From: Candidatus Zixiibacteriota bacterium
GTDB taxonomy: Bacteria; Zixibacteria; MSB-5A5; GN15; PGXB01
Assembly (NCBI GenBank): GCA_016933955.1
Contig: JAFGTT010000009.1
Span: 62,001-126,000, forward strand
Direction of reading: 5' to 3'
Length of the DNA: 64,000 nt
In this document: positions 1 through 64,000 of the stretch, piece after piece
Numbering within the stretch: position 1 is the first letter of the stretch
Layout: the number at the start of each line of letters is the position of its first letter
The notes under the pieces: model-generated
The model's database searches: none
Seen by the model: the letters and a program-made list of their open reading frames with translations, nothing else
What the model was told of the DNA's origin: nothing
Program-made: the position numbers and the translations under genes

Positions 1-64
1 TCGCCAGCAGATAGCGGGAACCGGTGACAGTCCCGGCAGCGCCGTAAAAAGTGATACTTGCCAT
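1..64 (-). CDS. Beta-CASP metallo-beta-lactamase-fold hydrolase, N-terminus only (partial)
   Basis: Only the first 21 codons are in the window; the gene runs off the left edge on the minus strand. The peptide begins MASITFYGAAGTVTGSRYLL. This matches the first strand and loop of MBL-fold proteins of the beta-CASP RNA-processing/YSH1-like group, whose N-termini read MxIxFxGAAxxVTGSxxL. Those proteins are Zn-dependent nucleases or hydrolases, but the metal-binding HxHxDH motif would lie outside the window, so activity cannot be judged. The gene is divergent from the HD-GYP gene at 253, with about 190 bases of AT-rich DNA between them that should hold both promoters. Confidence 0.7.
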   Translation of the reverse strand, partial: MASITFYGAAGTVTGSRYLLA

Positions 65-252
65 AATTCAATCATCGCCCGGGCGGGAGTTCCTTTTATT
101 AAAGTTACTGACATATATATAAGCATAAATGGCTTAAATTAATAGAAAAAAAGCAAACTCACTAATGGCGGACAGAATAGTTTGCGATTTTTCGTAATTT
201 ATGCCATCAATTTATTATTCAAATAACCGATAAGAATAACGGACATATTCAA

Positions 253-1239
253 ATGGAATCAATGGTTGTTCACTCGCAAGTTCAGACTGATCAATTTCTG
301 ATCATATATCTTGACTCGCTAAGAATCGATACGATTCTCAACTTCGACCTATATATTAAAAAGGGTGTAGAATATGTGCTGTATCGGGCGGCTCATCTGC
401 CGTTCGGTGAAAAAAACCGCAAGGTACTGCTGGACAACAACATCAATCGCCTCTATGTCTCGATGGGAGAAAAAAAGGATTATCAGCATTATGTCGAGGC
501 CAATATCCGGGAGATTATCGCTGATGGCAGCATCGATGATAAGACCAAAGCCGGGATTGTATATGACAGCGCCCAGCTTCTGGTCCGGGATGTTCTTAAT
601 AATCCAACCCTGGGCGAGAATATCAAGCGAAGTCAGGACATGGTAGCGGCCACGGTGGCCTTTATTCTCCAGGGCCAGACGGCCTTTTATAATTTACTCC
701 GGGTAATGTCGTTCGATTATTATACTTATACGCACTCTCTCAATGTCTGCACCTTTTCCCTGGCACTGGCGCGGCATGCCGGTATCAACGATTTCGACGA
801 TCTTCAGGTTCTGGGAACCGGAGCGCTTCTTCATGATGTCGGAAAGACCAAAATATCCGATACCATTCTCAACAAGCGTGGTCCATTAACCTCGCCCGAG
901 ATGCAGATTATCAAACACCATCCTCAATGGGGAGTGGATATTATCCTGGAAACCGATATGATTCCTGACGAATCGTATTTCCCAATCATCCAGCATCATG
1001 AGCGCATCAACCAAACCGGTTACCCCAAGGGAATAGGTGCGGAAGATATTCATATGTATGGCAAGATAGTGGCTATCGCCGATGTTTTCGATGCCATGAC
1101 AACCGAGCGGGTTTATCGTTCGGCCGTCGCGGCCTATCCGGCGCTCAAATCTATGTTTGCCGACGTTGGCGCTTTCGATCGGAAGCTTCTGGAGGAATTC
1201 ACACGGTTGATGGGACCGACCGAGTTTGCCGATCTTTAA
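253..1239 (+). CDS. HD-GYP domain protein, probable cyclic-di-GMP phosphodiesterase
   Basis: The protein has 328 residues. The N-terminal 110 residues resemble the poorly defined lead domain often found before HD-GYP domains. The C-terminal half carries the HD-GYP signature: the HD dyad in LLHDVGKT (about residue 195), a KHHP motif, then QHHERINQTGYPKG (about residue 250), which keeps the GYP triplet. These residues bind a di- or tri-iron centre that hydrolyses c-di-GMP in characterised members. No membrane segment is visible, so the protein should be cytoplasmic. A PilZ protein, a likely c-di-GMP receptor, lies at 45166. The ATG at 253 is used, and a second in-frame ATG lies three codons on. 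The ribosome binding site is weak for both. Confidence 0.9.
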   Translation: MESMVVHSQVQTDQFLIIYLDSLRIDTILNFDLYIKKGVEYVLYRAAHLPFGEKNRKVLLDNNINRLYVSMGEKKDYQHYVEANIREIIADGSIDDKTKAGIVYDSAQLLVRDVLNNPTLGENIKRSQDMVAATVAFILQGQTAFYNLLRVMSFDYYTYTHSLNVCTFSLALARHAGINDFDDLQVLGTGALLHDVGKTKISDTILNKRGPLTSPEMQIIKHHPQWGVDIILETDMIPDESYFPIIQHHERINQTGYPKGIGAEDIHMYGKIVAIADVFDAMTTERVYRSAVAAYPALKSMFADVGAFDRKLLEEFTRLMGPTEFADL

Positions 1240-1300
1240 TCCCGATCCGCAAATCCACCATATATCTAACGGCAGATTTAAAAGACAGCATCAATTATCT

Positions 1301-2593
1301 TCAATTGTCGAACCGGGCGAATAATTTCACGCCGATCAGGAAAGTGACAATCCCTATTCCCAGCAGAATCCCGACCGGAAACATCATTTCGGAAAAGGAA
1401 AAATTGCGCCAGACCGCTCCCTCAATAGCCAGAATGGACCATTTGATGGGGCTGATACTACTTATCTTTTGCATCCAGGAGGGCATGAAAATAAGAGGTA
1501 ACATGCCGCCGCCAAGCATGGCCATAACCAGCATGATCGACCATCCGGCGCTCGACACCGATTGCTCGGTCCGGCCGATAATACTCAGAAACATCATGAT
1601 GCCCACGAAACAGAGAGCGGCCGACACCACTGCAAGCAACAACATGGGATAACTGGAAATCCTGACGCCAAAGACTATGTGACCGACGGCCAGGATAATA
1701 ATACTGACAGAGGAACTGGCCAGAAAACAGGCCAGACCCTTTCCGGCCAGAATATGCCAATGACCGATCGGGGCCAACCGGAGACGCAGATAGGTGCCCC
1801 GTTCCCGCTCCCGGACCACCGAGGTGGCGAAAGTGGCGGCACAGGCCAGGACTCCCCAGAGGACCGAGGACGGGAAAACCACTTCGAAGGATGATCGCGG
1901 GCCATGGCGGTCGGTCGTGACACTCACCCTATCGATTCTCATCATCATATCCGATGATGAATTCGCTCCGGTGGTGCCCGGGGAAAGCCTTATGTCTTCG
2001 GCCGTATCGATGTTACCATAGAATTGGGACAGGCTGGTCATCAAATTGCCCCAGAGTTTCCGGTTACCGGAATCCATACTGCTGACGGTATCGAAAAAGC
2101 TTTTGCCTTTACTGATCCGCGACATCATCTGTTTCGGGTCGGAGAGCATATCGTGGTACATCAAAAACAGGGACTGCATCAGAAGCCCTTGCAGGTAGCC
2201 GGCCTCAGCCCGGCGGGCGGGATCAATACCCAGCTCGATATAAATTGAATCCCCGGCTCCGAAAAAGGAATGATCGGTAAAACCCGGGCGGAGGACAATA
2301 TAGGCACTCATTTTCCCCTGGCGGACCAGATCGAATGCCGAATCACGCGGCATCTCGGTGACTGTGCAGGCTTCAGATTGCATGAGTTTCCTGATGAAAT
2401 GCGATGAAAACTCGGTTCTATCCTGATCGACAGCCGCAATCTTCATTTGCGATACGCCGCTCCCGGCGCTGGAAAATATAGATCCGAAAAAAATGGCCAT
2501 CAGGAATGGAAATCCGATCACCCAGAAGAAAGCCAATTTATCTCGGGAGAGGATTTTTAAATCAGTCAGCGCCATCACCAGTATACTCCGCAT
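1301..2593 (-). CDS. ABC-2 type exporter, permease subunit
   Basis: This 430-residue membrane protein has the ABC-2 layout. One N-terminal membrane segment (about residues 20-43) is followed by a long extracytoplasmic domain to about residue 225, then five or six closely spaced C-terminal membrane segments. The ATPase gene lies directly upstream, and its stop overlaps this start by one base (TGATG), so the two are translationally coupled. The family exports drugs, lipids or polymers; the sequence does not show which. The large N-terminal loop is typical of YhgE/LnrN/DrrB-like exporters. Confidence 0.88.
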   Translation of the reverse strand: MRSILVMALTDLKILSRDKLAFFWVIGFPFLMAIFFGSIFSSAGSGVSQMKIAAVDQDRTEFSSHFIRKLMQSEACTVTEMPRDSAFDLVRQGKMSAYIVLRPGFTDHSFFGAGDSIYIELGIDPARRAEAGYLQGLLMQSLFLMYHDMLSDPKQMMSRISKGKSFFDTVSSMDSGNRKLWGNLMTSLSQFYGNIDTAEDIRLSPGTTGANSSSDMMMRIDRVSVTTDRHGPRSSFEVVFPSSVLWGVLACAATFATSVVRERERGTYLRLRLAPIGHWHILAGKGLACFLASSSVSIIILAVGHIVFGVRISSYPMLLLAVVSAALCFVGIMMFLSIIGRTEQSVSSAGWSIMLVMAMLGGGMLPLIFMPSWMQKISSISPIKWSILAIEGAVWRNFSFSEMMFPVGILLGIGIVTFLIGVKLFARFDN

Positions 2594-3483
2594 CAGTCTC
2601 GCAACCTCCTTCCCGTCAGATTCAAAAAAACCGTTTCCAGATCGGCACTAACAATATTAACCCGGCTGAATTTAATCCCGGCTTCGGCCAACTCGGCAAA
2701 CTGCTTCATCGGCCGATCGGTTTCCATCCGCCAGGAAACCCCGTCGAGGTGTCCCGGCAGGAGGCTTCGGTTTTCCGGGGGACTCTCCAGTTCGCCTTCG
2801 ATAACGGAGAGCCCGCCATATTCCTCAATCAACCCGGTCACAGAATCCTCGGCCATAATTTTCCCCCGGTCGATAATAGCGACCCGGTCGCACAGCCGCT
2901 GGGCTTCCTCCATGTAATGGGTAGTATAGACAATAGTCCGGCCGGTCTTCTTTAGTTCTTCAATAGAATCGAAAATCAGGTTGCGTGATTGCGGATCGAC
3001 TCCCACGGTCGGTTCGTCAAGAAGCAGGATCGCCGGATCATGCACCAAGGCGCAGGCCATGTTCAAGCGCCGTTTCATCCCGCCGGAAAAAGTTTTGGTA
3101 AACTGACAGCGGTGATCGGTAAGGACGGCGAATTCCAGGGACCAGGTTACCCGCTCTTTCAGGCGCGCCCCGAATAACCCGTACAATTTCCCGAAATAAC
3201 TCAGATTTTCTTCGGCCGTCAGTTCTTCATAGATGGCCAGATCCTGCGGGGCATGGCCGATTTCCATCCGAACCTCGGACCGGGTTGGATCATCATTACC
3301 GTTGATTCCGATTTTGCCCTGATCGGGTTTAAGAAAACCAACCAGCATATTGATGGTGGTTGTTTTTCCGGCTCCGTTGGGCCCCAGCAGACCGTAGGTT
3401 TCGCCCTTTTTAATATCAAAGGAAACCCCGCCCACCGCCACGGTTGAGCCATATTTTTTTGTGAGGTTTTCGGCTCTGATCAT
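2593..3483 (-). CDS. ABC-2 type exporter, ATP-binding subunit
   Basis: The 296-residue ATPase shows every expected motif in order: Walker A GPNGAGKTT (about residue 36), a Q-loop near HAPQD, the signature FSGGMKRR (about residue 136), Walker B ILLLDEPTVGVD and the switch histidine in TTHYMEEA. The C-terminal 80 residues form the extra regulatory domain common in DrrA/CcmA-like exporters. It is the first gene of a two-gene operon and overlaps the permease by one base. The substrate is not predictable from sequence. Confidence 0.93.
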   Translation of the reverse strand: MIRAENLTKKYGSTVAVGGVSFDIKKGETYGLLGPNGAGKTTTINMLVGFLKPDQGKIGINGNDDPTRSEVRMEIGHAPQDLAIYEELTAEENLSYFGKLYGLFGARLKERVTWSLEFAVLTDHRCQFTKTFSGGMKRRLNMACALVHDPAILLLDEPTVGVDPQSRNLIFDSIEELKKTGRTIVYTTHYMEEAQRLCDRVAIIDRGKIMAEDSVTGLIEEYGGLSVIEGELESPPENRSLLPGHLDGVSWRMETDRPMKQFAELAEAGIKFSRVNIVSADLETVFLNLTGRRLRD

Positions 3484-3755
3484 TTCATATTTTCGGTTAA
3501 GGTTTTATGGGCAATTTCTTTTTCATATAATGTACATGTAAAATTGCTATAAGAATGGTGTTAATATTCACAATAAAGCGCTTATTCATATTGAAGTCAG
3601 CCATATTTTAATTACGAATTATCCGTCGGGAGGTTACGCCGGGCGGAATAAATTGAATAATTTCTTTCAAATCATTTGCCCGGTCGGGGAGAGTTGTTTA
3701 TTTTCCGGCAGTAAAATAAATAATCCGGGGGCGTTTTTGGATGAGGTTATATTAA
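3484..3755. other. Divergent intergenic region
   Basis: These 272 bases separate the minus-strand ABC operon from the plus-strand aspartase fusion. They are AT-rich at both ends with a G-rich patch near 3630-3650. They should contain two divergent promoters, but I see no convincing -35/-10 pair, operator palindrome or small reading frame. Confidence 0.4.
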
Positions 3756-5642
3756 ATGGATGCGAAAATCGTAAATGATTTTATTAAAGAAATAGAGTTA
3801 TTCAAGGATCTCGATGATAATGAGCGCGGCCTGGTTTCCATGGCGGCCGAGGAGTTGTTTTTCGAGTCTGGGGCGTTGATATTCGAGGAGAATACGCCCC
3901 GGAAACGACTTTTTATCATTTACACCGGTGAGATCGAGTTGTTTAAGAAGACACCCTTCGGAGAGGAGAAACGGCTCTCGATTTTCAGCAAGTATGATTT
4001 TCTGGGAGAGGGAGCCTTGATGGATGATTATCCGCATTCGACCTCCGCCCGGGCCATGATCAAATCGACCGTGTTGGCTTTTTCCCGGGGAAAATTTACG
4101 ACCATATGTAAGCAGAATCCATCGGTGGGGGTGAAAATTCTTTCCCGGGTGGCCCGAGTGATTTCGCGCCGGATGCGTCAAACCAGCACCCGGGTAGTTA
4201 ACGCCGGGGCGCAATACATATCCGGCCGCACCCGCCGGGAACATGATCTCCTGGGGGATCGTGAGGTCCCTTTTGAATTCTATTATGGTATTCAGACTCT
4301 CAGGGCTCTGGAAAATTTCAATATCAGCGGGATATCATTGGCCCAGTTTCCGGCCCTGGTCCAGGCTCTGGCCATGGTCAAGATGGCTGCGGCCAAGGCC
4401 AATCTGGAACTGGGGCTGTTGTCGAAGCCGGTGGCTGAAGCCATTATCCAAGCCTGCCAGGAAATAATCAATGGCCGTTATCATCCTCATTTCGTGGTTG
4501 ATTTAATTCAGGGTGGCGCCGGGACATCGACCAATATGAATGCCAACGAAGTTATTGCCAACCGGGCTCTGGAAATTCTCGGCTATGAAAAAGGTGAATA
4601 TAAATACTGTCATCCTAATAACCATGTCAACCTGTCACAGTCGACCAACGATGCCTACCCAACGGCTTTACATATCGCCCTGATTAACAGCAACAACAAA
4701 TTGATAGAAGTTCTTCGGGAGTTAATCAATTCCTTCAAAAATAAGGCTGTACAATTTGCGGCGATTTTGAAAATGGGCCGAACTCAGTTGCAGGATGCCG
4801 TTCCGATGACTCTGGGGCAGACTTTTGCGGCTTATGCCGCCACGCTTGAGGAAGAAATCCAGCGTCTGGAGGAGAATGCCGATTTATTTCTGGAGGTTAA
4901 TCTGGGCGGCACTGCCATTGGAACCGGGATCAATGCCGAACCGGAATACAGCGAGAAAGCAATCAAGCATCTTCGGGGTATTACCGGCCTTGAAGTTATC
5001 CTGGCTCCCAATCTGGTCGAGGCGACTCAGGATACCGGTGCTTTTGTGATGTATTCTTCGGCCACCAAACGCCTGGCCGTAAAACTCTCTAAAATCTCCA
5101 ATGACCTGCGCCTGCTTTCTTCCGGCCCCCGGGCGGGAATCAACGAAATCAATCTTCCGCCTATGCAACCAGGATCATCGATTATGCCCGGCAAGGTCAA
5201 TCCGGTTATTCCCGAAGTGGTCAACCAGATTACCTTTAAGGTGATCGGTAACGATTTGACGGTTACCCTGGCGGCTGAGGCCGGGCAACTGGAATTAAAT
5301 GTGATGGAACCGGTTATTGCCCAGTCTATTTTTGAATCCATAGAAATGCTGAAAAACGGGATGGCGACTCTTAAACACCGCTGTGTCGATGGCATTACCG
5401 CCAATGAGAAACACTGCCGGGCCATGGTCGAAAGCAGTATCGGTCTGGTTACCGCCCTGGTCCCGACCCTTGGCTACGAAATTTGTACCGAACTGGCCCG
5501 GGAGGCGCTCGAAACCAATCGCGGGGTTTATGAGCTGGTGGTCGAAAAAAATCTTCTTTCTAAAGGTGAACTGGACCGTCTTTTGGCCCCGGAAAATATG
5601 ATTGGAGCCCGAATAATTTCCCCGGATAATTCAGCCGATTGA
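3756..5642 (+). CDS. aspA: Aspartate ammonia-lyase with fused N-terminal cyclic-nucleotide-binding-like domain
   Basis: The 628-residue protein joins two families. Residues of about 10-130 form a CRP/FNR-type beta-roll (ending in an IFSKYDFLGEGAL-like phosphate cassette). A short linker follows, and from about residue 160 there is a complete aspartase of normal length (about 470 residues) that starts with the usual RREHDLLGDREVP. Aspartase rather than fumarase is indicated by GGAGTSTNMNANEVIANRA, HVNLSQSTNDAYPT and GRTQLQDAVPMTLGQ. The fumarate-lyase signature GSSIMPGKVNP with its mobile serine loop is intact. The expected reaction is L-aspartate to fumarate plus ammonia. In the cassette the arginine that holds the cyclic phosphate in CRP appears as histidine (DYPHSTSA), so the ligand may not be cAMP. 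No DNA-binding helix-turn-helix is present. Confidence 0.93.
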   Translation: MDAKIVNDFIKEIELFKDLDDNERGLVSMAAEELFFESGALIFEENTPRKRLFIIYTGEIELFKKTPFGEEKRLSIFSKYDFLGEGALMDDYPHSTSARAMIKSTVLAFSRGKFTTICKQNPSVGVKILSRVARVISRRMRQTSTRVVNAGAQYISGRTRREHDLLGDREVPFEFYYGIQTLRALENFNISGISLAQFPALVQALAMVKMAAAKANLELGLLSKPVAEAIIQACQEIINGRYHPHFVVDLIQGGAGTSTNMNANEVIANRALEILGYEKGEYKYCHPNNHVNLSQSTNDAYPTALHIALINSNNKLIEVLRELINSFKNKAVQFAAILKMGRTQLQDAVPMTLGQTFAAYAATLEEEIQRLEENADLFLEVNLGGTAIGTGINAEPEYSEKAIKHLRGITGLEVILAPNLVEATQDTGAFVMYSSATKRLAVKLSKISNDLRLLSSGPRAGINEINLPPMQPGSSIMPGKVNPVIPEVVNQITFKVIGNDLTVTLAAEAGQLELNVMEPVIAQSIFESIEMLKNGMATLKHRCVDGITANEKHCRAMVESSIGLVTALVPTLGYEICTELAREALETNRGVYELVVEKNLLSKGELDRLLAPENMIGARIISPDNSAD

Positions 5643-5730
5643 ATAAATTTGGATATTTTTACTCCAAAAGTGTCTTCTGACGGCCGATTATAATAGGAGA
5701 CAAACCAGCGTTATAAAAGGGGCATATTCT

Positions 5731-6840
5731 GTGGACAATGAAGTCGTTATCCGGGTTTTGATTATAGATCAGAGCCTGCACTACCGTGATATTTTCCGAA
5801 AAGCTCTGGGGGGAATGTCGGGAGTGGAGATTGTCGGGGAGGCGGTCAATTCGGTAACGGCGGCCGACCGGGTCAATCGGCTTCGGCCCGATCTGGTTGT
5901 TCTGGATTTCGAATTGGCCGGATCGGCGACCAAAGAACTGATCGAAAATTTAAAAAAAATCCATCCCAACCTTGATATTATCCTTGTTTCAAGAAAATTG
6001 CGGACCAGCGGACGGAGTTCGGTCAAAGCGCTCGATCTGGGAGCTCTCTATTTTGTTCGGAAACCGGAGCGTAACAGCATCGAAAACGATGTCAAATACT
6101 TTCGTAAATATTTCGGGCCGGTTATCAATCTGTATCATGTTACCAGTTCCACGGCCAGAGTCTGCCAGGCTTCCTCACAATGGCATCAGACGCGTGAATC
6201 GGTTCAGCCCCGGTCCAAGGCAGACCGCGCCAAGCTGCCGGAGTATTACGATATTCTGGCCATCGGCTGTTCGCTGGGGGGACCGGAAGCGCTTTATCGA
6301 TTCATTGCCGAACTTCCAGCCGATTTCCCGATACCGGTTGTTATTGTCCAGCACATGCCCACCGGATTTACTACCATGCTGAGCATGAATCTCGATGCCA
6401 AATCAAAGCTGATTGTCAAAGAGGCTCAGCACGGAGAACAACTTCGTTCCGGATATGTTTATCTGGCTCCCGGGGGCAGACATCTTAAGATTAAGGGCAA
6501 TTCGCCTGGTATTTACCGGGCGGTTCTGGATGATGGTCCCGAAGTCAATGGATGTAAACCGGCGGTGGATGTTCTATATTTTTCTCTGGCGGATTCTTTT
6601 TGCGGTAATATTCTGGCCGTGGTTTTGACAGGAATGGGTTCGGATGGATTTAAAGGCGTGCGGGCTATGAAAAATAATGGCAATTGTTTCTGTATTACCC
6701 AGAGTAAATCCAGTTGTGTGGTATATGGAATGCCGGCGGCAATTGAGGAGGCGGGATTGTCCGATCTTTCGCTGACAATCGAACAGATGGCGGCCGGGGT
6801 GGTAGCACAGGTGACCAAGCAGGCTGTCAAATCGTCATAA
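5731..6840 (+). CDS. cheB: CheB-type protein-glutamate methylesterase with degenerate receiver domain
   Basis: The 369-residue protein has a response-regulator receiver (about 7-125), a linker, and a CheB methylesterase domain (about 175-360). The catalytic triad is visible as the serine in GCSLGGPEA, the histidine in VQHMP and the aspartate in TGMGSDG. In the receiver the phosphoacceptor aspartate (VVLDFEL), the serine of strand 4 and the lysine (FVRKPE) remain, but the acidic pair reads IDQS instead of DD, so Mg2+ binding may be weakened. The start is GTG at 5731, preceded by AAAAGGGG. No chemoreceptor, CheR, CheA or CheW gene is nearby, so this is an orphan. It could serve a distant chemotaxis-like or Tfp-regulating array. 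Confidence 0.9.
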   Translation: MDNEVVIRVLIIDQSLHYRDIFRKALGGMSGVEIVGEAVNSVTAADRVNRLRPDLVVLDFELAGSATKELIENLKKIHPNLDIILVSRKLRTSGRSSVKALDLGALYFVRKPERNSIENDVKYFRKYFGPVINLYHVTSSTARVCQASSQWHQTRESVQPRSKADRAKLPEYYDILAIGCSLGGPEALYRFIAELPADFPIPVVIVQHMPTGFTTMLSMNLDAKSKLIVKEAQHGEQLRSGYVYLAPGGRHLKIKGNSPGIYRAVLDDGPEVNGCKPAVDVLYFSLADSFCGNILAVVLTGMGSDGFKGVRAMKNNGNCFCITQSKSSCVVYGMPAAIEEAGLSDLSLTIEQMAAGVVAQVTKQAVKSS

Positions 6841-6912
6841 GATCAATTAAAAGAACCACTTACAGGTATTTCTTGCCATCTTTAAAGAATCATGATATTT
6901 TATCGGTATTAA

Positions 6913-7215
6913 ATGCTTACCAGAGAAGAGACAGACCAGTTGCGATTGCAATTGGGAAATTCAATGGGGATTAAAATACGCCCAAAATTGATTAAAAGAA
7001 TCTCCGTGAATCCGGCCAATCACCATATCCCCCCGATGGACATAGAGATAGGCAAAATTGCAAAAAATCTTGAGCCGGGAGCTCCGCCTGAAATGGTTCT
7101 GGCTATTTTCGAATCGACTGTCTTTTTGGTCTGCACGCAAACGCGCGGAATCGACCAGCCATTGCCCTATTTTTTCGCCCGCGAAGATATTCTTCTGGTG
7201 GAAAATATTCCATAA
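6913..7215 (+). CDS. Conserved-looking small protein of unknown function
   Basis: This encodes 100 residues with no signal peptide or membrane segment. The composition is that of a small folded cytosolic protein, with a hydrophobic core segment near residues 66-80. I do not recognise the family. It follows cheB on the same strand after 72 bases and may be co-transcribed with it. The ATG has no strong ribosome binding site. Codon choice fits neighbouring real genes, which is the main support. Confidence 0.5.
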   Translation: MLTREETDQLRLQLGNSMGIKIRPKLIKRISVNPANHHIPPMDIEIGKIAKNLEPGAPPEMVLAIFESTVFLVCTQTRGIDQPLPYFFAREDILLVENIP

Positions 7216-7330
7216 GATCATTTTAAATCACATCGTTTTGGCATTAAATTTATAAAAAATTGTAAGTTATTATCCTGCAACAACTATCCCATAATATAAA
7301 AATTCTGCTGGCGTCTAAAAATCTTAAAAA

Positions 7331-7387
7331 AAATTAAAAAAATTTGAACTTTATACTTGACAAAAAGGTTATAAGTGACGATATAGT
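7331..7387 (+). promoter_or_regulatory. Sigma-70-like promoter with upstream A-tracts for the TetR gene
   Basis: A consensus -35 TTGACA lies at 7357-7362. It is followed by GATATA at 7380-7385 (17-base spacer) or TATAGT at 7382-7387 (19-base spacer) as the -10. The stretch just upstream (about 7326-7345) is made of A-runs and could act as an UP element. This is among the best matches to a sigma-70 promoter in the window and sits 40 bases before the TetR start. Confidence 0.6.
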
Positions 7388-7426
7388 CAAATATGAACAC
7401 GGAGTCAGTTATGACTGAGGAGTCAT
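7385..7426. promoter_or_regulatory. AGTCA/TGACT repeat cluster, candidate TetR operator
   Basis: AGTCA occurs at 7385-7389, 7403-7407 and 7421-7425, exactly 18 bases apart each time. The inverse TGACT lies at 7412-7416. This creates two overlapping inverted repeats, AGTCA-N4-TGACT (7403-7416) and ATGACT-N4-AGTCAT (7411-7426). The cluster overlaps the -10 region and the ribosome binding site GAGGAG of the TetR gene, which is where an autorepressor would bind. Binding by this TetR protein is inferred. Confidence 0.5.
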
Positions 7427-7427
7427 T

Positions 7428-8114
7428 TTGGGAGAGATAGCGGTCTCCACGACCAGAAAGAAAAGAAGATCACGCCAGAATCGACGGACCAGTGCCACGC
7501 GCCAGAAATTACTTCAGGCGGCCAGGAAGGTATTTGTCGAGAAAGGATTCGATCTGACCCGAATTGATGAAATCACCGAGCAGGCTGATGTCGGTAAGGG
7601 GACTTTTTATAATCATTTCAAGAGCAAGGAAAAGCTTATCCGCGAATTGATCAGTGAAGTCATGGGGGAACTGACCGCCGAAATGGAGAAGAAGTGTGGC
7701 GGCATCACCGATTTGTCGCAGCTTCTCGATAAAATTATCGGTGTTCATATAGAGTTTTTCAGTAATCGCTGGGAGGATTACGTTCTTTATTTCCAGAGCC
7801 GTGCGGATCTCCATCTGCAGGAAGGATACTCGGGCATCGAGACTCCGTTTATCGGCTATCTGGAGACCATCGAGGATCTCGTCGATTCCGCAGTCAAGCA
7901 TCGTCTGTCCAGGCAGGTTCTGCGACGGATTGGCTGTGCCGTGGCCGGGTTCGTTTCCGGTTATTATTCATTTGCGGTGATTACTCCATCGGACGAGGAT
8001 GTCGACGAAACTCTCCGTTCACTCCGGGGTGCGCTGGTGGCCGGTTTGGCCCGGTTTATCAAGGAAGCGTTGCCTTCGGCCTCATTGGATGATACCGATC
8101 GTGTGGTCTGGTGA
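7428..8114 (+). CDS. TetR/AcrR family transcriptional regulator
   Basis: The protein has 228 residues. After a basic 20-residue lead comes a TetR helix-turn-helix: RQKLLQAARKVFVEKGFDLT then ITEQADVGKGTFYNHFKSKE (about residues 24-70). The C-terminal part should be the helical ligand-binding and dimer domain. The start is TTG at 7428 with GAGGAG five bases upstream, inside a palindrome that may be its own operator. It lies 66 bases before the SpeD-like gene on the same strand and probably controls that four-gene cassette as well as itself. The ligand is unknown. Confidence 0.93.
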   Translation: MGEIAVSTTRKKRRSRQNRRTSATRQKLLQAARKVFVEKGFDLTRIDEITEQADVGKGTFYNHFKSKEKLIRELISEVMGELTAEMEKKCGGITDLSQLLDKIIGVHIEFFSNRWEDYVLYFQSRADLHLQEGYSGIETPFIGYLETIEDLVDSAVKHRLSRQVLRRIGCAVAGFVSGYYSFAVITPSDEDVDETLRSLRGALVAGLARFIKEALPSASLDDTDRVVW

Positions 8115-8179
8115 TCGATAGTGAAAGCCCATACGAGAGGTAGTTACTATTACATTTTAACCTTTTCGAAAGGCAAAAA

Positions 8180-8569
8180 ATGAAATCACAATCCATTGTT
8201 GAACAGGCGGTGGAACAGTCCGTCTGGGGCATGGCCTGCAGTTTCGATATTTATGACTGCAATCCCGAGATAATTCGTGATGCCCGGAAGATAAAGCAAT
8301 TCGTGATCGAGCTTTGCGACCTGATCGAGATGAAAAGATTCGGGGAGACGCAGGTGGTTCATTTCGGCGAGGATGAAAAAGTGGCCGGTTATTCGATGGT
8401 CCAGTTGATTGAAACCTCGCTGATTTCGGCTCATTTTGCCAACCTGACCAACACCACTTATCTGGATGTTTTCAGTTGCAAGTCGTATGATCCGGATAAG
8501 GTGAAGGAGTTCGCTGTCAGGTTTTTCGGCGGCAGCCGGTGTATATCCAATATCAATTTGAGGTACTAA
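8180..8569 (+). CDS. AdoMet-decarboxylase (SpeD)-like pyruvoyl enzyme, altered substrate site
   Basis: The 129-residue protein has the size and fold pattern of class 1b AdoMet decarboxylase proenzymes. The cleavage region reads LIETSLISAHF followed by TTYLDVFSC. Against ESHISIHTWPE...DVFTC, the pyruvoyl-forming serine, the processing histidine five residues later and the catalytic cysteine fifteen residues after that are all kept at the right spacing. The glutamate before the serine is threonine, however, and the HTWPE substrate loop is replaced by AHFANL. Such changes are known in SpeD homologues that decarboxylate ornithine or arginine instead of AdoMet. No spermidine synthase is nearby. 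The next gene starts one base after its stop. I infer a pyruvoyl-dependent amino-acid decarboxylase with an unknown substrate. Confidence 0.8.
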   Translation: MKSQSIVEQAVEQSVWGMACSFDIYDCNPEIIRDARKIKQFVIELCDLIEMKRFGETQVVHFGEDEKVAGYSMVQLIETSLISAHFANLTNTTYLDVFSCKSYDPDKVKEFAVRFFGGSRCISNINLRY

Positions 8570-8570
8570 C

Positions 8571-9572
8571 ATGATCCGACTGCGCACTGTTACTGATTTT
8601 GAAGAATGTCAGGCGGTCTGGCGGCAGTTGATGCCGGACACGTATCTGTCCGACCTCTGGGAAGTTCGGGCCTGTTTTCACCGGCACTTCCAGCGTCCCC
8701 TGCACTTTGTCGTAGCCGAGGACAAATCCGGCCCGGTCGGTTTATTACCGTTGAGCTGGATCGAGGAGCATCAATCGTACGGCTACTTTCCCGGCGAAGC
8801 CTGGGAGGGAAAGACGTGGCTGGAGCAGAACCGGGTCATTGCCCGTGACTCCAGGGTCCTCAATGCCATGCTGCAGCAGGTCGGTTCGCGGTATCACCTG
8901 CGCTACCTGCTGCCCTCGGAACCGGCGCCCAAGGTCCAGAGAATAGTCGATGAAATCGGCTACCTCTTCGATCCGCCGGTTTTCGGTTATAATATGGATA
9001 ACTATTTCGAGCAGTTTTCACACAAATCGGTCAAACGCATCAAGAAGGAAGTGGCTGCTCTGGAAGGTCGGGGGGTCAGATATCGTTATAACGATCTGAC
9101 CGATTTTGATCATCTGATCGATCTTAATGTAGGCCGATTCGGAAGCGATTCATACTTTTATGACAGTCGTTTCCGCGAGAGTTTCCGAAGCCTGATGCAC
9201 TTTTTAAATGATAAGGGATGGCTTCGTCTGACCACCGTGATAATCGAAGATCAGATCGCGGCGGTCGATATGGGCAGTATTTACAGAGGCATCTATACCC
9301 TGCTGGCCGGCGGCACCAATGCCGCTTTCCCCGGGGTGGCCAAACTGATCAATTTGCACCATATGCATTATTCGTGCGAACAGCAATTCGACCGGGCCGA
9401 TTTCCTGTGCGGTAATTTCTCATGGAAGAGTCTTTTCCACCTGTCGCCGAGGCCGTTGTATATGTTGTCCAACGTTCCGGCCGGGATGGGTCAGATGGAA
9501 CCGGTTGCGGCTGTCGCCAAAGCGGCATACGGGCATGATTACGAAGGTCTGAGGAGGGCCGCGGGTGTCTGA
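8571..9572 (+). CDS. BioF2-like/FemAB-type GNAT acyltransferase
   Basis: This 333-residue soluble protein matches the Acetyltransf_6 (BioF2-like) layout with two GNAT-type halves. Typical parts are FSHKSVKRIKKEVAALE (about 147-163), the acyl-donor strand region TTVIIEDQIAAVDMGSIYRG and the late segment DFLCGNFSWKSLFHLSPRPL. Members transfer acyl or aminoacyl groups to amines in wall, exopolysaccharide and natural-product pathways. It starts one base after the SpeD-like stop with GAGG as ribosome binding site, and its end overlaps the ATP-grasp start by eight bases, so it belongs to the cassette. The acceptor could be the amine made by the decarboxylases, which is inference. Confidence 0.75.
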   Translation: MIRLRTVTDFEECQAVWRQLMPDTYLSDLWEVRACFHRHFQRPLHFVVAEDKSGPVGLLPLSWIEEHQSYGYFPGEAWEGKTWLEQNRVIARDSRVLNAMLQQVGSRYHLRYLLPSEPAPKVQRIVDEIGYLFDPPVFGYNMDNYFEQFSHKSVKRIKKEVAALEGRGVRYRYNDLTDFDHLIDLNVGRFGSDSYFYDSRFRESFRSLMHFLNDKGWLRLTTVIIEDQIAAVDMGSIYRGIYTLLAGGTNAAFPGVAKLINLHHMHYSCEQQFDRADFLCGNFSWKSLFHLSPRPLYMLSNVPAGMGQMEPVAAVAKAAYGHDYEGLRRAAGV

Positions 9573-10875
9573 AAAACGGGTTCTGGTGGTCGGCACCACA
9601 ATTGATTATATCGAAATTATTGACCGGCTGTACCCCGGACGGGCGCTGTTTGTTACCGATACCGGCGAGCGGGGCAAATCGAAGGAACCGCCGCCGGACC
9701 CGGCCACTGAACTGCTGACTGACCTGACTGTATTCGAGCGTGTTATTTCCGATCTGAAGAATCATCTGACTCGTTTTAGTCTGCATATCACCGGAATCGT
9801 TTCTTTTGATTGTGAATCGATGGCCTTGGCTTCGTATGTGGCCCGGGAATTGAAACTACCTTATCCCTCGACCAAGGCCATCGACCTCAGCCGTAACAAG
9901 TATGTCTCCAAGCAGGTCTGGCAGAAAGCCGGAGTGACCTGTCCCCGGGTAGAACTGGTTAAAAGCGCCTCCGAGGCCGTCCAGTTCATGAAAAAAATAA
10001 AAGCCCCGGTGGTTCTTAAACCGTTGACCGGGAGTGGCAGCGAACTTGTTTTTATCTGCCGCCAGCCGGTGGATTGCGAACGGGCTTTTGAAACGGCCCA
10101 GAAGAAATTGAGCGAGCATCATAATCTCCGGATGTACGGTGAAGGCCGGGCCGAGGATGGCTCGGTTTTAAACGTCCGGCGAGTGATGGCTGTTGAGGAG
10201 TTTATTCCCGGCGTTGAATACAGCAGTGATTTTGTTATCGACGGGGATCATCTGGATATAATCCGTATCGCCGAGAAAATACCTCATCCGGGGCAACCGG
10301 ACGGAACTATTCTGGCTTATATTCTCCCGGCGGTATTGCCCGAGGGATTAAATACGGAAAAGCTCCACCTTCAGCTTCTCAAGGCCGCCAGGGGGCTTGG
10401 CCTCGAGAGAGCCATGTGCATGGTCGATTTTATAATCAAAGATGGCAAGATCTATATATTAGAATTGACGCCGCGCCCTGGAGGTGATTGCCTGCCTGAT
10501 TTGATTTTGAAAAGTTGCGGATGGGATATACTCGGGGCGGCACTGGACTTTTCCGAAAGAAAAAAACTCCGGATTCCCGAACCGGCCGAATGGAAACATC
10601 TGGTGGGCGTCCGGTTGTTTGCCGAGAAGGCCGGAACGGTCGGAAAAATCGACAGCCAAGCCTTGCACCTCGACCGCCGGGTGGTACGTTGTTATCTTAA
10701 ATGGGGAAAAGGACATCGAGTGGTATTGCCACCCGAAGATTATGATTCCCGCATTCTGGGTCATGTTATTTTCCGGCCGCGAAGCTGGGATAATCTTGTC
10801 AACGAGTGCCTGATCCTGTCGGGCCGACTCAAAGTCACCCTGGAGCCCCGGGTATGGTCGACCCAGGCAGTATAG
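9565..10875 (+). CDS. ATP-grasp carboxylate-amine ligase
   Basis: The 436-residue protein shows an N-terminal Rossmann-like segment (KRVLVVGTTIDYIEII). A central ATP-grasp fold follows: NKYVSKQVWQKAGV, then PVVLKPLTGSGSELVFICR for the nucleotide lysine and glycine loop, then VEEFIPGVEYSSDFVIDG and the metal-binding end MVDFIIKDGKIYILELTPRP. Family members join a carboxylate to an amine or thiol through an acyl-phosphate. The start is GTG at 9565 with GAGGAG upstream, inside the end of the acyltransferase gene. Pairing with a PLP decarboxylase recalls BtrJ/BtrK in butirosin and the PvsA/PvsE enzymes of vibrioferrin synthesis, where a ligated amino acid is later decarboxylated. Confidence 0.87.
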   Translation: MSEKRVLVVGTTIDYIEIIDRLYPGRALFVTDTGERGKSKEPPPDPATELLTDLTVFERVISDLKNHLTRFSLHITGIVSFDCESMALASYVARELKLPYPSTKAIDLSRNKYVSKQVWQKAGVTCPRVELVKSASEAVQFMKKIKAPVVLKPLTGSGSELVFICRQPVDCERAFETAQKKLSEHHNLRMYGEGRAEDGSVLNVRRVMAVEEFIPGVEYSSDFVIDGDHLDIIRIAEKIPHPGQPDGTILAYILPAVLPEGLNTEKLHLQLLKAARGLGLERAMCMVDFIIKDGKIYILELTPRPGGDCLPDLILKSCGWDILGAALDFSERKKLRIPEPAEWKHLVGVRLFAEKAGTVGKIDSQALHLDRRVVRCYLKWGKGHRVVLPPEDYDSRILGHVIFRPRSWDNLVNECLILSGRLKVTLEPRVWSTQAV

Positions 10876-12161
10876 CCGTCCGGGCGGAGGAGTTGGCCCG
10901 GAACCGAACACCGCATTTCGATCCCGAAGAACTCAAAGCCTTTGTCAAAACCTATCTCGATCGCCGCGAAGTCTTTTTGAAAGCCTTTCGCGAGCAGGGC
11001 TCTCCGCTTTATGTTATCGAGAAAAAAATTCTCTTGGAAAGAGCCGAGCATTTCAGAAAAATAATGGGCGGGAAACTGTCCGACCTGCAGGTTTATTATG
11101 CCGTTAAAAGCAATAACCACCCATCGATAGCAAATATTCTGGTCAGGGCCGGCCTGGGTCTGGATGTTTCCAGCGGGCAGGAACTTAAACTGGCTCTCGA
11201 GGCCGGAGCCGCCAGAATCTTGTTCAGCGGGCCGGGCAAAACCGAGGCAGAGTTGAAGTTGGGAGTTGCTAATTATAAAAAAGTTACGGTTCTGATGGAT
11301 AGTTTCGGGGAATTAAATCGGCTGGAGAAGATCACGGCCGAAAGCGAGCGGGAAATACGGGCCGGTATCCGGTTGACCACCGACGAGCGCGGTTTCTGGC
11401 GGAAATTCGGTATTCCCCTTTCCAAGCTGGAAGTGCTTTTCGAACTGGCGGAAAAATGCCATCATGTCAGACTGGCGGGGTTGCAGTTTCATACCAGCTG
11501 GAATCTTGATCCGTCCGGGCAGGTCAAATTCATCGAGAGGCTGGGGCAGGAATTGAAGGCTCTTCCTGAGAATTACCGGGAACAGATCGAGTTTATCGAT
11601 ATCGGCGGCGGTTATTGGCCGCCGCAGGGTGAATGGTTGCAGGCGGCCGGGACGCCCGAGGGACGATTGGCCGATATTTTATTCCCGAATTCGAAACCGG
11701 ATATGAATCATTACCGCCTGTCGGGTAATCCGATTGGGGTTTTTGCGGAAAGACTTGCCGCCGCTATTGAGGAACATATTTATCCATCGTTGAAATGTTC
11801 CATCTACACCGAGCCGGGGCGCTGGATCTGCAACGATGCCATGCATATTTTGCTCCAGGTGGTGGATCGCAAGGCGGATGATATGGTCATTACCGATGGC
11901 GGGATGAATATAATCGGGTGGGAACGTTATGAAATTGATTACTTCCCGGTTATCAACCTCTCCCGGCCGGAATTAAACGAACACCCTTGCTATGTCCTCG
12001 GTTCCCTGTGTACCCCGCATGATGTCTGGGGCTATTCTTATTTCGGTTCCGATATCCATCCCGGCGACATTTTACTGATCCCGACCCAAGGTGCATACAC
12101 TTACAGCCTGCGGCAGAAATTTATCAAACCGATTCCAGATACGGTTATTATCGAGCAATAA
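10854..12161 (+). CDS. PLP-dependent fold-type III decarboxylase (DAP/ornithine decarboxylase family)
   Basis: This is an alanine-racemase-fold decarboxylase of about 435 residues. YYAVKSNNHPSI contains the PLP lysine. LQFHTSWNL replaces the usual HxGS motif, IDIGGGYWP is the glycine loop, YTEPGRW binds phosphate, LCTPHD holds the active-site cysteine (normally CESGD or CFAGD), and GAYTYS is the dimer loop. LysA, SpeC-type and carboxynorspermidine decarboxylases share this fold. The unusual CTPHD specificity segment argues against plain LysA, so the substrate is unknown. The ATG at 10854 is preferred because GGAG lies eight bases before it, although an in-frame GTG at 10806 would lengthen the overlap with the ATP-grasp gene. 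It is the last gene of the cassette. Confidence 0.87.
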   Translation: MVDPGSIAVRAEELARNRTPHFDPEELKAFVKTYLDRREVFLKAFREQGSPLYVIEKKILLERAEHFRKIMGGKLSDLQVYYAVKSNNHPSIANILVRAGLGLDVSSGQELKLALEAGAARILFSGPGKTEAELKLGVANYKKVTVLMDSFGELNRLEKITAESEREIRAGIRLTTDERGFWRKFGIPLSKLEVLFELAEKCHHVRLAGLQFHTSWNLDPSGQVKFIERLGQELKALPENYREQIEFIDIGGGYWPPQGEWLQAAGTPEGRLADILFPNSKPDMNHYRLSGNPIGVFAERLAAAIEEHIYPSLKCSIYTEPGRWICNDAMHILLQVVDRKADDMVITDGGMNIIGWERYEIDYFPVINLSRPELNEHPCYVLGSLCTPHDVWGYSYFGSDIHPGDILLIPTQGAYTYSLRQKFIKPIPDTVIIEQ

Positions 12162-12164
12162 AAA

Positions 12165-12192
12165 ACCGCCGAATGGCGTGGCATCCGACGGT
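12165..12192 (-). terminator. Rho-independent terminator between convergent genes
   Basis: ACCGCCGAATGGC (12166-12177) pairs with GCATCCGACGGT (12181-12192) across a short loop. On the minus strand the stem is followed by a run of six Ts. It therefore ends transcription of the oligopeptidase gene and may also stall the cassette coming from the left. Confidence 0.75.
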
Positions 12193-12217
12193 CTACGAAT
12201 TATTATATTTCCGATAA

Positions 12218-14338
12218 TCAGTCTTTAATTCCCAGGATATCCAGGATAAAGGCGTACTCCAGAGCGGTTTCCCTGATTCGTTCGTACCGCCCGGAAACAC
12301 CGCCGTGGCCGGCACCCATATTGGTTTTCAGGAGCAGGCGGTTGTTGTCGGTTTTCATGGCTCGCAGTTTCGCGACCCATTTGGCCGGTTCCCAGTACTG
12401 CACCCGGGTATCGTTCAAGCCGGCCAGAACCAACATATTCGGATAGGCCTTCGCCTCGACATTATCATAAGGTGAATAGGTGCTCATGTAATCGTAGTAA
12501 TCTTTTTCGCCGGGATTGCCCCACTCCTCGTATTCCAGTACCGTCAGGGGAATGGTTTCGTCAAGCATGGTATTGATAACATCGACAAAAGGCACCTGGG
12601 CCACCGCCGCCCGAAACAACTCCGGTTTCATATTGACCACCGCCCCGACCAGCATCCCTCCGGCGCTTCCCCCGGCAATAACCAGTTTCTCGCGTGAAGT
12701 GTATTTATTTTTAATCAGATACTCGGCGCAGGCGATAAAATCGGTGAAGGTGTTTTTCTTGTTGAACAGCTTGCCCTCATCGTACCAGTAGCGGCCCATC
12801 TCGCCCCCGCCCCGAATATGGGCAATAGCAAAGACAAACCCGCGATCCAGAAGACTCATGCGGCTGACCGAGAACCAGGGATCCATATTGGCGCCATAGG
12901 CACCATAGCCATAGAGGTAGAGTGGGTTCCGGCCGTCAAGGGTAATTCCTTTTTTATATACCAGAGAAATCGGAATCATCCGGCCATCGGAGGCCGGGGC
13001 GAAGATTCTCTCTGATTGGTACTCATCGGGATTATATCCGCTGGGAATCTCGGTTTGTTTTTTGAGTTCACGCTTCCGGGTGGCCAGATCATAATCGTAA
13101 ACCGATTCCGGGGTCACCAGCGACTCATAAGTAAAGCGAAGCATATGCCCGTTAAAATCGGGATTAGAGTGAGCGATGATCGAATAGGCGGGTTCGGGGA
13201 AATCAATGGTGTATTCCGAATGATCGTTGAACCCGGTAATCATGATTTTTTGTAAACCGTTTTCCCGAAGATAGACTACCATGTAATCTTTGAACAGCTC
13301 AAAATCATCAATTTTAACCGAATCATCGTGGGAAATTATTTCTTTCCAGTTTTTCTTGGCCGGGCGGTTGACCGGGGTCACCATCAGCTTATAATTTTTG
13401 GCGTTTTCATTGGTCATGATATAAAATTTGTCGCCGTGGTGATCGACATTGTATTTCATGTCCTGCTGGCGGGGATGAATCACCCGGAAATTACCGCGGG
13501 GATTATCGGCATCGAGAAAACGATGCTCCGAAGTGGTCTTATTACCGAAACTGAGAAAGAGGTATTTGCGGCTTTTCGATTTCGATATCCCCAGCCAGAA
13601 ACCATCGTCAGGTTCTTCATAAATGATTCGGTCTTTGCCCGGATCCTCGCCGAGGGAATGACGCAGAAGTCTATAAGGCCGCCAGGTGTCATCATGGACA
13701 GTGTAGAAGAAAGTCCGGTTGTCATTGGCCCATTCCAGATTGGCGGCGATATCCTCGATATAATCCGGGAGAATCTGACTGGTTTCGAGATTTTTTATAT
13801 GAAGGTTGTACCGCTCGCTCCCGACATCATCGATGGCATAAGCCAATAGTTTATGATCGGGACTTACCCGATAAACTCCCAACGCCAGAAATTCCTTGCC
13901 TTCGGCCAGTTGGTTGAGATCGAGCAAGATTTCCTCGACCGCCTCAAGTGAGCCTTTCTTGCGGCAGTAAATACGGTACTCTTTGCCCTCTTCGGTACGG
14001 GAGTAATAATAATAATCATCAAGCTTGATTGGAACCGACAGGTCGATTTCCTTGATTCGCCCGAGAATTTCATTGTATATTTTATCCTGAAGGTTCTCGG
14101 TATGTTTTAGGATTTGGTCGGTGTAGGCGTTTTCCGCCTCCAGATAGGCCGTCACTTCGGGATTTTCCCGATCCCTCATCCAGAAATAATCATCGGATCT
14201 TTCATGCCCAAGAACGGTCACAGTATGGGTTACTTTTTTGGCAACCGGCGGGGCCGGTGAGGATGTGTAGCTATTGATGGTTGTCATAATTCCAATAATC
14301 AAAATTATCGGCATCATTTTTGCAATAACTTTGTTCAT
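12218..14338 (-). CDS. Prolyl oligopeptidase family serine peptidase, oligopeptidase B type, exported
   Basis: The protein has about 706 residues: an N-terminal signal or anchor (residues 5-25), a seven-bladed beta-propeller lid (about 90-440) and an alpha/beta hydrolase domain. The triad is visible as the serine in GGSAGGMLVG, the aspartate in LNDTRVQYWEP and the histidine in MGAGHGGVSGR. PFVDVINTMLDETIPLT and the GNP motif are typical of PtrB, which cuts short peptides after Arg or Lys. The ATG at 14338 is chosen because GTGGGG lies nine bases upstream; a GTG five codons earlier is possible. It probably acts in the periplasm or bound to the inner membrane. Confidence 0.92.
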   Translation of the reverse strand: MNKVIAKMMPIILIIGIMTTINSYTSSPAPPVAKKVTHTVTVLGHERSDDYFWMRDRENPEVTAYLEAENAYTDQILKHTENLQDKIYNEILGRIKEIDLSVPIKLDDYYYYSRTEEGKEYRIYCRKKGSLEAVEEILLDLNQLAEGKEFLALGVYRVSPDHKLLAYAIDDVGSERYNLHIKNLETSQILPDYIEDIAANLEWANDNRTFFYTVHDDTWRPYRLLRHSLGEDPGKDRIIYEEPDDGFWLGISKSKSRKYLFLSFGNKTTSEHRFLDADNPRGNFRVIHPRQQDMKYNVDHHGDKFYIMTNENAKNYKLMVTPVNRPAKKNWKEIISHDDSVKIDDFELFKDYMVVYLRENGLQKIMITGFNDHSEYTIDFPEPAYSIIAHSNPDFNGHMLRFTYESLVTPESVYDYDLATRKRELKKQTEIPSGYNPDEYQSERIFAPASDGRMIPISLVYKKGITLDGRNPLYLYGYGAYGANMDPWFSVSRMSLLDRGFVFAIAHIRGGGEMGRYWYDEGKLFNKKNTFTDFIACAEYLIKNKYTSREKLVIAGGSAGGMLVGAVVNMKPELFRAAVAQVPFVDVINTMLDETIPLTVLEYEEWGNPGEKDYYDYMSTYSPYDNVEAKAYPNMLVLAGLNDTRVQYWEPAKWVAKLRAMKTDNNRLLLKTNMGAGHGGVSGRYERIRETALEYAFILDILGIKD

Positions 14339-14529
14339 ATAGTTATACCCCACATATTGATATATAAATTACTTGCCAGACAGCCGTTTGAAACGGATTA
14401 ATTGGAATTCCCATCGAGAATCGGGCTGATCCGTGTAATATTTTGGCATCATTCATGTTACGCGAATATAAACGAGATGGATGGGGATTTGTTCCCAAAA
14501 AAGTGGGAGATTTCGAATGGCCGGGGAGA

Positions 14530-15006
14530 CTATCGTTTCAGGAAAATATTGAAAATTTCCATGCCGCTTATCGTTACCAGGCTGACAATAATACCGGCAA
14601 TGACCACCCCGAGCGATAAATACAGCAGGGATTTTCTTTTCTGGAGTTTCAGCAGCCAGGCCGCGATGGTTCCGGTATAGGCGCCGGTAATCGGCAACGG
14701 AACAGCCACAAAGAGCATGATTCCCCAGTAACCGTATTTTTCCATATTCCGCTCGGCCTTGCGCCGGGTCCGATCGATATATTTATCGAAAACGACCTGA
14801 TAGATATGAATCCGGTAAAGCAATTTATGCAGGGTTTCGAGGAAAAGGTAAGTAATCGGAATCACGAGTATATTGGCAAGGACGCAAATTACGAAAGATG
14901 TCACCAGATCAATATCGTTGGCGACGGCATAGGGAATGCCGCCGCGGAGTTCCGAGATCGGCAAAAGGGAAAGAATGATGGCATGAATATATATATTCAA
15001 CTTCAT
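14530..15006 (-). CDS. Small membrane protein of the COG2426 'small multidrug export' family
   Basis: The 158-residue protein has four to five membrane segments. It carries the family hallmarks SELRGGIPYA near the N-terminus (about 17-26) and VPLPITGAYTGTIAAW in the middle. The family belongs to the SNARE/DedA-like fold group, and its transport role is assigned by name more than by experiment. The gene is divergent from the HAO-like operon and lies about 190 bases upstream of the oligopeptidase gene on the same strand. Confidence 0.87.
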   Translation of the reverse strand: MKLNIYIHAIILSLLPISELRGGIPYAVANDIDLVTSFVICVLANILVIPITYLFLETLHKLLYRIHIYQVVFDKYIDRTRRKAERNMEKYGYWGIMLFVAVPLPITGAYTGTIAAWLLKLQKRKSLLYLSLGVVIAGIIVSLVTISGMEIFNIFLKR

Positions 15007-15195
15007 TATCTCCGCGGAAGATTTCCTTTATCAATTCTTATTAAATCAATTAGGCCAATATACGCATTAGCTCGTTCAAAAGACAGGGCAAAAATTATTT
15101 GTGAGTTTTACTGTTGCGATATAAATAGACGGTATATTAAACTACTATACGGGAGAAATTCAAACAAGATAATCCGGGATTCGGGGAGGTCATTC

Positions 15196-16533
15196 ATGAA
15201 TAGAAATTATCCGATAATACTGGTGGTATTTTTAATACCATTGGCTTTTCAGGCGGCGGCGGGAACGGTGGATTCCAATATCGCCGGGAAATGTCTGACC
15301 TGTCATAAAGAGTTATCGCCGGGTCTTTACAATCAATGGTACAATTCGGCCCATGCTTTTCACAAGGTGGCCTGTCTGGACTGCCACGGAGCCGCTGATG
15401 GTGAAAGCGACGCATTTATGCACGAGGGGGCGTTGATTGCCACTCTGGTGACTCCAAAAGACTGCGGGAAATGTCATCCGAAAGAAACCGAGGAGGTTGA
15501 CAATTCCTACCATGCCACAGCAGGTTTGATCCTTGATTCCCAGGATGCCTATATGGCTCATGTGGCCGGGGGGCAGCCGGTGGCCATTGCCGGTTGTGAA
15601 AGCTGTCACGGCGCCAAAGTCGTGATTGACCGGAATTCACCCAATCGCCTGTCGCCTAAAAACTGGCCCAATTCCGGAATCGGGCGGCTGAACCCCGATG
15701 GTTCCAAAGGAGCCTGTAACGCTTGCCATACGAGGCATACTTTTTCCAAAGCCCAGGCGCGTCAGCCGGAAGCCTGCTCCAAATGCCATCTCGGGCCGGA
15801 TCATCCACAGAAGGAAGTATACGAGGAATCCAAGCATGGTAATGCATATTACACGCATATTGAGGACATGAATCTCGCAAGTGCCCGCTGGGTTGTCGGC
15901 GAAGATTATTTCGAGGCCAATACCTGCGCCACCTGCCATATCTCCGCCACCCGCAGCCAAAGTGTTTCCCATGATGTCGGGCAGAGATTAGCCTGGACCC
16001 TGAGGCCGCCGGTATCAAAGCATAAGGAAAACTGGCAGGTGAAACGGAAGAATATGAAAGACGTCTGCACCGCCTGCCATACCCGGGTCTTTATCGATGG
16101 TCATTTTTACCAGTTTGATGCTCTGGTTAATTTATACGATGAGAAATTCGGCCAACCGGCCGGGGAAATCATGGCCCTTATCAGGAAAAACAAACTACTG
16201 GAGAATCCAGCTGAGTTCGGCAATAAGATCGAATGGACTTACTGGGAGTTATGGCATCATGAAGGACGCCGGACCAGGCATGGGGCGGCCATGATGGGAC
16301 CGGATTACACCTGGTGGCATGGGATGTATGAGGTGGCACAACATTTCTATTTCAAGTTTTTGCCGGAGGCCAAACTTTATAACGACCCGGAAGTCAATGC
16401 CTTTATTGAAAGGTTATTAAACGATCCGATGCATCGCTGGCTATATGAAAACACATCGATTCTCAAGGACAAAATACGATCCGGCGAATTACAGAAAACT
16501 TACGAGAGGTTTTTTACCCCAGAAAACAGGTAA
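15196..16533 (+). CDS. Octaheme c-type cytochrome, hydroxylamine oxidoreductase (HAO) family
   Basis: The protein has 445 residues with a cleavable signal peptide (residues 1-22, ending AAAG). Eight CxxCH haem sites are visible: CLTCH, CLDCH, CGKCH, CESCH, CNACH, CSKCH, CATCH and CTACH. CSKCHLGPDHPQKEVYEESK and, near the end, WELWHHEGRRTRHGAAMMG plus DYTWWHGMYEVAQHFY are signatures of the HAO family. These enzymes oxidise hydroxylamine or hydrazine, or (epsilon-type) reduce nitrite or hydroxylamine. The start at 15196 follows GGGGAGGT; longer frames to 14806 lack a signal peptide at the N-terminus. Its stop overlaps the NapC-like gene by one base (TAATG), so electrons probably pass from quinol through that protein, which favours the reductive role. 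Confidence 0.9.
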   Translation: MNRNYPIILVVFLIPLAFQAAAGTVDSNIAGKCLTCHKELSPGLYNQWYNSAHAFHKVACLDCHGAADGESDAFMHEGALIATLVTPKDCGKCHPKETEEVDNSYHATAGLILDSQDAYMAHVAGGQPVAIAGCESCHGAKVVIDRNSPNRLSPKNWPNSGIGRLNPDGSKGACNACHTRHTFSKAQARQPEACSKCHLGPDHPQKEVYEESKHGNAYYTHIEDMNLASARWVVGEDYFEANTCATCHISATRSQSVSHDVGQRLAWTLRPPVSKHKENWQVKRKNMKDVCTACHTRVFIDGHFYQFDALVNLYDEKFGQPAGEIMALIRKNKLLENPAEFGNKIEWTYWELWHHEGRRTRHGAAMMGPDYTWWHGMYEVAQHFYFKFLPEAKLYNDPEVNAFIERLLNDPMHRWLYENTSILKDKIRSGELQKTYERFFTPENR

Positions 16534-18047
16534 TGACAATTATTGATAAATTCACTCATTTCATCCGGGGACTGACGGTCAACTGGTGCGGAAGAGCCGG
16601 AGTGATTTTGACCACCTCAGCGTTTATCATTTTCATTCTGCTCGAGGCGGCCCGGATGGTCGGTCTGTTAACCAATGCTTATGTCGGACTGATAACCTAC
16701 CTGCTTTTCCCGGCGTTATTTATTATTGGTCTGCTGTTGATTCCTGTTGGATGGCGCATTTACAGAAAGAAAACCGGCAGAAGGACCCGCGAACTTTTAT
16801 CGGAACGATTCGACCCTGAGGCCAATCAGGCCGGAATGGCGGGATCAGGAGTATTCCGCACCATTGCCATTTTGACCCTGATAAATATTCTTTTTATGGG
16901 CGGAGCCAGTGTTCAGATGTTGCATTTTATGGACCGGCCGAATTTCTGCGGTACGGCCTGCCATAGTGTCATGAATCCGGAGTGGGTCACCTATCAGGAT
17001 TCGCCTCATGCCCGAGTGCGATGTGTCGAGTGCCATGTCGGTGAGGGGATCGGAGCGGCCATAGATGCCAAATTAAACGGTGTCTGGCAGATGATTTCGG
17101 TTACTTTCAATCTTTATGAACGACCCATTCCGACGCCGGTGCATAATCTTCGCCCGGCCCGGGAAACCTGTGAGAAATGCCATTGGCCGGATAAATTTTA
17201 CGGCAACCGCCTGAAGACAATTTTTAAATATGATCATGATGAAAATTCCACCCCGTGCTACACCACTTTGGCTTTAAAAGTCGATGCCGGCTTGAAAAAC
17301 AAAAAAGCCGGCATCCACTGGCATACTTCGGAAACAAACGAGGTTCACTATGCCTCGGTCGATGATAAACGGAAGGATATGATCTGGGTTGGAGTCCTTC
17401 GGCCCGATGGTTCATATCACCGGTATTTCAACGATAACCTCAAAGATGCCCCGGTCAGTTATGGCAATATTCGGACCCTGGATTGTGTCGATTGTCACAA
17501 CCGCGCAACCCATATTTATGAAGATCCCGAAAAGGCCCTTGATGACCGCATGAGACTGGGATTGTTTAATGTTTCATGGCCGTATTTTAAACGCGAGGCG
17601 CTGACGGCCATAACGCGTAATTATGCAACCCAGAAGGCCGCCTTGAGAGGAATTGCGGATCATCTTGAAGGATTCTATTCCAGAGCGTATCCACAGAAAT
17701 ATGGATCGGGGCGGGTATCTCTGGACACCAATATTATTGTTTTAAGAGAGATTTACAGACGCAATATTCATGAGCGGATGAATATCAAATGGGGCAGCTA
17801 CGCAAATAACATCGGCCATCGCGGTAATGGGGGTTGTTTTCGATGTCACAACGACGAACTCCGTGACGATAGCGGCCGAACCATATCTTTTGATTGCGCC
17901 CTGTGCCATTCGGTTCTGGCCAATAATGAATCCAACCCGTTTTATTATTTGATACCGGCGGATACGTCCGATCGTAATTTCGAGATGCATAAATACTTAA
18001 GAGATGAGTTTTTCAATTCCTATCTGAGGTTCACGACTGAAAAATAG
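16533..18047 (+). CDS. NapC/NirT-type membrane multiheme cytochrome, quinol partner of the HAO-like protein
   Basis: The 504-residue protein has three N-terminal membrane segments (about 25-50, 52-72, 108-130). A periplasmic part follows with one CX3CH site (CGTACHSVMNP, typical of the first NapC/NrfH haem) and five CxxCH sites: CVECH, CEKCH, CVDCH, CFRCH and CALCH. That makes six covalent haems, more than the four of NapC. ARETCEKCHWPDKF is typical of this extended subfamily. It is translationally coupled to the HAO-like gene. The expected job is to oxidise membrane quinol and feed the octaheme enzyme. The long middle section (about 230-330) has no haem motif. Confidence 0.88.
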   Translation: MTIIDKFTHFIRGLTVNWCGRAGVILTTSAFIIFILLEAARMVGLLTNAYVGLITYLLFPALFIIGLLLIPVGWRIYRKKTGRRTRELLSERFDPEANQAGMAGSGVFRTIAILTLINILFMGGASVQMLHFMDRPNFCGTACHSVMNPEWVTYQDSPHARVRCVECHVGEGIGAAIDAKLNGVWQMISVTFNLYERPIPTPVHNLRPARETCEKCHWPDKFYGNRLKTIFKYDHDENSTPCYTTLALKVDAGLKNKKAGIHWHTSETNEVHYASVDDKRKDMIWVGVLRPDGSYHRYFNDNLKDAPVSYGNIRTLDCVDCHNRATHIYEDPEKALDDRMRLGLFNVSWPYFKREALTAITRNYATQKAALRGIADHLEGFYSRAYPQKYGSGRVSLDTNIIVLREIYRRNIHERMNIKWGSYANNIGHRGNGGCFRCHNDELRDDSGRTISFDCALCHSVLANNESNPFYYLIPADTSDRNFEMHKYLRDEFFNSYLRFTTEK

Positions 18048-18084
18048 TCCGTCGCTTTGAGGTCTTATCACCAAGGGACATTTC

Positions 18085-18112
18085 TTGACTTCTGTCTGCA
18101 TTTTGCTATCTT
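18085..18112 (+). promoter_or_regulatory. Candidate sigma-70 promoter before the deacetylase/formyltransferase pair
   Basis: TTGACT at 18085-18090 and TATCTT at 18107-18112 are separated by 16 bases. They lie 46 bases before the ATG at 18158. Both boxes are near consensus, but only this one copy supports the call. Confidence 0.4.
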
Positions 18113-18157
18113 GGTGGCGTTTATAAACATGAAACAGATTGTGGCAACGTTTTAAAG

Positions 18158-19036
18158 ATGCCGGTAACGCAAAAAAATAAACTCTATGTGGCGATCGGGA
18201 TCGATTGCGACCCGGACCGCGACACCTACCCCGAAAAGATGACCTTCCGGGGAATCGAAAATATCCCGAAGCTGTTTGACCTGCCTGATATCAAATGGAC
18301 ATTCAATATCCGGGCCGACAGCGAAGTCCGCGATTATCACGGTTCGGCCCATTATTGTTATCAGCAGTACCGGGAGATCTGGGAGACAGTTCTTCGGCAT
18401 GGTTCGGCCTGGGCCTGGCATCTGCATTACTACGACAATCACAATCGCCAGGATATCTCGGAAACTAACATTGTCGAAAATATCCGGCTTGGCTCCGAGG
18501 CCCTAAATCATCCCGACCTGGTTCATATGGGCTGGACTTTCCAGAACGAGTTTTCTATCAGGAGACTATATGAGGCCGGGGTAAGGGTGGATTACAGCCC
18601 TTTGCCAAAGATGAAATTCGACGGTCGCCGGGGGACCGATATGTACGACTGGGGCAATGTTTCATACGAACCATATATCTGGCACGGGGTTAAAATGATC
18701 CCGGCTTACACTTTTAAAAGCCGCCTACTGGCGCATCGGTTCGGAACCGAACGGGTGATGTTGACCACCTGTACTACTCCCCTGCTGTTTAAAATGCTGG
18801 TGCGGGATTTTTTCAAAAACAGCCACGCTCAATTCTTTGTAAATTATTTCCATATTGATGAAATCATCTCGGCTCTTCGCGACTGGCGAAGGAAATTGTA
18901 CAGTTTTGATAATTTAAAGAAAAATATCGAATATATAAAGATCATGGCGGACCGGAACAACCGGGAAATCGAATTTGTCAATATCCGGCAACTGGCGGGA
19001 ATCCTTTTCGATGAAAATAATCCTGGTCACCAATAA
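18158..19036 (+). CDS. Polysaccharide-deacetylase-like (NodB-fold) protein
   Basis: The 292-residue soluble protein looks like a CE4/NodB-type barrel. An early acidic strand KLYVAIGIDCDPDRD replaces the usual TFDDG, a central AWHLHYYDNH segment offers the histidine metal ligands, and WTFNIRADSEV and DYSPLPKM fit later strands. It has no signal peptide. The next gene, a formyltransferase, starts inside its end, so the two work together. A deacetylase/deformylase beside an N-formyltransferase recalls ArnD and ArnA in lipid A modification, but the substrate here is not evident. Confidence 0.65.
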   Translation: MPVTQKNKLYVAIGIDCDPDRDTYPEKMTFRGIENIPKLFDLPDIKWTFNIRADSEVRDYHGSAHYCYQQYREIWETVLRHGSAWAWHLHYYDNHNRQDISETNIVENIRLGSEALNHPDLVHMGWTFQNEFSIRRLYEAGVRVDYSPLPKMKFDGRRGTDMYDWGNVSYEPYIWHGVKMIPAYTFKSRLLAHRFGTERVMLTTCTTPLLFKMLVRDFFKNSHAQFFVNYFHIDEIISALRDWRRKLYSFDNLKKNIEYIKIMADRNNREIEFVNIRQLAGILFDENNPGHQ

Positions 19037-19718
19037 TTCCATTTACGGGCGGTATTTTGCATCGGAAATCGCCCGACTGGCCGCACCCGATCAGATCATT
19101 ATCGAAACCGGGCGGCCATCGAATAAATTCTATGTCAATAAACTCAGGAAAGTCGGCCCCCTTAATTTCGTTTTTCAATACTGGCTCAACCTCTGGTTCG
19201 CCCGCGAGGGCGCCCGAAATCTGCCGGATATGATTCTGCCGGAGCATATCGAGGTAGAAAATATTAACCGCCATCAGCTCGATCCGGAAGATCTTCTGAT
19301 CGGTTTCGGGACTTCATATATTACACCCAAGACTCTCAAGCGGCAGAAAAATGGTTTTTTGAACTTACATACGGGATTATTGCCGGAATATCGCGGGGTT
19401 AAATCCGAATTCTGGGCGCTTTATAACCGCGATTATAAAAACGCCGGGTGGACTCTGCACTACATGGTCTCCAGACTTGACGCCGGCGATATTATTATCA
19501 GGCAGAAAACGGAGGCAACCGTCGAAAATCCCGGCGAGTTACGATGTAAGATTATCCAGGAGGCGGTTTTGGTGATCGCTGAATTTATCGGGCGGGTACG
19601 TTCCGAGGGTATTGAATCGATCCAGCGGGAACCTCAGGACGAAACAAAAGCCCGCTATTATACCACCCCGACTTATGGGGAATGGCGCCGTTACAGGAAA
19701 CAATCCGGTCTAAAATAA
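19011..19718 (+). CDS. Formyltransferase-family protein (PurN/Fmt fold)
   Basis: The protein has about 235 residues. The Asn-His-Asp catalytic set of 10-formyl-tetrahydrofolate transferases is visible: FLNLHTGLLPEYRG carries Asn and His, and VSRLDAGDII carries the Asp. WTLHYM fits the strand before it. It lacks the C-terminal domain of Fmt, so it is more likely a sugar-amine or metabolite N-formyltransferase, as in O-antigen formylation. The ATG at 19011, inside the deacetylase-like gene, is preferred over an upstream start at 18975. Folate demand links it loosely to the pterin genes that follow. Confidence 0.8.
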   Translation: MKIILVTNNSIYGRYFASEIARLAAPDQIIIETGRPSNKFYVNKLRKVGPLNFVFQYWLNLWFAREGARNLPDMILPEHIEVENINRHQLDPEDLLIGFGTSYITPKTLKRQKNGFLNLHTGLLPEYRGVKSEFWALYNRDYKNAGWTLHYMVSRLDAGDIIIRQKTEATVENPGELRCKIIQEAVLVIAEFIGRVRSEGIESIQREPQDETKARYYTTPTYGEWRRYRKQSGLK

Positions 19719-19892
19719 AACCAATTGCCATTACCAGTCGGCAGGTATTTTTCTATCTTTTACATTAAATTATAAATTACGAATTCCCGGATTTCCCTGT
19801 CATACTCCCCTGATTATAAATCTTAATCATGCAGCTTCTCTTTTCGTAGTTTTATTGAATCCAATTGGAATGAATTTTGGAAAGGATAATAT

Positions 19893-20273
19893 ATGGTCGA
19901 GCAACTCAATAAAATTAAATGTATCCCGTGCGAGGAAGGCGCCGCACCCCTGAACGATGCGGAAATCAACGAACTCCTGCCACAGGTGACCGGGTGGGAA
20001 GTTCAACCTATGGAGAAAGACGGACATCAAATCAAGGCTCTTCAAAAATCATTCAGGTTCAGGAACTTCCGCTTGGTCATGGCCTTTTTGAGAGATGTCG
20101 AAGAGATCGCCGAAACCGAGGGACATCATCCCGATTTCTGCGTGCATTACAGCCTGGTTGAATTCACCATCTGGACCCATGCCATTTCCGGTCTGCATAA
20201 AAATGACTTCATCATTGCATCCAGAATAAATGAAATATTCGACTCCCGATGGTATGATGGGGAAAAGTCTTGA
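19893..20273 (+). CDS. phhB: Pterin-4a-carbinolamine dehydratase
   Basis: The 126-residue protein has the family motif AETEGHHPDFCVHYSLVEF (two active-site histidines) and the later WTHAISGLHKNDFI with the third histidine. It dehydrates 4a-hydroxy-tetrahydrobiopterin formed by aromatic amino acid hydroxylases, or acts in related pterin recycling. The N-terminal 25 residues exceed the minimal fold. It leads a five-gene run including a PTPS and FolE2, so a tetrahydropterin cofactor is almost certainly made and recycled here. Confidence 0.92.
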   Translation: MVEQLNKIKCIPCEEGAAPLNDAEINELLPQVTGWEVQPMEKDGHQIKALQKSFRFRNFRLVMAFLRDVEEIAETEGHHPDFCVHYSLVEFTIWTHAISGLHKNDFIIASRINEIFDSRWYDGEKS

Positions 20274-20364
20274 AATTGCGGGGCCGGGGCAATATATTCA
20301 GATAACAGGATGATGATCTTCGGAGAAAATATGGGCCGGTTGTATCGGGCCGGTGATATTCGTC

Positions 20365-21093
20365 ATGAAAAAACTTGAAAATAAAACCGCTCTCATCACC
20401 GGGGCCGGCCGCGGGATCGGCCGGGCCACGGCGCCACTTTTTGCCGGTCAAGGCGCCGATTTGATTTTAGTCTCCCGAACTGACTCCGAACTGGAATCCA
20501 TCGCCGGGCAATGCCGCTCGTTGGGAAGAAATGTTTATCATGAGGTTTTCGATCTGGCGGAGCTGGATCGGATTGACAGTTTTATCGATCAGGTTCGCTC
20601 TCGCTTCAATCGGGTTGATATTTTAATCAACAACGCCGCCCGGTTCGAGGCCGGTTTGATGCGGGAATACCCGGTTGATAAGTTTCGACTGATGCTGGAA
20701 ACCAACCTGGTGGCTCCTTTTTACCTGGCGCAGAAAATTATCCCCCTTATGGATCCCGAGTCGGGTGGGACGATTGTCAATATCTCGTCCTATTCGGGAT
20801 GTTTCGGAACCGAAAAATTTCCGGGCTTCGGAGCTTACAATATAAGTAAGTACGGGCTCTGGGGACTGACTGAAATTCTCGCGCTGGAGAATAAAGAAAA
20901 AAATATCCGGGTCAACCAGCTTACACTTTCGGGAGTCGATACCGATATGTTTCGTCGCGCCGTTCCTCCCGGAGTAACTGCTGATCTGACTCCGGAGCAG
21001 GTGGCCGAGAAAATACTGTACCTGGCCGGGGATGATTCTCACCGTCTGACCGGGCAGAATATTATGCTGCCAAGGATGCCCGACGGGGTTTGA
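20365..21093 (+). CDS. Short-chain dehydrogenase, possible sepiapterin/pterin reductase
   Basis: This is a classical SDR of about 242 residues. TGAGRGIGRA binds NADP(H), LINNAA follows, then the catalytic serine in ISSYSG and the YNISK active-site motif. The end TGQNIMLPRM is also typical. Its place between the pterin dehydratase and the PTPS/FolE2 genes suggests it performs the last reductions to tetrahydrobiopterin (sepiapterin reductase role), which is inferred from context. ATG 20365 is chosen over GTG 20353. The stop overlaps the next start by one base. Confidence 0.85.
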   Translation: MKKLENKTALITGAGRGIGRATAPLFAGQGADLILVSRTDSELESIAGQCRSLGRNVYHEVFDLAELDRIDSFIDQVRSRFNRVDILINNAARFEAGLMREYPVDKFRLMLETNLVAPFYLAQKIIPLMDPESGGTIVNISSYSGCFGTEKFPGFGAYNISKYGLWGLTEILALENKEKNIRVNQLTLSGVDTDMFRRAVPPGVTADLTPEQVAEKILYLAGDDSHRLTGQNIMLPRMPDGV

Positions 21094-21971
21094 TGGTCAT
21101 GGCGGACCTGGAGAAATCGGAAAAACTGCCGCCTGATAAAAGGTATTTCAATATTTCCATTCTCTGGATTCTCTATTTTCGCCATGTTATTCGTCTGCTG
21201 TATCATCTGAAAATCCCGCACGAAATAGTCACCCTGATGTCGATTTTAAGCGGCCTTGTTTCGGCCGGATTGTTTTATTCGGGATATTTTATTCTGGCGG
21301 CGGTGGCTCTTCATTTCAAGGATGTTTTTGATGCCTGCGACGGGGCTCTGGCCCGCCTGACCGGTCGGGGCCATTTGATCGGGCGGTATTTGGACTCTCT
21401 CGGCGATTTTGTTACTCTGACGCTGGTCATAGGAGCAATTGCCCTGAGAGCGATGGAAAATATCTCGACTGCATATCTGGCGTGGGGTATTCTGGCCGTA
21501 TTATCGACCTTCATTCAATGTTCTTTTTTCAATTATTACCAGCTGGCTTATCTGGATACATTCGGTATCAAGACGCTTTCGTCGAGACGCGATGAACGAT
21601 CCCGCGACGATCTGGACCGTTTCAGCAATAACCGTTCCGCCCGGGCATTTCTGGCCGGATTGCGCCTGTTCTATTTGATCGTTTATGGCTGGCAGGACCG
21701 CCTGGTGGCATCGGTCGACGGAAAGATGTTTCGCGGCAGTCCGTTGAATGATAATATGGAACGGTTCGGGCGGCGTTCCCTGATGGTTATGCAGTCGGCG
21801 CTCTGTTTTGGAACGCATATTTTCGTGATCATTCTTTTTTCCGTTTTTCAGAAACCGTGGCTGGGATTGATTTTTATCGGTATTCCCATGAACCTTTACC
21901 TTATTTTCCTGTTATATCTTCGTAAAAGGTATTACCGCACCCGGGTCGGTTTGCCGGCCGGGGGCGAGTGA
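21093..21971 (+). CDS. CDP-alcohol phosphatidyltransferase-family membrane enzyme
   Basis: The protein has about 292 residues and several membrane segments. The CDP-OH-P transferase signature DACDGALARLTGRGHLIGRYL then DSLGD (about residues 74-97) is complete, with all the aspartates that hold Mg2+ and CDP. These enzymes make phospholipids or transfer CDP-activated polyols. It is coupled to the SDR by a TGATG overlap and followed after 27 bases by PTPS, a surprising position in a pterin operon. An insertion rich in charged residues (about 160-190) precedes the last membrane helices. The head-group donor is unknown. Confidence 0.88.
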   Translation: MVMADLEKSEKLPPDKRYFNISILWILYFRHVIRLLYHLKIPHEIVTLMSILSGLVSAGLFYSGYFILAAVALHFKDVFDACDGALARLTGRGHLIGRYLDSLGDFVTLTLVIGAIALRAMENISTAYLAWGILAVLSTFIQCSFFNYYQLAYLDTFGIKTLSSRRDERSRDDLDRFSNNRSARAFLAGLRLFYLIVYGWQDRLVASVDGKMFRGSPLNDNMERFGRRSLMVMQSALCFGTHIFVIILFSVFQKPWLGLIFIGIPMNLYLIFLLYLRKRYYRTRVGLPAGGE

Positions 21972-21998
21972 TCGGGATTATGTCGAAAGGTGAATTTT

Positions 21999-22406
21999 AT
22001 GAAAACAACTATCACCAGAAGAGTGGTTTTTTGCGCCGGACACCGTTTGTACAACCCGTCATACAGCGATGGGAAAAACCGGGAGATTTTCGGCCCCTGC
22101 TCCAATCCCAACGGTCATGGACATAATTATACCCTTGAGGTCACCGTTATCGGTGAGATCGACCGGGAAACGGGTATGGTCATCAACCTGAAGGATTTGA
22201 AACGGGTGATCGAGGAGGAGATAGTCGCCCGGGTCGATCATAAAAACTTGAACAGCGATGTCGATTTCATGGCGGGATTGATTCCCACCACCGAGAATTT
22301 CGCCAACCGGATCTGGGAAATTCTCGATCGGAAACTGGGCGGCGGTAAACTCCACCGGATCACTCTTCGGGAATCGGAAAACAATTATATTGAAGTTACC
22401 CGTTAG
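21999..22406 (+). CDS. 6-pyruvoyl-tetrahydropterin synthase/QueD family
   Basis: The 135-residue protein has zinc ligands in FCAGHRLY and NGHGHNY, the catalytic cysteine in FGPCSNPNGHGH, and a late glutamate in LRESENNY. The spacing fits both PTPS and QueD. With a pterin dehydratase and SDR in the same operon, PTPS (dihydroneopterin triphosphate to 6-pyruvoyl-tetrahydropterin) is favoured over queuosine synthesis. No queC, queE or queF is present. The ATG at 21999 follows GAAAGGTG; the nine-base-longer GTG start is less likely. Confidence 0.9.
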   Translation: MKTTITRRVVFCAGHRLYNPSYSDGKNREIFGPCSNPNGHGHNYTLEVTVIGEIDRETGMVINLKDLKRVIEEEIVARVDHKNLNSDVDFMAGLIPTTENFANRIWEILDRKLGGGKLHRITLRESENNYIEVTR

Positions 22407-22420
22407 CAAGGGGGACATTG

Positions 22421-23263
22421 ATGAAAGATATTCAAAATTTACCGGATCACCGGAGAATAAGTATCGATAAAGTCGGAATAAAAAATCTGCGGTTACCGGT
22501 CGTTGTCAGGGATCCTAACCGGGTCAAGCAGGCGACGGTGGCGGATGTCAATTTTTATGTTGATCTCCCGCACCATTTCAAGGGAACCCACATGAGCCGT
22601 TTTGTGGAAATCCTCAACGAGCACCGCCAATCGCTTGATATCACTCATCTGGGAGCCATCCTGGTGACCGCCCGCAAAAAGCTGAATGCCCTTAAAGCCC
22701 ATCTGGAATTGACATTTCCCTATTTTATCGAAAAAGAGGCTCCGGTCACGGGGTCACGCGGTTTGATCGATTATTTGTGTACTATCTCGGCCTCGAGTAA
22801 CGGTGATGAAAAAATCGACCTGGTGCTGACAGTCAGGGTTCCCATTACCACCCTCTGCCCGTGTTCCAAGGAGATATCCAATTATGGGGCTCATAACCAG
22901 CGGTCGATCGTGACTCTTTCGGTCCGTACCAACCGGCTGGTCTGGCTCGAGGAATTGATACGGATAGTGGAGAACGAAGCCTCGTGCGAAATTTATTCAC
23001 TGCTGAAACGAAAAGACGAGAAATATGTCACCGAACATGCCTATGAAAACCCGCGGTTTGTTGAAGATGTGGTGCGGGGAATTACCCAGCGGGTGGCGGG
23101 CGATAATCGGATCGACTGGTTCACGGTCGAGTCCGACAATATCGAATCGATTCACAATCACAATGCCTATGCCCTGATCGAGCGTAACCTGAAAGCCGAG
23201 CGCGAGGACAGGTCTTTGGCCGCAGTCGAAAATCCGGCAGAAATATCCGCCGGCTTCGAATGA
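22421..23263 (+). CDS. folE2: GTP cyclohydrolase FolE2 (type IB)
   Basis: The protein has about 280 residues. LCPCSKEISNYGAHNQR contains the active-site cysteine and metal ligands of FolE2/MptA-type enzymes; THMSRFVEIL and the end SIHNHNAYA are also diagnostic. It converts GTP to 7,8-dihydroneopterin triphosphate, the PTPS substrate, and uses metals other than zinc under Zn limitation. The ATG at 22421 is preceded by AAGGGGG; a TTG just before it is possible. It closes the pterin operon, so the pathway order is FolE2, PTPS, SDR, with the dehydratase recycling. Confidence 0.94.
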   Translation: MKDIQNLPDHRRISIDKVGIKNLRLPVVVRDPNRVKQATVADVNFYVDLPHHFKGTHMSRFVEILNEHRQSLDITHLGAILVTARKKLNALKAHLELTFPYFIEKEAPVTGSRGLIDYLCTISASSNGDEKIDLVLTVRVPITTLCPCSKEISNYGAHNQRSIVTLSVRTNRLVWLEELIRIVENEASCEIYSLLKRKDEKYVTEHAYENPRFVEDVVRGITQRVAGDNRIDWFTVESDNIESIHNHNAYALIERNLKAEREDRSLAAVENPAEISAGFE

Positions 23264-23296
23264 TCTTACAAAAAAGACCTGTCTGGTAATTACCGG

Positions 23297-23662
23297 TCAA
23301 TTATTCGGCAACAGTTCTCGAATTACCGATCCCAGTGATTCAACGGTATAGGGCTTCAGAATCCTTTTATGGATGTTGATATTTCGATAATCCACCATCA
23401 GCGGATTTCGGGTGGTCTGGCTGGAAATAATCACCATGGCAAAAGGATCGATTCGGCACAAACCGCGGATCAGCTCTTCAGCTTCGTTATCCCCGAACGT
23501 ATCCAGGTCGATCATGACGGCATCGAACCGGCGTGCCTCCCTGATCGACTCATGGTAAACCGTTACGGCTTCATCCCGGCTGGTAACAGCAGTGCATCCG
23601 ATTTCAAGACGGTCGAGCATACTCCTGGTCGCATTCCGCATCGGAATTTCATTCTGAACCAA
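23297..23662 (-). CDS. Stand-alone degenerate response-regulator receiver
   Basis: The protein has about 121 residues with receiver topology. Phosphoacceptor aspartate (VMIDLDTFGD), serine of strand 4 (VIISSQT) and lysine (RILKPY) are present, but the acidic pair at the start of the fold reads QN (LLLVQNEIP), so normal Mg2+-dependent phosphorylation is doubtful. No ATG opens the frame. The TTG at 23662 or a CTG at 23668, with AAAAGGGG six bases before it, must be used. The gene is convergent with the FolE2 gene and has no histidine kinase beside it. Confidence 0.7.
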   Translation of the reverse strand: MVQNEIPMRNATRSMLDRLEIGCTAVTSRDEAVTVYHESIREARRFDAVMIDLDTFGDNEAEELIRGLCRIDPFAMVIISSQTTRNPLMVDYRNINIHKRILKPYTVESLGSVIRELLPNN

Positions 23663-24066
23663 TAACAGGTTGCACCCCTTTTGATCTTTCCTGACGGCTT
23701 TTCCTTTTATAATATGCTCCTTATCAATATAGACGGATAATTTCAGGCCTTACACATATAAGTCGGATGGTTTCAATCGGACCATGCATCAACGAAATAA
23801 ATTTCATTAATATTAGAATTTCTGATCAACATTGATTCTGATTGCTGATCGGCACTGGACCGATAGTGCAAAATAATAAAAATTCAATTGATGTCAAGTG
23901 ATAAAGTTATTTGTATCCATAAAAAAGATTGGAATTTTATCATGTTGAAAATATTCCGGGAGTGGTATATCTTAAGCAAAATATTTCGAACCGAAAAAAT
24001 ATCTTCTGGTATAACAGATGCAGGGCACTCATTTTTTTCAAACATATCTACTTCTGGGAGGGGGTA
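23663..24066. other. AT-rich intergenic region
   Basis: About 400 bases lie between the minus-strand receiver and the plus-strand macroglobulin gene. The frame of the macroglobulin gene stays open back to 23929, but that stretch has AT-rich, atypical codons and would place 46 residues ahead of the clear membrane anchor, so I treat it as non-coding leader. Divergent promoters are expected; none is clear. I see no structured RNA. Confidence 0.4.
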
Positions 24067-27000
24067 ATGATACAATTGTTTCAATTTAGGTTTGATCACC
24101 GCACGCTCTATGTGGGAGCGGCTCTGATACTATCCATCATCGGGATGGTTATTGCGGTTGATTTACTGGCTGAGGGAACTCAGAGCGGTCCCGACCTGAA
24201 TGTGTCGGTGGCCCGTTTCGAGCCCCAGGGCGAAATCGATCCGGCCACCAATATAACGGTCAAATTCAGCCGGGACATGGTTCCCAAAGACAGTCTTGAT
24301 CAGCCGGTGCTCGATCCGCCGCTGGAGTTCGATCCGCCGGTTTCGGGGGTGGCCCGCTGGATCGAGCAGGATATTCTCCGTTTTTACCCGGATAATGAAC
24401 TGAATCCGGCCAGCGAGTATAAAATCCGGGTCAAATCAAAAAAAACCTATTACAATGGCAACAGAATCAATGAGAAACGAACCTTCCGGCTGGTCACCGG
24501 GCCCCTTACCATAATCTCCATGGATTATCATCCCCTGTACGCTCCGGATATTCCCGGCCGTGTTCGGCTGGGCATTAATCTATGGTTTAATTACCGGGTC
24601 GATCTTGAACAGTTGAAGATGAAATTGGGTATCGATGGCGGTGAAGGATCGTCGAAAAACCATCTCGCCTTCACCATCAGCGATTACAGCATGGATATGA
24701 CTGAGACCGAAGTTGAGGAGGCCCGCCGGACGTATGCCGCCAATGTTACCATTGAAACCGAAGAGCTCGAAGTAACGGATAGGCGGCAGGAATATATCCT
24801 GACTATCGCCAGTGGATTGCCATGTTTCACCTGCGGACAGGGGCTCGAAACCGAATACCGGCAATCTCTATATCTCGAATCCAAGAAACGTCTTATCGTG
24901 AAAAGCGCCCGACCTTTGATCGAGGGAAAGAAAGGCGGTATTCAGATTTTTCTGTCTGATGGGATCAATGATGAGACGGTACGGAGTTTTATTTCGGTAT
25001 CCCCCGAATTTGATTTCACCGCCCGGGCCAATCGCAACTGGATGCAACTTAGCGGGGATTTCGAGCCCGGCCGGACTTACACTGTTACCCTGTCCGAGGG
25101 ATTACCATCAATATCCGGGTCATTTTTGGAAACTAAATTTTCCTCAATCATAACTATCCCGGATCTGCCGCCATCGATCGAGTTTACCTCGCCGGGCATG
25201 TATCTGCCCCGTCAGGGGGCCGGATTGCTGGAGGTCGAAACCATCAATGTCGATACGCTACTGGTCGAGGTGGAACAGGTCTTTGTCAATAATATTCTGT
25301 ATGCTCTTTCATCGGGGTATGGTTTTTCCGGTGGATATTATAATCGTGCCAACCTGAGTATTCTGGGCAAAAACTTCTTTTCAATAGATAAAACCCTGGA
25401 AGGTGAGCTAAATCAGCCCATCAGGACCACGATTGATATCGGTGGGATAATTCCGGATACGGTTCGCGGTATTTTCAAGGTATCGGCCCGTATAAAAAGC
25501 AACCGCTGGAGACAGGACAGCCGTCTGGTGATGAAAACCGATATCGGCCTTATGGCCCGGCAGTCGGACAATTATCTGATGGTTTGGGCCAATTCTCTCT
25601 CGGAAACCGCCCCCCTGGCCAAAGCCTCGGTTACCCTGATGAGTCGGAATAACCAGGTTCTTCTGACCGGTCAGACCGATTCACGGGGGCTGGTTGTTTT
25701 CAACGACATCGCCGAAAAAATCGAGGGTTATGATCCCTATTTGATAATTGTCACTTACAATGGTGATTTATGCTTCCTGAAGTTCGATGATTGTCTGTTA
25801 CCGACCAGCGATTTCGATGTGCGAGGCCGGCCGGAATTGGTCTCCGGATATGAGTCATTTATCTATCTTGATCGGGGTGTCTATCGGCCAGGCGACACGG
25901 CTCATATTGTTTCACTGGTGCGGGGCGTCGGCGGTACAGTGCCCGATGAATTCCCTTATTTCATCAATATCACCGAACCGGGAGGAAGGGATTTCCAGAG
26001 TTTCCGGGTGAGTACCGGCGGTTCATCTATGACGGCGGTCGATCTGGAAATACCTGATTTTGCGCGGACCGGTGTTTACCGGGCGGTGGCCCGTATCGGC
26101 GAAGATATGGAAATCGGCCGGACATCGTTTCAGGTCGAGGAATTCATGCCTGATCGGATAAAAACGACGGTGACAACGCCGGAGAAGGAATACCAGGCAG
26201 GTCGCACCGTGCCGATTGACGTAACCGGCAAATTTCTTTTCGGGCCGGCGGCGGCGGGACATAATGTTTCGGCCCACATTACTATCGAAGCCCAACCGTT
26301 TGCTCCGGCCGGTTATGAGGATTATACCTTTGACGATTACAATGTCGAATTCTCGCGAGTCGAGATCGATCTGCCTGAAAATCATCTGGACGATAGCGGT
26401 TATTATACTTTCAAATCCTCTATCCCGGAAGGTTATCGGCCCGGCTCGGCACTGAAAGGGTTGATTTCCGCCACGGTTTCCGAGCAGGGCGGACGAGCGG
26501 TTAGCGCCTATACCGATATTACGATTCATCCTTACCCGAGATATCTCGGTATCAGGAAGGATTTTGAGAGTTTTGTTAAACCCGGGGATTCCTGCCGGTT
26601 TAGCCTGGCCATAATTAATTCTGACGGAACGGCAACCTCGCTGGCCGAGACTGATATTAATTTCTACCGGGTGGTGTACAATTCCATTCTCCGAAAAGAC
26701 GACAACGGCCGTTACCGCTATATTTCCGAAAGAAAATTGATTATCCAGGATTCGCTCCGTCAGGCTCTGCCCGATTCGGGACTATCGGCCTGGTTCGTTC
26801 CGCCGCAGAATGGCAGTTACCTGATCGAGGCGGTCGACTGCAAGGGCGGACACAAGGCGGCGGTCTTATTTTATGCTTCCGGGTGGGGATATGCACCGTG
26901 GTCGATGGATAAACCGGATCGGATCGAGATCGACCTGGACCGGAAATCGTACCCTCCCGGGGACAATGCTATTGTGCAGATCAGGTCGCCGTTCGGAGGA

Positions 27001-29553
27001 AAGCTTCTGGTTACGATCGAAAAAGACCGGGTAATTGAGTTTATCACCTATGATATGGCGGAGAATACTGCGGAGATAAATATCCCGGTTAGAAAGGATT
27101 TCTTTCCCAATGCCTATATTACCGCGACGGTTATAAAGAAGGCGGGCGAGATCGATCCAATGTCACCGTCCCGGGCATTCGGGGTGGCACCAATCATGCT
27201 GGATATGACTGAAATGGGGTTAAAGGTTTCTATTACCGCTCCCGAAGTGATCAAACCCAGAAATGATCTTAAGATTGAATTGCAGGTTGCCAGACCGGGC
27301 AGGACTAAAGTGACGGTAGCGGCGGTGGATGCCGGGATACTGCAGTTGACTGATTACCGTACGCCCGATCCGCTGGAGTTTTTTTATGGCAAACGGAAGC
27401 TGTCCCTCAGGCCGTACGATATCTATTCCTTTATTTATCCCGAGATCGAACGGGCCGCCAGTCATCTCAGTCCATCGGGAGGAGTCGACCTTTTCGAGGC
27501 CGCCCGTAAGCGGCATCTCAATCCGATTACCGCCCGTCGGGTCAAACCAGTGGCGCTCTGGTCGGGAATTGTGGAAACCGATGAATCCGGCCGCGCGGTG
27601 GTTAATTTTGGGATTCCGGAATTTAACGGCAAGCTGGTCATTATGGCTTTGGCTGTAAGGGAAAACCTGTACGGTTCGGTCACTGATGAAATAATTGTCC
27701 GGGACAATATTGTCCTGCAAGAAAGTTTTCCCCGGTTTATCAGTCCCAATGATGAATTCGATGGCCTGATAACCCTGTTCAATAATTCCGGATGGACGGC
27801 GGATATCTCGGTGCAACTGGACTGCCAGGGACCGATCGGGATTATATCACCGGCCGTGCAGAATGTCAGCTTGAGCAGCAACAGCGAGGGTCGGGTGGTT
27901 TTCCGGTTGAAAGCCGGACTGACTCCGGGTCTTATCAAGTGCCGGGTTCATGCCGCCGATGGACTGGAACACTCCGAGATCAATTTCGAACTGGCCAATC
28001 GACCGACTCAGCCGCTTGTCACCCGCTTCGGTTCGGGAGCCATTAATCAGGAGATGACGGCCAGTTTTGTTTTGCCGGATGAATGGATTGCGGAAACCGG
28101 GCAGTACAGCATTCACACCTCGTCTCTGGCCGCGGCGCAGTTTACCCGCAATATCAATTACCTGGTGCAATACCCCTATGGCTGTCTGGAACAGACTACC
28201 TCAGGATTATTTCCTCTGCTCTATTTTAATGATCTGGCCCGATTTGTTCAACCGGAAGTATTCAGCACCGGCGGCCCGGATTATTTTATCCGGGAAGGTT
28301 TAATCAAACTGAAAGGAATGATGCGCCCCGACGGGTTGTTTTCTTTCTGGCCGGGCGATGGTCCGGTCAATCACTGGGCCTCGATCTATGCTTCTCATTT
28401 TATTCTCGAGGCTGATAAAGCCGGTTTTTATGTCGATCCGAAAATCCGCCGGAAATTGATCAGTAATTTAAAAATATATACCCGCGGGCAGAGATTTCCG
28501 GGCGATGAGATCGGTATCCCCTGCCGCATTTACGCCGCTTATGTTCTTGCTCAGGCCGGAGAAATCGACAAAAAGGCGGTCAATTATGTCAGAGGACTTC
28601 CGACCCAGGATCTGACGGTCGATTCGCGGTTCCAGCTGGCCGGGGTGCTGGCCCTGGCCGATGATCGCGAGACAGCTGCCAGTCTGCTCCCAACCAATAT
28701 CCAACCGGAAAATTATGAACCAGAAACGGGGGGCAATTTTTGTTCCGGTGTCCGCAGTACCGCTATTTTACTTGAGGTCCTGAACACTATCGATCCGGAG
28801 AATCCCTCCTGCGCCGTCCTGGCCAAAGACCTGATCGAAAAGGCCCGGCTGGGACGATGGTATACCACTCAGGAAACGGCATATGCCCTGATGGCCCTGG
28901 GGAAATATTTACGGGGACGGGAAGAAAGTAATTTCACAGGAACCCTTGAAATTGCAGGCGATTCGAGTTACTCCTTCGGAACCGATGACTTTAAACTGGA
29001 ACGGAAGGATCCGGGCGGAAAAGCGGTCAATATCGATATTTCCGGGGCCGGGACCTGTTTTTACTACTGGCAGGCCAGCGGGGTACCGGTATCCAATGCT
29101 CCTGATGAGTTTACCCGGGGAATCACAGTGAACAGAGAATATCTGGGAGCCGACGGGACTCCGCTCGACTTGAAGGCGGTTGAGATCGGGACACAGGTGA
29201 TTGCTCATATTCGGGTCGAGGCGGTCGATCGCGATCTGGACAATGTGGTTATCAACGACCTCCTTCCGGCCGGATTGGAGATTGAAAATCCAAGACTTAT
29301 AACCACTCCACGTATGAACTGGATTCCCCGAAGCGATCTTAAAATAGATTATCAGGACATACGCGATGACCGCTTGCTGATTTTTGCGCATCTCTGGCCA
29401 AAACGACCGCTTGACATCTATTACAGCCTGAGGGCCATCGCCATCGGAGAGTTCAAAATTCCACCGGTAGCCGCCGAGTGCATGTACAACCCGGTTATCG
29501 CCGGATCGGCCTCATCGGGTATCCTGAATATTATCGAAAGAAAAGAACCATAG
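24067..29553 (+). CDS. Bacterial alpha-2-macroglobulin
   Basis: This is a giant protein of 1828 residues. An N-terminal membrane anchor (about 18-36) is followed by repeated MG domains, a bait region and the complement-like helical domain. The thioester motif YPYGCLEQTTSG is intact (about residue 1375), so it can trap proteases covalently, as the E. coli periplasmic protein does. The C-terminus has the domain for recognition by receptors or partners. The PBP1C gene follows after six bases, the standard bacterial pair, in which wall repair is coupled to inhibition of invading proteases. The ATG at 24067 is preferred because GGGAGGGGG stands just before it. Confidence 0.95.
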   Translation: MIQLFQFRFDHRTLYVGAALILSIIGMVIAVDLLAEGTQSGPDLNVSVARFEPQGEIDPATNITVKFSRDMVPKDSLDQPVLDPPLEFDPPVSGVARWIEQDILRFYPDNELNPASEYKIRVKSKKTYYNGNRINEKRTFRLVTGPLTIISMDYHPLYAPDIPGRVRLGINLWFNYRVDLEQLKMKLGIDGGEGSSKNHLAFTISDYSMDMTETEVEEARRTYAANVTIETEELEVTDRRQEYILTIASGLPCFTCGQGLETEYRQSLYLESKKRLIVKSARPLIEGKKGGIQIFLSDGINDETVRSFISVSPEFDFTARANRNWMQLSGDFEPGRTYTVTLSEGLPSISGSFLETKFSSIITIPDLPPSIEFTSPGMYLPRQGAGLLEVETINVDTLLVEVEQVFVNNILYALSSGYGFSGGYYNRANLSILGKNFFSIDKTLEGELNQPIRTTIDIGGIIPDTVRGIFKVSARIKSNRWRQDSRLVMKTDIGLMARQSDNYLMVWANSLSETAPLAKASVTLMSRNNQVLLTGQTDSRGLVVFNDIAEKIEGYDPYLIIVTYNGDLCFLKFDDCLLPTSDFDVRGRPELVSGYESFIYLDRGVYRPGDTAHIVSLVRGVGGTVPDEFPYFINITEPGGRDFQSFRVSTGGSSMTAVDLEIPDFARTGVYRAVARIGEDMEIGRTSFQVEEFMPDRIKTTVTTPEKEYQAGRTVPIDVTGKFLFGPAAAGHNVSAHITIEAQPFAPAGYEDYTFDDYNVEFSRVEIDLPENHLDDSGYYTFKSSIPEGYRPGSALKGLISATVSEQGGRAVSAYTDITIHPYPRYLGIRKDFESFVKPGDSCRFSLAIINSDGTATSLAETDINFYRVVYNSILRKDDNGRYRYISERKLIIQDSLRQALPDSGLSAWFVPPQNGSYLIEAVDCKGGHKAAVLFYASGWGYAPWSMDKPDRIEIDLDRKSYPPGDNAIVQIRSPFGGKLLVTIEKDRVIEFITYDMAENTAEINIPVRKDFFPNAYITATVIKKAGEIDPMSPSRAFGVAPIMLDMTEMGLKVSITAPEVIKPRNDLKIELQVARPGRTKVTVAAVDAGILQLTDYRTPDPLEFFYGKRKLSLRPYDIYSFIYPEIERAASHLSPSGGVDLFEAARKRHLNPITARRVKPVALWSGIVETDESGRAVVNFGIPEFNGKLVIMALAVRENLYGSVTDEIIVRDNIVLQESFPRFISPNDEFDGLITLFNNSGWTADISVQLDCQGPIGIISPAVQNVSLSSNSEGRVVFRLKAGLTPGLIKCRVHAADGLEHSEINFELANRPTQPLVTRFGSGAINQEMTASFVLPDEWIAETGQYSIHTSSLAAAQFTRNINYLVQYPYGCLEQTTSGLFPLLYFNDLARFVQPEVFSTGGPDYFIREGLIKLKGMMRPDGLFSFWPGDGPVNHWASIYASHFILEADKAGFYVDPKIRRKLISNLKIYTRGQRFPGDEIGIPCRIYAAYVLAQAGEIDKKAVNYVRGLPTQDLTVDSRFQLAGVLALADDRETAASLLPTNIQPENYEPETGGNFCSGVRSTAILLEVLNTIDPENPSCAVLAKDLIEKARLGRWYTTQETAYALMALGKYLRGREESNFTGTLEIAGDSSYSFGTDDFKLERKDPGGKAVNIDISGAGTCFYYWQASGVPVSNAPDEFTRGITVNREYLGADGTPLDLKAVEIGTQVIAHIRVEAVDRDLDNVVINDLLPAGLEIENPRLITTPRMNWIPRSDLKIDYQDIRDDRLLIFAHLWPKRPLDIYYSLRAIAIGEFKIPPVAAECMYNPVIAGSASSGILNIIERKEP

Positions 29554-29559
29554 AGCAAC

Positions 29560-31902
29560 ATGACTGTACGGAAAGTAATAGCGATTTTTCCGGGATACCG
29601 AAGGGTATCCCGGATTGCCCTGGGAGTGATAATCCTGGCTGCGACGGTAATTATGCTCGACCGGGTTATCTGCCCGCTTCCGACCAACCGGCTAGTCCGC
29701 GCCTCATCACATTTTGTTTACAGTCGTGACGGTCATCTGCTGTGCAGTTTTTCCTCGCGCGACCGGTTCTGGCGCAAGCCGGTCAGGCTCGAGGAGATAT
29801 CTCCGAAACTGGTTCGTACTGTAATAGCCTGTGAGGATCGTTGGTACTGGTATCACCCCGGTTTCAATCCGGTTTCATTGATCACGGCGGCGGTCGATAA
29901 TCTCCGGGCCGGGCGGGTGGTCCGGGGCGGTTCGACCATCACCATGCAGATTGCCCGTATGATGGAATCCCGTCCACGAACTATCACGGCCAAATTGATA
30001 GAGCTGTTCCGGGCGATTCAGCTTGAAATGCACTATTCCAAAAACGAATTGCTGGAGATATATTTCAATCTGGTTCCGTACGGCGGGAATATTGAGGGTG
30101 TCGGGGCGGCCTCATTTTTCTACTTCGGTAAGAATGCCGACCAACTGACGCTCTCGGAGGCCGCCATCCTGACGGCAATACCCTCATCGCCCAATCTTTT
30201 CCGGCCCGATCTTAATCCAGCCTCATGCCGTCACCGTCGGAATCAATTACTTGAGATACTTACGGTCCGAGGTGTGATCGACTCCATGGAATACAAACAT
30301 GCCCTGGCCGAGGACATCCCCGAACAAAGGACCACACGGTCTTTTATCGCCCCCCATTTTGCCCAGGATATTATCAGCCGGTATCCCGACACGCCGGTGC
30401 ATCGTACCACGATCGATTTCAATACCCAGGTGGTCTGTGAGAAACTGGCCACGGATTACCACCGGACCCTGATCGAAAAAAATATCCACAATCTTTCGAT
30501 CGTGGTTCTCGACAATCAAACCGGCGGAATACTGGCTTTGGTCGGATCACCGGATTTCAACGACCGCCGTCACGGCGGCCAGATTAACGGGGCGATGGCC
30601 CGCCGTTCGCCCGGCTCGGCCCTTAAACCGTTCGTCTATGCCCTGGGATTCGAATCGGGACTGATAAGCCCCTCGAGCCGGATCGAGGATATTCCGGTCA
30701 GTTACTCCGGTTACTCCCCGGAAAATTATGATGAGCAGTACCACGGAATCGTGGCGGTCGATGAGGCCCTGATCAATTCCTTCAATGTCCCGGCGGTCAA
30801 CGTCGCCTCGCGGGTCGGACTGGAGAAATTCTACCAATTGCTTAAGGATGGCGGTCTCCGTTCCCTTGATAATAAATACTATGAATACGGTTTGCCGCTG
30901 GTGCTTGGTGCAGGCGAGGTAACTCTGCTGGAGCTAACCAACCTTTATGCCACCCTGGGGCGGGAAGGCGAGTACATTCCGGTGAAAGAAATGACCGGGC
31001 AGGAAACCACGGTGAAACGGATAATTCTGTCCGAGGAGGCCTCGTACCTGGTGACCGATATATTAACCAATCTTCAGCGTCCGGATCTGGTGACATCATG
31101 GGAATTCACGGTCGATTGCCCGACTATAGCCTGGAAGACAGGAACATCGTACGGCCGCAGGGATGCCTGGGCGGTCGGTTATAATCCGCAGTACACCGTG
31201 GGGGTCTGGACGGGCAATTTCTCCGGTGAGGGTTCCCCGTACCTGGTCGGCGCCGAGACCTCAGTTCCCCTGATGCTGGCGATATTCAAGGAGGTCACCC
31301 GCGGGACGCCCCTGAAATGGTTCGACCGTCCGCCCGGTATCGGAGTTCGCCGGGTTTGCACGGTCAGTGGTATGCCCGCCGGACCGGACTGCCCCGAATC
31401 CAAAGAGGCACTGCATATCAAACAGGTTTCCTCGCCGGCGGTATGCGATATCCATAAACGCCTTCTGGTCGATCATGATCACGGTTATCTCCTCTGTCGC
31501 TCCTGCCGGCACACAGCTTCGCGGATCGATACGGTTGTGGCCGAAATCTGGCCGGCCCGGATGTCACGCTGGTTGCTGGCCCAAGGATTGACGCAACCTC
31601 TCCCCGAACACAATTCAGCCTGCCGGGGATTGGTTGCCGATGAGAACCCGGTAGTATTGTCGCCGGAGGATAAGGGGGTTTATGTCATGCGTCCGGAGGC
31701 ACCAGGGGAGTACCAGAAAATAGTCTTCAGAGCCTCGGCGGCGCTGGCCAGTGGTCGCATCCACTGGTTTCTCGATGATCAGCTTTACGCCACCACCGCA
31801 TCCGGTTCGGAGTTATTCTATACCCCGGAACCAGGGAGACACCGGTTGCTTTGTATCGATGAGTTCGGACGTTCCAGCCGCGTAACGTTCGAAATTAAAT
31901 AG
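29560..31902 (+). CDS. pbpC: Penicillin-binding protein 1C
   Basis: The protein has 780 residues: a membrane anchor (about 20-40), then a GT51 glycosyltransferase with EDRWYWYHPGFNP and GGSTITMQIARMM, then a transpeptidase with the SPGSALKPF nucleophile motif (SxxK), a central SFN and KTGTSYGRRDAWAVGYN. The C-terminal BiPBP_C domain (about 690-780) is the PBP1C hallmark. Near residue 610 a cysteine-rich segment (VCTVSGMPAGPDCP, LLCRSCRHT) is present, common in PBP1C. It pairs with the upstream macroglobulin gene, and its stop lies five bases from the end of the convergent kinase gene. Confidence 0.95.
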   Translation: MTVRKVIAIFPGYRRVSRIALGVIILAATVIMLDRVICPLPTNRLVRASSHFVYSRDGHLLCSFSSRDRFWRKPVRLEEISPKLVRTVIACEDRWYWYHPGFNPVSLITAAVDNLRAGRVVRGGSTITMQIARMMESRPRTITAKLIELFRAIQLEMHYSKNELLEIYFNLVPYGGNIEGVGAASFFYFGKNADQLTLSEAAILTAIPSSPNLFRPDLNPASCRHRRNQLLEILTVRGVIDSMEYKHALAEDIPEQRTTRSFIAPHFAQDIISRYPDTPVHRTTIDFNTQVVCEKLATDYHRTLIEKNIHNLSIVVLDNQTGGILALVGSPDFNDRRHGGQINGAMARRSPGSALKPFVYALGFESGLISPSSRIEDIPVSYSGYSPENYDEQYHGIVAVDEALINSFNVPAVNVASRVGLEKFYQLLKDGGLRSLDNKYYEYGLPLVLGAGEVTLLELTNLYATLGREGEYIPVKEMTGQETTVKRIILSEEASYLVTDILTNLQRPDLVTSWEFTVDCPTIAWKTGTSYGRRDAWAVGYNPQYTVGVWTGNFSGEGSPYLVGAETSVPLMLAIFKEVTRGTPLKWFDRPPGIGVRRVCTVSGMPAGPDCPESKEALHIKQVSSPAVCDIHKRLLVDHDHGYLLCRSCRHTASRIDTVVAEIWPARMSRWLLAQGLTQPLPEHNSACRGLVADENPVVLSPEDKGVYVMRPEAPGEYQKIVFRASAALASGRIHWFLDDQLYATTASGSELFYTPEPGRHRLLCIDEFGRSSRVTFEIK

Positions 31903-31907
31903 CCGGG

Positions 31908-34889
31908 TCAACCGGTCAGTCGATCCAGTCGTTTTCGGGCATCGTTGATTTCCCGCATTTCGATCTGAGGCCGACTCCAGTATTTCATAATCTCGGAGTA
32001 GTGCTCGGCGGCCTGTTTGTTATCACCGAGAGCCTCACAGGCAACTCCCAGATAGTACCTGGCCATAAGATAGACAAAGCCATTGGCTGTTTCATCCTTA
32101 CCCGAAATTACCGGAGACAGGGTTTCTATTCCCTCACGATATTTCCCGGTCAGGACCTCAAGACGACCGAGTATCTGCAGATCCCCTGTGGAACGATAAT
32201 CGGGATCATCCACGATAGAATGATAGCCTCTGATCAGAGCCGCCGTATCCGCATCAATATAGCCGTTGAAAATAATCTCAAGACGATCCACCAGGGTCCA
32301 GATCTCCTTCGGGGTGCGGGCCTTGAAATTGGTCACCGCGTCACGGAAAAGACTCCTGGCATTGGCGGAATCCTTGCGGCTGATGCTGACCACCTGAATC
32401 GGATAACTCAGGGTCTGGAACTGCGAGGCATAGTACGATGCCAGTTTACCGTAGTACAGGGCACTATCGACCTGACCGAGCATTTCGAAATATCCCGACA
32501 TGGCGAATTTCTGATTGAAAATCCGGGTACTGTCGCCGATTTGCATGGCGTAATCGCAGCCTTTCAATATCATATCCAGACCATCCCCGAAGCGGCCCGC
32601 CCAGGTACACAGATTTGCTTTCCTGTTGTAATATTCAATCATCTGGTAGGGATCATCGGCGAAATATTCTTTAAGCATCTCGACATATTTTTCCGCCTCT
32701 CCGAACTCTTTTCCAAGGATGGCGATATTCATCATTGCCCTAATGGCGGTTTTATTTTCGGGATATTTGTCGAGAATGGCCTGATATTCAAAGGATGCCT
32801 CATCTAGCCGGAATTGAGCAAAATAAAGATCGGCCAGGGTATTGGATGCTTCCACCGATTCCGGGTAGTATTCCTTCATTTTCCGGGCATATTCAATTGC
32901 CTGATCATAATCGCCCATTTTGGCATAGACTTCCACATACCAGGAATAAGCCAGAAAGAAATGCGGATCGAGCATTATCACCGTATCAAGCTGGGCTATT
33001 GAGGCCTGGGGATCTCGAACCAGGGAATAAAGAAGAAGGGCATAAACCGCTCGGGCCTCCTTATCATGGGGATAATTGGCCACGAAAGACTGCATCTTAC
33101 TGACAGCCTTGTCGAAATCGGCATTCAGCCAGATATCGCAGTAAATATCGAGAAGGCTTTTATCTTTAACCGGCAGTTTATGTTCGAACCTCCGGGCGGA
33201 CGTGAAGTAAGGTACTCCCTTTTGTCCCCGGCCCTGCATGGCATAGGTCATGCCGATACGCATATAGGGCAGGGCGAAAGTCGAATCTATTTCAATGGCC
33301 TTCTCGAAATGCTTATTGGCCTCATCGAATGACAGGTTGCTGAATTGATCCATACCCAGGATATATTCTTTGTAGGCTTCCGATGACGACGATGTCAGTT
33401 CGGCTACTCCTCGATCATTGGCCAGAATCTCTTTGAGATTGAGAGCCTGGGCAATTTTGCGGGTCAGGCTGTCAACCAGGATCAATGGACTATCGCCGAC
33501 CGCTTTTTCGCCGATCAGGATTTTACCCGACTCGACATCTTCCACCCGGGCATCAATTCTAATCTGCTCTCCCATCCGGATAAACGATCCCGACAGCACC
33601 CGGGTAGCGCCGATCGACCGAGCGGCTTTCATACAAGCCTGGTGATCAGGCAGGCCGGGTTGCGAACGATCATTATCATCGAGGCAATCCAGGACTCTGT
33701 TACGGCTGATCAGGTTTATGGAACCATTCTGGGCCAGATCGGTCATCAGGATTTCCGGCAATCCCGATTGAAGCCAGTCGAGATCGCTGTCACCGGTTTT
33801 GTTTTCGAAACCGAGTATGGCCAAGGCATTGGCTTTGGCTTGCAACTGCTGTTTCGGTCCCGATTGACCCCGCAACATATAGATTAAAACCGCCGCCACC
33901 ATCAGAAAAGCCGCCACAATTCCCAGATAACGCCATAGGCGAGTAGGTTTAACCGGAATCGAAATTGCTTCGGAGATACCGGAGATAGAATCCGACACAC
34001 CGCTGTCGAACTGTTTTCGGAGGGTCCTCAGGTCGACCACCAGATCGCGGGTATCCTGGTAACGATCGTTGGGATCTTTCTGAAGACACTTGTCGATAAT
34101 CCTTTCCAGCTCGGCCGGAAGATTTTCGTTTTTCTGCCGCACCGGGGTATGGCGGGCCTCGAGCGTTTTGGCCAGAATTGAAACCCGATCCGATCCGTCA
34201 AAGGGATATTCACCGCTGAACATGCGATACAGCAGAATACCGAAGGAAAAAATATCCGACCGGGAATCGATCGCCTGTCCCCGGGCCTGTTCCGGCGACA
34301 TGTATGACACGGTCCCGAGAATTTTACCCTCCTGGGTCAATTCTTTCGAGATAGTATCGGTTGCCTGAGGATCGCCGGATTCGGTCGTCAGATCAAGAGG
34401 TTTGGCTAACCCGAAATCCAGAATGCGCGGTTCGCCGTCATCATCAATTTTGATATTGTCCGTCTTGATATCGCGGTGGACAATATTGAGTTTATGGGCC
34501 GCGGCCAAACCGGCCGCGATTTTTCCGGCGATACGCAACAGCTCGGAAAGGTTCAGCGTTTTTTCCTTTAAAACAGTGCTTAAGCTTTCGCCGCTGATAT
34601 ACTCCATGACGATATAAGAAATTTCCTGGCCGGTTTTTTCATTGACCGCGGTATCCAGATCGTAGATGGCCGTCACATTGGGATGCGAGATTTTGGCGGC
34701 GGTTTTGGCTTCGCGGATAAAGCGCTGTTTTCGCTCCGGGTTATCAAAGAATTCGGCCTGCAGAATTTTAATGGCCACTTTCCGGTTGAGTTTTTGATCC
34801 TCGGCCAGGTAAACCTCACCCATGCCGCCTTCACCCAGCTTACGCAGAATTTTAAAATGCGCCAGGTTCTGTCCGTTCTCAAGCGTCAT
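31908..34889 (-). CDS. Serine/threonine protein kinase with TPR sensor region
   Basis: The protein has 993 residues. The Hanks-type kinase (about 12-280) is complete: LGEGGMGEVYLA, VAIK lysine, IVHRDIKTDNIK, LDFGLA and YMSPEQA. One membrane helix (about 322-340) follows, then a TolB/CHAT-like region (ALAILGFENKTGD...) that resembles FlgO-type domains, then about ten TPR repeats (530-990) outside. Such kinases are common in Acidobacteria and FCB bacteria. Its start overlaps the stop of the FHA/PP2C phosphatase gene by one base (TAATG), so kinase, phosphatase and phosphothreonine reader are made together. The extracytoplasmic ligand is unknown. Confidence 0.94.
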   Translation of the reverse strand: MTLENGQNLAHFKILRKLGEGGMGEVYLAEDQKLNRKVAIKILQAEFFDNPERKQRFIREAKTAAKISHPNVTAIYDLDTAVNEKTGQEISYIVMEYISGESLSTVLKEKTLNLSELLRIAGKIAAGLAAAHKLNIVHRDIKTDNIKIDDDGEPRILDFGLAKPLDLTTESGDPQATDTISKELTQEGKILGTVSYMSPEQARGQAIDSRSDIFSFGILLYRMFSGEYPFDGSDRVSILAKTLEARHTPVRQKNENLPAELERIIDKCLQKDPNDRYQDTRDLVVDLRTLRKQFDSGVSDSISGISEAISIPVKPTRLWRYLGIVAAFLMVAAVLIYMLRGQSGPKQQLQAKANALAILGFENKTGDSDLDWLQSGLPEILMTDLAQNGSINLISRNRVLDCLDDNDRSQPGLPDHQACMKAARSIGATRVLSGSFIRMGEQIRIDARVEDVESGKILIGEKAVGDSPLILVDSLTRKIAQALNLKEILANDRGVAELTSSSSEAYKEYILGMDQFSNLSFDEANKHFEKAIEIDSTFALPYMRIGMTYAMQGRGQKGVPYFTSARRFEHKLPVKDKSLLDIYCDIWLNADFDKAVSKMQSFVANYPHDKEARAVYALLLYSLVRDPQASIAQLDTVIMLDPHFFLAYSWYVEVYAKMGDYDQAIEYARKMKEYYPESVEASNTLADLYFAQFRLDEASFEYQAILDKYPENKTAIRAMMNIAILGKEFGEAEKYVEMLKEYFADDPYQMIEYYNRKANLCTWAGRFGDGLDMILKGCDYAMQIGDSTRIFNQKFAMSGYFEMLGQVDSALYYGKLASYYASQFQTLSYPIQVVSISRKDSANARSLFRDAVTNFKARTPKEIWTLVDRLEIIFNGYIDADTAALIRGYHSIVDDPDYRSTGDLQILGRLEVLTGKYREGIETLSPVISGKDETANGFVYLMARYYLGVACEALGDNKQAAEHYSEIMKYWSRPQIEMREINDARKRLDRLTG

Positions 34890-36538
34890 TATTGTGTCCT
34901 TTTCAATGTCAGGATGGTTATATCATCCGATTGGGGCGCCTCGCCCATAAATTTATTTATCTCGTCCATCAGGCAATCGACAATCTCCTCGGGTTGTTTT
35001 TCCCGCTTACAACTCACGATAGTTTCCATCCGCTCATCGCCGTACTGCTCATCATCCCTCTGAGCCTCGGTAACACCATCGGTGAAAATAAAAATCAAAT
35101 CGCCCGGCGAGAGTTTCGCCTCGCTCACGGTCCATTCCACGAAATCAAAGGCCCCGATCATAACTCCGCCCGGTTGCAGATGTTCGATACTACCTCCCGC
35201 TCGAACCAGAAGGGGCGGATTGTGTCCGGCATTGACATATCTCAGTTCATGTTTTTTCGGATCAAGCAGGCCGATGAACAGAGTGGCGAAATCTCCGGCG
35301 TCACTATGCCGAAAGACCTGAAGCGAGACGCTTTTGACAGCCCGGGCCAGGTCGAAATTATCCGTTTCATACAGAATACGAAATGAAGCCAGAATGTTCG
35401 ACATCAACAGGGCCGCCCCCATGCCTTTCCCGGAAACATCGGCCACCATAAACAGCAAATGCCCATCGGGAAGGAATTTGATATCGTACAAGTCACCCGC
35501 CACCGACAGGGACGGTTCCTGAAAAGCATGTAACTGATAACCGGCTAATTCGGGAATATCTATTTTAAGGAGCTTTTTCTGGATCAAGGAAGCCCGCCGC
35601 AATTCGGCGTCAAGAATTTCCTTTTCCTGACGTTTGGTCAGAAGTTCGTAGTTGAGAAGGCGCGAGCCGATAATATTCCCGAAGGTGGCCATCACCCGGA
35701 CGTAATCGTTATTATATTCATGCATGGGATTGGAGGTGTCAGCGTACAGGATGCCCAAAACCCGATCTTCATCGAACAGCGGCACGGCGATAGCCGATTT
35801 GATCTGCGACATGATAATCGATTTCTGTCCCGCAAAGCGAGGATCCTCGGTCGAATCGTTCATTAAAATCGACGTCTTATTATTCATGATTTCATTGACA
35901 ATAGTCCGCGACAGCCGGAAAGTTCCGGGGTCTTTGCCATCTGGAAGAAGGGTTGCCGCCGTATATATCTCGCCATCATCCCCGGAAACAAACAGCACCG
36001 CATACCGCTGGGCCGGGATCACATTCGACACCAGTTTGAGTGACCGCTCCAGCATGATTTCCCTCGGTTCGGACATCACCAATGTTTTGGCCATTTCGAA
36101 CAGGGTTGACAGGACCTGGGGATTATCGGTAATCTTTTCGGGAAGGGGTTTGAGGACCTCATCAATGGACATAAAAACCGAATTCTGGATATTATCGGCC
36201 GTAAGTTGTGCTTTAGAGGGTGCCACCGCCACGTTTTCGGTTTCATCGACAGGCGCCAGACGAAATTCCGTTTGTCCGAACAGAATTCTGTCCTCACTTT
36301 TCAGCCGGACACGATTATGAATTTGCTTGCCGTTGACTGCAGTTCCGTTGCGGCTTCCAAGATCTTCGAGGAAAAAAGACTGACCGTTGTTTTCGACAGT
36401 CAATTCGGCATGTTTCCGTGAAACGGTTTTATGCGGAATACAGAATGGATTCGATTCTTTGCGACCGATAATATACCGCCCCGGATCCAGAAGCCAGGAA
36501 TAAAAACGGCTGCCATCGGTTCCGACCAATTTATACAT
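34889..36538 (-). CDS. FHA-GAF-SpoIIE (PP2C-type) protein phosphatase
   Basis: The protein has about 549 residues. An FHA domain is at the N-terminus (IIGRKESN, TVSRKHAEL, DLGSRNGTAVNG; about 25-85), followed by a GAF domain (about 155-305), a short coiled segment, and a SpoIIE/RsbU-type phosphatase from about 340 with VAGDLYDI, MVADVSGKGMGAALLM and IFTDGVTEA for metal binding. The expected role is a phosphothreonine-recruited phosphatase opposing the coupled kinase, with the GAF domain sensing a small ligand. The ATG at 36538 follows AGGA; a TTG six bases upstream is possible. Confidence 0.93.
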   Translation of the reverse strand: MYKLVGTDGSRFYSWLLDPGRYIIGRKESNPFCIPHKTVSRKHAELTVENNGQSFFLEDLGSRNGTAVNGKQIHNRVRLKSEDRILFGQTEFRLAPVDETENVAVAPSKAQLTADNIQNSVFMSIDEVLKPLPEKITDNPQVLSTLFEMAKTLVMSEPREIMLERSLKLVSNVIPAQRYAVLFVSGDDGEIYTAATLLPDGKDPGTFRLSRTIVNEIMNNKTSILMNDSTEDPRFAGQKSIIMSQIKSAIAVPLFDEDRVLGILYADTSNPMHEYNNDYVRVMATFGNIIGSRLLNYELLTKRQEKEILDAELRRASLIQKKLLKIDIPELAGYQLHAFQEPSLSVAGDLYDIKFLPDGHLLFMVADVSGKGMGAALLMSNILASFRILYETDNFDLARAVKSVSLQVFRHSDAGDFATLFIGLLDPKKHELRYVNAGHNPPLLVRAGGSIEHLQPGGVMIGAFDFVEWTVSEAKLSPGDLIFIFTDGVTEAQRDDEQYGDERMETIVSCKREKQPEEIVDCLMDEINKFMGEAPQSDDITILTLKRTQ

Positions 36539-36857
36539 AGCCAATCCTGACGGAGTTGATAATTAACAATTTGCCGGTTTTTAATGATCGTAATTTCTTG
36601 TCGTTTATAGCCAACCCGTCAATATTATTGAAGAGAATATAGCCGTAAACGCGATTTACGCAACAAAACATTTATCCTTTCGCCGACGGCCGGGATTTCG
36701 CGTACTTAAAAAATGCCCAGAAATTGAGCATCCGGACAATAATTAATACGTTCTGAATTCCATATTCGTCGAGTCCCCTAATTATTCAATTCCCTATGAC
36801 GACATAGGTTATAAGACATTGAGAAAAACCATAATTCGTCAAAACAGGGGAATTTTT
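36539..36857. other. Divergent intergenic region
   Basis: About 320 AT-rich bases lie between the phosphatase/kinase operon and the secreted protease gene. Two promoters are expected. The frame of the protease is open back to 36819 but carries no signal peptide there. I see no RNA gene or repeat. Confidence 0.35.
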
Positions 36858-38561
36858 ATGAGTTCAAAGTTATTGATAATCATTACGAATTTGATCCTTC
36901 TGGCGGGTCTGGCCCTGAATGCGGTCGCCCAGGAACCCCAACCGGGACCACTTTTACCGGAAAACAACCAGGAACTTCCGCCACGGACCGGCTATCGACC
37001 GCCGCGGGTAAATCTTTCGCATCTGACCGGCCAGTATGCGGTCGGCAAAATCGCGGAAGGACCGGTCCCGGAGCGCTGGGACTGGCGTGAACAGGGTCGG
37101 GTAACCCCGGTCAAAAACCAGGGCTCCTGCGGTTCCTGTTATGCTTTCGCCTCAATTGCCAATGTTGAATCCCGAATTTATATTGATGACACGGTCGCCT
37201 ATGATCTTTCGGAAAATAACGCCAAGGAATGCAATTTCTACGATCGCAGTTGTGACGGCGGGAATTTTTATGATATGGCCTGTCTTTACTCCCAGAAAGG
37301 TACGGTGCTGGAATCATGCGATCCTTATTCGGCCTCCGATGTTTCCTGTAATACCGGTTGCGAATATGTTGCCACATTACTTGATTGGAATATAATTTGC
37401 GCCGGAACGGCCGCTTCCACAGCAACATTAAAGGATATCATTTACAACTACGGCCCGGTTTATACCACTCTCTACGCCGGTAACGGCGACGCCTGGGGTA
37501 GTGACTATAATGTTTACGATGGCTCATACACCTTGTATTATGATGGAACCGAAGCCACCAACCATGCCGTTTTAATCGTCGGCTGGGACGATACCCTGAC
37601 TCATGCGGGAGGAACCGGCGGCTGGATTGTCAAAAACAGCTGGGGAACGGGCTGGGGTGGAACCTGCGGTTATGGAACCGAGGGCGGGTATTTTAAAATT
37701 GCCTACGGTTCGGCCGGGATCGGTCAATATTCGTCATTCTGCAGTGACTGGCAGGAATATGATGAAACCGGGGAAATCCTCTACTATGATGAAGCCGGCT
37801 TCTCCAATTACTGGGGATATGGCAGTACTACCGGCTGGGGTATGTGTAAATTCCAGCCTGCGGCCGATTTCGATCTGGCCCGGGTGGAATTCTGGACGAC
37901 CGATATCACCACCGACATCGATATTTATGTATATGATTCCTACAATCCCGGGACACGGACCCTGAGTGATCTTCTCACCCAGAAGCTGAATGTCAGCTAC
38001 GATTATGCCGGTTACCATTCAGTGGCTCTTGATTCGATTTTCGAAATCACATCTGGTAACGACTTCTATGTAGCCGTCAAAATCACCAACAGCAGTTTCA
38101 ACTACCCCATTGTGGCCGATCAGGACGGTACCAATGAAACCGGGACGACCTTCTTGAGTTCCAACGGCAGTAATGGCTCCTGGACTGATATGGGGGTCAG
38201 TTATGGCGATGATATCGCTATTCGGGTTCGGACCGGAACGATTTTGGTGCTTGATGCCGACGATAACCAAAATCCGGTTCCGAATCATTGCGGCTTGGGG
38301 CAGAACCATCCCAATCCCTTCAACGCCGCCACGACGATCAGCTATTCGCTGGAAAACAGGTCAAAAGTGGAAATTTCGGTGTTCAATATCCTTGGTCAGA
38401 ATATCCGAAACTTGGTCGATGAGGTTAAGGCGGCCGGGAATTACACGGTTATATGGGATGGTCGCGATGCCAGCGGCCGGGGTGTGGCCACCGGAATCTA
38501 TTTCTACCAGCTTATCGCCGGAGATTATATTGAAACCCGGAAAATGATTCTCCTTAAATAA
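36858..38561 (+). CDS. Secreted papain-like (C1A) cysteine protease with C-terminal sorting domain
   Basis: The protein has 567 residues: signal peptide (1-23, ending AVAQ), short pro-region, and a papain domain (about 70-290). The active site is NQGSCGSCYAFAS with the Cys nucleophile (Tyr replaces the usual Trp of CWAF), the histidine in TNHAVLIVGWD and the asparagine in IVKNSWGTGWGG. A carbohydrate-binding-like beta domain follows (about 310-470). The last 80 residues begin NHPNPFNAATTISYSL and end with VATGIYFYQL and TRKMILLK, the FlgD-like or type-IX-like sorting domain of FCB bacteria. The ATG at 36858 follows AGGGG. It should act outside the cell or on its surface. Confidence 0.94.
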   Translation: MSSKLLIIITNLILLAGLALNAVAQEPQPGPLLPENNQELPPRTGYRPPRVNLSHLTGQYAVGKIAEGPVPERWDWREQGRVTPVKNQGSCGSCYAFASIANVESRIYIDDTVAYDLSENNAKECNFYDRSCDGGNFYDMACLYSQKGTVLESCDPYSASDVSCNTGCEYVATLLDWNIICAGTAASTATLKDIIYNYGPVYTTLYAGNGDAWGSDYNVYDGSYTLYYDGTEATNHAVLIVGWDDTLTHAGGTGGWIVKNSWGTGWGGTCGYGTEGGYFKIAYGSAGIGQYSSFCSDWQEYDETGEILYYDEAGFSNYWGYGSTTGWGMCKFQPAADFDLARVEFWTTDITTDIDIYVYDSYNPGTRTLSDLLTQKLNVSYDYAGYHSVALDSIFEITSGNDFYVAVKITNSSFNYPIVADQDGTNETGTTFLSSNGSNGSWTDMGVSYGDDIAIRVRTGTILVLDADDNQNPVPNHCGLGQNHPNPFNAATTISYSLENRSKVEISVFNILGQNIRNLVDEVKAAGNYTVIWDGRDASGRGVATGIYFYQLIAGDYIETRKMILLK

Positions 38562-38583
38562 TCGCTTTTCGGGAATACTCTTT

Positions 38584-38615
38584 AAACCGGGCTGTAAATA
38601 CGGCCCGGTTTTTTA
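38584..38615 (+). terminator. Rho-independent terminator of the protease gene
   Basis: AAACCGGGC (38584-38592) and GCCCGGTTT (38603-38611) form a perfect nine-base stem with a ten-base loop, running straight into TTTT. It lies 23 bases after the protease stop. Confidence 0.9.
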
Positions 38616-38744
38616 TTGTAATTGATCGGATCCGATTCCATTCACAACTGGCGGAAAAAACTTGCCACGCCTCCCGACGAATCATACCTTTTAACGGTGA
38701 CCAATATTGAAGGCATTACCAAATAACCAGATATGAGGCATCCT

Positions 38745-40247
38745 ATGGCGGATATGTTTTCGGAAAATAGAACCATCACCCGACAGAAACGAACCCGGCC
38801 GGATAAAAATCTATTTCATCCGGATGATTCCTATATCAGAGACAATACCATCAAGCTGGATATTTCTTATATCCTCAATCCCGTTAATAACCATTCATTC
38901 ATCACGCATGAAGAACTCGACCGCATGGCTACGGAGGTGGTCAAGAAACACCAAATGTTAAAGGCGGGCGGAGGTGACTGCCGGGATGGCGATATCTCCA
39001 TGCTCGGCTGGCAATCGCTTCCCGATGAAATTACGACAGCTCATCTCGATGAAATCGCCGCGGCGGTCAAGGAGCTTTCGGGTAAGGTCGATGTTTTCGT
39101 ATCGCTCGGAATCGGCGGCTCGTATCTCGGCATCGAGGCCACTATCAAGTCCCTGACGCACACTTATTTCAATCAACTCACCCGGGAACAGCGCGGCGGC
39201 GCTCCGGAGGTATATTTCCTGGGACAGAACACCGATCCGGACTTTTTCCGCGACACATTCGACATGATAGCCGGTAAACGAATCGGTATCAATGTTATCT
39301 CCAAATCCGGCACCACTACCGAAACGGCCATTGCCTTTCGGATTCTTCGCGAATACCTGGAAAAAAACGCGGGCGACAGAGCATCGGAGTATATCATTGC
39401 CACCACCGATGCCAATAAGGGGGCGCTTCGAAAACTCACCGGGCAAAAGGATTACAAATCCTTTATCGTGCCTGACAACATCGGCGGACGGTTTTCGGTT
39501 TTAACCGATGTCGGTCTGGTGGGGTTGGCTATGGCCGGAATTAATATCTATGAATTCGTGGCCGGTTTCAGGAATATGAAATATCTGACCGACCATGATG
39601 ATTTCTGGACCAATCCGGCTCTGGTTCATGCCGCGATTCGCCATCTGGCTCATCAAAAGGGTAAAAAAATCGAAGTGGTGGCGACCAATTCGGCCGCGAT
39701 TTATCAGTTGACGCGCTGGATGGAGCAACTTTTCCCCGAAAGCGAGGGACATCGGGGATATGGCCTGTGGGTTTCACCTTCGATGTATTCTGAAAAACTG
39801 CATGCCAACGGACAGATGGTGCAGGATGGGGAACGCAATATTATCGAGACATTTCTCAGGCTGTTAGAAAGTGATAATACCGTCGCCATTCCATCGGACC
39901 CCGACAATCTCGATGGTCTTAACTACCTGCCGGATAACAGGCGGGATATGAATTTTATCAACGGACTGGTTATTGATGGACCGGCCTATGCTCATTTTAC
40001 CGGCGGGGTACCCAATATGACTCTAACCATCTCCCGCCGCAATGCGTTCAATATCGGCCAGTTTTATTACCTGATGGAACGTTCGGTGGCGCTGTCGGGT
40101 TACCTGGCGGGGCATAATCCATTCATCCAGCCGGGAGTCGAAGCATACAAGAAGGCGATGTTTGCGCTGGCGGGAAAACCGGGGAATGAAAAAAGCGGTC
40201 AGAGCATCCGCGAGTCTATCGGTAATATGGATGAATTTATAATTTGA
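38745..40247 (+). CDS. pgi: Glucose-6-phosphate isomerase
   Basis: The protein has about 500 residues with the SIS fold and PGI hallmarks. SLGIGGSYLGIEA binds the phosphate of the sugar, VISKSGTTTETAIAF is the second SIS loop, DNIGGRFSVLTDVGLVGLA is the PGI signature, and the late ...GVEAYKKAMFAL holds the catalytic lysine region. It interconverts glucose 6-phosphate and fructose 6-phosphate. The second ATG (38745) is preferred because GAGG lies six bases before it; ATG 38733 overlaps this ribosome binding site. It is monocistronic, flanked by terminators. Confidence 0.94.
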   Translation: MADMFSENRTITRQKRTRPDKNLFHPDDSYIRDNTIKLDISYILNPVNNHSFITHEELDRMATEVVKKHQMLKAGGGDCRDGDISMLGWQSLPDEITTAHLDEIAAAVKELSGKVDVFVSLGIGGSYLGIEATIKSLTHTYFNQLTREQRGGAPEVYFLGQNTDPDFFRDTFDMIAGKRIGINVISKSGTTTETAIAFRILREYLEKNAGDRASEYIIATTDANKGALRKLTGQKDYKSFIVPDNIGGRFSVLTDVGLVGLAMAGINIYEFVAGFRNMKYLTDHDDFWTNPALVHAAIRHLAHQKGKKIEVVATNSAAIYQLTRWMEQLFPESEGHRGYGLWVSPSMYSEKLHANGQMVQDGERNIIETFLRLLESDNTVAIPSDPDNLDGLNYLPDNRRDMNFINGLVIDGPAYAHFTGGVPNMTLTISRRNAFNIGQFYYLMERSVALSGYLAGHNPFIQPGVEAYKKAMFALAGKPGNEKSGQSIRESIGNMDEFII

Positions 40248-40275
40248 GTCATTGTGTCTAATACAATATAACAGA

Positions 40276-40307
40276 AAAACGGCGGGATATTAAGCCCGCC
40301 GTTTTTT
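40276..40307. terminator. Bidirectional terminator between pgi and the mmd operon
   Basis: ACGGCGGG (40279-40286) and CCCGCCGT (40295-40302) form a perfect stem with an eight-base loop, flanked by As on the left and Ts on the right. It therefore serves pgi on the plus strand and mmdB on the minus strand. Confidence 0.88.
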
Positions 40308-40328
40308 GTTTTATCGGTTTTTGTAGAT

Positions 40329-41471
40329 TTATTTGAAAGTCGCCAGCAGAATTCCGGCGGCTACTGCCGAGCCGATCACACCGGCAACATTGGGCGCCAT
40401 GGCATGCATAATCAGGAAATTACTTGGATCTTCCTTGGCTCCCACCATCTGGCACACCCGGGCCGAGTCGGGAACTGCGGAAACTCCGGCGGCGCCGATA
40501 ATAGGATTGATTTTATTTTTCATAAACAGGTTCATCAACTTGGCAAAGGCGACTCCGGCCGCGGTGGCAATACAGAACGAACCGGCCCCTAACCCGAAAA
40601 TCTTGATCGAATCGGGCGTCAGAAACCGGCTGGCATCGGTCGAGGCTCCCACGGTCAGGCCGAGCAGAATCGTTATAATATCGATAAAAGCGGTCCGGGC
40701 GGTGGCCGCCAGACGTTCGGTCACCATGCTTTCTTTCAGCAGGTTGCCGAAAAAGAGAAAACCGAGCAGATTAATCGACCCTGGAGCGATAAAGCCGGTG
40801 ATAAGAAAAGCGAGGATCGGAAAGATAATCCGGAGTTTTTTGCTGACCGGCCGGTTTGGTTTCATTCTGATCAGGCGCTCTTTCTTCGTTGTCAGCAATT
40901 TGATAATCGGTGGTTGTATGACCGGCACCAGCGCCATATACGAATAAGCCGAAACGGCAATAGCACCCAACAGTTGCGGGGCCATTTTCGATGAAAGAAA
41001 GATCGCTGTCGGGCCATCGGCACCGCCGATAATTCCGATCGAGGCGGCATCGGTATAGCTGAAACCGAGCATAATAGCGCCGATAAAAGTGATAAAAATA
41101 CCAGTCTGGGCGGCGGCCCCGAGAAGAATCAGTCTCGGGCTGGAAAGCATGCACGAAAAATCGGTCATGGCCCCAATTCCGAGAAAGATCAGGGGCGGAT
41201 ACCAGCCCTGGGTTACGCCTTTATAGAGAATCGACATAACACTGGCCTGCCCTCCGCCGGAACCATCCTCATAAATACCGATCCCGAGCCCGGACGCCAG
41301 CGGGATATTTCCAACCAGCATCCCGAATCCGATCGGCACCAAAAGCAACGGCTCATAGTCTTTGGCCACACCCAGGTAGATAAAAATGCAGCCGACAGCC
41401 AGCATGCAGAAATTGCCCCAGGTAAAATTGGCAAAGGCGCCGGTTTTTAAAAATTCGATTATTATATCCAT
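40329..41471 (-). CDS. mmdB: Na+-translocating decarboxylase beta subunit (methylmalonyl-CoA type)
   Basis: This 380-residue polytopic membrane protein is the Na+ channel subunit of decarboxylase pumps (OadB/GcdB/MmdB). GIIGGADGPTAIFLSSK with the channel aspartate, MTDFSCMLSSPRLILLGAAA, the LLGLTVGASTDA region and ISAVPDSARV-like end (GVSAVPDSARVCQ) are diagnostic. Decarboxylation of the carboxybiotin carrier on this subunit drives Na+ out. It is last in the operon order mmdA, mmdD, mmdC, mmdB. Confidence 0.94.
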   Translation of the reverse strand: MDIIIEFLKTGAFANFTWGNFCMLAVGCIFIYLGVAKDYEPLLLVPIGFGMLVGNIPLASGLGIGIYEDGSGGGQASVMSILYKGVTQGWYPPLIFLGIGAMTDFSCMLSSPRLILLGAAAQTGIFITFIGAIMLGFSYTDAASIGIIGGADGPTAIFLSSKMAPQLLGAIAVSAYSYMALVPVIQPPIIKLLTTKKERLIRMKPNRPVSKKLRIIFPILAFLITGFIAPGSINLLGFLFFGNLLKESMVTERLAATARTAFIDIITILLGLTVGASTDASRFLTPDSIKIFGLGAGSFCIATAAGVAFAKLMNLFMKNKINPIIGAAGVSAVPDSARVCQMVGAKEDPSNFLIMHAMAPNVAGVIGSAVAAGILLATFK

Positions 41472-41496
41472 CAGTTGCTCCCGGTTTTAAAGCCCG

Positions 41497-41889
41497 CTAT
41501 TCCAGATCGACCAGGGTCTGACCTTCGCGAACCGTATCACCGACCGCAATGGGAACAGCCTTAACCTTACCGGCAGTCGGGGCGGCAATCGATGTTTTCA
41601 TCTTCATGGCCTCAATAATCAGCAAAATCTGCCCGTTGGTAACATTATCGCCGGGTTTGCACTTGATTTCGATTATGGTTCCAGCGATGGGCGAGGTAAC
41701 CGCACCGCCATTGCCGGTCGGAGTTGAAGCTGACGGGATCGGAGCCGCCGGAGCCGGTGATGCCGAATTGGCCGAAGGTTTCTGGGCTTTCGGCCTGGGA
41801 GCCGCGGCCGCCGGGAATCCTTCACCGGCGTCAAGGACCTCGACATCGACCTCGTACGCAACACCATGGACTGTTATCTTGAGTTTCAT
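41497..41889 (-). CDS. mmdC: Biotin carrier subunit of methylmalonyl-CoA decarboxylase
   Basis: The 130-residue protein has an N-terminal segment common to MmdC/OadA tails (MKLKITVHGVAYEVDVEV), an Ala/Pro-rich flexible linker (about 30-62) and a biotinyl domain with the IEAMKMK motif, whose lysine receives biotin. The end GDTVREGQTLVDLE is standard. It shuttles CO2 from the transferase MmdA to the membrane subunit MmdB. Neighbouring genes confirm the assignment. Confidence 0.93.
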   Translation of the reverse strand: MKLKITVHGVAYEVDVEVLDAGEGFPAAAAPRPKAQKPSANSASPAPAAPIPSASTPTGNGGAVTSPIAGTIIEIKCKPGDNVTNGQILLIIEAMKMKTSIAAPTAGKVKAVPIAVGDTVREGQTLVDLE

Positions 41890-41934
41890 TTTATATATCC
41901 TTACTTATTTATCATAATTTTCATTGATTTATCA

Positions 41935-42285
41935 TTATCTCTTTTTGGGAACGACATGCGAACCGTGCAGGATCGCCCGCCCCTGCACTGACCAGGGGCT
42001 TTTCGCCCCGCCGTACGGCATCAATCTTCTCACGCTTCTGATATGATAACGCCCCTGGAACATGGTCCCAACCGCGGCGCTTATCAGAACCAGCGTTATG
42101 GTGTCGATATTCTGGGGTTTCGAGACGGCATCCCGTTTGCTTTTTTCTTCGCCTTTTTGCCAGCGATCATCGAGTCGCCTGATTAACGAAATCGCCACCG
42201 CTATCAATGCCAGCGAGACAAAGACAATGGTAATGCCGATGACGGCGAATTTAAGACTGAATCCCATTACTTCCGAAAACATCAC
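41935..42285 (-). CDS. mmdD: OadG/MmdD-type small membrane subunit
   Basis: The 116-residue protein has one N-terminal membrane helix (about 8-36: LKFAVIGITIVFVSLALIAV), typical of OadG-like subunits that stabilise the complex. Unlike most OadG tails, the C-terminus is a second hydrophobic stretch (about 62-76) and a basic end (GRYHIRSVRRL...VVPKKR). This resembles the extra segment seen in methylmalonyl-CoA decarboxylase delta-type subunits. It sits between the transferase and biotin carrier genes. Confidence 0.82.
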   Translation of the reverse strand: MMFSEVMGFSLKFAVIGITIVFVSLALIAVAISLIRRLDDRWQKGEEKSKRDAVSKPQNIDTITLVLISAAVGTMFQGRYHIRSVRRLMPYGGAKSPWSVQGRAILHGSHVVPKKR

Positions 42286-42296
42286 ATCACCTGCCC

Positions 42297-43847
42297 TTAC
42301 AGCGGAATCAAGCCGTGTTTTTTTTGAGGCCGCAGTTCCCGTTTGGCTTTGAGAACCTCGAGGGTGGCGGCCAGATACGGGCGCGTCTCGGCCGGTTCCA
42401 GGATTTCATCGACGAGACCCCGCGAGGCCGCGAAATATGGATTGGCGAAAGTATTTTTGTACTCATCCAGCAGTTTCCGTCGCTCTTCTTCGGGATTTTT
42501 GGAACCGCCGATTTCCTTCCGGTAGAGAACGTTCACCGCCCCCTCGGCGCCCATCACGGCAATCTCGGCCGAGGGCCAAGCCACCAGGGTATCGGCTCCC
42601 ATACTCTTGGAACACATGGCCAGGAAGGCTCCGCCGTACGCCTTGCGGACGACCAAGGTCAATTTGGGAACCGTGGCGGCGGCATAGGCAAAAAGCATCT
42701 TGGCGCCGTGACGGATAATACCGCCGTACTCCTGCTGGACACCCGGCATGAAACCCGGAACATCGACAAAAGTGACGACCGGAATATTGAAAGCGTTGCA
42801 AAAACGGATAAAGCGCGAGGCCTTGTCCGAGGAGTCGATATCCAGCACTCCGGCTTTATGCATCGGCTGGTTGGCGATTACTCCGATGGTGTACCCAGTT
42901 AACCGGCCAAACCCGACAATAATATTGGGGGCATAATGTTCCTGGACCTCCATAAAATCGCCATTATCCACAATTCGTTTGATGACTTCGTGCATATCGT
43001 ACGGTTCCGAAGGATCATCGGGGACAATATCGTTCAGCTCCTCGTCGGGAGCCAGTTCAGTATCATGCAGTTCGGGGACAAACGGGGGATCCTCGGTATT
43101 ATTGCTCGGCAGAAAGGATAACAGCCTCCGGGTGATGTTGATCGCGTCCTCATCGTTCTCGGCGATAAAATGTACCACCCCGGAATAATGCGCATGGCTT
43201 TCCACTCCGCCCAGTTGCTCGGCGGTAATATCCTCGCCGGTCACCTGTTTGATCACCAGCGGCCCGGTGATATACAGCTGGCCCTCATGGCGCACCTGGA
43301 TAATAAAATCGGTCAGGGCGGGGGAGTACGCCGCTCCCCCGGCGCACGGTCCGGCAATGATACTGATCTGGGGAACAACACCGGAGAGAAGCACATTGCG
43401 GTAGAAAATATGGCCGTAGCCCGAAAGCGAATCGACCCCTTCCTGAATCCGCGCTCCGCCGCTGTCGTTAATCATGACAAAAGGATCGCCGGTTTTCAGA
43501 GCGGCATCCATAGCCTCATGGATTTTTCTGCCCGTTGCTTCGCCGACCGAGCCACCGGCCACTGTGAAATCCTGGCTGGCGGCGTACACCGGACGTCCAT
43601 CGACAATACCATGACCCGTCACGACACCTTCACCGGGGAATTCTTTATCGGCCATATCAAAATGCGTACAGCGATGTTTGACATGCAAAAGTGATTCCCG
43701 GAAGGTTCCTTCCTCGAAAAGAAGTTCCAGCCGCTCCCGGGCAGTCAGCTTACCCAGTTCATGCTGTTTTTCGATCCGTTCGGGACCGCCTCCCTGCATC
43801 AATCTGGCTCGCCGTTTTCTGAGTTGCTCTATTTTTGATTCACCCAT
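42297..43847 (-). CDS. mmdA: Methylmalonyl-CoA decarboxylase alpha (carboxyltransferase) subunit
   Basis: The 516-residue protein of the acyl-CoA carboxyltransferase family contains RLMQGGGPERIEKQH, GGSVGEATGRKIHEAMD, MINDSGGARIQEGVDSLSGY, ITGPLVIKQVTGE and VDVPGFMPGVQQEYGGIIRH with AYGGAFLAM. By itself it could be the beta chain of propionyl-CoA carboxylase. The downstream OadG-like, biotin carrier and Na+ channel genes make methylmalonyl-CoA decarboxylase the best call. It moves the carboxyl of (S)-methylmalonyl-CoA to biotin, so propionyl-CoA is formed and Na+ exported, as in propionate/succinate metabolism. Confidence 0.95.
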   Translation of the reverse strand: MGESKIEQLRKRRARLMQGGGPERIEKQHELGKLTARERLELLFEEGTFRESLLHVKHRCTHFDMADKEFPGEGVVTGHGIVDGRPVYAASQDFTVAGGSVGEATGRKIHEAMDAALKTGDPFVMINDSGGARIQEGVDSLSGYGHIFYRNVLLSGVVPQISIIAGPCAGGAAYSPALTDFIIQVRHEGQLYITGPLVIKQVTGEDITAEQLGGVESHAHYSGVVHFIAENDEDAINITRRLLSFLPSNNTEDPPFVPELHDTELAPDEELNDIVPDDPSEPYDMHEVIKRIVDNGDFMEVQEHYAPNIIVGFGRLTGYTIGVIANQPMHKAGVLDIDSSDKASRFIRFCNAFNIPVVTFVDVPGFMPGVQQEYGGIIRHGAKMLFAYAAATVPKLTLVVRKAYGGAFLAMCSKSMGADTLVAWPSAEIAVMGAEGAVNVLYRKEIGGSKNPEEERRKLLDEYKNTFANPYFAASRGLVDEILEPAETRPYLAATLEVLKAKRELRPQKKHGLIPL

Positions 43848-44435
43848 CTTAACATACCAAAATTCAAAAAGTTAACGTTTATGTCCCCGGCATTTTAGCC
43901 TGTTCTTTTAAAAAATCAAGGGTTACTTTCGATTAAGCCCCAAATTTTATAGTTTTCTTGGTCCAGTTTTCCCCCCTGTTATTTCGGCGTTTTATTCAAT
44001 CAGGCCCACAGAGCCTGATCACAAATCTGAAGAGTGTTCTCCTGATTCTATAATCGATTGGCTGACAACAACTATTGGTATGAGGGGGGTATCCGAAGAC
44101 GTCGTGATTTAGCGTAAAAAATAAACCAAACCTGACTATCATGATGATTGGAAATAATTTCATGGTATTATTCGGTATTATTTCCATAACCATGCTTGTC
44201 TTTTGGCGGAGATTATCTCTAATACCCTTGTCACCAAACATTTTTTTATTTATTTTTCCTATCGAGATAATCAATGATGGGAAAATAATACCGGGACCTT
44301 TGTTAAAACATATAAAATATGTTAATTCCGGCATAGTAATTCCATCTAAAATTAATTATAGGAAATAATCAATTAAACAGGAAGGAAATCTGTAACGGAA
44401 AACTTAGGCAAGTATTTTACCGGAGAGGAAAAACC
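43848..44435. other. 590-base AT-rich gap without a supported gene
   Basis: This is the longest stretch here without a recognisable gene. Open frames exist on both strands (a minus one at 43996-44334 and a plus one at 44141-44368), but they overlap each other, lack ribosome binding sites and have codon choice unlike neighbouring genes. The left end should hold the mmd promoter and the right end that of the beta-barrel gene. Confidence 0.4.
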
Positions 44436-44930
44436 ATGAAAAGATTAATATTGTTATCAACCTTGTTCTGTCTCGCGATATTGACGGCGTTGCCGGTCTA
44501 TGCCGGTGACAATGATGGCGCTCCGCCCAAGAGTTTTGGCCCGCGGCTTGGTTACAGCGTCAATCCCGATCAATTCGTAATCGGTTTCCAGGCCGAACTC
44601 GGCCCGGTTGTAGAATCGGCCCGGATGGCGCCCAGTTTCGATCTTGGATTCGGCGATGATATCACCACTTTTACTCTGAATGGCGATATCCGCCTGACAA
44701 TTTTGAAACCGCCTAAATCAAACACCGCTTTCTATGTAGCCCTGGGGCCAACGTTATTATTCTGGGATTACAAGGGTGGAGACTCTGATCTGGAAATCGG
44801 ATTGACGGCTACGGCAGGAATAAAATTCCCGATGGGTCAATCGGCGTTTTACAATCTTGAGGGCCGGTTCGGCATTGGCGATGTTCCTGATTTCCGGATT
44901 ATGGCGGGTATTCTATTCGGCGGCAGATAA
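44436..44930 (+). CDS. Exported beta-barrel-like protein of unknown function
   Basis: The 164-residue protein has a clean signal peptide (1-23, ending VYAG). The rest shows alternating hydrophobic strands of about ten residues and turns rich in Gly, Asp and Asn (FVIGFQAELG, NTAFYVALGPTLLF, LEIGLTATAGIKF), ending FRIMAGILFGGR. This is like OmpW/OprF-type eight-stranded outer-membrane barrels. The ATG follows GGAGAGG. I cannot name a family with certainty. It is transcribed alone and ends in a strong terminator. Confidence 0.72.
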   Translation: MKRLILLSTLFCLAILTALPVYAGDNDGAPPKSFGPRLGYSVNPDQFVIGFQAELGPVVESARMAPSFDLGFGDDITTFTLNGDIRLTILKPPKSNTAFYVALGPTLLFWDYKGGDSDLEIGLTATAGIKFPMGQSAFYNLEGRFGIGDVPDFRIMAGILFGGR

Positions 44931-44981
44931 TCACAGAGCTGTCTGCGGCAACAGCCAACCGGGCGGGAAATATTAGGTTAC

Positions 44982-45017
44982 GGGGATGTGCCTGAAATCA
45001 GGCGAATCCCCTTTTTT
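44982..45017 (+). terminator. Rho-independent terminator after the beta-barrel gene
   Basis: GGGGAT-GTG-CCTGA pairs with TCAGG-CGA-ATCCCC. The two perfect stem blocks are separated by small internal loops, and six Ts follow at 45012-45017. Confidence 0.9.
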
Positions 45018-45165
45018 ATCGATTGTTAAAAATTCGCACAGGCGGATTATTTCCGTCCTGATTTTCAACAACTTATCGGAAAATAAAAAAAAATTTACAG
45101 ATTGTCCTTATGGCGTCCGATTTACCGACTGGCGATTGTAAAACGATTTTCGATAAGGGGCAGAA

Positions 45166-45603
45166 ATGATAGTTGCTGACGAAGAAAAACAACAAACCAT
45201 CAGGCGCAGTGCCTCGCAGGCGTTGCTGGTCTATGATCTGCAGACCGAACTGCCTCTCGGGCAGATTCTCGACATGTCGGCCAGGGGTATGAAAATCATG
45301 ACCGAAATCCCCATAACGGTTTACCGGATGTACTATTGCCGGATGCCACTCGAGAAAAAAATCAACGGCAAAAGAGAGGTGTTTTTCGATGCTGAGTGCC
45401 GCTGGTGCAGGAAAAACGAGGAAACCAGCTGGTTCAACGCCGGGTTCAAACTTCGTTACCCGACCAATGCCGATGCCGAAATTGTCCGGGAACTGGTCCG
45501 TTCCTGGATGATCGACCGGGTTGAGAAATTCAATCCTCATTCGGCGCCGGTCCGCCGGAAAGGCCGACTCCTGCATAAGATCATGGCTGTCAATGTCTGG
45601 TAA
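45166..45603 (+). CDS. PilZ-domain protein
   Basis: The 145-residue cytosolic protein has the c-di-GMP-binding arginines in QTIRRSASQ near the N-terminus and DMSARGMKI (D/NxSxxG) about 25 residues later, followed by a beta-barrel pattern to about residue 115. It is therefore a likely c-di-GMP receptor. The HD-GYP protein at 253 would degrade the same messenger. No output domain is attached, so it must work through a partner. Confidence 0.85.
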   Translation: MIVADEEKQQTIRRSASQALLVYDLQTELPLGQILDMSARGMKIMTEIPITVYRMYYCRMPLEKKINGKREVFFDAECRWCRKNEETSWFNAGFKLRYPTNADAEIVRELVRSWMIDRVEKFNPHSAPVRRKGRLLHKIMAVNVW

Positions 45604-45610
45604 GAATCTT

Positions 45611-45650
45611 TTCCGGGTTCCGGTAATCAGAGTTATTCCGGAACCCGGAA
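45611..45650 (+). terminator. Long perfect stem-loop after the PilZ gene
   Basis: TTCCGGGTTCCGG (45611-45623) and CCGGAACCCGGAA (45638-45650) are perfectly inverted, with a 14-base loop. The following bases (ttaacatttt) are only moderately T-rich. It is a probable terminator, about eight bases after the stop. Confidence 0.65.
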
Positions 45651-45797
45651 TTAACATTTTCTATTATTTAAAAATCTATTATCCTTGGCAGTAATTCCGT
45701 GCCGGAGAAATTTTTTGATGAAACCGACCGGCCAGCATATTTTTTATATAGCCTGGAATATTTACTACCTTTTTAATTCTAATCGGTGGAGAGGGAT

Positions 45798-45953
45798 ATG
45801 TTTAAAACAGTTGTTGTGGTATTAGTCTTTTTGTTACTGCAAGCCTCAGCGGCGTTATCCCATAACCTTGGCTTGATCAGTATTAAGGGCATTGAGCAAT
45901 CGGCATCGGTCAATAAAATAATCAGCCATGCTTCCGGATGGCATGAAAATTGA
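45798..45953 (+). CDS. Small exported peptide, possibly a truncated gene
   Basis: The peptide has 51 residues, begins MFKTVVVVLVFLLLQASAAL (a full signal peptide) and is preceded by GGAGAGGG. The frame stops at 45953. From 45943 the +1 frame continues open as MKIDIGYGPMRYGKC... to a stop at 46044, so one frameshift could have split a longer secreted protein. Function is unknown. The strong ribosome binding site and signal peptide support expression. Confidence 0.45.
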   Translation: MFKTVVVVLVFLLLQASAALSHNLGLISIKGIEQSASVNKIISHASGWHEN

Positions 45954-46101
45954 TATCGGTTACGGCCCGATGAGATATGGCAAATGTGCCTCTCACTCTC
46001 CCAAAAATAACATAAATATTGTCATGATGCCTTTAATTGATTAATCTGGTTTTTCATCTGATTCGCTAAAACTCGCATTTGTTAAAAGTTATGAGGCGGA
46101 C

Positions 46102-46758
46102 ATGACATCATATGTAAATTCCAGAAATTTATCTTCCCGAGCTAAAATCTGGCTCAAACAGGTCAAACCATATAACCGGGATAATCTGAAACCGAACCGA
46201 TCCAGGGCTGTCCTGATAGTAATCGATATGCAGAAATTTTTCCTAGACCCGACTTCATCATCGTTCACCTGCGGCGGCTTGCCGATTATTCCCAATGTTC
46301 AAAGACTTATAACGCTTTTCCGCCAAATCCGGCGGCCAATTATTTATACCCGCCATGTGCACGATGCCAAGGGAATCGATGCCGGTATCATGAAATGGTG
46401 GTGGGATGATATGTGTATTGCGGGAACGCCGGAAAGCGAAATCCATGATGACCTGGCTCCCTGCCCGGGAGAGAGAGTAATTATCAAACACCGTTACGAC
46501 GCCTTTTACAACACCGGCCTGGAAACCGTTTTACGCGGTCTGAAAATAAAGGATATTATCATTACCGGAATAATGACCAATATGTGTTGCGAATCCACCG
46601 CCCGCGGGGCCTATTACCGGGACTACCGGGTCTTTTTCCCGGTCGATGCAACCGGGACTGTCACCGAGGAGATGCATACGGCCAGCCTGCTTAACCTGGC
46701 ATTCGGTTTCGCCGTTATTACAAACACGCCCAATCTGGTTCGGCAGATCGGGCGGTGA
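46102..46758 (+). CDS. Isochorismatase-like cysteine hydrolase
   Basis: The 218-residue protein has the triad of the family: Asp in LIVIDMQKFF, Lys in VIIKHRYDAF, and Cys in GIMTNMCCESTARGA, with the cis-peptide motif before it. It has an unusual 30-residue basic lead. Members hydrolyse isochorismate, nicotinamide, N-carbamoyl compounds or oxamate. The IMTNMCCEST type is common in siderophore-like isochorismatases, but no siderophore gene is near. The substrate stays open. Confidence 0.85.
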   Translation: MTSYVNSRNLSSRAKIWLKQVKPYNRDNLKPNRSRAVLIVIDMQKFFLDPTSSSFTCGGLPIIPNVQRLITLFRQIRRPIIYTRHVHDAKGIDAGIMKWWWDDMCIAGTPESEIHDDLAPCPGERVIIKHRYDAFYNTGLETVLRGLKIKDIIITGIMTNMCCESTARGAYYRDYRVFFPVDATGTVTEEMHTASLLNLAFGFAVITNTPNLVRQIGR

Positions 46759-46936
46759 TGGATGATGGCAATGAGATTATGCCGGGAAACAATAATTTTT
46801 TTAGAAAGACAATTACCTGTCAAATTTCCGGCTGACAGATTCTTTCGCTGTTTTTAACTTGTCGCGTGAATGATTATAATAAACCGGTTGGGCATTCCTT
46901 TCGTATAGGTCGGCCCGACTCATGAGGAAAAGCGAC

Positions 46937-48010
46937 ATGAACCAAACCCTGCCTGACAATAAGGTTCTTTACAAAGCTCTGGTGGAGAAAGACAGCACCT
47001 ATGACGGTATTTTTGTGGTCGGAGTTAAATCGACCGGAATATTCTGCCGTCCGACCTGCAATGCCCGGAAACCGAAAATTGAAAATGTCGAATTTTTCCG
47101 AACCCCGAAAGAAGCACTTCAGCGTGGTTACCGGCCCTGCAAATTGTGTCATCCGCTGGGATATAAAGACCGAATCCCCGACTGGCTGGTCCCATTATTG
47201 AAAGAAATCGACAGCGATCCCTCGATCAGACTTAAAGATTCGGATCTTATCGGGCGCGGTCTGGAACCGAACCGGGTTCGGCGTTGGTTTAAGAAACATC
47301 ATGATATGACCTTCCAGGCCTATCTTAGAAGTCTTCGCATCGGGTTGGCTTTGGGCCGTATCAAACAGGGCGATAAGGTAATTGAGGCGGCTTTTAATTC
47401 CGGTTATGAATCGTTGAGCGGTTTCACCAATTATTTCAAAAAGACTTTCGGTCGCTCTCCGGCCAACAGCAAGAATAAACAGATCATCTCCGTAACCCGG
47501 ATCCTGACTCCGCTGGGACCGATGATTGCCGGGGTGGTTGATAAGGGGATCTGCCTGCTGGAATTTGCCGATCGGCGGATGATCGAAACCCAGTTTAAAC
47601 GACTGCGCAGGGCTCTTGATGCTGAAATTATCCCCGGGCCATCGCCCCTTTTTGATAAACTGGATTTGCAATTGAAGGAATATTTCGAAGGCCGACGAAG
47701 GAATTTCGAGATACCCCTGGTGATTCCCGGAACCGAATTCCAAAGAAAAGTGTGGGAGGTTTTGCAAACGATTCCCTACGGGACAACCCGATCTTATCGG
47801 GAGCAGGCCGGGCTTCTCGGCCGTCCTGAGGCGATCCGGGCGGTCGCCCGGACCAACGGTGATAACCGGATCGCGATATTAATTCCCTGCCACCGCGTTA
47901 TCGGAAGCGACGGGCAATTGACCGGCTATGGAGGCGGGTTATGGCGGAAGAGATATCTGCTTGATCTGGAAAAGGCGGCTTTGAAACAGCAAGAAAACCA
48001 TAATATCTGA
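46937..48010 (+). CDS. ada: Ada-type methylated-DNA repair protein and regulator
   Basis: The protein has about 357 residues and the full E. coli Ada layout. The N-terminal Zn domain with four cysteines (FCRPTCNARKP...YRPCKLCHP) takes methyl from phosphotriesters, an AraC-type helix-turn-helix follows (about 95-175), and the O6-methylguanine methyltransferase domain is last, with IPCHRVIGSDG carrying the acceptor cysteine and GTTRSYREQA the DNA-binding helix. ATG 46937 is preferred because GAGG lies eight bases before it, though 46922 is possible. An AlkD-like glycosylase gene at 53821 repairs related damage. Confidence 0.93.
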   Translation: MNQTLPDNKVLYKALVEKDSTYDGIFVVGVKSTGIFCRPTCNARKPKIENVEFFRTPKEALQRGYRPCKLCHPLGYKDRIPDWLVPLLKEIDSDPSIRLKDSDLIGRGLEPNRVRRWFKKHHDMTFQAYLRSLRIGLALGRIKQGDKVIEAAFNSGYESLSGFTNYFKKTFGRSPANSKNKQIISVTRILTPLGPMIAGVVDKGICLLEFADRRMIETQFKRLRRALDAEIIPGPSPLFDKLDLQLKEYFEGRRRNFEIPLVIPGTEFQRKVWEVLQTIPYGTTRSYREQAGLLGRPEAIRAVARTNGDNRIAILIPCHRVIGSDGQLTGYGGGLWRKRYLLDLEKAALKQQENHNI

Positions 48011-48158
48011 ACCTTCCCGTTATTCTTTTTCCATGAAACCAGCGAGACAACGGATTAAAATCTATAAACCTCGGAGGACCTGAATAAAAATCGGATAGGG
48101 CCGATATAAGATTATGGGGGGGAATCTGTTTCGCCCCGACTTATAAAGTGGAGCGGTT

Positions 48159-48731
48159 ATGCCGTTGGATAAAAAAGTCCAGGAAGCTCTGGCCAAAAAA
48201 CTCCGCCAGGAAATGAAACTGATGGATGTCGAGGAGGTCAAAAAGGACCTTGTCGAATGGTTGGAGCAGATTCCATTTCCCAATTACCCTGGCGCGGCTT
48301 CATGGGCCGATTGTATCAAGACCTTTCCGGCCAAGCCCGAGGAACAGCAAATGGAATCGGGGATGCGCCTGCGTGTAAATTTCCGTCTCTATACCGACGA
48401 TAACGAATACCTGGTTTCATTTCTGGAATCACTCAATCCGAATTCACGGGGCAAATATATTCTGACCGTTCATGTGAACTGGCAGAAACAGGAAAAACAG
48501 ATTCAGGAACAACTTGAAACGATTTATTTCGGGAAATTCGATGATGGTCTGAAGGCCAAACATACTATCTGGGCGCAAACCATCGAGAAAGAACAAATCC
48601 GGGCCGCACTGGATAGTTGCGCTATAGCTATACTCGGTAATGAATTGCAAGGTGAACCATCGTACGAAACGGCCGGTATCCCAATAAAAATCCCTCAAGT
48701 CGCCGCGAAGTTTCCCTCGTCCGACGATTAG
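48159..48731 (+). CDS. Cytosolic protein of unknown function
   Basis: The 190-residue protein starts with a charged helix (MPLDKKVQEALAKKLRQEMK), followed by mixed alpha/beta sequence. A stretch VNFRLYTDDNEYLVSFLESL is followed by YILTVHVNWQKQ, which looks like paired strands. No signal, membrane segment or known motif is seen. I do not recognise the family. A ribosome binding site is present (GGAG before the ATG), and codon use matches neighbours. Confidence 0.65.
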   Translation: MPLDKKVQEALAKKLRQEMKLMDVEEVKKDLVEWLEQIPFPNYPGAASWADCIKTFPAKPEEQQMESGMRLRVNFRLYTDDNEYLVSFLESLNPNSRGKYILTVHVNWQKQEKQIQEQLETIYFGKFDDGLKAKHTIWAQTIEKEQIRAALDSCAIAILGNELQGEPSYETAGIPIKIPQVAAKFPSSDD

Positions 48732-48833
48732 CCTCGTCCAACCCGATCCTGCTTGCGATCCAGAGCCGGGAACCTTATAATTCAACGTTCGTTTTATTAA
48801 CCAGTAGTGTATTATAAAACACGGGAGAATATC

Positions 48834-49373
48834 ATGCTCAAAGCCGACAAAGCGGTCCTGGTGGTGGTCGATATTCAGGGGAAACTGGCAACCCTGATGC
48901 ACAACAGGGAAGTTTTCTATCAAAATGTAATCAGGATGATTAATGGCGCCAGAGCGCTGGAGATTCCGATCCTCTGGAATGAACAACTTCCCGACAAGCT
49001 GGGTGAGACTATCCCGGAAATCAAAGAAGTCCTGAGAGATAAGAAACCGCTGATAAAAAAATCTTTCAGTTGCTGTGGCAATCCGGATTTTGTCGATCAG
49101 TTAAAACAACTCAAATGCAAACAGGTCCTTCTGGTCGGCATGGAAACCCATATCTGCATCTACCGCACGGCTCTTGATCTCCTGCATGATGGTTACAAAG
49201 TCTATCTGGTCACCGATGCCGTCGCTTCAAGGGTTCCTGAAAACAAGCAGTTGGGAATCGAAGTCATCAAAGAGCGCGGCGGCCTTATGACCAGTGTCGA
49301 AATGGCCCTGTTTGAGATATTCGACACGGCCGAGGGGGATAAATTCAAGCAGATGGTGCAAATCGTTAAATAA
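48834..49373 (+). CDS. Isochorismatase-family hydrolase (YcaC-like)
   Basis: The protein has about 179 residues with catalytic Asp in VVVDIQGKLATLM, Lys in PLIKKSFSCCG, and Cys in LVGMETHICIYRTALDL, fitting the YcaC/nicotinamidase superfamily. The METHICIYRTA type and the C-terminal GGLMTSVEMALFEIF are those of YcaC-like hydrolases with unknown natural substrate. The ATG at 48834 follows GGGAG. It is the second isochorismatase-like gene within 3 kb, but the two are only distantly alike. Confidence 0.87.
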   Translation: MLKADKAVLVVVDIQGKLATLMHNREVFYQNVIRMINGARALEIPILWNEQLPDKLGETIPEIKEVLRDKKPLIKKSFSCCGNPDFVDQLKQLKCKQVLLVGMETHICIYRTALDLLHDGYKVYLVTDAVASRVPENKQLGIEVIKERGGLMTSVEMALFEIFDTAEGDKFKQMVQIVK

Positions 49374-49383
49374 AATAACGACA

Positions 49384-49800
49384 ATGCATAATATTAGATA
49401 TACAGACAATCCAGAAAATATTGAACCGGAAATGCTTCAAGGTTTTTTTGTCGGATGGCCCAAACCGCCCACCCCGGAGAAACATCTCGAAATACTGAAA
49501 AACAGCTATGCGGTGGTACTGGCTGTCGATGAAAACACCGAGCAGGTGGTCGGATTTATCAACGCTGTTGGCGATGGAATCTTGTGCGCCTATCTACCGC
49601 TTCTGGAGGTCCTGCCGGAATACCAGAAATGCGGGATAGGGGGCGAATTGGTCCAGCGGATGGTGGAGAAACTGAACCGGTTATATATGATTGATCTGGT
49701 TTGCGATGAGTCGCTAGTGGATTTTTACCGGAAACACGGGCTAAAACCGCACCGGGCCATGATGATTCGCAATTTCGACCGGCAATCGGGTGAAGCCTGA
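49384..49800 (+). CDS. GNAT-family N-acetyltransferase
   Basis: The 138-residue protein shows the acetyl-CoA loop LPEYQKCGIGGELVQRMV (Q-x-x-G-x-G type) at about 80-97, followed by the last strand YRKHGLKPHRAMMIRN. It starts ten bases after the isochorismatase stop and should be co-transcribed. The acceptor is unknown. It resembles small single-domain GNAT proteins such as those acting on amines. Confidence 0.83.
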   Translation: MHNIRYTDNPENIEPEMLQGFFVGWPKPPTPEKHLEILKNSYAVVLAVDENTEQVVGFINAVGDGILCAYLPLLEVLPEYQKCGIGGELVQRMVEKLNRLYMIDLVCDESLVDFYRKHGLKPHRAMMIRNFDRQSGEA

Positions 49801-49883
49801 TATTGGCCTATATGGGTCCGGTGAATCGGTACGAAAACAGCCGCAGTGGCTTGTTGGGGGCGGTTCTACAGGTAATTTTTTTC

Positions 49884-49914
49884 TTGCATAAAATTAAAAA
49901 TCGGACGTTATTAT
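49884..49914 (+). promoter_or_regulatory. Candidate promoter of the small RNA unit
   Basis: TTGCAT (49884-49889) and TATTAT (49909-49914) have a 19-base spacer, slightly long. Transcription from this promoter would begin near 49921, only about four bases before the extended ribosome-binding sequence. A T-run precedes the -35 box. Confidence 0.45.
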
Positions 49915-49941
49915 ATGTACACAGGAAAGGAGGTGGTCTAT

Positions 49942-49977
49942 TTGAAGTCAGACAAATGTGAGGTGGCTGCTACTTAG
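49942..49977 (+). CDS. 11-residue micro-ORF inside the structured RNA
   Basis: TTG at 49942 lies eight bases after the core GGAGG. The frame encodes MKSDKCEVAAT and stops at TAG (49975-49977). The near-perfect anti-Shine-Dalgarno complement in front argues that ribosomes load here. The stop sits inside a sequence able to form a pseudoknot with 50006-50014, so translation and folding would compete. Whether the peptide or the act of translation matters is unknown. Confidence 0.45.
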   Translation: MKSDKCEVAAT

Positions 49978-50035
49978 CCGCTTACTCGACCATATAGTTG
50001 GGTTTGCGCTAAGTAAATCCCAACAGTTTTACCGG

Positions 50036-50070
50036 CCTGATGGCGTTTGTGTATGCCATCAGGTTTTTTT
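50036..50070 (+). terminator. Rho-independent terminator of the small RNA
   Basis: CCTGATGGC (50036-50044) and GCCATCAGG (50055-50063) form a perfect nine-base stem with a ten-base loop, followed by seven Ts. Its T-run touches the end of the convergent lipoprotein gene. Confidence 0.92.
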
Positions 50071-51277
50071 ATTGATTTCCAATCAGTCCCTGTTCATCGG
50101 TTTTGATAAGGAAAACATCGCCGGGGCCGTTGCTGAACGAAGTGGTCCGACCGACAATAAAATGGCCGCCATCACGAGTTGGAATAATGTCCCAACCGGT
50201 ATCCTCGCCGACTCCACCATAGGAACGCCCCCAGATAGAGACTCCCCCGGAACCGACATTGATCAGAGGAATTTCCCCCCGGGCTTTTTTGGAATTATAC
50301 CAGCCGGTCAAAATACAACTGCTGTCGCTGGACCTGATCACGGCATTGCCGCCGCCATCGCCAAGATCATCATAGGTTTTATTCCAGAGAACATTCCCCA
50401 GCGAATCAATATTATACAGGCTGATAACCTGGGCCTCGGTTTTCTCCGAGGTGGTTCGACCGGTAAAGACGCAACCGTTGCCGTGGGTAGTTGTCAGACT
50501 CATGGCATAGTCAATCCCCGGGCCACCGAATGTTTTTTGCCATACCAGACTGCCGGAATGGTTGACCCTGGCCAGATAGAAATCCTCGCGCTGGTTTCCG
50601 AACGATTTTGACCAGCCCAGAATCAGAAAATCGCCGCCGGGAATGAGGGTCAGAGCTGAACCATGGTCAAGGTCCGCTCCTCCGAAGGTTTTCTCCCAGA
50701 GAATTTCGCCATCCTTATTCAAACGGGCCAGATAAATATCGGTATTTCCGGCGCCATATGATCTGGTCGTGCCAATTACCGCCAGGCCGCCATCGGGTAA
50801 TTCGATAACATCGCTGCCGTCCTCGTAATCATGGCCGCCCAGCATCCGGTCCCAGATCAATTCCCCCTCCCGATTGACTTTAAACAGGTAAATATCACTC
50901 TGGCCATCGGGAGTCGAGGAACTGGAGCCGACTACCACCAGATTATGGTCGCGGCTGATGATTATTTTGGCGGCATCATCGGATCCGCCCCCGCCATAAT
51001 TTCTTTGCCAGATAAGTTCCCCGGCCGGGTCGACTCCAAGGAGATAGATATCGTTGTCAACGGCTTTGAAAGAGCGTGTCACCCCGGCAATAACATAGCT
51101 TCCATCGGAAAGCTGAACCGCCGATTTGCCGGCATCCTCATCGGCGCCGCCGAAATGGCGTTCCCATGTGAACCACCGGTCATCCCGCCGGATTGATTTT
51201 ATAGAGGCACATGAGTTCAAGAATAAAATCGAGATGATTATAATAATAAAGGCTGACAGGTATTTCCATTTATTCAT
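50069..51277 (-). CDS. Lipoprotein with repeated beta-propeller-like blades
   Basis: The protein has about 402 residues. The signal peptide ends in a lipobox ILFLNSC (Cys about 23), so it is lipid-anchored. Seven or eight repeats of about 50 residues follow the pattern W-x3-(F/Y)GG-x2-D-x-G...DGG(F/Y)xxxGxTxS-x-G-x-D-x-(Y/F)LxxxxxxG, as in ERHFGGADEDAG and EKTFGGADLDHG. They are typical of PQQ-like or DUF-type secreted propellers from Bacteroidetes-related bacteria. The ATG at 51277 follows GGAGGATAAT; a longer frame to 51376 lacks a leader. Function is unknown; the blades may bind other surface proteins. Confidence 0.85.
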   Translation of the reverse strand: MNKWKYLSAFIIIIISILFLNSCASIKSIRRDDRWFTWERHFGGADEDAGKSAVQLSDGSYVIAGVTRSFKAVDNDIYLLGVDPAGELIWQRNYGGGGSDDAAKIIISRDHNLVVVGSSSSTPDGQSDIYLFKVNREGELIWDRMLGGHDYEDGSDVIELPDGGLAVIGTTRSYGAGNTDIYLARLNKDGEILWEKTFGGADLDHGSALTLIPGGDFLILGWSKSFGNQREDFYLARVNHSGSLVWQKTFGGPGIDYAMSLTTTHGNGCVFTGRTTSEKTEAQVISLYNIDSLGNVLWNKTYDDLGDGGGNAVIRSSDSSCILTGWYNSKKARGEIPLINVGSGGVSIWGRSYGGVGEDTGWDIIPTRDGGHFIVGRTTSFSNGPGDVFLIKTDEQGLIGNQ

Positions 51278-51438
51278 ATTATCCTCCGCTGGTATCCCTG
51301 GGATAAAAATCCCGGGTTGGAGTGAAAATAAGTCAAAACGGGAGGTTTTCCAAATTGCTTTTAAATGAATGTCCAATATTTTTATATTATTACCTTTTTC
51401 TATCGTTATAGTATGGAAATTCGGAGTGTCGATATAAA

Positions 51439-52287
51439 TTGAAAAACCTCTCCCTCAGACCCGGTGTCAAGTATATCCTGCTCTCCACCATCTTTTTTGC
51501 CATCATGAATATCGGGGTAAAATATCTGGACCGAATCCCCGCCCATGAGATCGTGCTGTTTCGCGCCCTGATCACCCTGGTGGTCGGCTACTTCATGATT
51601 ATCGGGAAAAAACTTAATCCCTGGGGCAATAATAAAAAATATCTTTTGCTGCGCGGATTGACCGGGACGATTGCCTTGATCTGCTATTTTTACACCCTGC
51701 AACATATGCCACTGGCCTCGGCCGTAACCATCCAGTACCTCTCGCCGCTTTTTACGATTATTATCGCGGCTTATTTTCTTCGCGAACCGGCGCGGCCGAT
51801 TCAATGGCTGTTTTTTATACTGGCCTTCGCCGGGGTGATTATGGTGAAAGGTTTTGACCCGAGGGTGACGGTTTGGGATCTGGTGATCGGAATCGTAGCG
51901 GCTCTTTTTGCCGGATTCGCCTATAATTTTGTGAGGAAATTGAAAGATTTCGATCATCCACTGGTGGTGGTTTTCTATTTTCCGCTGGTGACGGTACCGG
52001 TGGTCGGGGTCTATTGCCTGTTCCACTGGGTGATGCCGGTTTCGTATGAATGGCTGATCCTTCTGGCTATCGGTCTGGCCACCACGGCCGCCCAGGTCTA
52101 TATGACCATGGCGTACCAAGCCGAGACCGCCTCGAATATTTCTATTTTCAATTATCTGGGAACGGTTTATGCCATAATTATCGGGCTATCTCTGTTTGAT
52201 GAAACCATCAGTGCTCTGGGTTATGCCGGGTTTGTGTTGATTATTTTCGGGGTGGTCATGTCACAAAGATTCCGACGGAAAGCATGA
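51439..52287 (+). CDS. EamA-family (DMT) transporter
   Basis: The protein has 282 residues with ten hydrophobic membrane segments in two EamA halves. The first half ends LREPARPIQWLFFILAFAGVI and the second LFDETISALGYAGFVLIIFGV, both typical end motifs. The family exports amino acids or other metabolites; the substrate is not evident. The frame starts with TTG at 51439, the first in-frame start, and no ATG precedes it. It is divergent from the lipoprotein gene. Confidence 0.9.
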   Translation: MKNLSLRPGVKYILLSTIFFAIMNIGVKYLDRIPAHEIVLFRALITLVVGYFMIIGKKLNPWGNNKKYLLLRGLTGTIALICYFYTLQHMPLASAVTIQYLSPLFTIIIAAYFLREPARPIQWLFFILAFAGVIMVKGFDPRVTVWDLVIGIVAALFAGFAYNFVRKLKDFDHPLVVVFYFPLVTVPVVGVYCLFHWVMPVSYEWLILLAIGLATTAAQVYMTMAYQAETASNISIFNYLGTVYAIIIGLSLFDETISALGYAGFVLIIFGVVMSQRFRRKA

Positions 52288-52447
52288 CCATCCATTACTT
52301 CTGAAAGCAGTAATTCCATATCAAATTCGTCATCTGCTTTTTATCAAATTGTCGGGAATAACTTTGGTCAACGAAATAATCCGGGCCGGGAACAGGTTCG
52401 GTGGTTTTTTGTTTTAAACGATACCAAAGCCAATCGAAGGAGAATAA

Positions 52448-52987
52448 ATGCGAAAGAGCTTTTTTATTATTCTGGCCATTATAATCGTCTTGCCGCTGGG
52501 ACTCAGGGCCGAAGAAAAATTCAAGGTGGGCGATGCGGTGCCTATGTTTGATCTTCCTTACGCCACTAAAGATACTATCAATATGAAGGGAATAAATACC
52601 AATGATCTGAAAGGCCGTTGGTATTTGCTGGCCTTTTACCCGGCTTCATGGTCACCGGGTTGTACCAAAGAGATGTGTATTTTCCGTGACGAGTTCGCCG
52701 ATTTCCGTGATCTGGATATCGAGATTCTGGCCATTTCGGGCGATTATGTTTTCACGCAGTATGAATGGGCCAAACACAACAATTTCAATTTCAAACTGCT
52801 GGCCGATCATACCCGGAAGTACGGTAATAAGATGGGTGTTTATATTGATGACTATGGCATGTTTCAAAGATCGGTTTTTGTGGTCGATCCGGATGGCAAG
52901 TTCGCCTATATCGATTATGAATATTCGCTTGAAAATGATAAGGATTATAATGCCCTCATGCAGTTTTTGCGATCCCGGGCCGGATAA
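52448..52987 (+). CDS. Exported peroxiredoxin (AhpC/TSA family)
   Basis: The 179-residue protein has a signal peptide (1-21, ending LRAE) and a thioredoxin fold. YPASWSPGCTKEMCIFRDEF carries the peroxidatic cysteine and a second cysteine four residues on, as in BCP/PrxQ-like enzymes, followed by AISGD. It reduces hydroperoxides in the periplasm. The electron donor is not visible. The metal chaperone gene follows after 45 bases. Confidence 0.9.
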   Translation: MRKSFFIILAIIIVLPLGLRAEEKFKVGDAVPMFDLPYATKDTINMKGINTNDLKGRWYLLAFYPASWSPGCTKEMCIFRDEFADFRDLDIEILAISGDYVFTQYEWAKHNNFNFKLLADHTRKYGNKMGVYIDDYGMFQRSVFVVDPDGKFAYIDYEYSLENDKDYNALMQFLRSRAG

Positions 52988-53032
52988 ATGTACACTATTT
53001 CGAGCCATGAACTGACAAAAACGGTTATAGCT

Positions 53033-53251
53033 ATGAATAACACCATAAAAATCAGTGTCTCCGGGATGCATTGCGGCGGTTGCACCAACAGTGTCCGGAT
53101 GGCGCTGGAAAAGATAAACGGGGTTGTATCGGTCAGGGTCGATCAGGCTACCGGTACGGCTGAGATAGACTATAAAGATCAAAAGCCTGAAACCGATGAT
53201 CTGGTCGGGGCCGTGGAAAGGGCCGGCTTTAAGGCGGTCCTGCCTGTTTGA
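53033..53251 (+). CDS. Heavy-metal-associated (HMA) domain protein, CopZ-like
   Basis: The 72-residue single-domain protein has the metal site SGMHCGGCTNSV (MxCxxC) and the typical fold end LVGAVERAGFKAVL. It binds Cu+ or a similar soft metal ion and passes it to a P-type ATPase or sensor. None is encoded here. An earlier ATG (52988) would add 15 residues; neither start has a strong ribosome binding site. A perfect terminator follows. Confidence 0.88.
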   Translation: MNNTIKISVSGMHCGGCTNSVRMALEKINGVVSVRVDQATGTAEIDYKDQKPETDDLVGAVERAGFKAVLPV

Positions 53252-53279
53252 ACGACCTCTCCCATTCTGATTTCATTGG

Positions 53280-53309
53280 CCGCAATGATTCCATGTCATT
53301 GCGGTTTTT
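53280..53309 (+). terminator. Rho-independent terminator after the HMA gene
   Basis: CCGCAATGA (53280-53288) and TCATTGCGG (53296-53304) form a perfect nine-base stem with a seven-base loop and are followed by TTTTTATTTT. Confidence 0.93.
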
Positions 53310-53447
53310 ATTTTAGGGTTGGCAATATCGGGGAATTATTTATATATATACACCGGACCAGAAAATAATTTTAAAGATTCGGTATATTATTATGGTGGCC
53401 GGTAATTTCGGTAGTTATGAATAACATATAAGATTTTTGGAGGAGAT

Positions 53448-53774
53448 ATGATTATCACCACAACCCCTTCGATCGACGGTAAAAAAACGGTTCAGTATTT
53501 TGGAATTGTCTCGGGGGAGGCGATTCTGGGGGCCAATATATTCAAAGATTTATTCGCCAGTATCCGGGATATTGTCGGTGGCCGTTCGGCGGCCTACGAG
53601 GAGGAGCTTCGTAAAGCCAAGAATATCGCGATCCAGGAGATGAGTGAACAGGCCAGAAGTCTGGGCGCCAACGCCGTTCTGGCCGTGGATCTCGATTATG
53701 AAACAATCGGAAGCGGTTCCGGGAATATGCTGATGGTTTCGGCCAGCGGTACCGCGGTTCGGGTTGAGGAGTAA
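53448..53774 (+). CDS. YbjQ/UPF0145 family protein
   Basis: The 108-residue protein matches the YbjQ family. It starts [13 protein letters not shown] and has a central [18 protein letters not shown] and [17 protein letters not shown]. Members form pentameric rings; the cellular role is not established. The ATG is preceded by GGAGGA. An AlkD-like gene follows after 46 bases on the same strand. Confidence 0.92.
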
Positions 53775-53820
53775 ATTGTCCGGATGATTGCCGGGGAATC
53801 ATGGCGGAGGAAGAAATGGC

Positions 53821-54531
53821 ATGATTATCAAAAAAATCCGCGAGGAAATAAAAAAACTGGAACGGCCGGAGAATATGATCGATGCCCAGCAGTTCAGCAA
53901 AGAAGCTCTTACCAATCGATATGTACTCAAGGCGGCCGTTATTCGCAAAGCCTCAAACCGGCTGTTCGGGGAAATAAAAAATCAATCGAAAAATGATATC
54001 CTCGGGATATGCGATGAAATACTGGAATCGGATTTGAGATACCGCCGTTTTTTTGCTTTCGAATGGGCCGGAAAACTGCATGAAGTCTATTCGGTTTCGG
54101 ATTTCGCCCGCTTTGAAAGGTGGCTGAAAAAATATGTCGATAATTGGGGAACCTGTGATCATATCGGCATAGGGATACTTGGGCCCATGGTATTACGCTT
54201 CCCGGAGTTGACGGTCCGTATCAAAAAATGGACAAGCTCGAAAAATCGCTGGGTTCGAAGAGCATCGGCCGTAGCATTGATAATTCCGGTCCGAAACGGT
54301 TGTTTACTGGAGGATGTCTTCCTGACAGCAGATATTTTGCTTGAGGATCAGGATGATATGGTGCAGAAGGGTTACGGCTGGATGCTCAAAGAATCATGTA
54401 AGGCGTTCCAGGGGGAAGTATTTTCATATGTCATGAAGAATAAAAAATATATGCCCCGAACATCTCTCCGTTACGCTATCGAGAAAATGCCGCGTAATTT
54501 AAAACAGCAGGCAATGAAAAAGGACTGGTAA
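53821..54531 (+). CDS. DNA alkylation repair enzyme, AlkD-like HEAT-repeat protein
   Basis: The protein has about 236 residues, all helical in pattern, with HEAT-like repeats. FFAFEWAGKLHEVYSVSDF, VDNWGTCDHIGIGIL and SSKNRWVRRASAVALIIPVR with DMVQKGYGWMLKE are typical AlkD features (the WD/WGTCD region lies in the active cleft). AlkD excises 3- and 7-alkylpurines without base flipping. ATG 53821 follows GGAGG by eleven bases. The SDR gene starts four bases after its stop, so they are probably co-transcribed. Ada at 46937 serves the same kind of damage. Confidence 0.85.
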   Translation: MIIKKIREEIKKLERPENMIDAQQFSKEALTNRYVLKAAVIRKASNRLFGEIKNQSKNDILGICDEILESDLRYRRFFAFEWAGKLHEVYSVSDFARFERWLKKYVDNWGTCDHIGIGILGPMVLRFPELTVRIKKWTSSKNRWVRRASAVALIIPVRNGCLLEDVFLTADILLEDQDDMVQKGYGWMLKESCKAFQGEVFSYVMKNKKYMPRTSLRYAIEKMPRNLKQQAMKKDW

Positions 54532-54534
54532 ATT

Positions 54535-55344
54535 ATGCCGGATGCGGCAGGCAAGGTTATTGTCATCACCGGGGCGTCAGGTGCACTGGGACAGGCGCTG
54601 GCATTGGAGGCCGGGAAACGGGCGGCGCGGGTCGCTCTTCTTTCAAGAAACAGAAACGCCCTTCTGGAAATCGCCGAAAAAATCGAGGCCGGTAATGGTC
54701 AGGCATTTCCCGTTACTACCGACGTGGCCAATCCGGAATCGATCCGGAGTTCTTTTGCCATGATCGAAAACAGGTGGAATAATATTGACCTGCTGTTCAA
54801 TGCCGCCGGAGTCATGGAACCTGTCAGACGGATCGAAAATATCCGGGATAGCGAATTTATCAACTCATTAGGTGTCAATATCCTGGGAGTCTATATTGCC
54901 ACCCGTGAGGCGGTGATCAGGATGAACCGACAGACCAATGGCGGTACGATAATAAATATTTCCAGCGGGGCGGCAATCCGCCCCTACATTGGCTGGTCGA
55001 CCTATGGTTCCCAGAAGGCGGCGGTGGATATGTTCACCCGGATAGCGGCTCAGGAATTTGGCGGGGACCCTATCCGGATTGCGGCGATTTCGCCCGGTCC
55101 TTTCGAAAGCCGGATGCAGAAAACCCTGCGCCAGTCAGATCCCGATGATTTCCCAGCCAAAGAAAAGTTCGTTGGTTTATATGAATCGGGAGGGCTTTTG
55201 CAGCCCGGTACCATTGCCCCGATGATTCTCGAGATCGGCCTGTCGGACTGGCCGGAGTTATCCGGGCGGGTTGCGGATATTCGGGATAAGAATTTTCAAA
55301 ACGAATGCCGTCAACATAACATTTTAATACCCCGGGGACTTTAA
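54535..55344 (+). CDS. Short-chain dehydrogenase/reductase
   Basis: The 269-residue classical SDR has ITGASGALGQA, LFNAAGV, INISSGAA (serine) and YGSQKAAV (YxxxK). IKPGPFESRM-like AISPGPFESRM marks the loop after the active site. The substrate is unknown. It is tightly placed between the AlkD-like gene and the NapH-like membrane protein (two bases downstream), so these genes may share a transcript. Confidence 0.88.
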   Translation: MPDAAGKVIVITGASGALGQALALEAGKRAARVALLSRNRNALLEIAEKIEAGNGQAFPVTTDVANPESIRSSFAMIENRWNNIDLLFNAAGVMEPVRRIENIRDSEFINSLGVNILGVYIATREAVIRMNRQTNGGTIINISSGAAIRPYIGWSTYGSQKAAVDMFTRIAAQEFGGDPIRIAAISPGPFESRMQKTLRQSDPDDFPAKEKFVGLYESGGLLQPGTIAPMILEIGLSDWPELSGRVADIRDKNFQNECRQHNILIPRGL

Positions 55345-55346
55345 TC

Positions 55347-56552
55347 ATGGTATCCAAAAAACCAAAAATACTCCTGTATTTCGTATTGCTCTGTATTTCA
55401 ACTGCCGGGCTGTCGTTTTTTTCGGCCGGGATATGGGGCGAAAAGCCGGAGACTCTACCAGAAACGGCCTCGTTGACAATAACTCAGGATATGACCCTCG
55501 CCGAATTCGGCCATATCAATAATATATCGAATGAGATTCTTAAAAAAGCGTTCAACCTGGAATCAAAACAGGACCTTCAAAAATCGCCGGCACAACTGGG
55601 ATTGTCGCACGGTGAAATTATCTCACGGGTGGAAAAGGCCCGGGCTATCAGTAGCGAATACGAATCAAAAAACTGGTTGAAAATACCGATCAAATTCGCT
55701 CTCTGGTTCGCTTTCCTGATTACGGTATTCATTTTGATGCGGCGCGGCCGGATAAACTACATGAACCGAAAATGGTATTATCTCGCAGCGATAATAATAT
55801 TCGGTATCATTCTCGGGTCGGATCCCAGCCCGATGGGGACGATCAAGGATGCTATTGTCCTGCTGGGCGCCAGCGGCGTAATTTTCCCACCCCGCATGAT
55901 TGCCCTAACTATTTTTCTTATTCTTGTTTTTCTGGCCAACAAATATATATGTTCATGGGGATGTCAGTTCGGGGTTTTACAGGATCTGGTGTTTCGCATT
56001 AACCGCTCTAAAAAGGACCGAAGGGGGATTTTCAGGCAATACAAACCATCATTTGCGGTGCTGAATACCATTCGAATCATATTTTTTGCGGTTTTTACCG
56101 TGGTGGCTTTTCTCTGGGGCTATGACATAATCAGTCTGGTGGATCCTTTCAGGATTTTCCACCCGGTAGTACTGGCAGTGACCGGCGGATTGTTTATTGC
56201 GGCTATTTTAATCGCCGCGCTGTTTATTTACCGACCCTGGTGTTCGCTTTTTTGTCCTTTCGGGCTGACCGGCTGGCTGGTGGAAAAAATCAGCCTGTTT
56301 AAAATCCGGGTCGATTACGATAGCTGTATCGCCTGCGAAGCCTGCTCGCGAGCCTGCCCATCGACGGTAATGGAGGCGATTTTAAAGCGGGAGAAGGTCA
56401 TTCCGGATTGCTTTGCCTGCGGAACCTGTATCGAAACCTGTCCCACCAATTCTATCGGGTTGCGATCCGGAAAACGGACCCGTCCCCCGGAGGGCAAGTT
56501 TGCCGACCGGGAGAAAAAAGAAGTGGGCCGGAAATTGATTGAAGAAGGTTGA
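55347..56552 (+). CDS. NapH-like membrane iron-sulfur protein
   Basis: The 401-residue protein has five to six membrane segments. A periplasmic insert after the first helix (about 45-110) contains two helical DMTLAEFGHINNIS / SPAQLGLSHGEI stretches. Cys-rich loops follow: CSWGCQFG and CSLFCPFGL (CxxxCP type) and two [4Fe-4S] motifs, CIACEACSRACP and CFACGTCIETCPTN, in the cytosolic tail. Such proteins pass electrons from quinol or ferredoxin to periplasmic reductases. The periplasmic insert is a known feature of related membrane ferredoxins with no clear job. The target oxidoreductase is not nearby. Confidence 0.87.
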   Translation: MVSKKPKILLYFVLLCISTAGLSFFSAGIWGEKPETLPETASLTITQDMTLAEFGHINNISNEILKKAFNLESKQDLQKSPAQLGLSHGEIISRVEKARAISSEYESKNWLKIPIKFALWFAFLITVFILMRRGRINYMNRKWYYLAAIIIFGIILGSDPSPMGTIKDAIVLLGASGVIFPPRMIALTIFLILVFLANKYICSWGCQFGVLQDLVFRINRSKKDRRGIFRQYKPSFAVLNTIRIIFFAVFTVVAFLWGYDIISLVDPFRIFHPVVLAVTGGLFIAAILIAALFIYRPWCSLFCPFGLTGWLVEKISLFKIRVDYDSCIACEACSRACPSTVMEAILKREKVIPDCFACGTCIETCPTNSIGLRSGKRTRPPEGKFADREKKEVGRKLIEEG

Positions 56553-56666
56553 TTATGAATCCGTTGGTAATTCTAAGCCGGGATTCATTCATAATATGAA
56601 CCTGATCAAAAAAGCCGGCCGGGATCAAATTTTGATAAGCCGGCGGCGATAAAACCCGTAATAAGT

Positions 56667-57434
56667 ATGATGACACACGAAAAACCGATCAAATATCGGG
56701 TGGTCAATGCCCGTGAATGCCGGGATTTAATTGCCCTTGCCAAGGAAATTACCGCCCCGGCCTGGCCCGAGTTCATGATGCATGATGAAATTGCAGTTCA
56801 CAACTGGAGTAATATGTATGAGGCTTTTCCTGAATATCAATTTGCCATGATCGAGGAAGGCTCCGACAGGATTCTGGCTATCGGTAATTCGGTACCGCTG
56901 GAATGGAAACGAATGATAAAGGAATTGCCCGACGGCGGCTTCGACTGGGCGCTGTCGCAGAGTCTTATCGATTATAGATCGGGCAAAACAGCGACAATCC
57001 AGAGCGCCCTGCAGATTGTCATTGCCGGGGAGTTTCTCGGTCGGAGCTTAAGCGGTGAAACGGTTAAAACCATGATTGCAATCGGCCGGGCTCATAATCT
57101 CAGGAAACTGGTGGCCCCGGTCAGGCCAAATCATAAAGAGCAATTCCCCCTGATCCCGATGGAACGGTATATCGAATGGCAGAACGATGATAATCTTCCA
57201 TACGACCCGTGGATGCGGGTACATGTCCGGCTCGGAGCCAGAATTCTGAAAGTTTGCCGGGAGTCGATGCGGATCGAGGGCACGGTAGCCGACTGGCAAA
57301 AATGGACCGGCATGAGTTTTCCCGACAGTGGGCAATATCTTATCTCCGGGGCACTGGTTCCGGTACAGATCGATTGCCAGTTTGACCGAGGAGTATATCT
57401 CGAACCCAACGTCTGGATGAGCCATACGATATGA
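56667..57434 (+). CDS. GNAT-like acyltransferase-fold protein
   Basis: The protein has 255 residues and no signal or membrane segment. It looks like a GNAT-type fold with degenerate acetyl-CoA loop: VNARECRDLIALAKEI at the start, FAMIEEGSDRILAIGNSVPL as a paired-strand unit, and LVAPVRPNHKEQFPL later. It could be an acyltransferase acting in the adjacent exosortase region, but this is uncertain. Confidence 0.5.
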   Translation: MMTHEKPIKYRVVNARECRDLIALAKEITAPAWPEFMMHDEIAVHNWSNMYEAFPEYQFAMIEEGSDRILAIGNSVPLEWKRMIKELPDGGFDWALSQSLIDYRSGKTATIQSALQIVIAGEFLGRSLSGETVKTMIAIGRAHNLRKLVAPVRPNHKEQFPLIPMERYIEWQNDDNLPYDPWMRVHVRLGARILKVCRESMRIEGTVADWQKWTGMSFPDSGQYLISGALVPVQIDCQFDRGVYLEPNVWMSHTI

Positions 57435-57513
57435 AATAATTTCCCTGCTGAGGAAATGGTCCTAAAATTGTCTTCCCATTCAATAAGAAAAAATCATATA
57501 TTAATCGCCGGTT

Positions 57514-58362
57514 ATGGCGGAGAACACATATAAGACCGAAAATGCCATAAAGGATAAATATTTTATCCTGCTGATATTGGCAACGGCGTTTTTTTATCTG
57601 CCGGTTTTAATCGATCTGATATCCGCCTGGTACCACAACCCCAATTATTCTCATGGCTTTCTGGTTGCACCGGTGGCAGTCTACCTGATCTGGAAAAACC
57701 GACAGGAAATCGGGGCGCTTCCGGTGACAGGGAGTAGTGTCGGACTAATTGTCATAATTCTGGCCGTGTTACTTTTTATCTTCGGTAATGGCGCCTCGGA
57801 AGCTGTCGCCATGGCTCTTTCTCTGGTGATGATGATCTGCGGGATTATTTTGTACCATTTCGGAACGGAAATATTCAAGAAAACCTGGTTTGCCGTTGTT
57901 TTTCTATTATTCATGATTCCTGTTCCCGAAATGATATATTTATCAATAGTCGCTCCAATATATCTTCCGGTGGCCAAAGCGGCCACTTCCATGCTTAATC
58001 TTATCGGTATGCCGATTGTTTTTCAGGGGGATATAATAAATCTACCCCATCAGGCCCTGAATATCAGCGAGGCCTGTTCCGGGATGCGCTCGCTGGTGGC
58101 GCTATTGGCTATGGGAACACTCTATGCTTATCTCTCGCATAACCGATCTTACGGAAAGGTGCTGATTTTCATCCTGACTGTTCCATCTGCAGTGATAGCT
58201 TATATAATCCAGGTTTCTATCGTTTTGGTTGTGATCTACACATCGGATGGATTAACAGCCGCCGATGAACCTTTGCATTCGATCATGAATACCCTCCTTT
58301 TTGCCGTTACATTTTTAATCCTGCTTATTTTCGGGGCTGTCCTGCGGAGGGCTTTCCGATGA
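57514..58362 (+). CDS. Exosortase with substituted catalytic arginine
   Basis: The 282-residue protein has about eight membrane helices and the exosortase pattern: NYSHGFLVAPVAVYLIW, FLLFMIPVPEMIYL, GMPIVFQGDIINLP and ISEACSGMRSLVALL with the cysteine nucleophile. Normally the next part reads PxAxxxNxxR, in which Arg is catalytic. Here it reads VPSAVIAYIIQV, so Asn is Tyr and Arg is Gln. The late histidine (DEPLHSIMNTLLF) is kept. Exosortases cleave PEP-CTERM-type proteins and link them to the surface. The EpsI-like gene overlaps by four bases. Either it is inactive or an altered type. Confidence 0.88.
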   Translation: MAENTYKTENAIKDKYFILLILATAFFYLPVLIDLISAWYHNPNYSHGFLVAPVAVYLIWKNRQEIGALPVTGSSVGLIVIILAVLLFIFGNGASEAVAMALSLVMMICGIILYHFGTEIFKKTWFAVVFLLFMIPVPEMIYLSIVAPIYLPVAKAATSMLNLIGMPIVFQGDIINLPHQALNISEACSGMRSLVALLAMGTLYAYLSHNRSYGKVLIFILTVPSAVIAYIIQVSIVLVVIYTSDGLTAADEPLHSIMNTLLFAVTFLILLIFGAVLRRAFR

Positions 58363-58994
58363 AGGGGAAATTACTCATTTCGATCATGCTGATTATGGTT
58401 GGCGGCATAATCGGTAACGGACTGAGGTTTATTAAAAAGCTTCCTGACCGCCGGGCCGAATTCACCGTCATCCCCAACCGATTGCCGGGATATTTCGGGG
58501 CGGAACAACAGATTGATGATATGGCTTGTGAAGCTATCAAGGGCGATGTGACGACCTTGAGGGATTTTGTAACTGTGGAGGGTCAGAGGTTTCAGCTTTT
58601 CATGGCTTATTTCACCGGGAAGGAATCGGCCGGGGAAATATATTCGGCGGAATATATACTGCCCCGCGGCGGCTGGCGAATTGACAGTAGTGAAGCCTAT
58701 ACCATTACTATGCCGGGTAACAGGACTTTTAAAATTAACCGGTTGATTATATCGGTTAATAAGTATCGGATGGTTATGCTGTACTGGTACGAAGCCCGGT
58801 CGGGAATGATTAGAAGTGAATGTGGATTGAGGGCGGCTTTGTTTGACAATTCAATGATGATCCGGCCGACCGATGTTGCCCTTATTCGGCTCACTATTGA
58901 TGCCACCAATATCGATACAAAAACCGCTACCGAAAAGGGATTAAGGTTCTTTCAACAGTCATACGGTTATATCGAGCAGTCTTTACCATTCTGA
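58359..58994 (+). CDS. EpsI-like exosortase partner
   Basis: The 211-residue protein has a membrane anchor (about 5-23), then an extracytoplasmic domain with the EpsI pattern: VIPNRLPGYFGAEQ, SAEYILPRGGWRI, INRLIISVNKYRMVMLYWYEARSG. EpsI-type proteins are regularly encoded beside, or fused to, exosortases in exopolysaccharide loci. The start overlaps the exosortase stop (ATGA), showing translational coupling. The cysteine DDMACEAI could be the conserved one. Confidence 0.82.
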   Translation: MKGKLLISIMLIMVGGIIGNGLRFIKKLPDRRAEFTVIPNRLPGYFGAEQQIDDMACEAIKGDVTTLRDFVTVEGQRFQLFMAYFTGKESAGEIYSAEYILPRGGWRIDSSEAYTITMPGNRTFKINRLIISVNKYRMVMLYWYEARSGMIRSECGLRAALFDNSMMIRPTDVALIRLTIDATNIDTKTATEKGLRFFQQSYGYIEQSLPF

Positions 58995-59054
58995 AATGCC
59001 GGGGCAGTTCTTTTCACTTGAAAATCCGATAAAAACCAGCTAATTTTAATACTG

Positions 59055-59927
59055 ATGGCCCGTAAATTGATCAGACTTCTTCGTCCGCACCAATGGCTGA
59101 AAAACGGTGTTGTTCTGGCCGGGTTGATTTTTGCCGGAGAAGCGGCCCGAACCCACCAGTTATTTCTGGCGATCGGGGCCATGATCGGTTTTTGCTTGAT
59201 GTCGTCGGCAGTTTATGTCTTAAACGATATTGTAGATCGCGATCGAGACCGGCTTCATCCACTCAAAAAAAATCGGCCTCTGGCGGCCCGGGAGGTGTCT
59301 ATAACCACGGCCTGGATAATCTCGATTATTCTGGCGGCAGGCGGATTAGCCATATCATTTATTATCAACACCAACCTTTTAATTGTCTCAGGAAGTTATC
59401 TGGGACTTAATGTCCTTTATACTTTTTTTCTTAAAGACATTGTTATCCTTGACGTTATGACCATCGCCGGGGGATTTGTTTTGAGAGCCGTGGCTGGGGC
59501 GGTGGCCATTGATGTAAAAATATCGGGCTGGCTGTTAATCACAACCTTCGTCCTGGCTTTATTTCTGGCTTTCGGGAAAAGACGGCATGAATTGATTTCG
59601 CTGGAAAAAGAAGCGGTTTCACATCGGAGAATTCTGGAAAGTTATTCCCCATATCTGCTGGATCAGCTTATTGGAGTGGTTACCGCTTCGACGGTTATTA
59701 CCTATCTATTCTATACCCTTTCGACTGAGGTGAGTACCAAGCTGGGGACGAATTATCTCTATGTTACCATACCATTTGTGATTTACGGGGTTTTTCGGTA
59801 TTTATATCTGGTCCATAAGGAGGCCAAGGGTGGTTCGCCAACCCATCTGCTTTTGACCGACTGGCCGCTTCTGGTGGATGTTCTTCTTTGGCTTGCATCG
59901 GTCATTCTTATCCTGTATATTTTCTAA
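59055..59927 (+). CDS. UbiA-family prenyltransferase, DPPR-synthase type
   Basis: The 290-residue protein has eight or nine membrane helices. The two Asp-rich sites of UbiA enzymes are present: YVLNDIVDRDRDRLHPLKKN and the second region KDIVILDVMTIAGGFVLRA. The LRPHQWLKNGVVLAGLIF start and ISGWLLITTFVLALFLAF with KRRHEL match decaprenyl-phosphate phosphoribosyltransferases, which attach 5-phosphoribose to a polyprenyl phosphate. In other exosortase loci a prenyl sugar of this kind has been proposed in surface glycan attachment. The donor here is inferred, not shown. Confidence 0.88.
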   Translation: MARKLIRLLRPHQWLKNGVVLAGLIFAGEAARTHQLFLAIGAMIGFCLMSSAVYVLNDIVDRDRDRLHPLKKNRPLAAREVSITTAWIISIILAAGGLAISFIINTNLLIVSGSYLGLNVLYTFFLKDIVILDVMTIAGGFVLRAVAGAVAIDVKISGWLLITTFVLALFLAFGKRRHELISLEKEAVSHRRILESYSPYLLDQLIGVVTASTVITYLFYTLSTEVSTKLGTNYLYVTIPFVIYGVFRYLYLVHKEAKGGSPTHLLLTDWPLLVDVLLWLASVILILYIF

Positions 59928-59952
59928 AATCCGCATATCAAAGGGGTTCATT

Positions 59953-60906
59953 TTGGAACGGCGGGAATTTCTGATCAAGGCGGGACAGGCTACGGCTCTG
60001 GTGGTTGCCACAGTAGCTACCGGGTTTTATTTCCATAATCGAGAAATAGCCGGATCTGACAAGATTATCTTCAAAACAACCGGGTTTGAAATTCCTCCCG
60101 ATTCGACCCTGCCGGTTATAGCTCTGGCCCGAAACGAGGACCATATCGCCGCATTGCATGATTCTCTCGAAGCGGTTGGCTGGATCGGCCGGTTTATAAA
60201 GCCCGGCGAACGGGTAACGATTAAACCCAATATAGCCTGGGATCGTTCTCCCGAGCAGGCCGCCGACACCAATCCATATCTGGTAGGCGAGATGGTCCGG
60301 CTGTGTATTGCGGCCGGAGCGGCAGAAGTGATTGTAACTGATAATCCCTGCAATGATGCCCGACGGACATTTATCCGATCCGGCATTAAGGAACAGGCGG
60401 AAAAGGCCGGCGCCAGGGTGATTCTTCCTCAAACCGAGGATTTTATCATGACCGATTTGAAGGGTGAACTTCTGACAGTCTGGCCGGTCTTGAAGTACTT
60501 TGTCGAGACCGACCGCTTTATCAATATGCCGATTGTCAAACAGCATTCTCTGTCATCATGTACGATTGGCATGAAAAATCTTTATGGTATCCTGGGGGGG
60601 CGGCGAAACCAGCTTCATCAAAAAATAGACCAATCCATTGTCGATCTGGCGGCCTTTATCCGTCCGACCCTGACGGTGGTTGATGCCACTCATGTTCTCA
60701 TGCGGGGCGGACCCCAAGGTGGATCGCCGGGTGATGTTAAAACGGTACATACGGTTATCTGTTCCACCGACCAGGTGGCGGCCGACGCCCGGGGATGCGA
60801 ACTTCTCGGTCTCAAACCGGAACATGTCGGACATATTGTTCTGGCCCAAAAATCAGGATTGGGGCAACTTGATTATCGCAGGGCCGGATATAAAGAAATA
60901 GTGTGA
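59953..60906 (+). CDS. DUF362 protein with Tat signal
   Basis: The protein has 317 residues. TTG start at 59953 with AAGGGG upstream gives ERREFLIKAG, a twin-arginine signal and hydrophobic stretch (about 8-24). The rest is DUF362: VTIKPNIAWDRSPEQAADTN, VIVTDNPCNDARR, RFINMPIVKQHSLSSCTIGM, LTVVDATHVLMRGGPQGG. The family is linked to iron-sulfur proteins, but no biochemical role is settled. Three cysteines (NPCNDA, SSCTIG, ICSTDQ) could bind a metal centre. It overlaps the NapH-NapG fusion gene by one base (TGATG), and a DUF6599-like lipoprotein follows; this trio recurs together in my experience of such genomes, but I cannot verify that here. Confidence 0.85.
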   Translation: MERREFLIKAGQATALVVATVATGFYFHNREIAGSDKIIFKTTGFEIPPDSTLPVIALARNEDHIAALHDSLEAVGWIGRFIKPGERVTIKPNIAWDRSPEQAADTNPYLVGEMVRLCIAAGAAEVIVTDNPCNDARRTFIRSGIKEQAEKAGARVILPQTEDFIMTDLKGELLTVWPVLKYFVETDRFINMPIVKQHSLSSCTIGMKNLYGILGGRRNQLHQKIDQSIVDLAAFIRPTLTVVDATHVLMRGGPQGGSPGDVKTVHTVICSTDQVAADARGCELLGLKPEHVGHIVLAQKSGLGQLDYRRAGYKEIV

Positions 60907-62591
60907 TGACTATTAAAACCGCCCAGAATTTGCGCCGTATATCCCAGATTGTTTTTTTTCTGATATTTTTCTGGCTGATTTTAAAGACCAATTTCGATGT
61001 TAACCTGGGAATGTCTGAAAGTGGTGAAATCACCCTCCCCTACCCGGTTTCGATCGCACTGGAACTTGATCCGCTGGTGGCCCTGGGGATTTTGCTGGCT
61101 GATGGGACGATTTTCAAGGGGCTGCTCTGGTCGCTGGTGGTGTTGATCCCGACTATTTTCATGGGGCGGATATTTTGCGGCTGGGTTTGCCCGCTGGGAT
61201 CTCTTAATCACTGGATATCAGAGATTCCCTCGGAGCGCCTGGGGCGTAAGGGGAAAGGCAAGATCGATTCCAACCGGTACAAGAAATATCAAAGGATAAA
61301 ATACTATCTCTTCTTCTTTTTCATAGCCGCGGCCCTGCTGGGCAGTCTGCAACTTGGCCTTTTAGATCCGTTGTCATTGATGGCTCGATCGATCGGGACG
61401 GCGGTTTTACCGGCCATTCACACTGTCGCCGATGGTCTACTGTTATGGATTAAATCATGGGGGATCAGCCCGCTGGGAAATCTGGCCCAATTAATATATG
61501 ATCTTGCATCTCCGATCTTGCTCACTTTCCGACCGGCGCATTTTCATGCCATCCTGACAATCGGGCTGTTCTTTATCGCCATTCTGGTTATGAACCGGGT
61601 GTTCACTCGTTTCTGGTGCCGGGGAATTTGTCCGCTGGGGGCCATGCTGGGGATTTTTTCGCGGTACGCTATATTCGGGCTGGAAAAAGATGACAAAGGC
61701 TGTGATGGGTGCAATCTCTGTCTGCTTCATTGCCAGGGAGCCGACGGGCCTGATATCAATTCTAAATGGCGGCAATCCGAATGTGTGGTCTGCCTTAACT
61801 GCCAGGCGATCTGTCCCAACAATTCGCTGAAATTCAAATTTTTCCCGCGTCTGGGAAAGACTGAAAAAAGTCCCGCGGCGACGCAGAAGGTTGATATCAC
61901 GCGGCGCAAGGTGGCTGTATCAGTCGCCGCCGGACTGGCGATGGTGCCGCTATATCGGACCGGTGATGCTTATAAGGTCAACTCCAATCCGGGACTTATC
62001 CGACCGCCGGGGGCGATTCCGGAGAAGGATTTCCTGTCCCGGTGTATCCGGTGCGGGCAGTGCATGAGAGTCTGTCCCAATAACGCCCTGCACCCTACTT
62101 TCATGGAATCGGGCGCCGAGGGCATCTGGACCCCGATCATGATCCCCCGAATAGGTTACTGCGAGCCGACCTGCACCCTGTGCGGCCAAGTTTGTCCGAC
62201 CGGGGCTATTACAGAACTGACAGTTAAAGAAAAAGTCGGGGACGATAAAACGCGGCCGGTCCGGGTGGGAACAGCTTTCATCGACCGAGGACGCTGTCTA
62301 CCGTGGGGGATGACGACGCCATGTATTGTCTGCGAGGAGTGGTGCCCGACAACCCCCAAGGCGATTTATCTTGAGGATGAAGTTACAATCAATGGCCGGG
62401 ATGAAGTGGTGCCGGTTAAGCGGCCTTATGTCGATCCGGATAGATGTACCGGATGCGGCGCATGTGAGTATGCCTGCCCGATAATCAACCAACCGGCCAT
62501 CTATGTAACCTCGATTGGAGAATCGCGCTCGGTTGAAAATCAGATTATATTGCAACGCAAAGGGATCGATCCCGGGAAACAGAAAGGATAA
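60906..62591 (+). CDS. NapH-NapG-like fused membrane polyferredoxin
   Basis: The protein has about 561 residues. The N-terminal half is NapH-like with membrane helices and CGWVCPLGS and CRGICPLGA loops (CxxxCP), then CDGCNLCLLHC and CVVCLNCQAICP [4Fe-4S] sites. After a second hydrophobic segment with Tat-like ITRRKVAVSVAAG (about 330), a NapG/MauM-like part adds CIRCGQCMRVCP, CEPTCTLCGQVCP, CIVCEEWCP and CTGCGACEYACP. That is about six cubane sites. Usually NapH and NapG are separate proteins. The internal Tat-like segment should place the second part outside, so the fusion could wire the inner membrane to the periplasmic DUF362 protein. Confidence 0.88.
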   Translation: MTIKTAQNLRRISQIVFFLIFFWLILKTNFDVNLGMSESGEITLPYPVSIALELDPLVALGILLADGTIFKGLLWSLVVLIPTIFMGRIFCGWVCPLGSLNHWISEIPSERLGRKGKGKIDSNRYKKYQRIKYYLFFFFIAAALLGSLQLGLLDPLSLMARSIGTAVLPAIHTVADGLLLWIKSWGISPLGNLAQLIYDLASPILLTFRPAHFHAILTIGLFFIAILVMNRVFTRFWCRGICPLGAMLGIFSRYAIFGLEKDDKGCDGCNLCLLHCQGADGPDINSKWRQSECVVCLNCQAICPNNSLKFKFFPRLGKTEKSPAATQKVDITRRKVAVSVAAGLAMVPLYRTGDAYKVNSNPGLIRPPGAIPEKDFLSRCIRCGQCMRVCPNNALHPTFMESGAEGIWTPIMIPRIGYCEPTCTLCGQVCPTGAITELTVKEKVGDDKTRPVRVGTAFIDRGRCLPWGMTTPCIVCEEWCPTTPKAIYLEDEVTINGRDEVVPVKRPYVDPDRCTGCGACEYACPIINQPAIYVTSIGESRSVENQIILQRKGIDPGKQKG

Positions 62592-62597
62592 ATAATT

Positions 62598-63497
62598 ATG
62601 ATCAGATTTAAGGTCCCCTTAATAATATTTCTGATACTTTTATTCGGCTGTCTCAGGTGCGGGAATAAATCATCCGATACCGGGAGTGATCTTGTTGAAT
62701 ATCTGCCGGAAGATTTCGGGACGATTAATATGCATCGCATTACCGAGGTACAAACCTATGTCGGCCGGGGATTGTGGGAATATATTGACGGCGGTGCGGA
62801 ATTGTACCATCTCTATAATTTTATCCAGGTAGCTACAGCTTACTACGGCCGTGATGGACTCGAAATCGGGGTCGATATTTACCAGTTCAAGACCTCCGAT
62901 GATGCCTATGGATTGTATTCCATGTTCCGATCGCCGGGTGTACAGGCCATAAATCTCGGAGTCGAGGGTTTTCTGGCGCCGGGAGCGATAAATTTTGTCA
63001 GGGGAGAATATTTTGTCAGACTGACCGGTAACGATGAATCGACCGCCAGCAGTCTGGCCTTAACCAACCTGGCCGAGGAACTGAATGGAAGTCTGCCGGG
63101 GACTATTCAAAAACCGATGTTGTTCGCGTCCTTTCCCGATTCAAACCGGGTTTTATTGACTGACAAATACTATGCCGATTCGTTCCTGGGACGCAAGTTC
63201 TTGTCCCGGGTTTATACCCAGGACTATTTAATTGCCGGTGACAGCCTGACATTATTCATTACCGATGATGAAAGCGGGGGAAAATACATGAGCTGGTCGG
63301 AGGCAGCCGATAAAGCCGGCAGAAAAAATCCGGCTGAAAAAGAGCTGTTTTTCGATGAAGGGTTGTCGTTCGTTTATGATGATAGTTTTTACGGTGGGAT
63401 TATAATCGGTCTCAAGAAAGGGCGGCTGGTCGGGATGGTTTATTACGACGGCATCTATAATAATTTACTTCAGTACTGGCTTAAATCAATGGATTAG
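62598..63497 (+). CDS. DUF6599-like lipoprotein
   Basis: The 299-residue protein has a signal with lipobox LLFGC (Cys about 18). WEYIDGGAELYHLYNF and VDIYQFKTSDDAYGLYSMFR are characteristic of the DUF6599 family, as I recall it, with the later VRGEYFVRLTG and DLFFDEG segments. These lipoproteins accompany DUF362 and polyferredoxin genes, and no function is known. It begins seven bases after the fused ferredoxin gene, with AAAGGA ahead of the ATG. Confidence 0.75.
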   Translation: MIRFKVPLIIFLILLFGCLRCGNKSSDTGSDLVEYLPEDFGTINMHRITEVQTYVGRGLWEYIDGGAELYHLYNFIQVATAYYGRDGLEIGVDIYQFKTSDDAYGLYSMFRSPGVQAINLGVEGFLAPGAINFVRGEYFVRLTGNDESTASSLALTNLAEELNGSLPGTIQKPMLFASFPDSNRVLLTDKYYADSFLGRKFLSRVYTQDYLIAGDSLTLFITDDESGGKYMSWSEAADKAGRKNPAEKELFFDEGLSFVYDDSFYGGIIIGLKKGRLVGMVYYDGIYNNLLQYWLKSMD

Positions 63498-63549
63498 AAC
63501 GGCCATTTGAGGTGTATAATTTTGCAACCGTATAAGTTAAGGAGTTGAA

Positions 63550-64000
63550 ATGATATATCGACTGCTCTGTCTGGCAATCATGATTTCCACCGCTCAGGCT
63601 TCGGATTTTCTGGATAAATGGCCGACCGGCAAAACCGAAAGCATGACGTACGAAATCCGGACATTTAAACCATCGGAAACCACCAACTATAACCGGGTTT
63701 CGATTACTAAAGGAAACGATGGCGTTTTCACCGTCAAACAAACCATGGAAATCCCGGGCCAGAAAGTAAAAATTACCAGCCTGGAAAAATATGTCGGCCG
63801 GAATATCCGCCTGATTTCTTCTGAAAACACTTTCAAATTTCCAGAAATAATGAAGGAAAAACTTAAAACTGATTCTCTGGTGATCAAGGCCAAAGTCGTG
63901 GGAGACAGCCTCGATATCACGGCTAATGCCGACATTGTGCAGGTCGGCAAAATTGCCTTTGGACCGGACTGTGTTACCAGCACCGGTTCCCAGTTGATGG
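63550..64000 (+). CDS. Exported protein of unknown function (5' part, cut by window end)
   Basis: The frame opens at ATG 63550, seven bases after AAGGAG, and stays open to the window end (150 codons), so the gene is incomplete. The first 16 residues form a signal peptide (MIYRLLCLAIMISTAQAS). The rest is rich in paired beta strands (VSITKGNDGVFTVKQTMEI). I see no known motif. It lies 53 bases after the lipoprotein stop and may belong to the same redox operon. Confidence 0.75.
   Translation, partial: MIYRLLCLAIMISTAQASDFLDKWPTGKTESMTYEIRTFKPSETTNYNRVSITKGNDGVFTVKQTMEIPGQKVKITSLEKYVGRNIRLISSENTFKFPEIMKEKLKTDSLVIKAKVVGDSLDITANADIVQVGKIAFGPDCVTSTGSQLM

Follow-up and report, generated by a model that had tools for sequence, protein, structure and literature searches.

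Within the window, the whole 64,000-nucleotide stretch of DNA analysed here, a small RNA gene lies on the + strand. Its neighbours are a + strand reading frame that ends at 49800 and, on the other side, a convergent 435-aa frame with its stop at the RNA's T-tract. Farther upstream, two frames that appear isochorismatase-type hydrolase-like by eye (46102-46758 and 48807-49373) flank an Ada-like fusion frame (46922-48010). The sequence features of the RNA listed in an earlier sequence-only reading were all recovered at their coordinates when the DNA was read directly. A start-like ACACA stands at 49919, directly after a conserved promoter. The promoter-like boxes of that reading hold in that a promoter is conserved before ACAC in 42 homologues, but the box returned by a simple promoter scan (49865-49894) is not the conserved one. 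The perfect nine-bp terminator is also present (stem 50036-50044/50055-50063, then T7 at 50064-50070), and ARAGORN finds no tRNA-like domain or tmRNA in the window. The features are given below, where R1 denotes a covariance model trained for this analysis on 60 sequences from three phyla.

49875-49918, + strand: conserved promoter region with a T-tract, TTG near -35 and TATTA near -10 (sequence; conservation by position in an ACAC-anchored alignment of 42 homologues)
49919-50072, + strand: whole RNA gene, member of RF02471 (Ms_IGR-5) (cmscan 56.8 bits; 98.1 bits with R1, whose training set includes this copy itself)
49925-49938, + strand: extended Shine-Dalgarno sequence (SD) GAAAGGAGGTGGTC, 14 positions against the 16S 3' tail with one G-U (16S 3' ends of relatives; single genomic occurrence)
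49942-49977, + strand: micro-ORF MKSDKCEVAAT*, TTG start, TAG stop (in-frame start in 42 of 42 homologues; stop kept as TAG, TAA or TGA)
49960-49965, + strand: SD-like GAGGTG inside the ORF, exactly three codons upstream of the stop (42 of 42 phylum homologues and 33 of 33 other loci, an apparent invariance that is inflated because the pattern scan and R1 both reward the GAGGTG-stop region)
49962-49969, + strand: 5' strand of helix P1, GGUGRCUG (covariation with 50024-50033)
49972-49981, + strand: 5' strand of helix P2, holding the stop codon (ACTTAGCCGC) (A-U/G-C, C-G/G-C/U-A and U-A/C-G exchanges)
49984-49990, + strand: 5' strand of the P2 extension, ACUCGAC, pairing with 49997-50003 (long-range fold of the window's RNA)
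49997-50003, + strand: GUUGGGU, either 3' strand of the P2 extension or 5' strand of the pseudoknot helix P3 (P3 nearly invariant)
50006-50014, + strand: 3' strand of P2, GCGCUAAGU (GCGCTAAGT) (covariation)
50015-50021, + strand: AAAUCCC, a conserved segment that the long-range fold leaves unpaired (all three phyla keep AAUNCC)
50024-50033, + strand: 3' strand of P1, CAGUUUUACC, just before the terminator (covariation)
50036-50070, + strand: intrinsic terminator, nine-bp stem plus T7 (sequence; terminator scan)

Positions 49919-50072 match Rfam family RF02471, Ms_IGR-5 "Actinobacteria sRNA", over its full length (cmscan, model 1-184 of 184), with 56.8 bits against a gathering score of 45 bits. 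The sequence-only reading had recognised no matching family, which is incorrect, and had named a match to a known Rfam family as grounds for abandoning its proposal; RF02471 is such a family, and the match disproves the novelty of the RNA but not its design. RF02471 and the window's RNA share the 5' ACACA with SD, GUGAGGUGGCUGC, the stop-codon helix, AAUNCC, CAG..ACC and the terminator, whereas the window's host belongs to the Zixibacteria rather than the Actinobacteria, and its copy is AT-rich with a shorter apical loop. The window's RNA is a Zixibacteria member, and so a member in a new phylum, of the known Ms_IGR-5 family.

RF02471 is not confined to Actinobacteria, being found in close homologues from Candidatus Zixiibacteriota (L066, L077) and in a Blastocatellia genome (L123), and it is the "Actinobacteria" label that is too narrow, rather than the match that is false. 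Searches with R1, in which a dozen or two candidates were scored per genome and counts are lower bounds, place the RNA in at least 47 of 132 genomes of Zixibacteria (42 of 132 are positive with the Rfam model), at least 68 of 198 of Actinomycetota, the phylum of L058 (Catellatospora), and at least 34 of 297 of Acidobacteriota, the phylum of L123, always as one copy. The weakest acidobacterial matches have E values near 5e-4, and those read out keep the same ORF ending. With the Rfam model the family is absent from 14 control genomes. Within the window's own order the distribution is patchy, with near-complete genomes (e.g., G023, G032, G034) lacking a match. A mobile origin was considered and rejected, as viral contigs gave no exact pattern match to the element, a phage search gave no match, and the single match in a plasmid collection lies on a 2.66-Mb Nocardia replicon.

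The earlier description of a stand-alone transcript is upheld by the surroundings: the next downstream gene lies on the + strand in 21 and on the - strand in 19 phylum homologues, and no recurrent neighbour family is found across phyla. The RNA is thus a stand-alone gene and presumably trans-acting. A family member is transcribed in S. lividans (PMC8079986), another is a stand-alone sRNA unit in S. avermitilis (PMC8780764), and RNA-seq for a discrete small RNA comes from actinobacterial members only (PMC8079986, PMC8780764, PMC10454040).

To place the 5' element, the 16S tails of close relatives, ending in ...GGCTGGATCACCTCCTTTCT, were used, since the organism's own 16S rRNA 3' end was not found in its assembly, where the pattern matches the element alone. 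Against these tails 14 SD positions pair with one G-U, in agreement with the complementarity first claimed for the window, and in several relatives (L001, L005, L006) the match extends to 18 positions, again with one G-U. Allowing G or A at position 12, a search of the organism's whole genome finds this 14-mer once, and a reversed control gives zero. Three acidobacterial loci (L200, L207, L214) carry a one-base insertion in the extended SD (GGAGGNNGRTCC) that leaves two anti-SD-complementary parts. At L044, L046, L052, L054 and L057, the relatives' 16S near the 3' end reads GGGGCTAAGTCGTAACAAGG and shares GCTAAGT with the 3' strand of P2, probably by chance because actinobacterial members lack GCTAAGT in P2. 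Extended SD-anti-SD pairing, non-canonical start codons and small ORFs are shared with the extended-SD mRNAs of Staphylococcus aureus, although those cases are mRNA leaders or uORFs (PMC13009471), whereas here the RNA is stand-alone and has a second SD at the stop.

The micro-ORF reads TTG AAG TCA GAC AAA TGT GAG GTG GCT GCT ACT TAG. An in-frame start at SD distance is present in 42 of 42 phylum homologues when ATT is counted, while the two other frames yield 3 and 4; with ATG, GTG and TTG alone, 36 have one in frame versus 0 in either other frame, the start codon being ATT in six of the 42. Among further loci, 32 of 33 have an in-frame start at this distance. While the stretch between the SD and GAGGTG varies among homologues in length and content, and the stop varies among TAG, TAA and TGA, a stop is always found three codons past GAG GTG. 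The ORF spans 10 to 19 codons in the family, mostly with TTG as start, and acidobacterial ORFs reach 19 codons with the same ending. The start-frame control and the stop-codon exchanges argue for translation, as the sequence-only reading had proposed, and the micro-ORF looks translated. Consistent with this, published Ribo-seq from M. abscessus and M. smegmatis shows ribosome footprints on Ms_IGR-5, with the caution by the same authors that many ncRNAs carry footprints (PMC4974804).

In five Acidobacteriota loci (L195, L197-L199, L205) a 19-codon micro-ORF has an extra in-frame GAGGTG upstream, as if the SD-like unit had been duplicated. At L014, L033, L036, L039, L040, L042 and L182 the sole in-frame start at SD distance is ATT, a start codon type known from infC, and initiation from ATT with an extended SD might depend on IF3.

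The RNA strand folds far better than its dinucleotide shuffles (z -4.1, 0 of 200), with the terminator contributing. Two helices are supported by covariation. P2 (ACUUAGC/GCUAAGU) takes up the stop codon, and P1, in which GGUGRCUG pairs with CAGYYACC, encloses it. Across the 60 sequences of three phyla, P1 and P2 together have a covariation score of 0.385 versus 0.210 +- 0.013 when shuffled, with 85 versus 41 two-sided changes, and every slid control is far lower. In Zixibacteria, P2 is paired in 233 of 252 cells versus 222.3 +- 1.4 for shuffles and about half for slid controls, with A-U replaced by G-C, C-G by G-C and U-A, and U-A by C-G; one P2 pair is GC in 27 of the 60 sequences, CG in 25 and AU in 2, with others. 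The pairing of 49972-49981 with 50006-50014 put forward for the window shows compensatory changes while the SD and micro-ORF stay, the outcome that the sequence-only reading had named as support. For the ten pairs of P1 in Actinobacteria, 664 of 690 cells are paired versus 641.8 +- 3.9 shuffled, and the tenth pair shows C-G/G-C exchange. Its core is compensated from CUG/CAG to CCG/CGG in L183 and L184 and by a G-C to C-G swap in L188-L190, and reads GGUGGCG/CGCCACC in L206. In Zixibacteria, P1 carries a bulge of one or two bases and belongs to the best fold in only 18 of 41.

The structure given by Rfam for RF02471, labelled an sRNA, is different. Its stop-proximal helix is P2 and is supported by covariation across the 60 sequences, but its first helix pairs the SD GGUGGU with GCUGCC and leaves CAGYYACC unpaired, and its line contains no ORF, internal SD or helix P1. 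The 5' side of this first helix is invariant, and two of its pairs fail in the window (cmscan). The 3' side of this helix appears better explained by P1 plus P2. The stretch 50015-50026 (AAAUCCCAACAG) hardly varies within Zixibacteria, and its AAUNCC, though unpaired in the P1/P2 fold, persists in all three phyla; this conserved stretch is a possible binding or tertiary site. A start-codon hairpin, P0 (GUCC/GGAC), was rejected, its apparent compensations by eye being no better than shuffles (mean z +0.16, -0.23).

Of the pseudoknot said to overlap the stop codon, the stop-codon pairing (P2) covaries, whereas the pseudoknot as such is unsupported: P3 (GUUGGG/CCCAAC) shows almost no variation in Zixibacteria and is not preserved in the other phyla. 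P2 with P3 is one of several possible arrangements. Another is a local hairpin, GGUGRCU/AGYCGCC, between GGUGRCU and the bases just past the stop, which would exclude both P1 and P2. A statistical association links R5 to the nucleotide that follows the stop, in the combinations A-U and G-C (Fisher p 1.6e-6 and 5e-4). When relatedness is respected, covariation is not significant; in this underpowered test, which has 2-3 well-supported independent pairs, the few pairs with a differing partner nearly all go the expected way. With so few independent pairs of good support, competition of the local hairpin with P1 and P2 in the naked RNA is only suggested. In one-strand predictions, the window's two folds are equally stable (-25.8 versus -25.5 kcal/mol), and the median advantage of the long-range fold is 2.3 kcal/mol in Zixibacteria and 8.0 kcal/mol in Actinobacteria, so that bistability is weak in the latter.

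With somewhat less than even confidence, we favour an RNA that is translated, acts in trans, retains ribosomes at termination and refolds according to their occupancy. The anatomy is well supported, far more firmly than this reading as a whole, while the function in trans is one we infer and hold less firmly than the whole. The comparison shows an extended SD able to pair with the 16S tail, then a poor start codon and a short ORF; with GAGGUG near the stop, this suggests a ribosome-directed design, a part of the earlier interpretation that comparison bears out. As a single-copy, stand-alone transcript, the RNA would combine a miniature mRNA with a structural switch. Ribosomes would be caught and would translate the micro-ORF to its stop. 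As GAGGUG lies three codons before the stop, a stop codon in the A site puts GAGGUG six nt before the P-site codon, a gap close to the spacing of an initiation complex. The anti-SD opposite GAGGUG should thereby stabilise a terminating or post-termination complex, and the pairing would hold the ribosome during termination and recycling. An internal SD just upstream of a stop and acting on the ribosome is also found at the prfB (RF2) frameshift site, where it sits 3 nt upstream of the P-site codon and compels the ribosome to shift; here the spacing is 6 nt, and neither a slippery codon nor an onward frame is kept. P1, with the internal SD, and P2, with the stop codon, cover the site where the terminating ribosome would stand. 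A ribosome at the stop would block both helices, and its occupancy would set whether the 3' half, with CAGYYACC and AAUNCC, is folded or exposed. Since the ribosome would exclude P1 and P2, the RNA could trap ribosomes, sense them or do both, and would serve as a readout of, or a buffer for, ribosome availability or the intactness of the 16S 3' end.

A conventional base-pairing sRNA, in which the 3' strand (CAGYYACC, AAUNCC) is a seed that occludes the SDs of target mRNAs and the micro-ORF merely regulates seed availability or stability, is unlikely but worth keeping in view. The gene is stand-alone, single-copy and terminated, and both the unpaired AAUNCC and the SD-complementary UCACC are kept across phyla; however, CAGYYACC covaries with the RNA's own GGUGRCUG, so internal pairing accounts for its conservation. 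That the pairing instead reads anti-SD integrity, making the RNA a sensor or protector of the 16S 3' end, we consider quite unlikely, as this accounts for neither the internal SD spacing nor P2. It would fit the members with AGAAAGGAGG, in which complementarity stops exactly at ...CCUUUCU, the usual mature 16S 3' end. A mycobacterial MazF toxin that removes the anti-SD does exist (PMC12274833).

The remaining alternatives place the function in the ORF. We give little credence to a gene for a conserved functional micropeptide: the ORF is in frame with its start and stop and ends in EV-x-x-x-stop in all members, but EV is dictated by GAGGUG, the next residue (A/T/P/V) follows P1 pairing, and the N-terminal part varies freely in length and sequence, for which reasons the peptide is probably a by-product. 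In leader-peptide attenuators such as E. coli trp and tnaC, a ribosome on a short ORF selects between exclusive folds followed by a terminator, and the RNA has this anatomy of alternative folds, overlapping ORF and terminator. A cis-acting leader attenuated by micro-ORF translation is nevertheless hardly credible, and the proposal of a leader-peptide sensor for a downstream gene is not supported, because the downstream gene lies on either strand (21:19) with no conserved neighbour, the next gene in the window is convergent, and the codons before GAG GTG vary, with no conserved sensing codons or arrest residue. Amino-acid sensing by a leader peptide was likewise rejected, no codon besides GAG GTG being conserved.

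The open-licence papers searched give no function for RF02471. The wider distribution, the micro-ORF logic, the fixed-distance internal SD and helix P1 are absent from them and to our knowledge new, though a prior description is possible. If RNAs of this design form a functional class of their own in at least three phyla, trans-acting with the terminating ribosome as the "ligand" and occupancy switching two folds, which we regard as doubtful but a real prospect, they would constitute a riboswitch-like sensor of ribosome supply, of termination and recycling, or of anti-SD integrity. RF02471 is catalogued as an actinobacterial sRNA; its presence in three phyla, together with the translation signals, the internal SD and the covarying helices at the stop codon, makes it a testable hypothesis of an RNA that reads the ribosome itself, and its members in Streptomyces and M. 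smegmatis, laboratory organisms that are easy to handle, make the idea directly testable.
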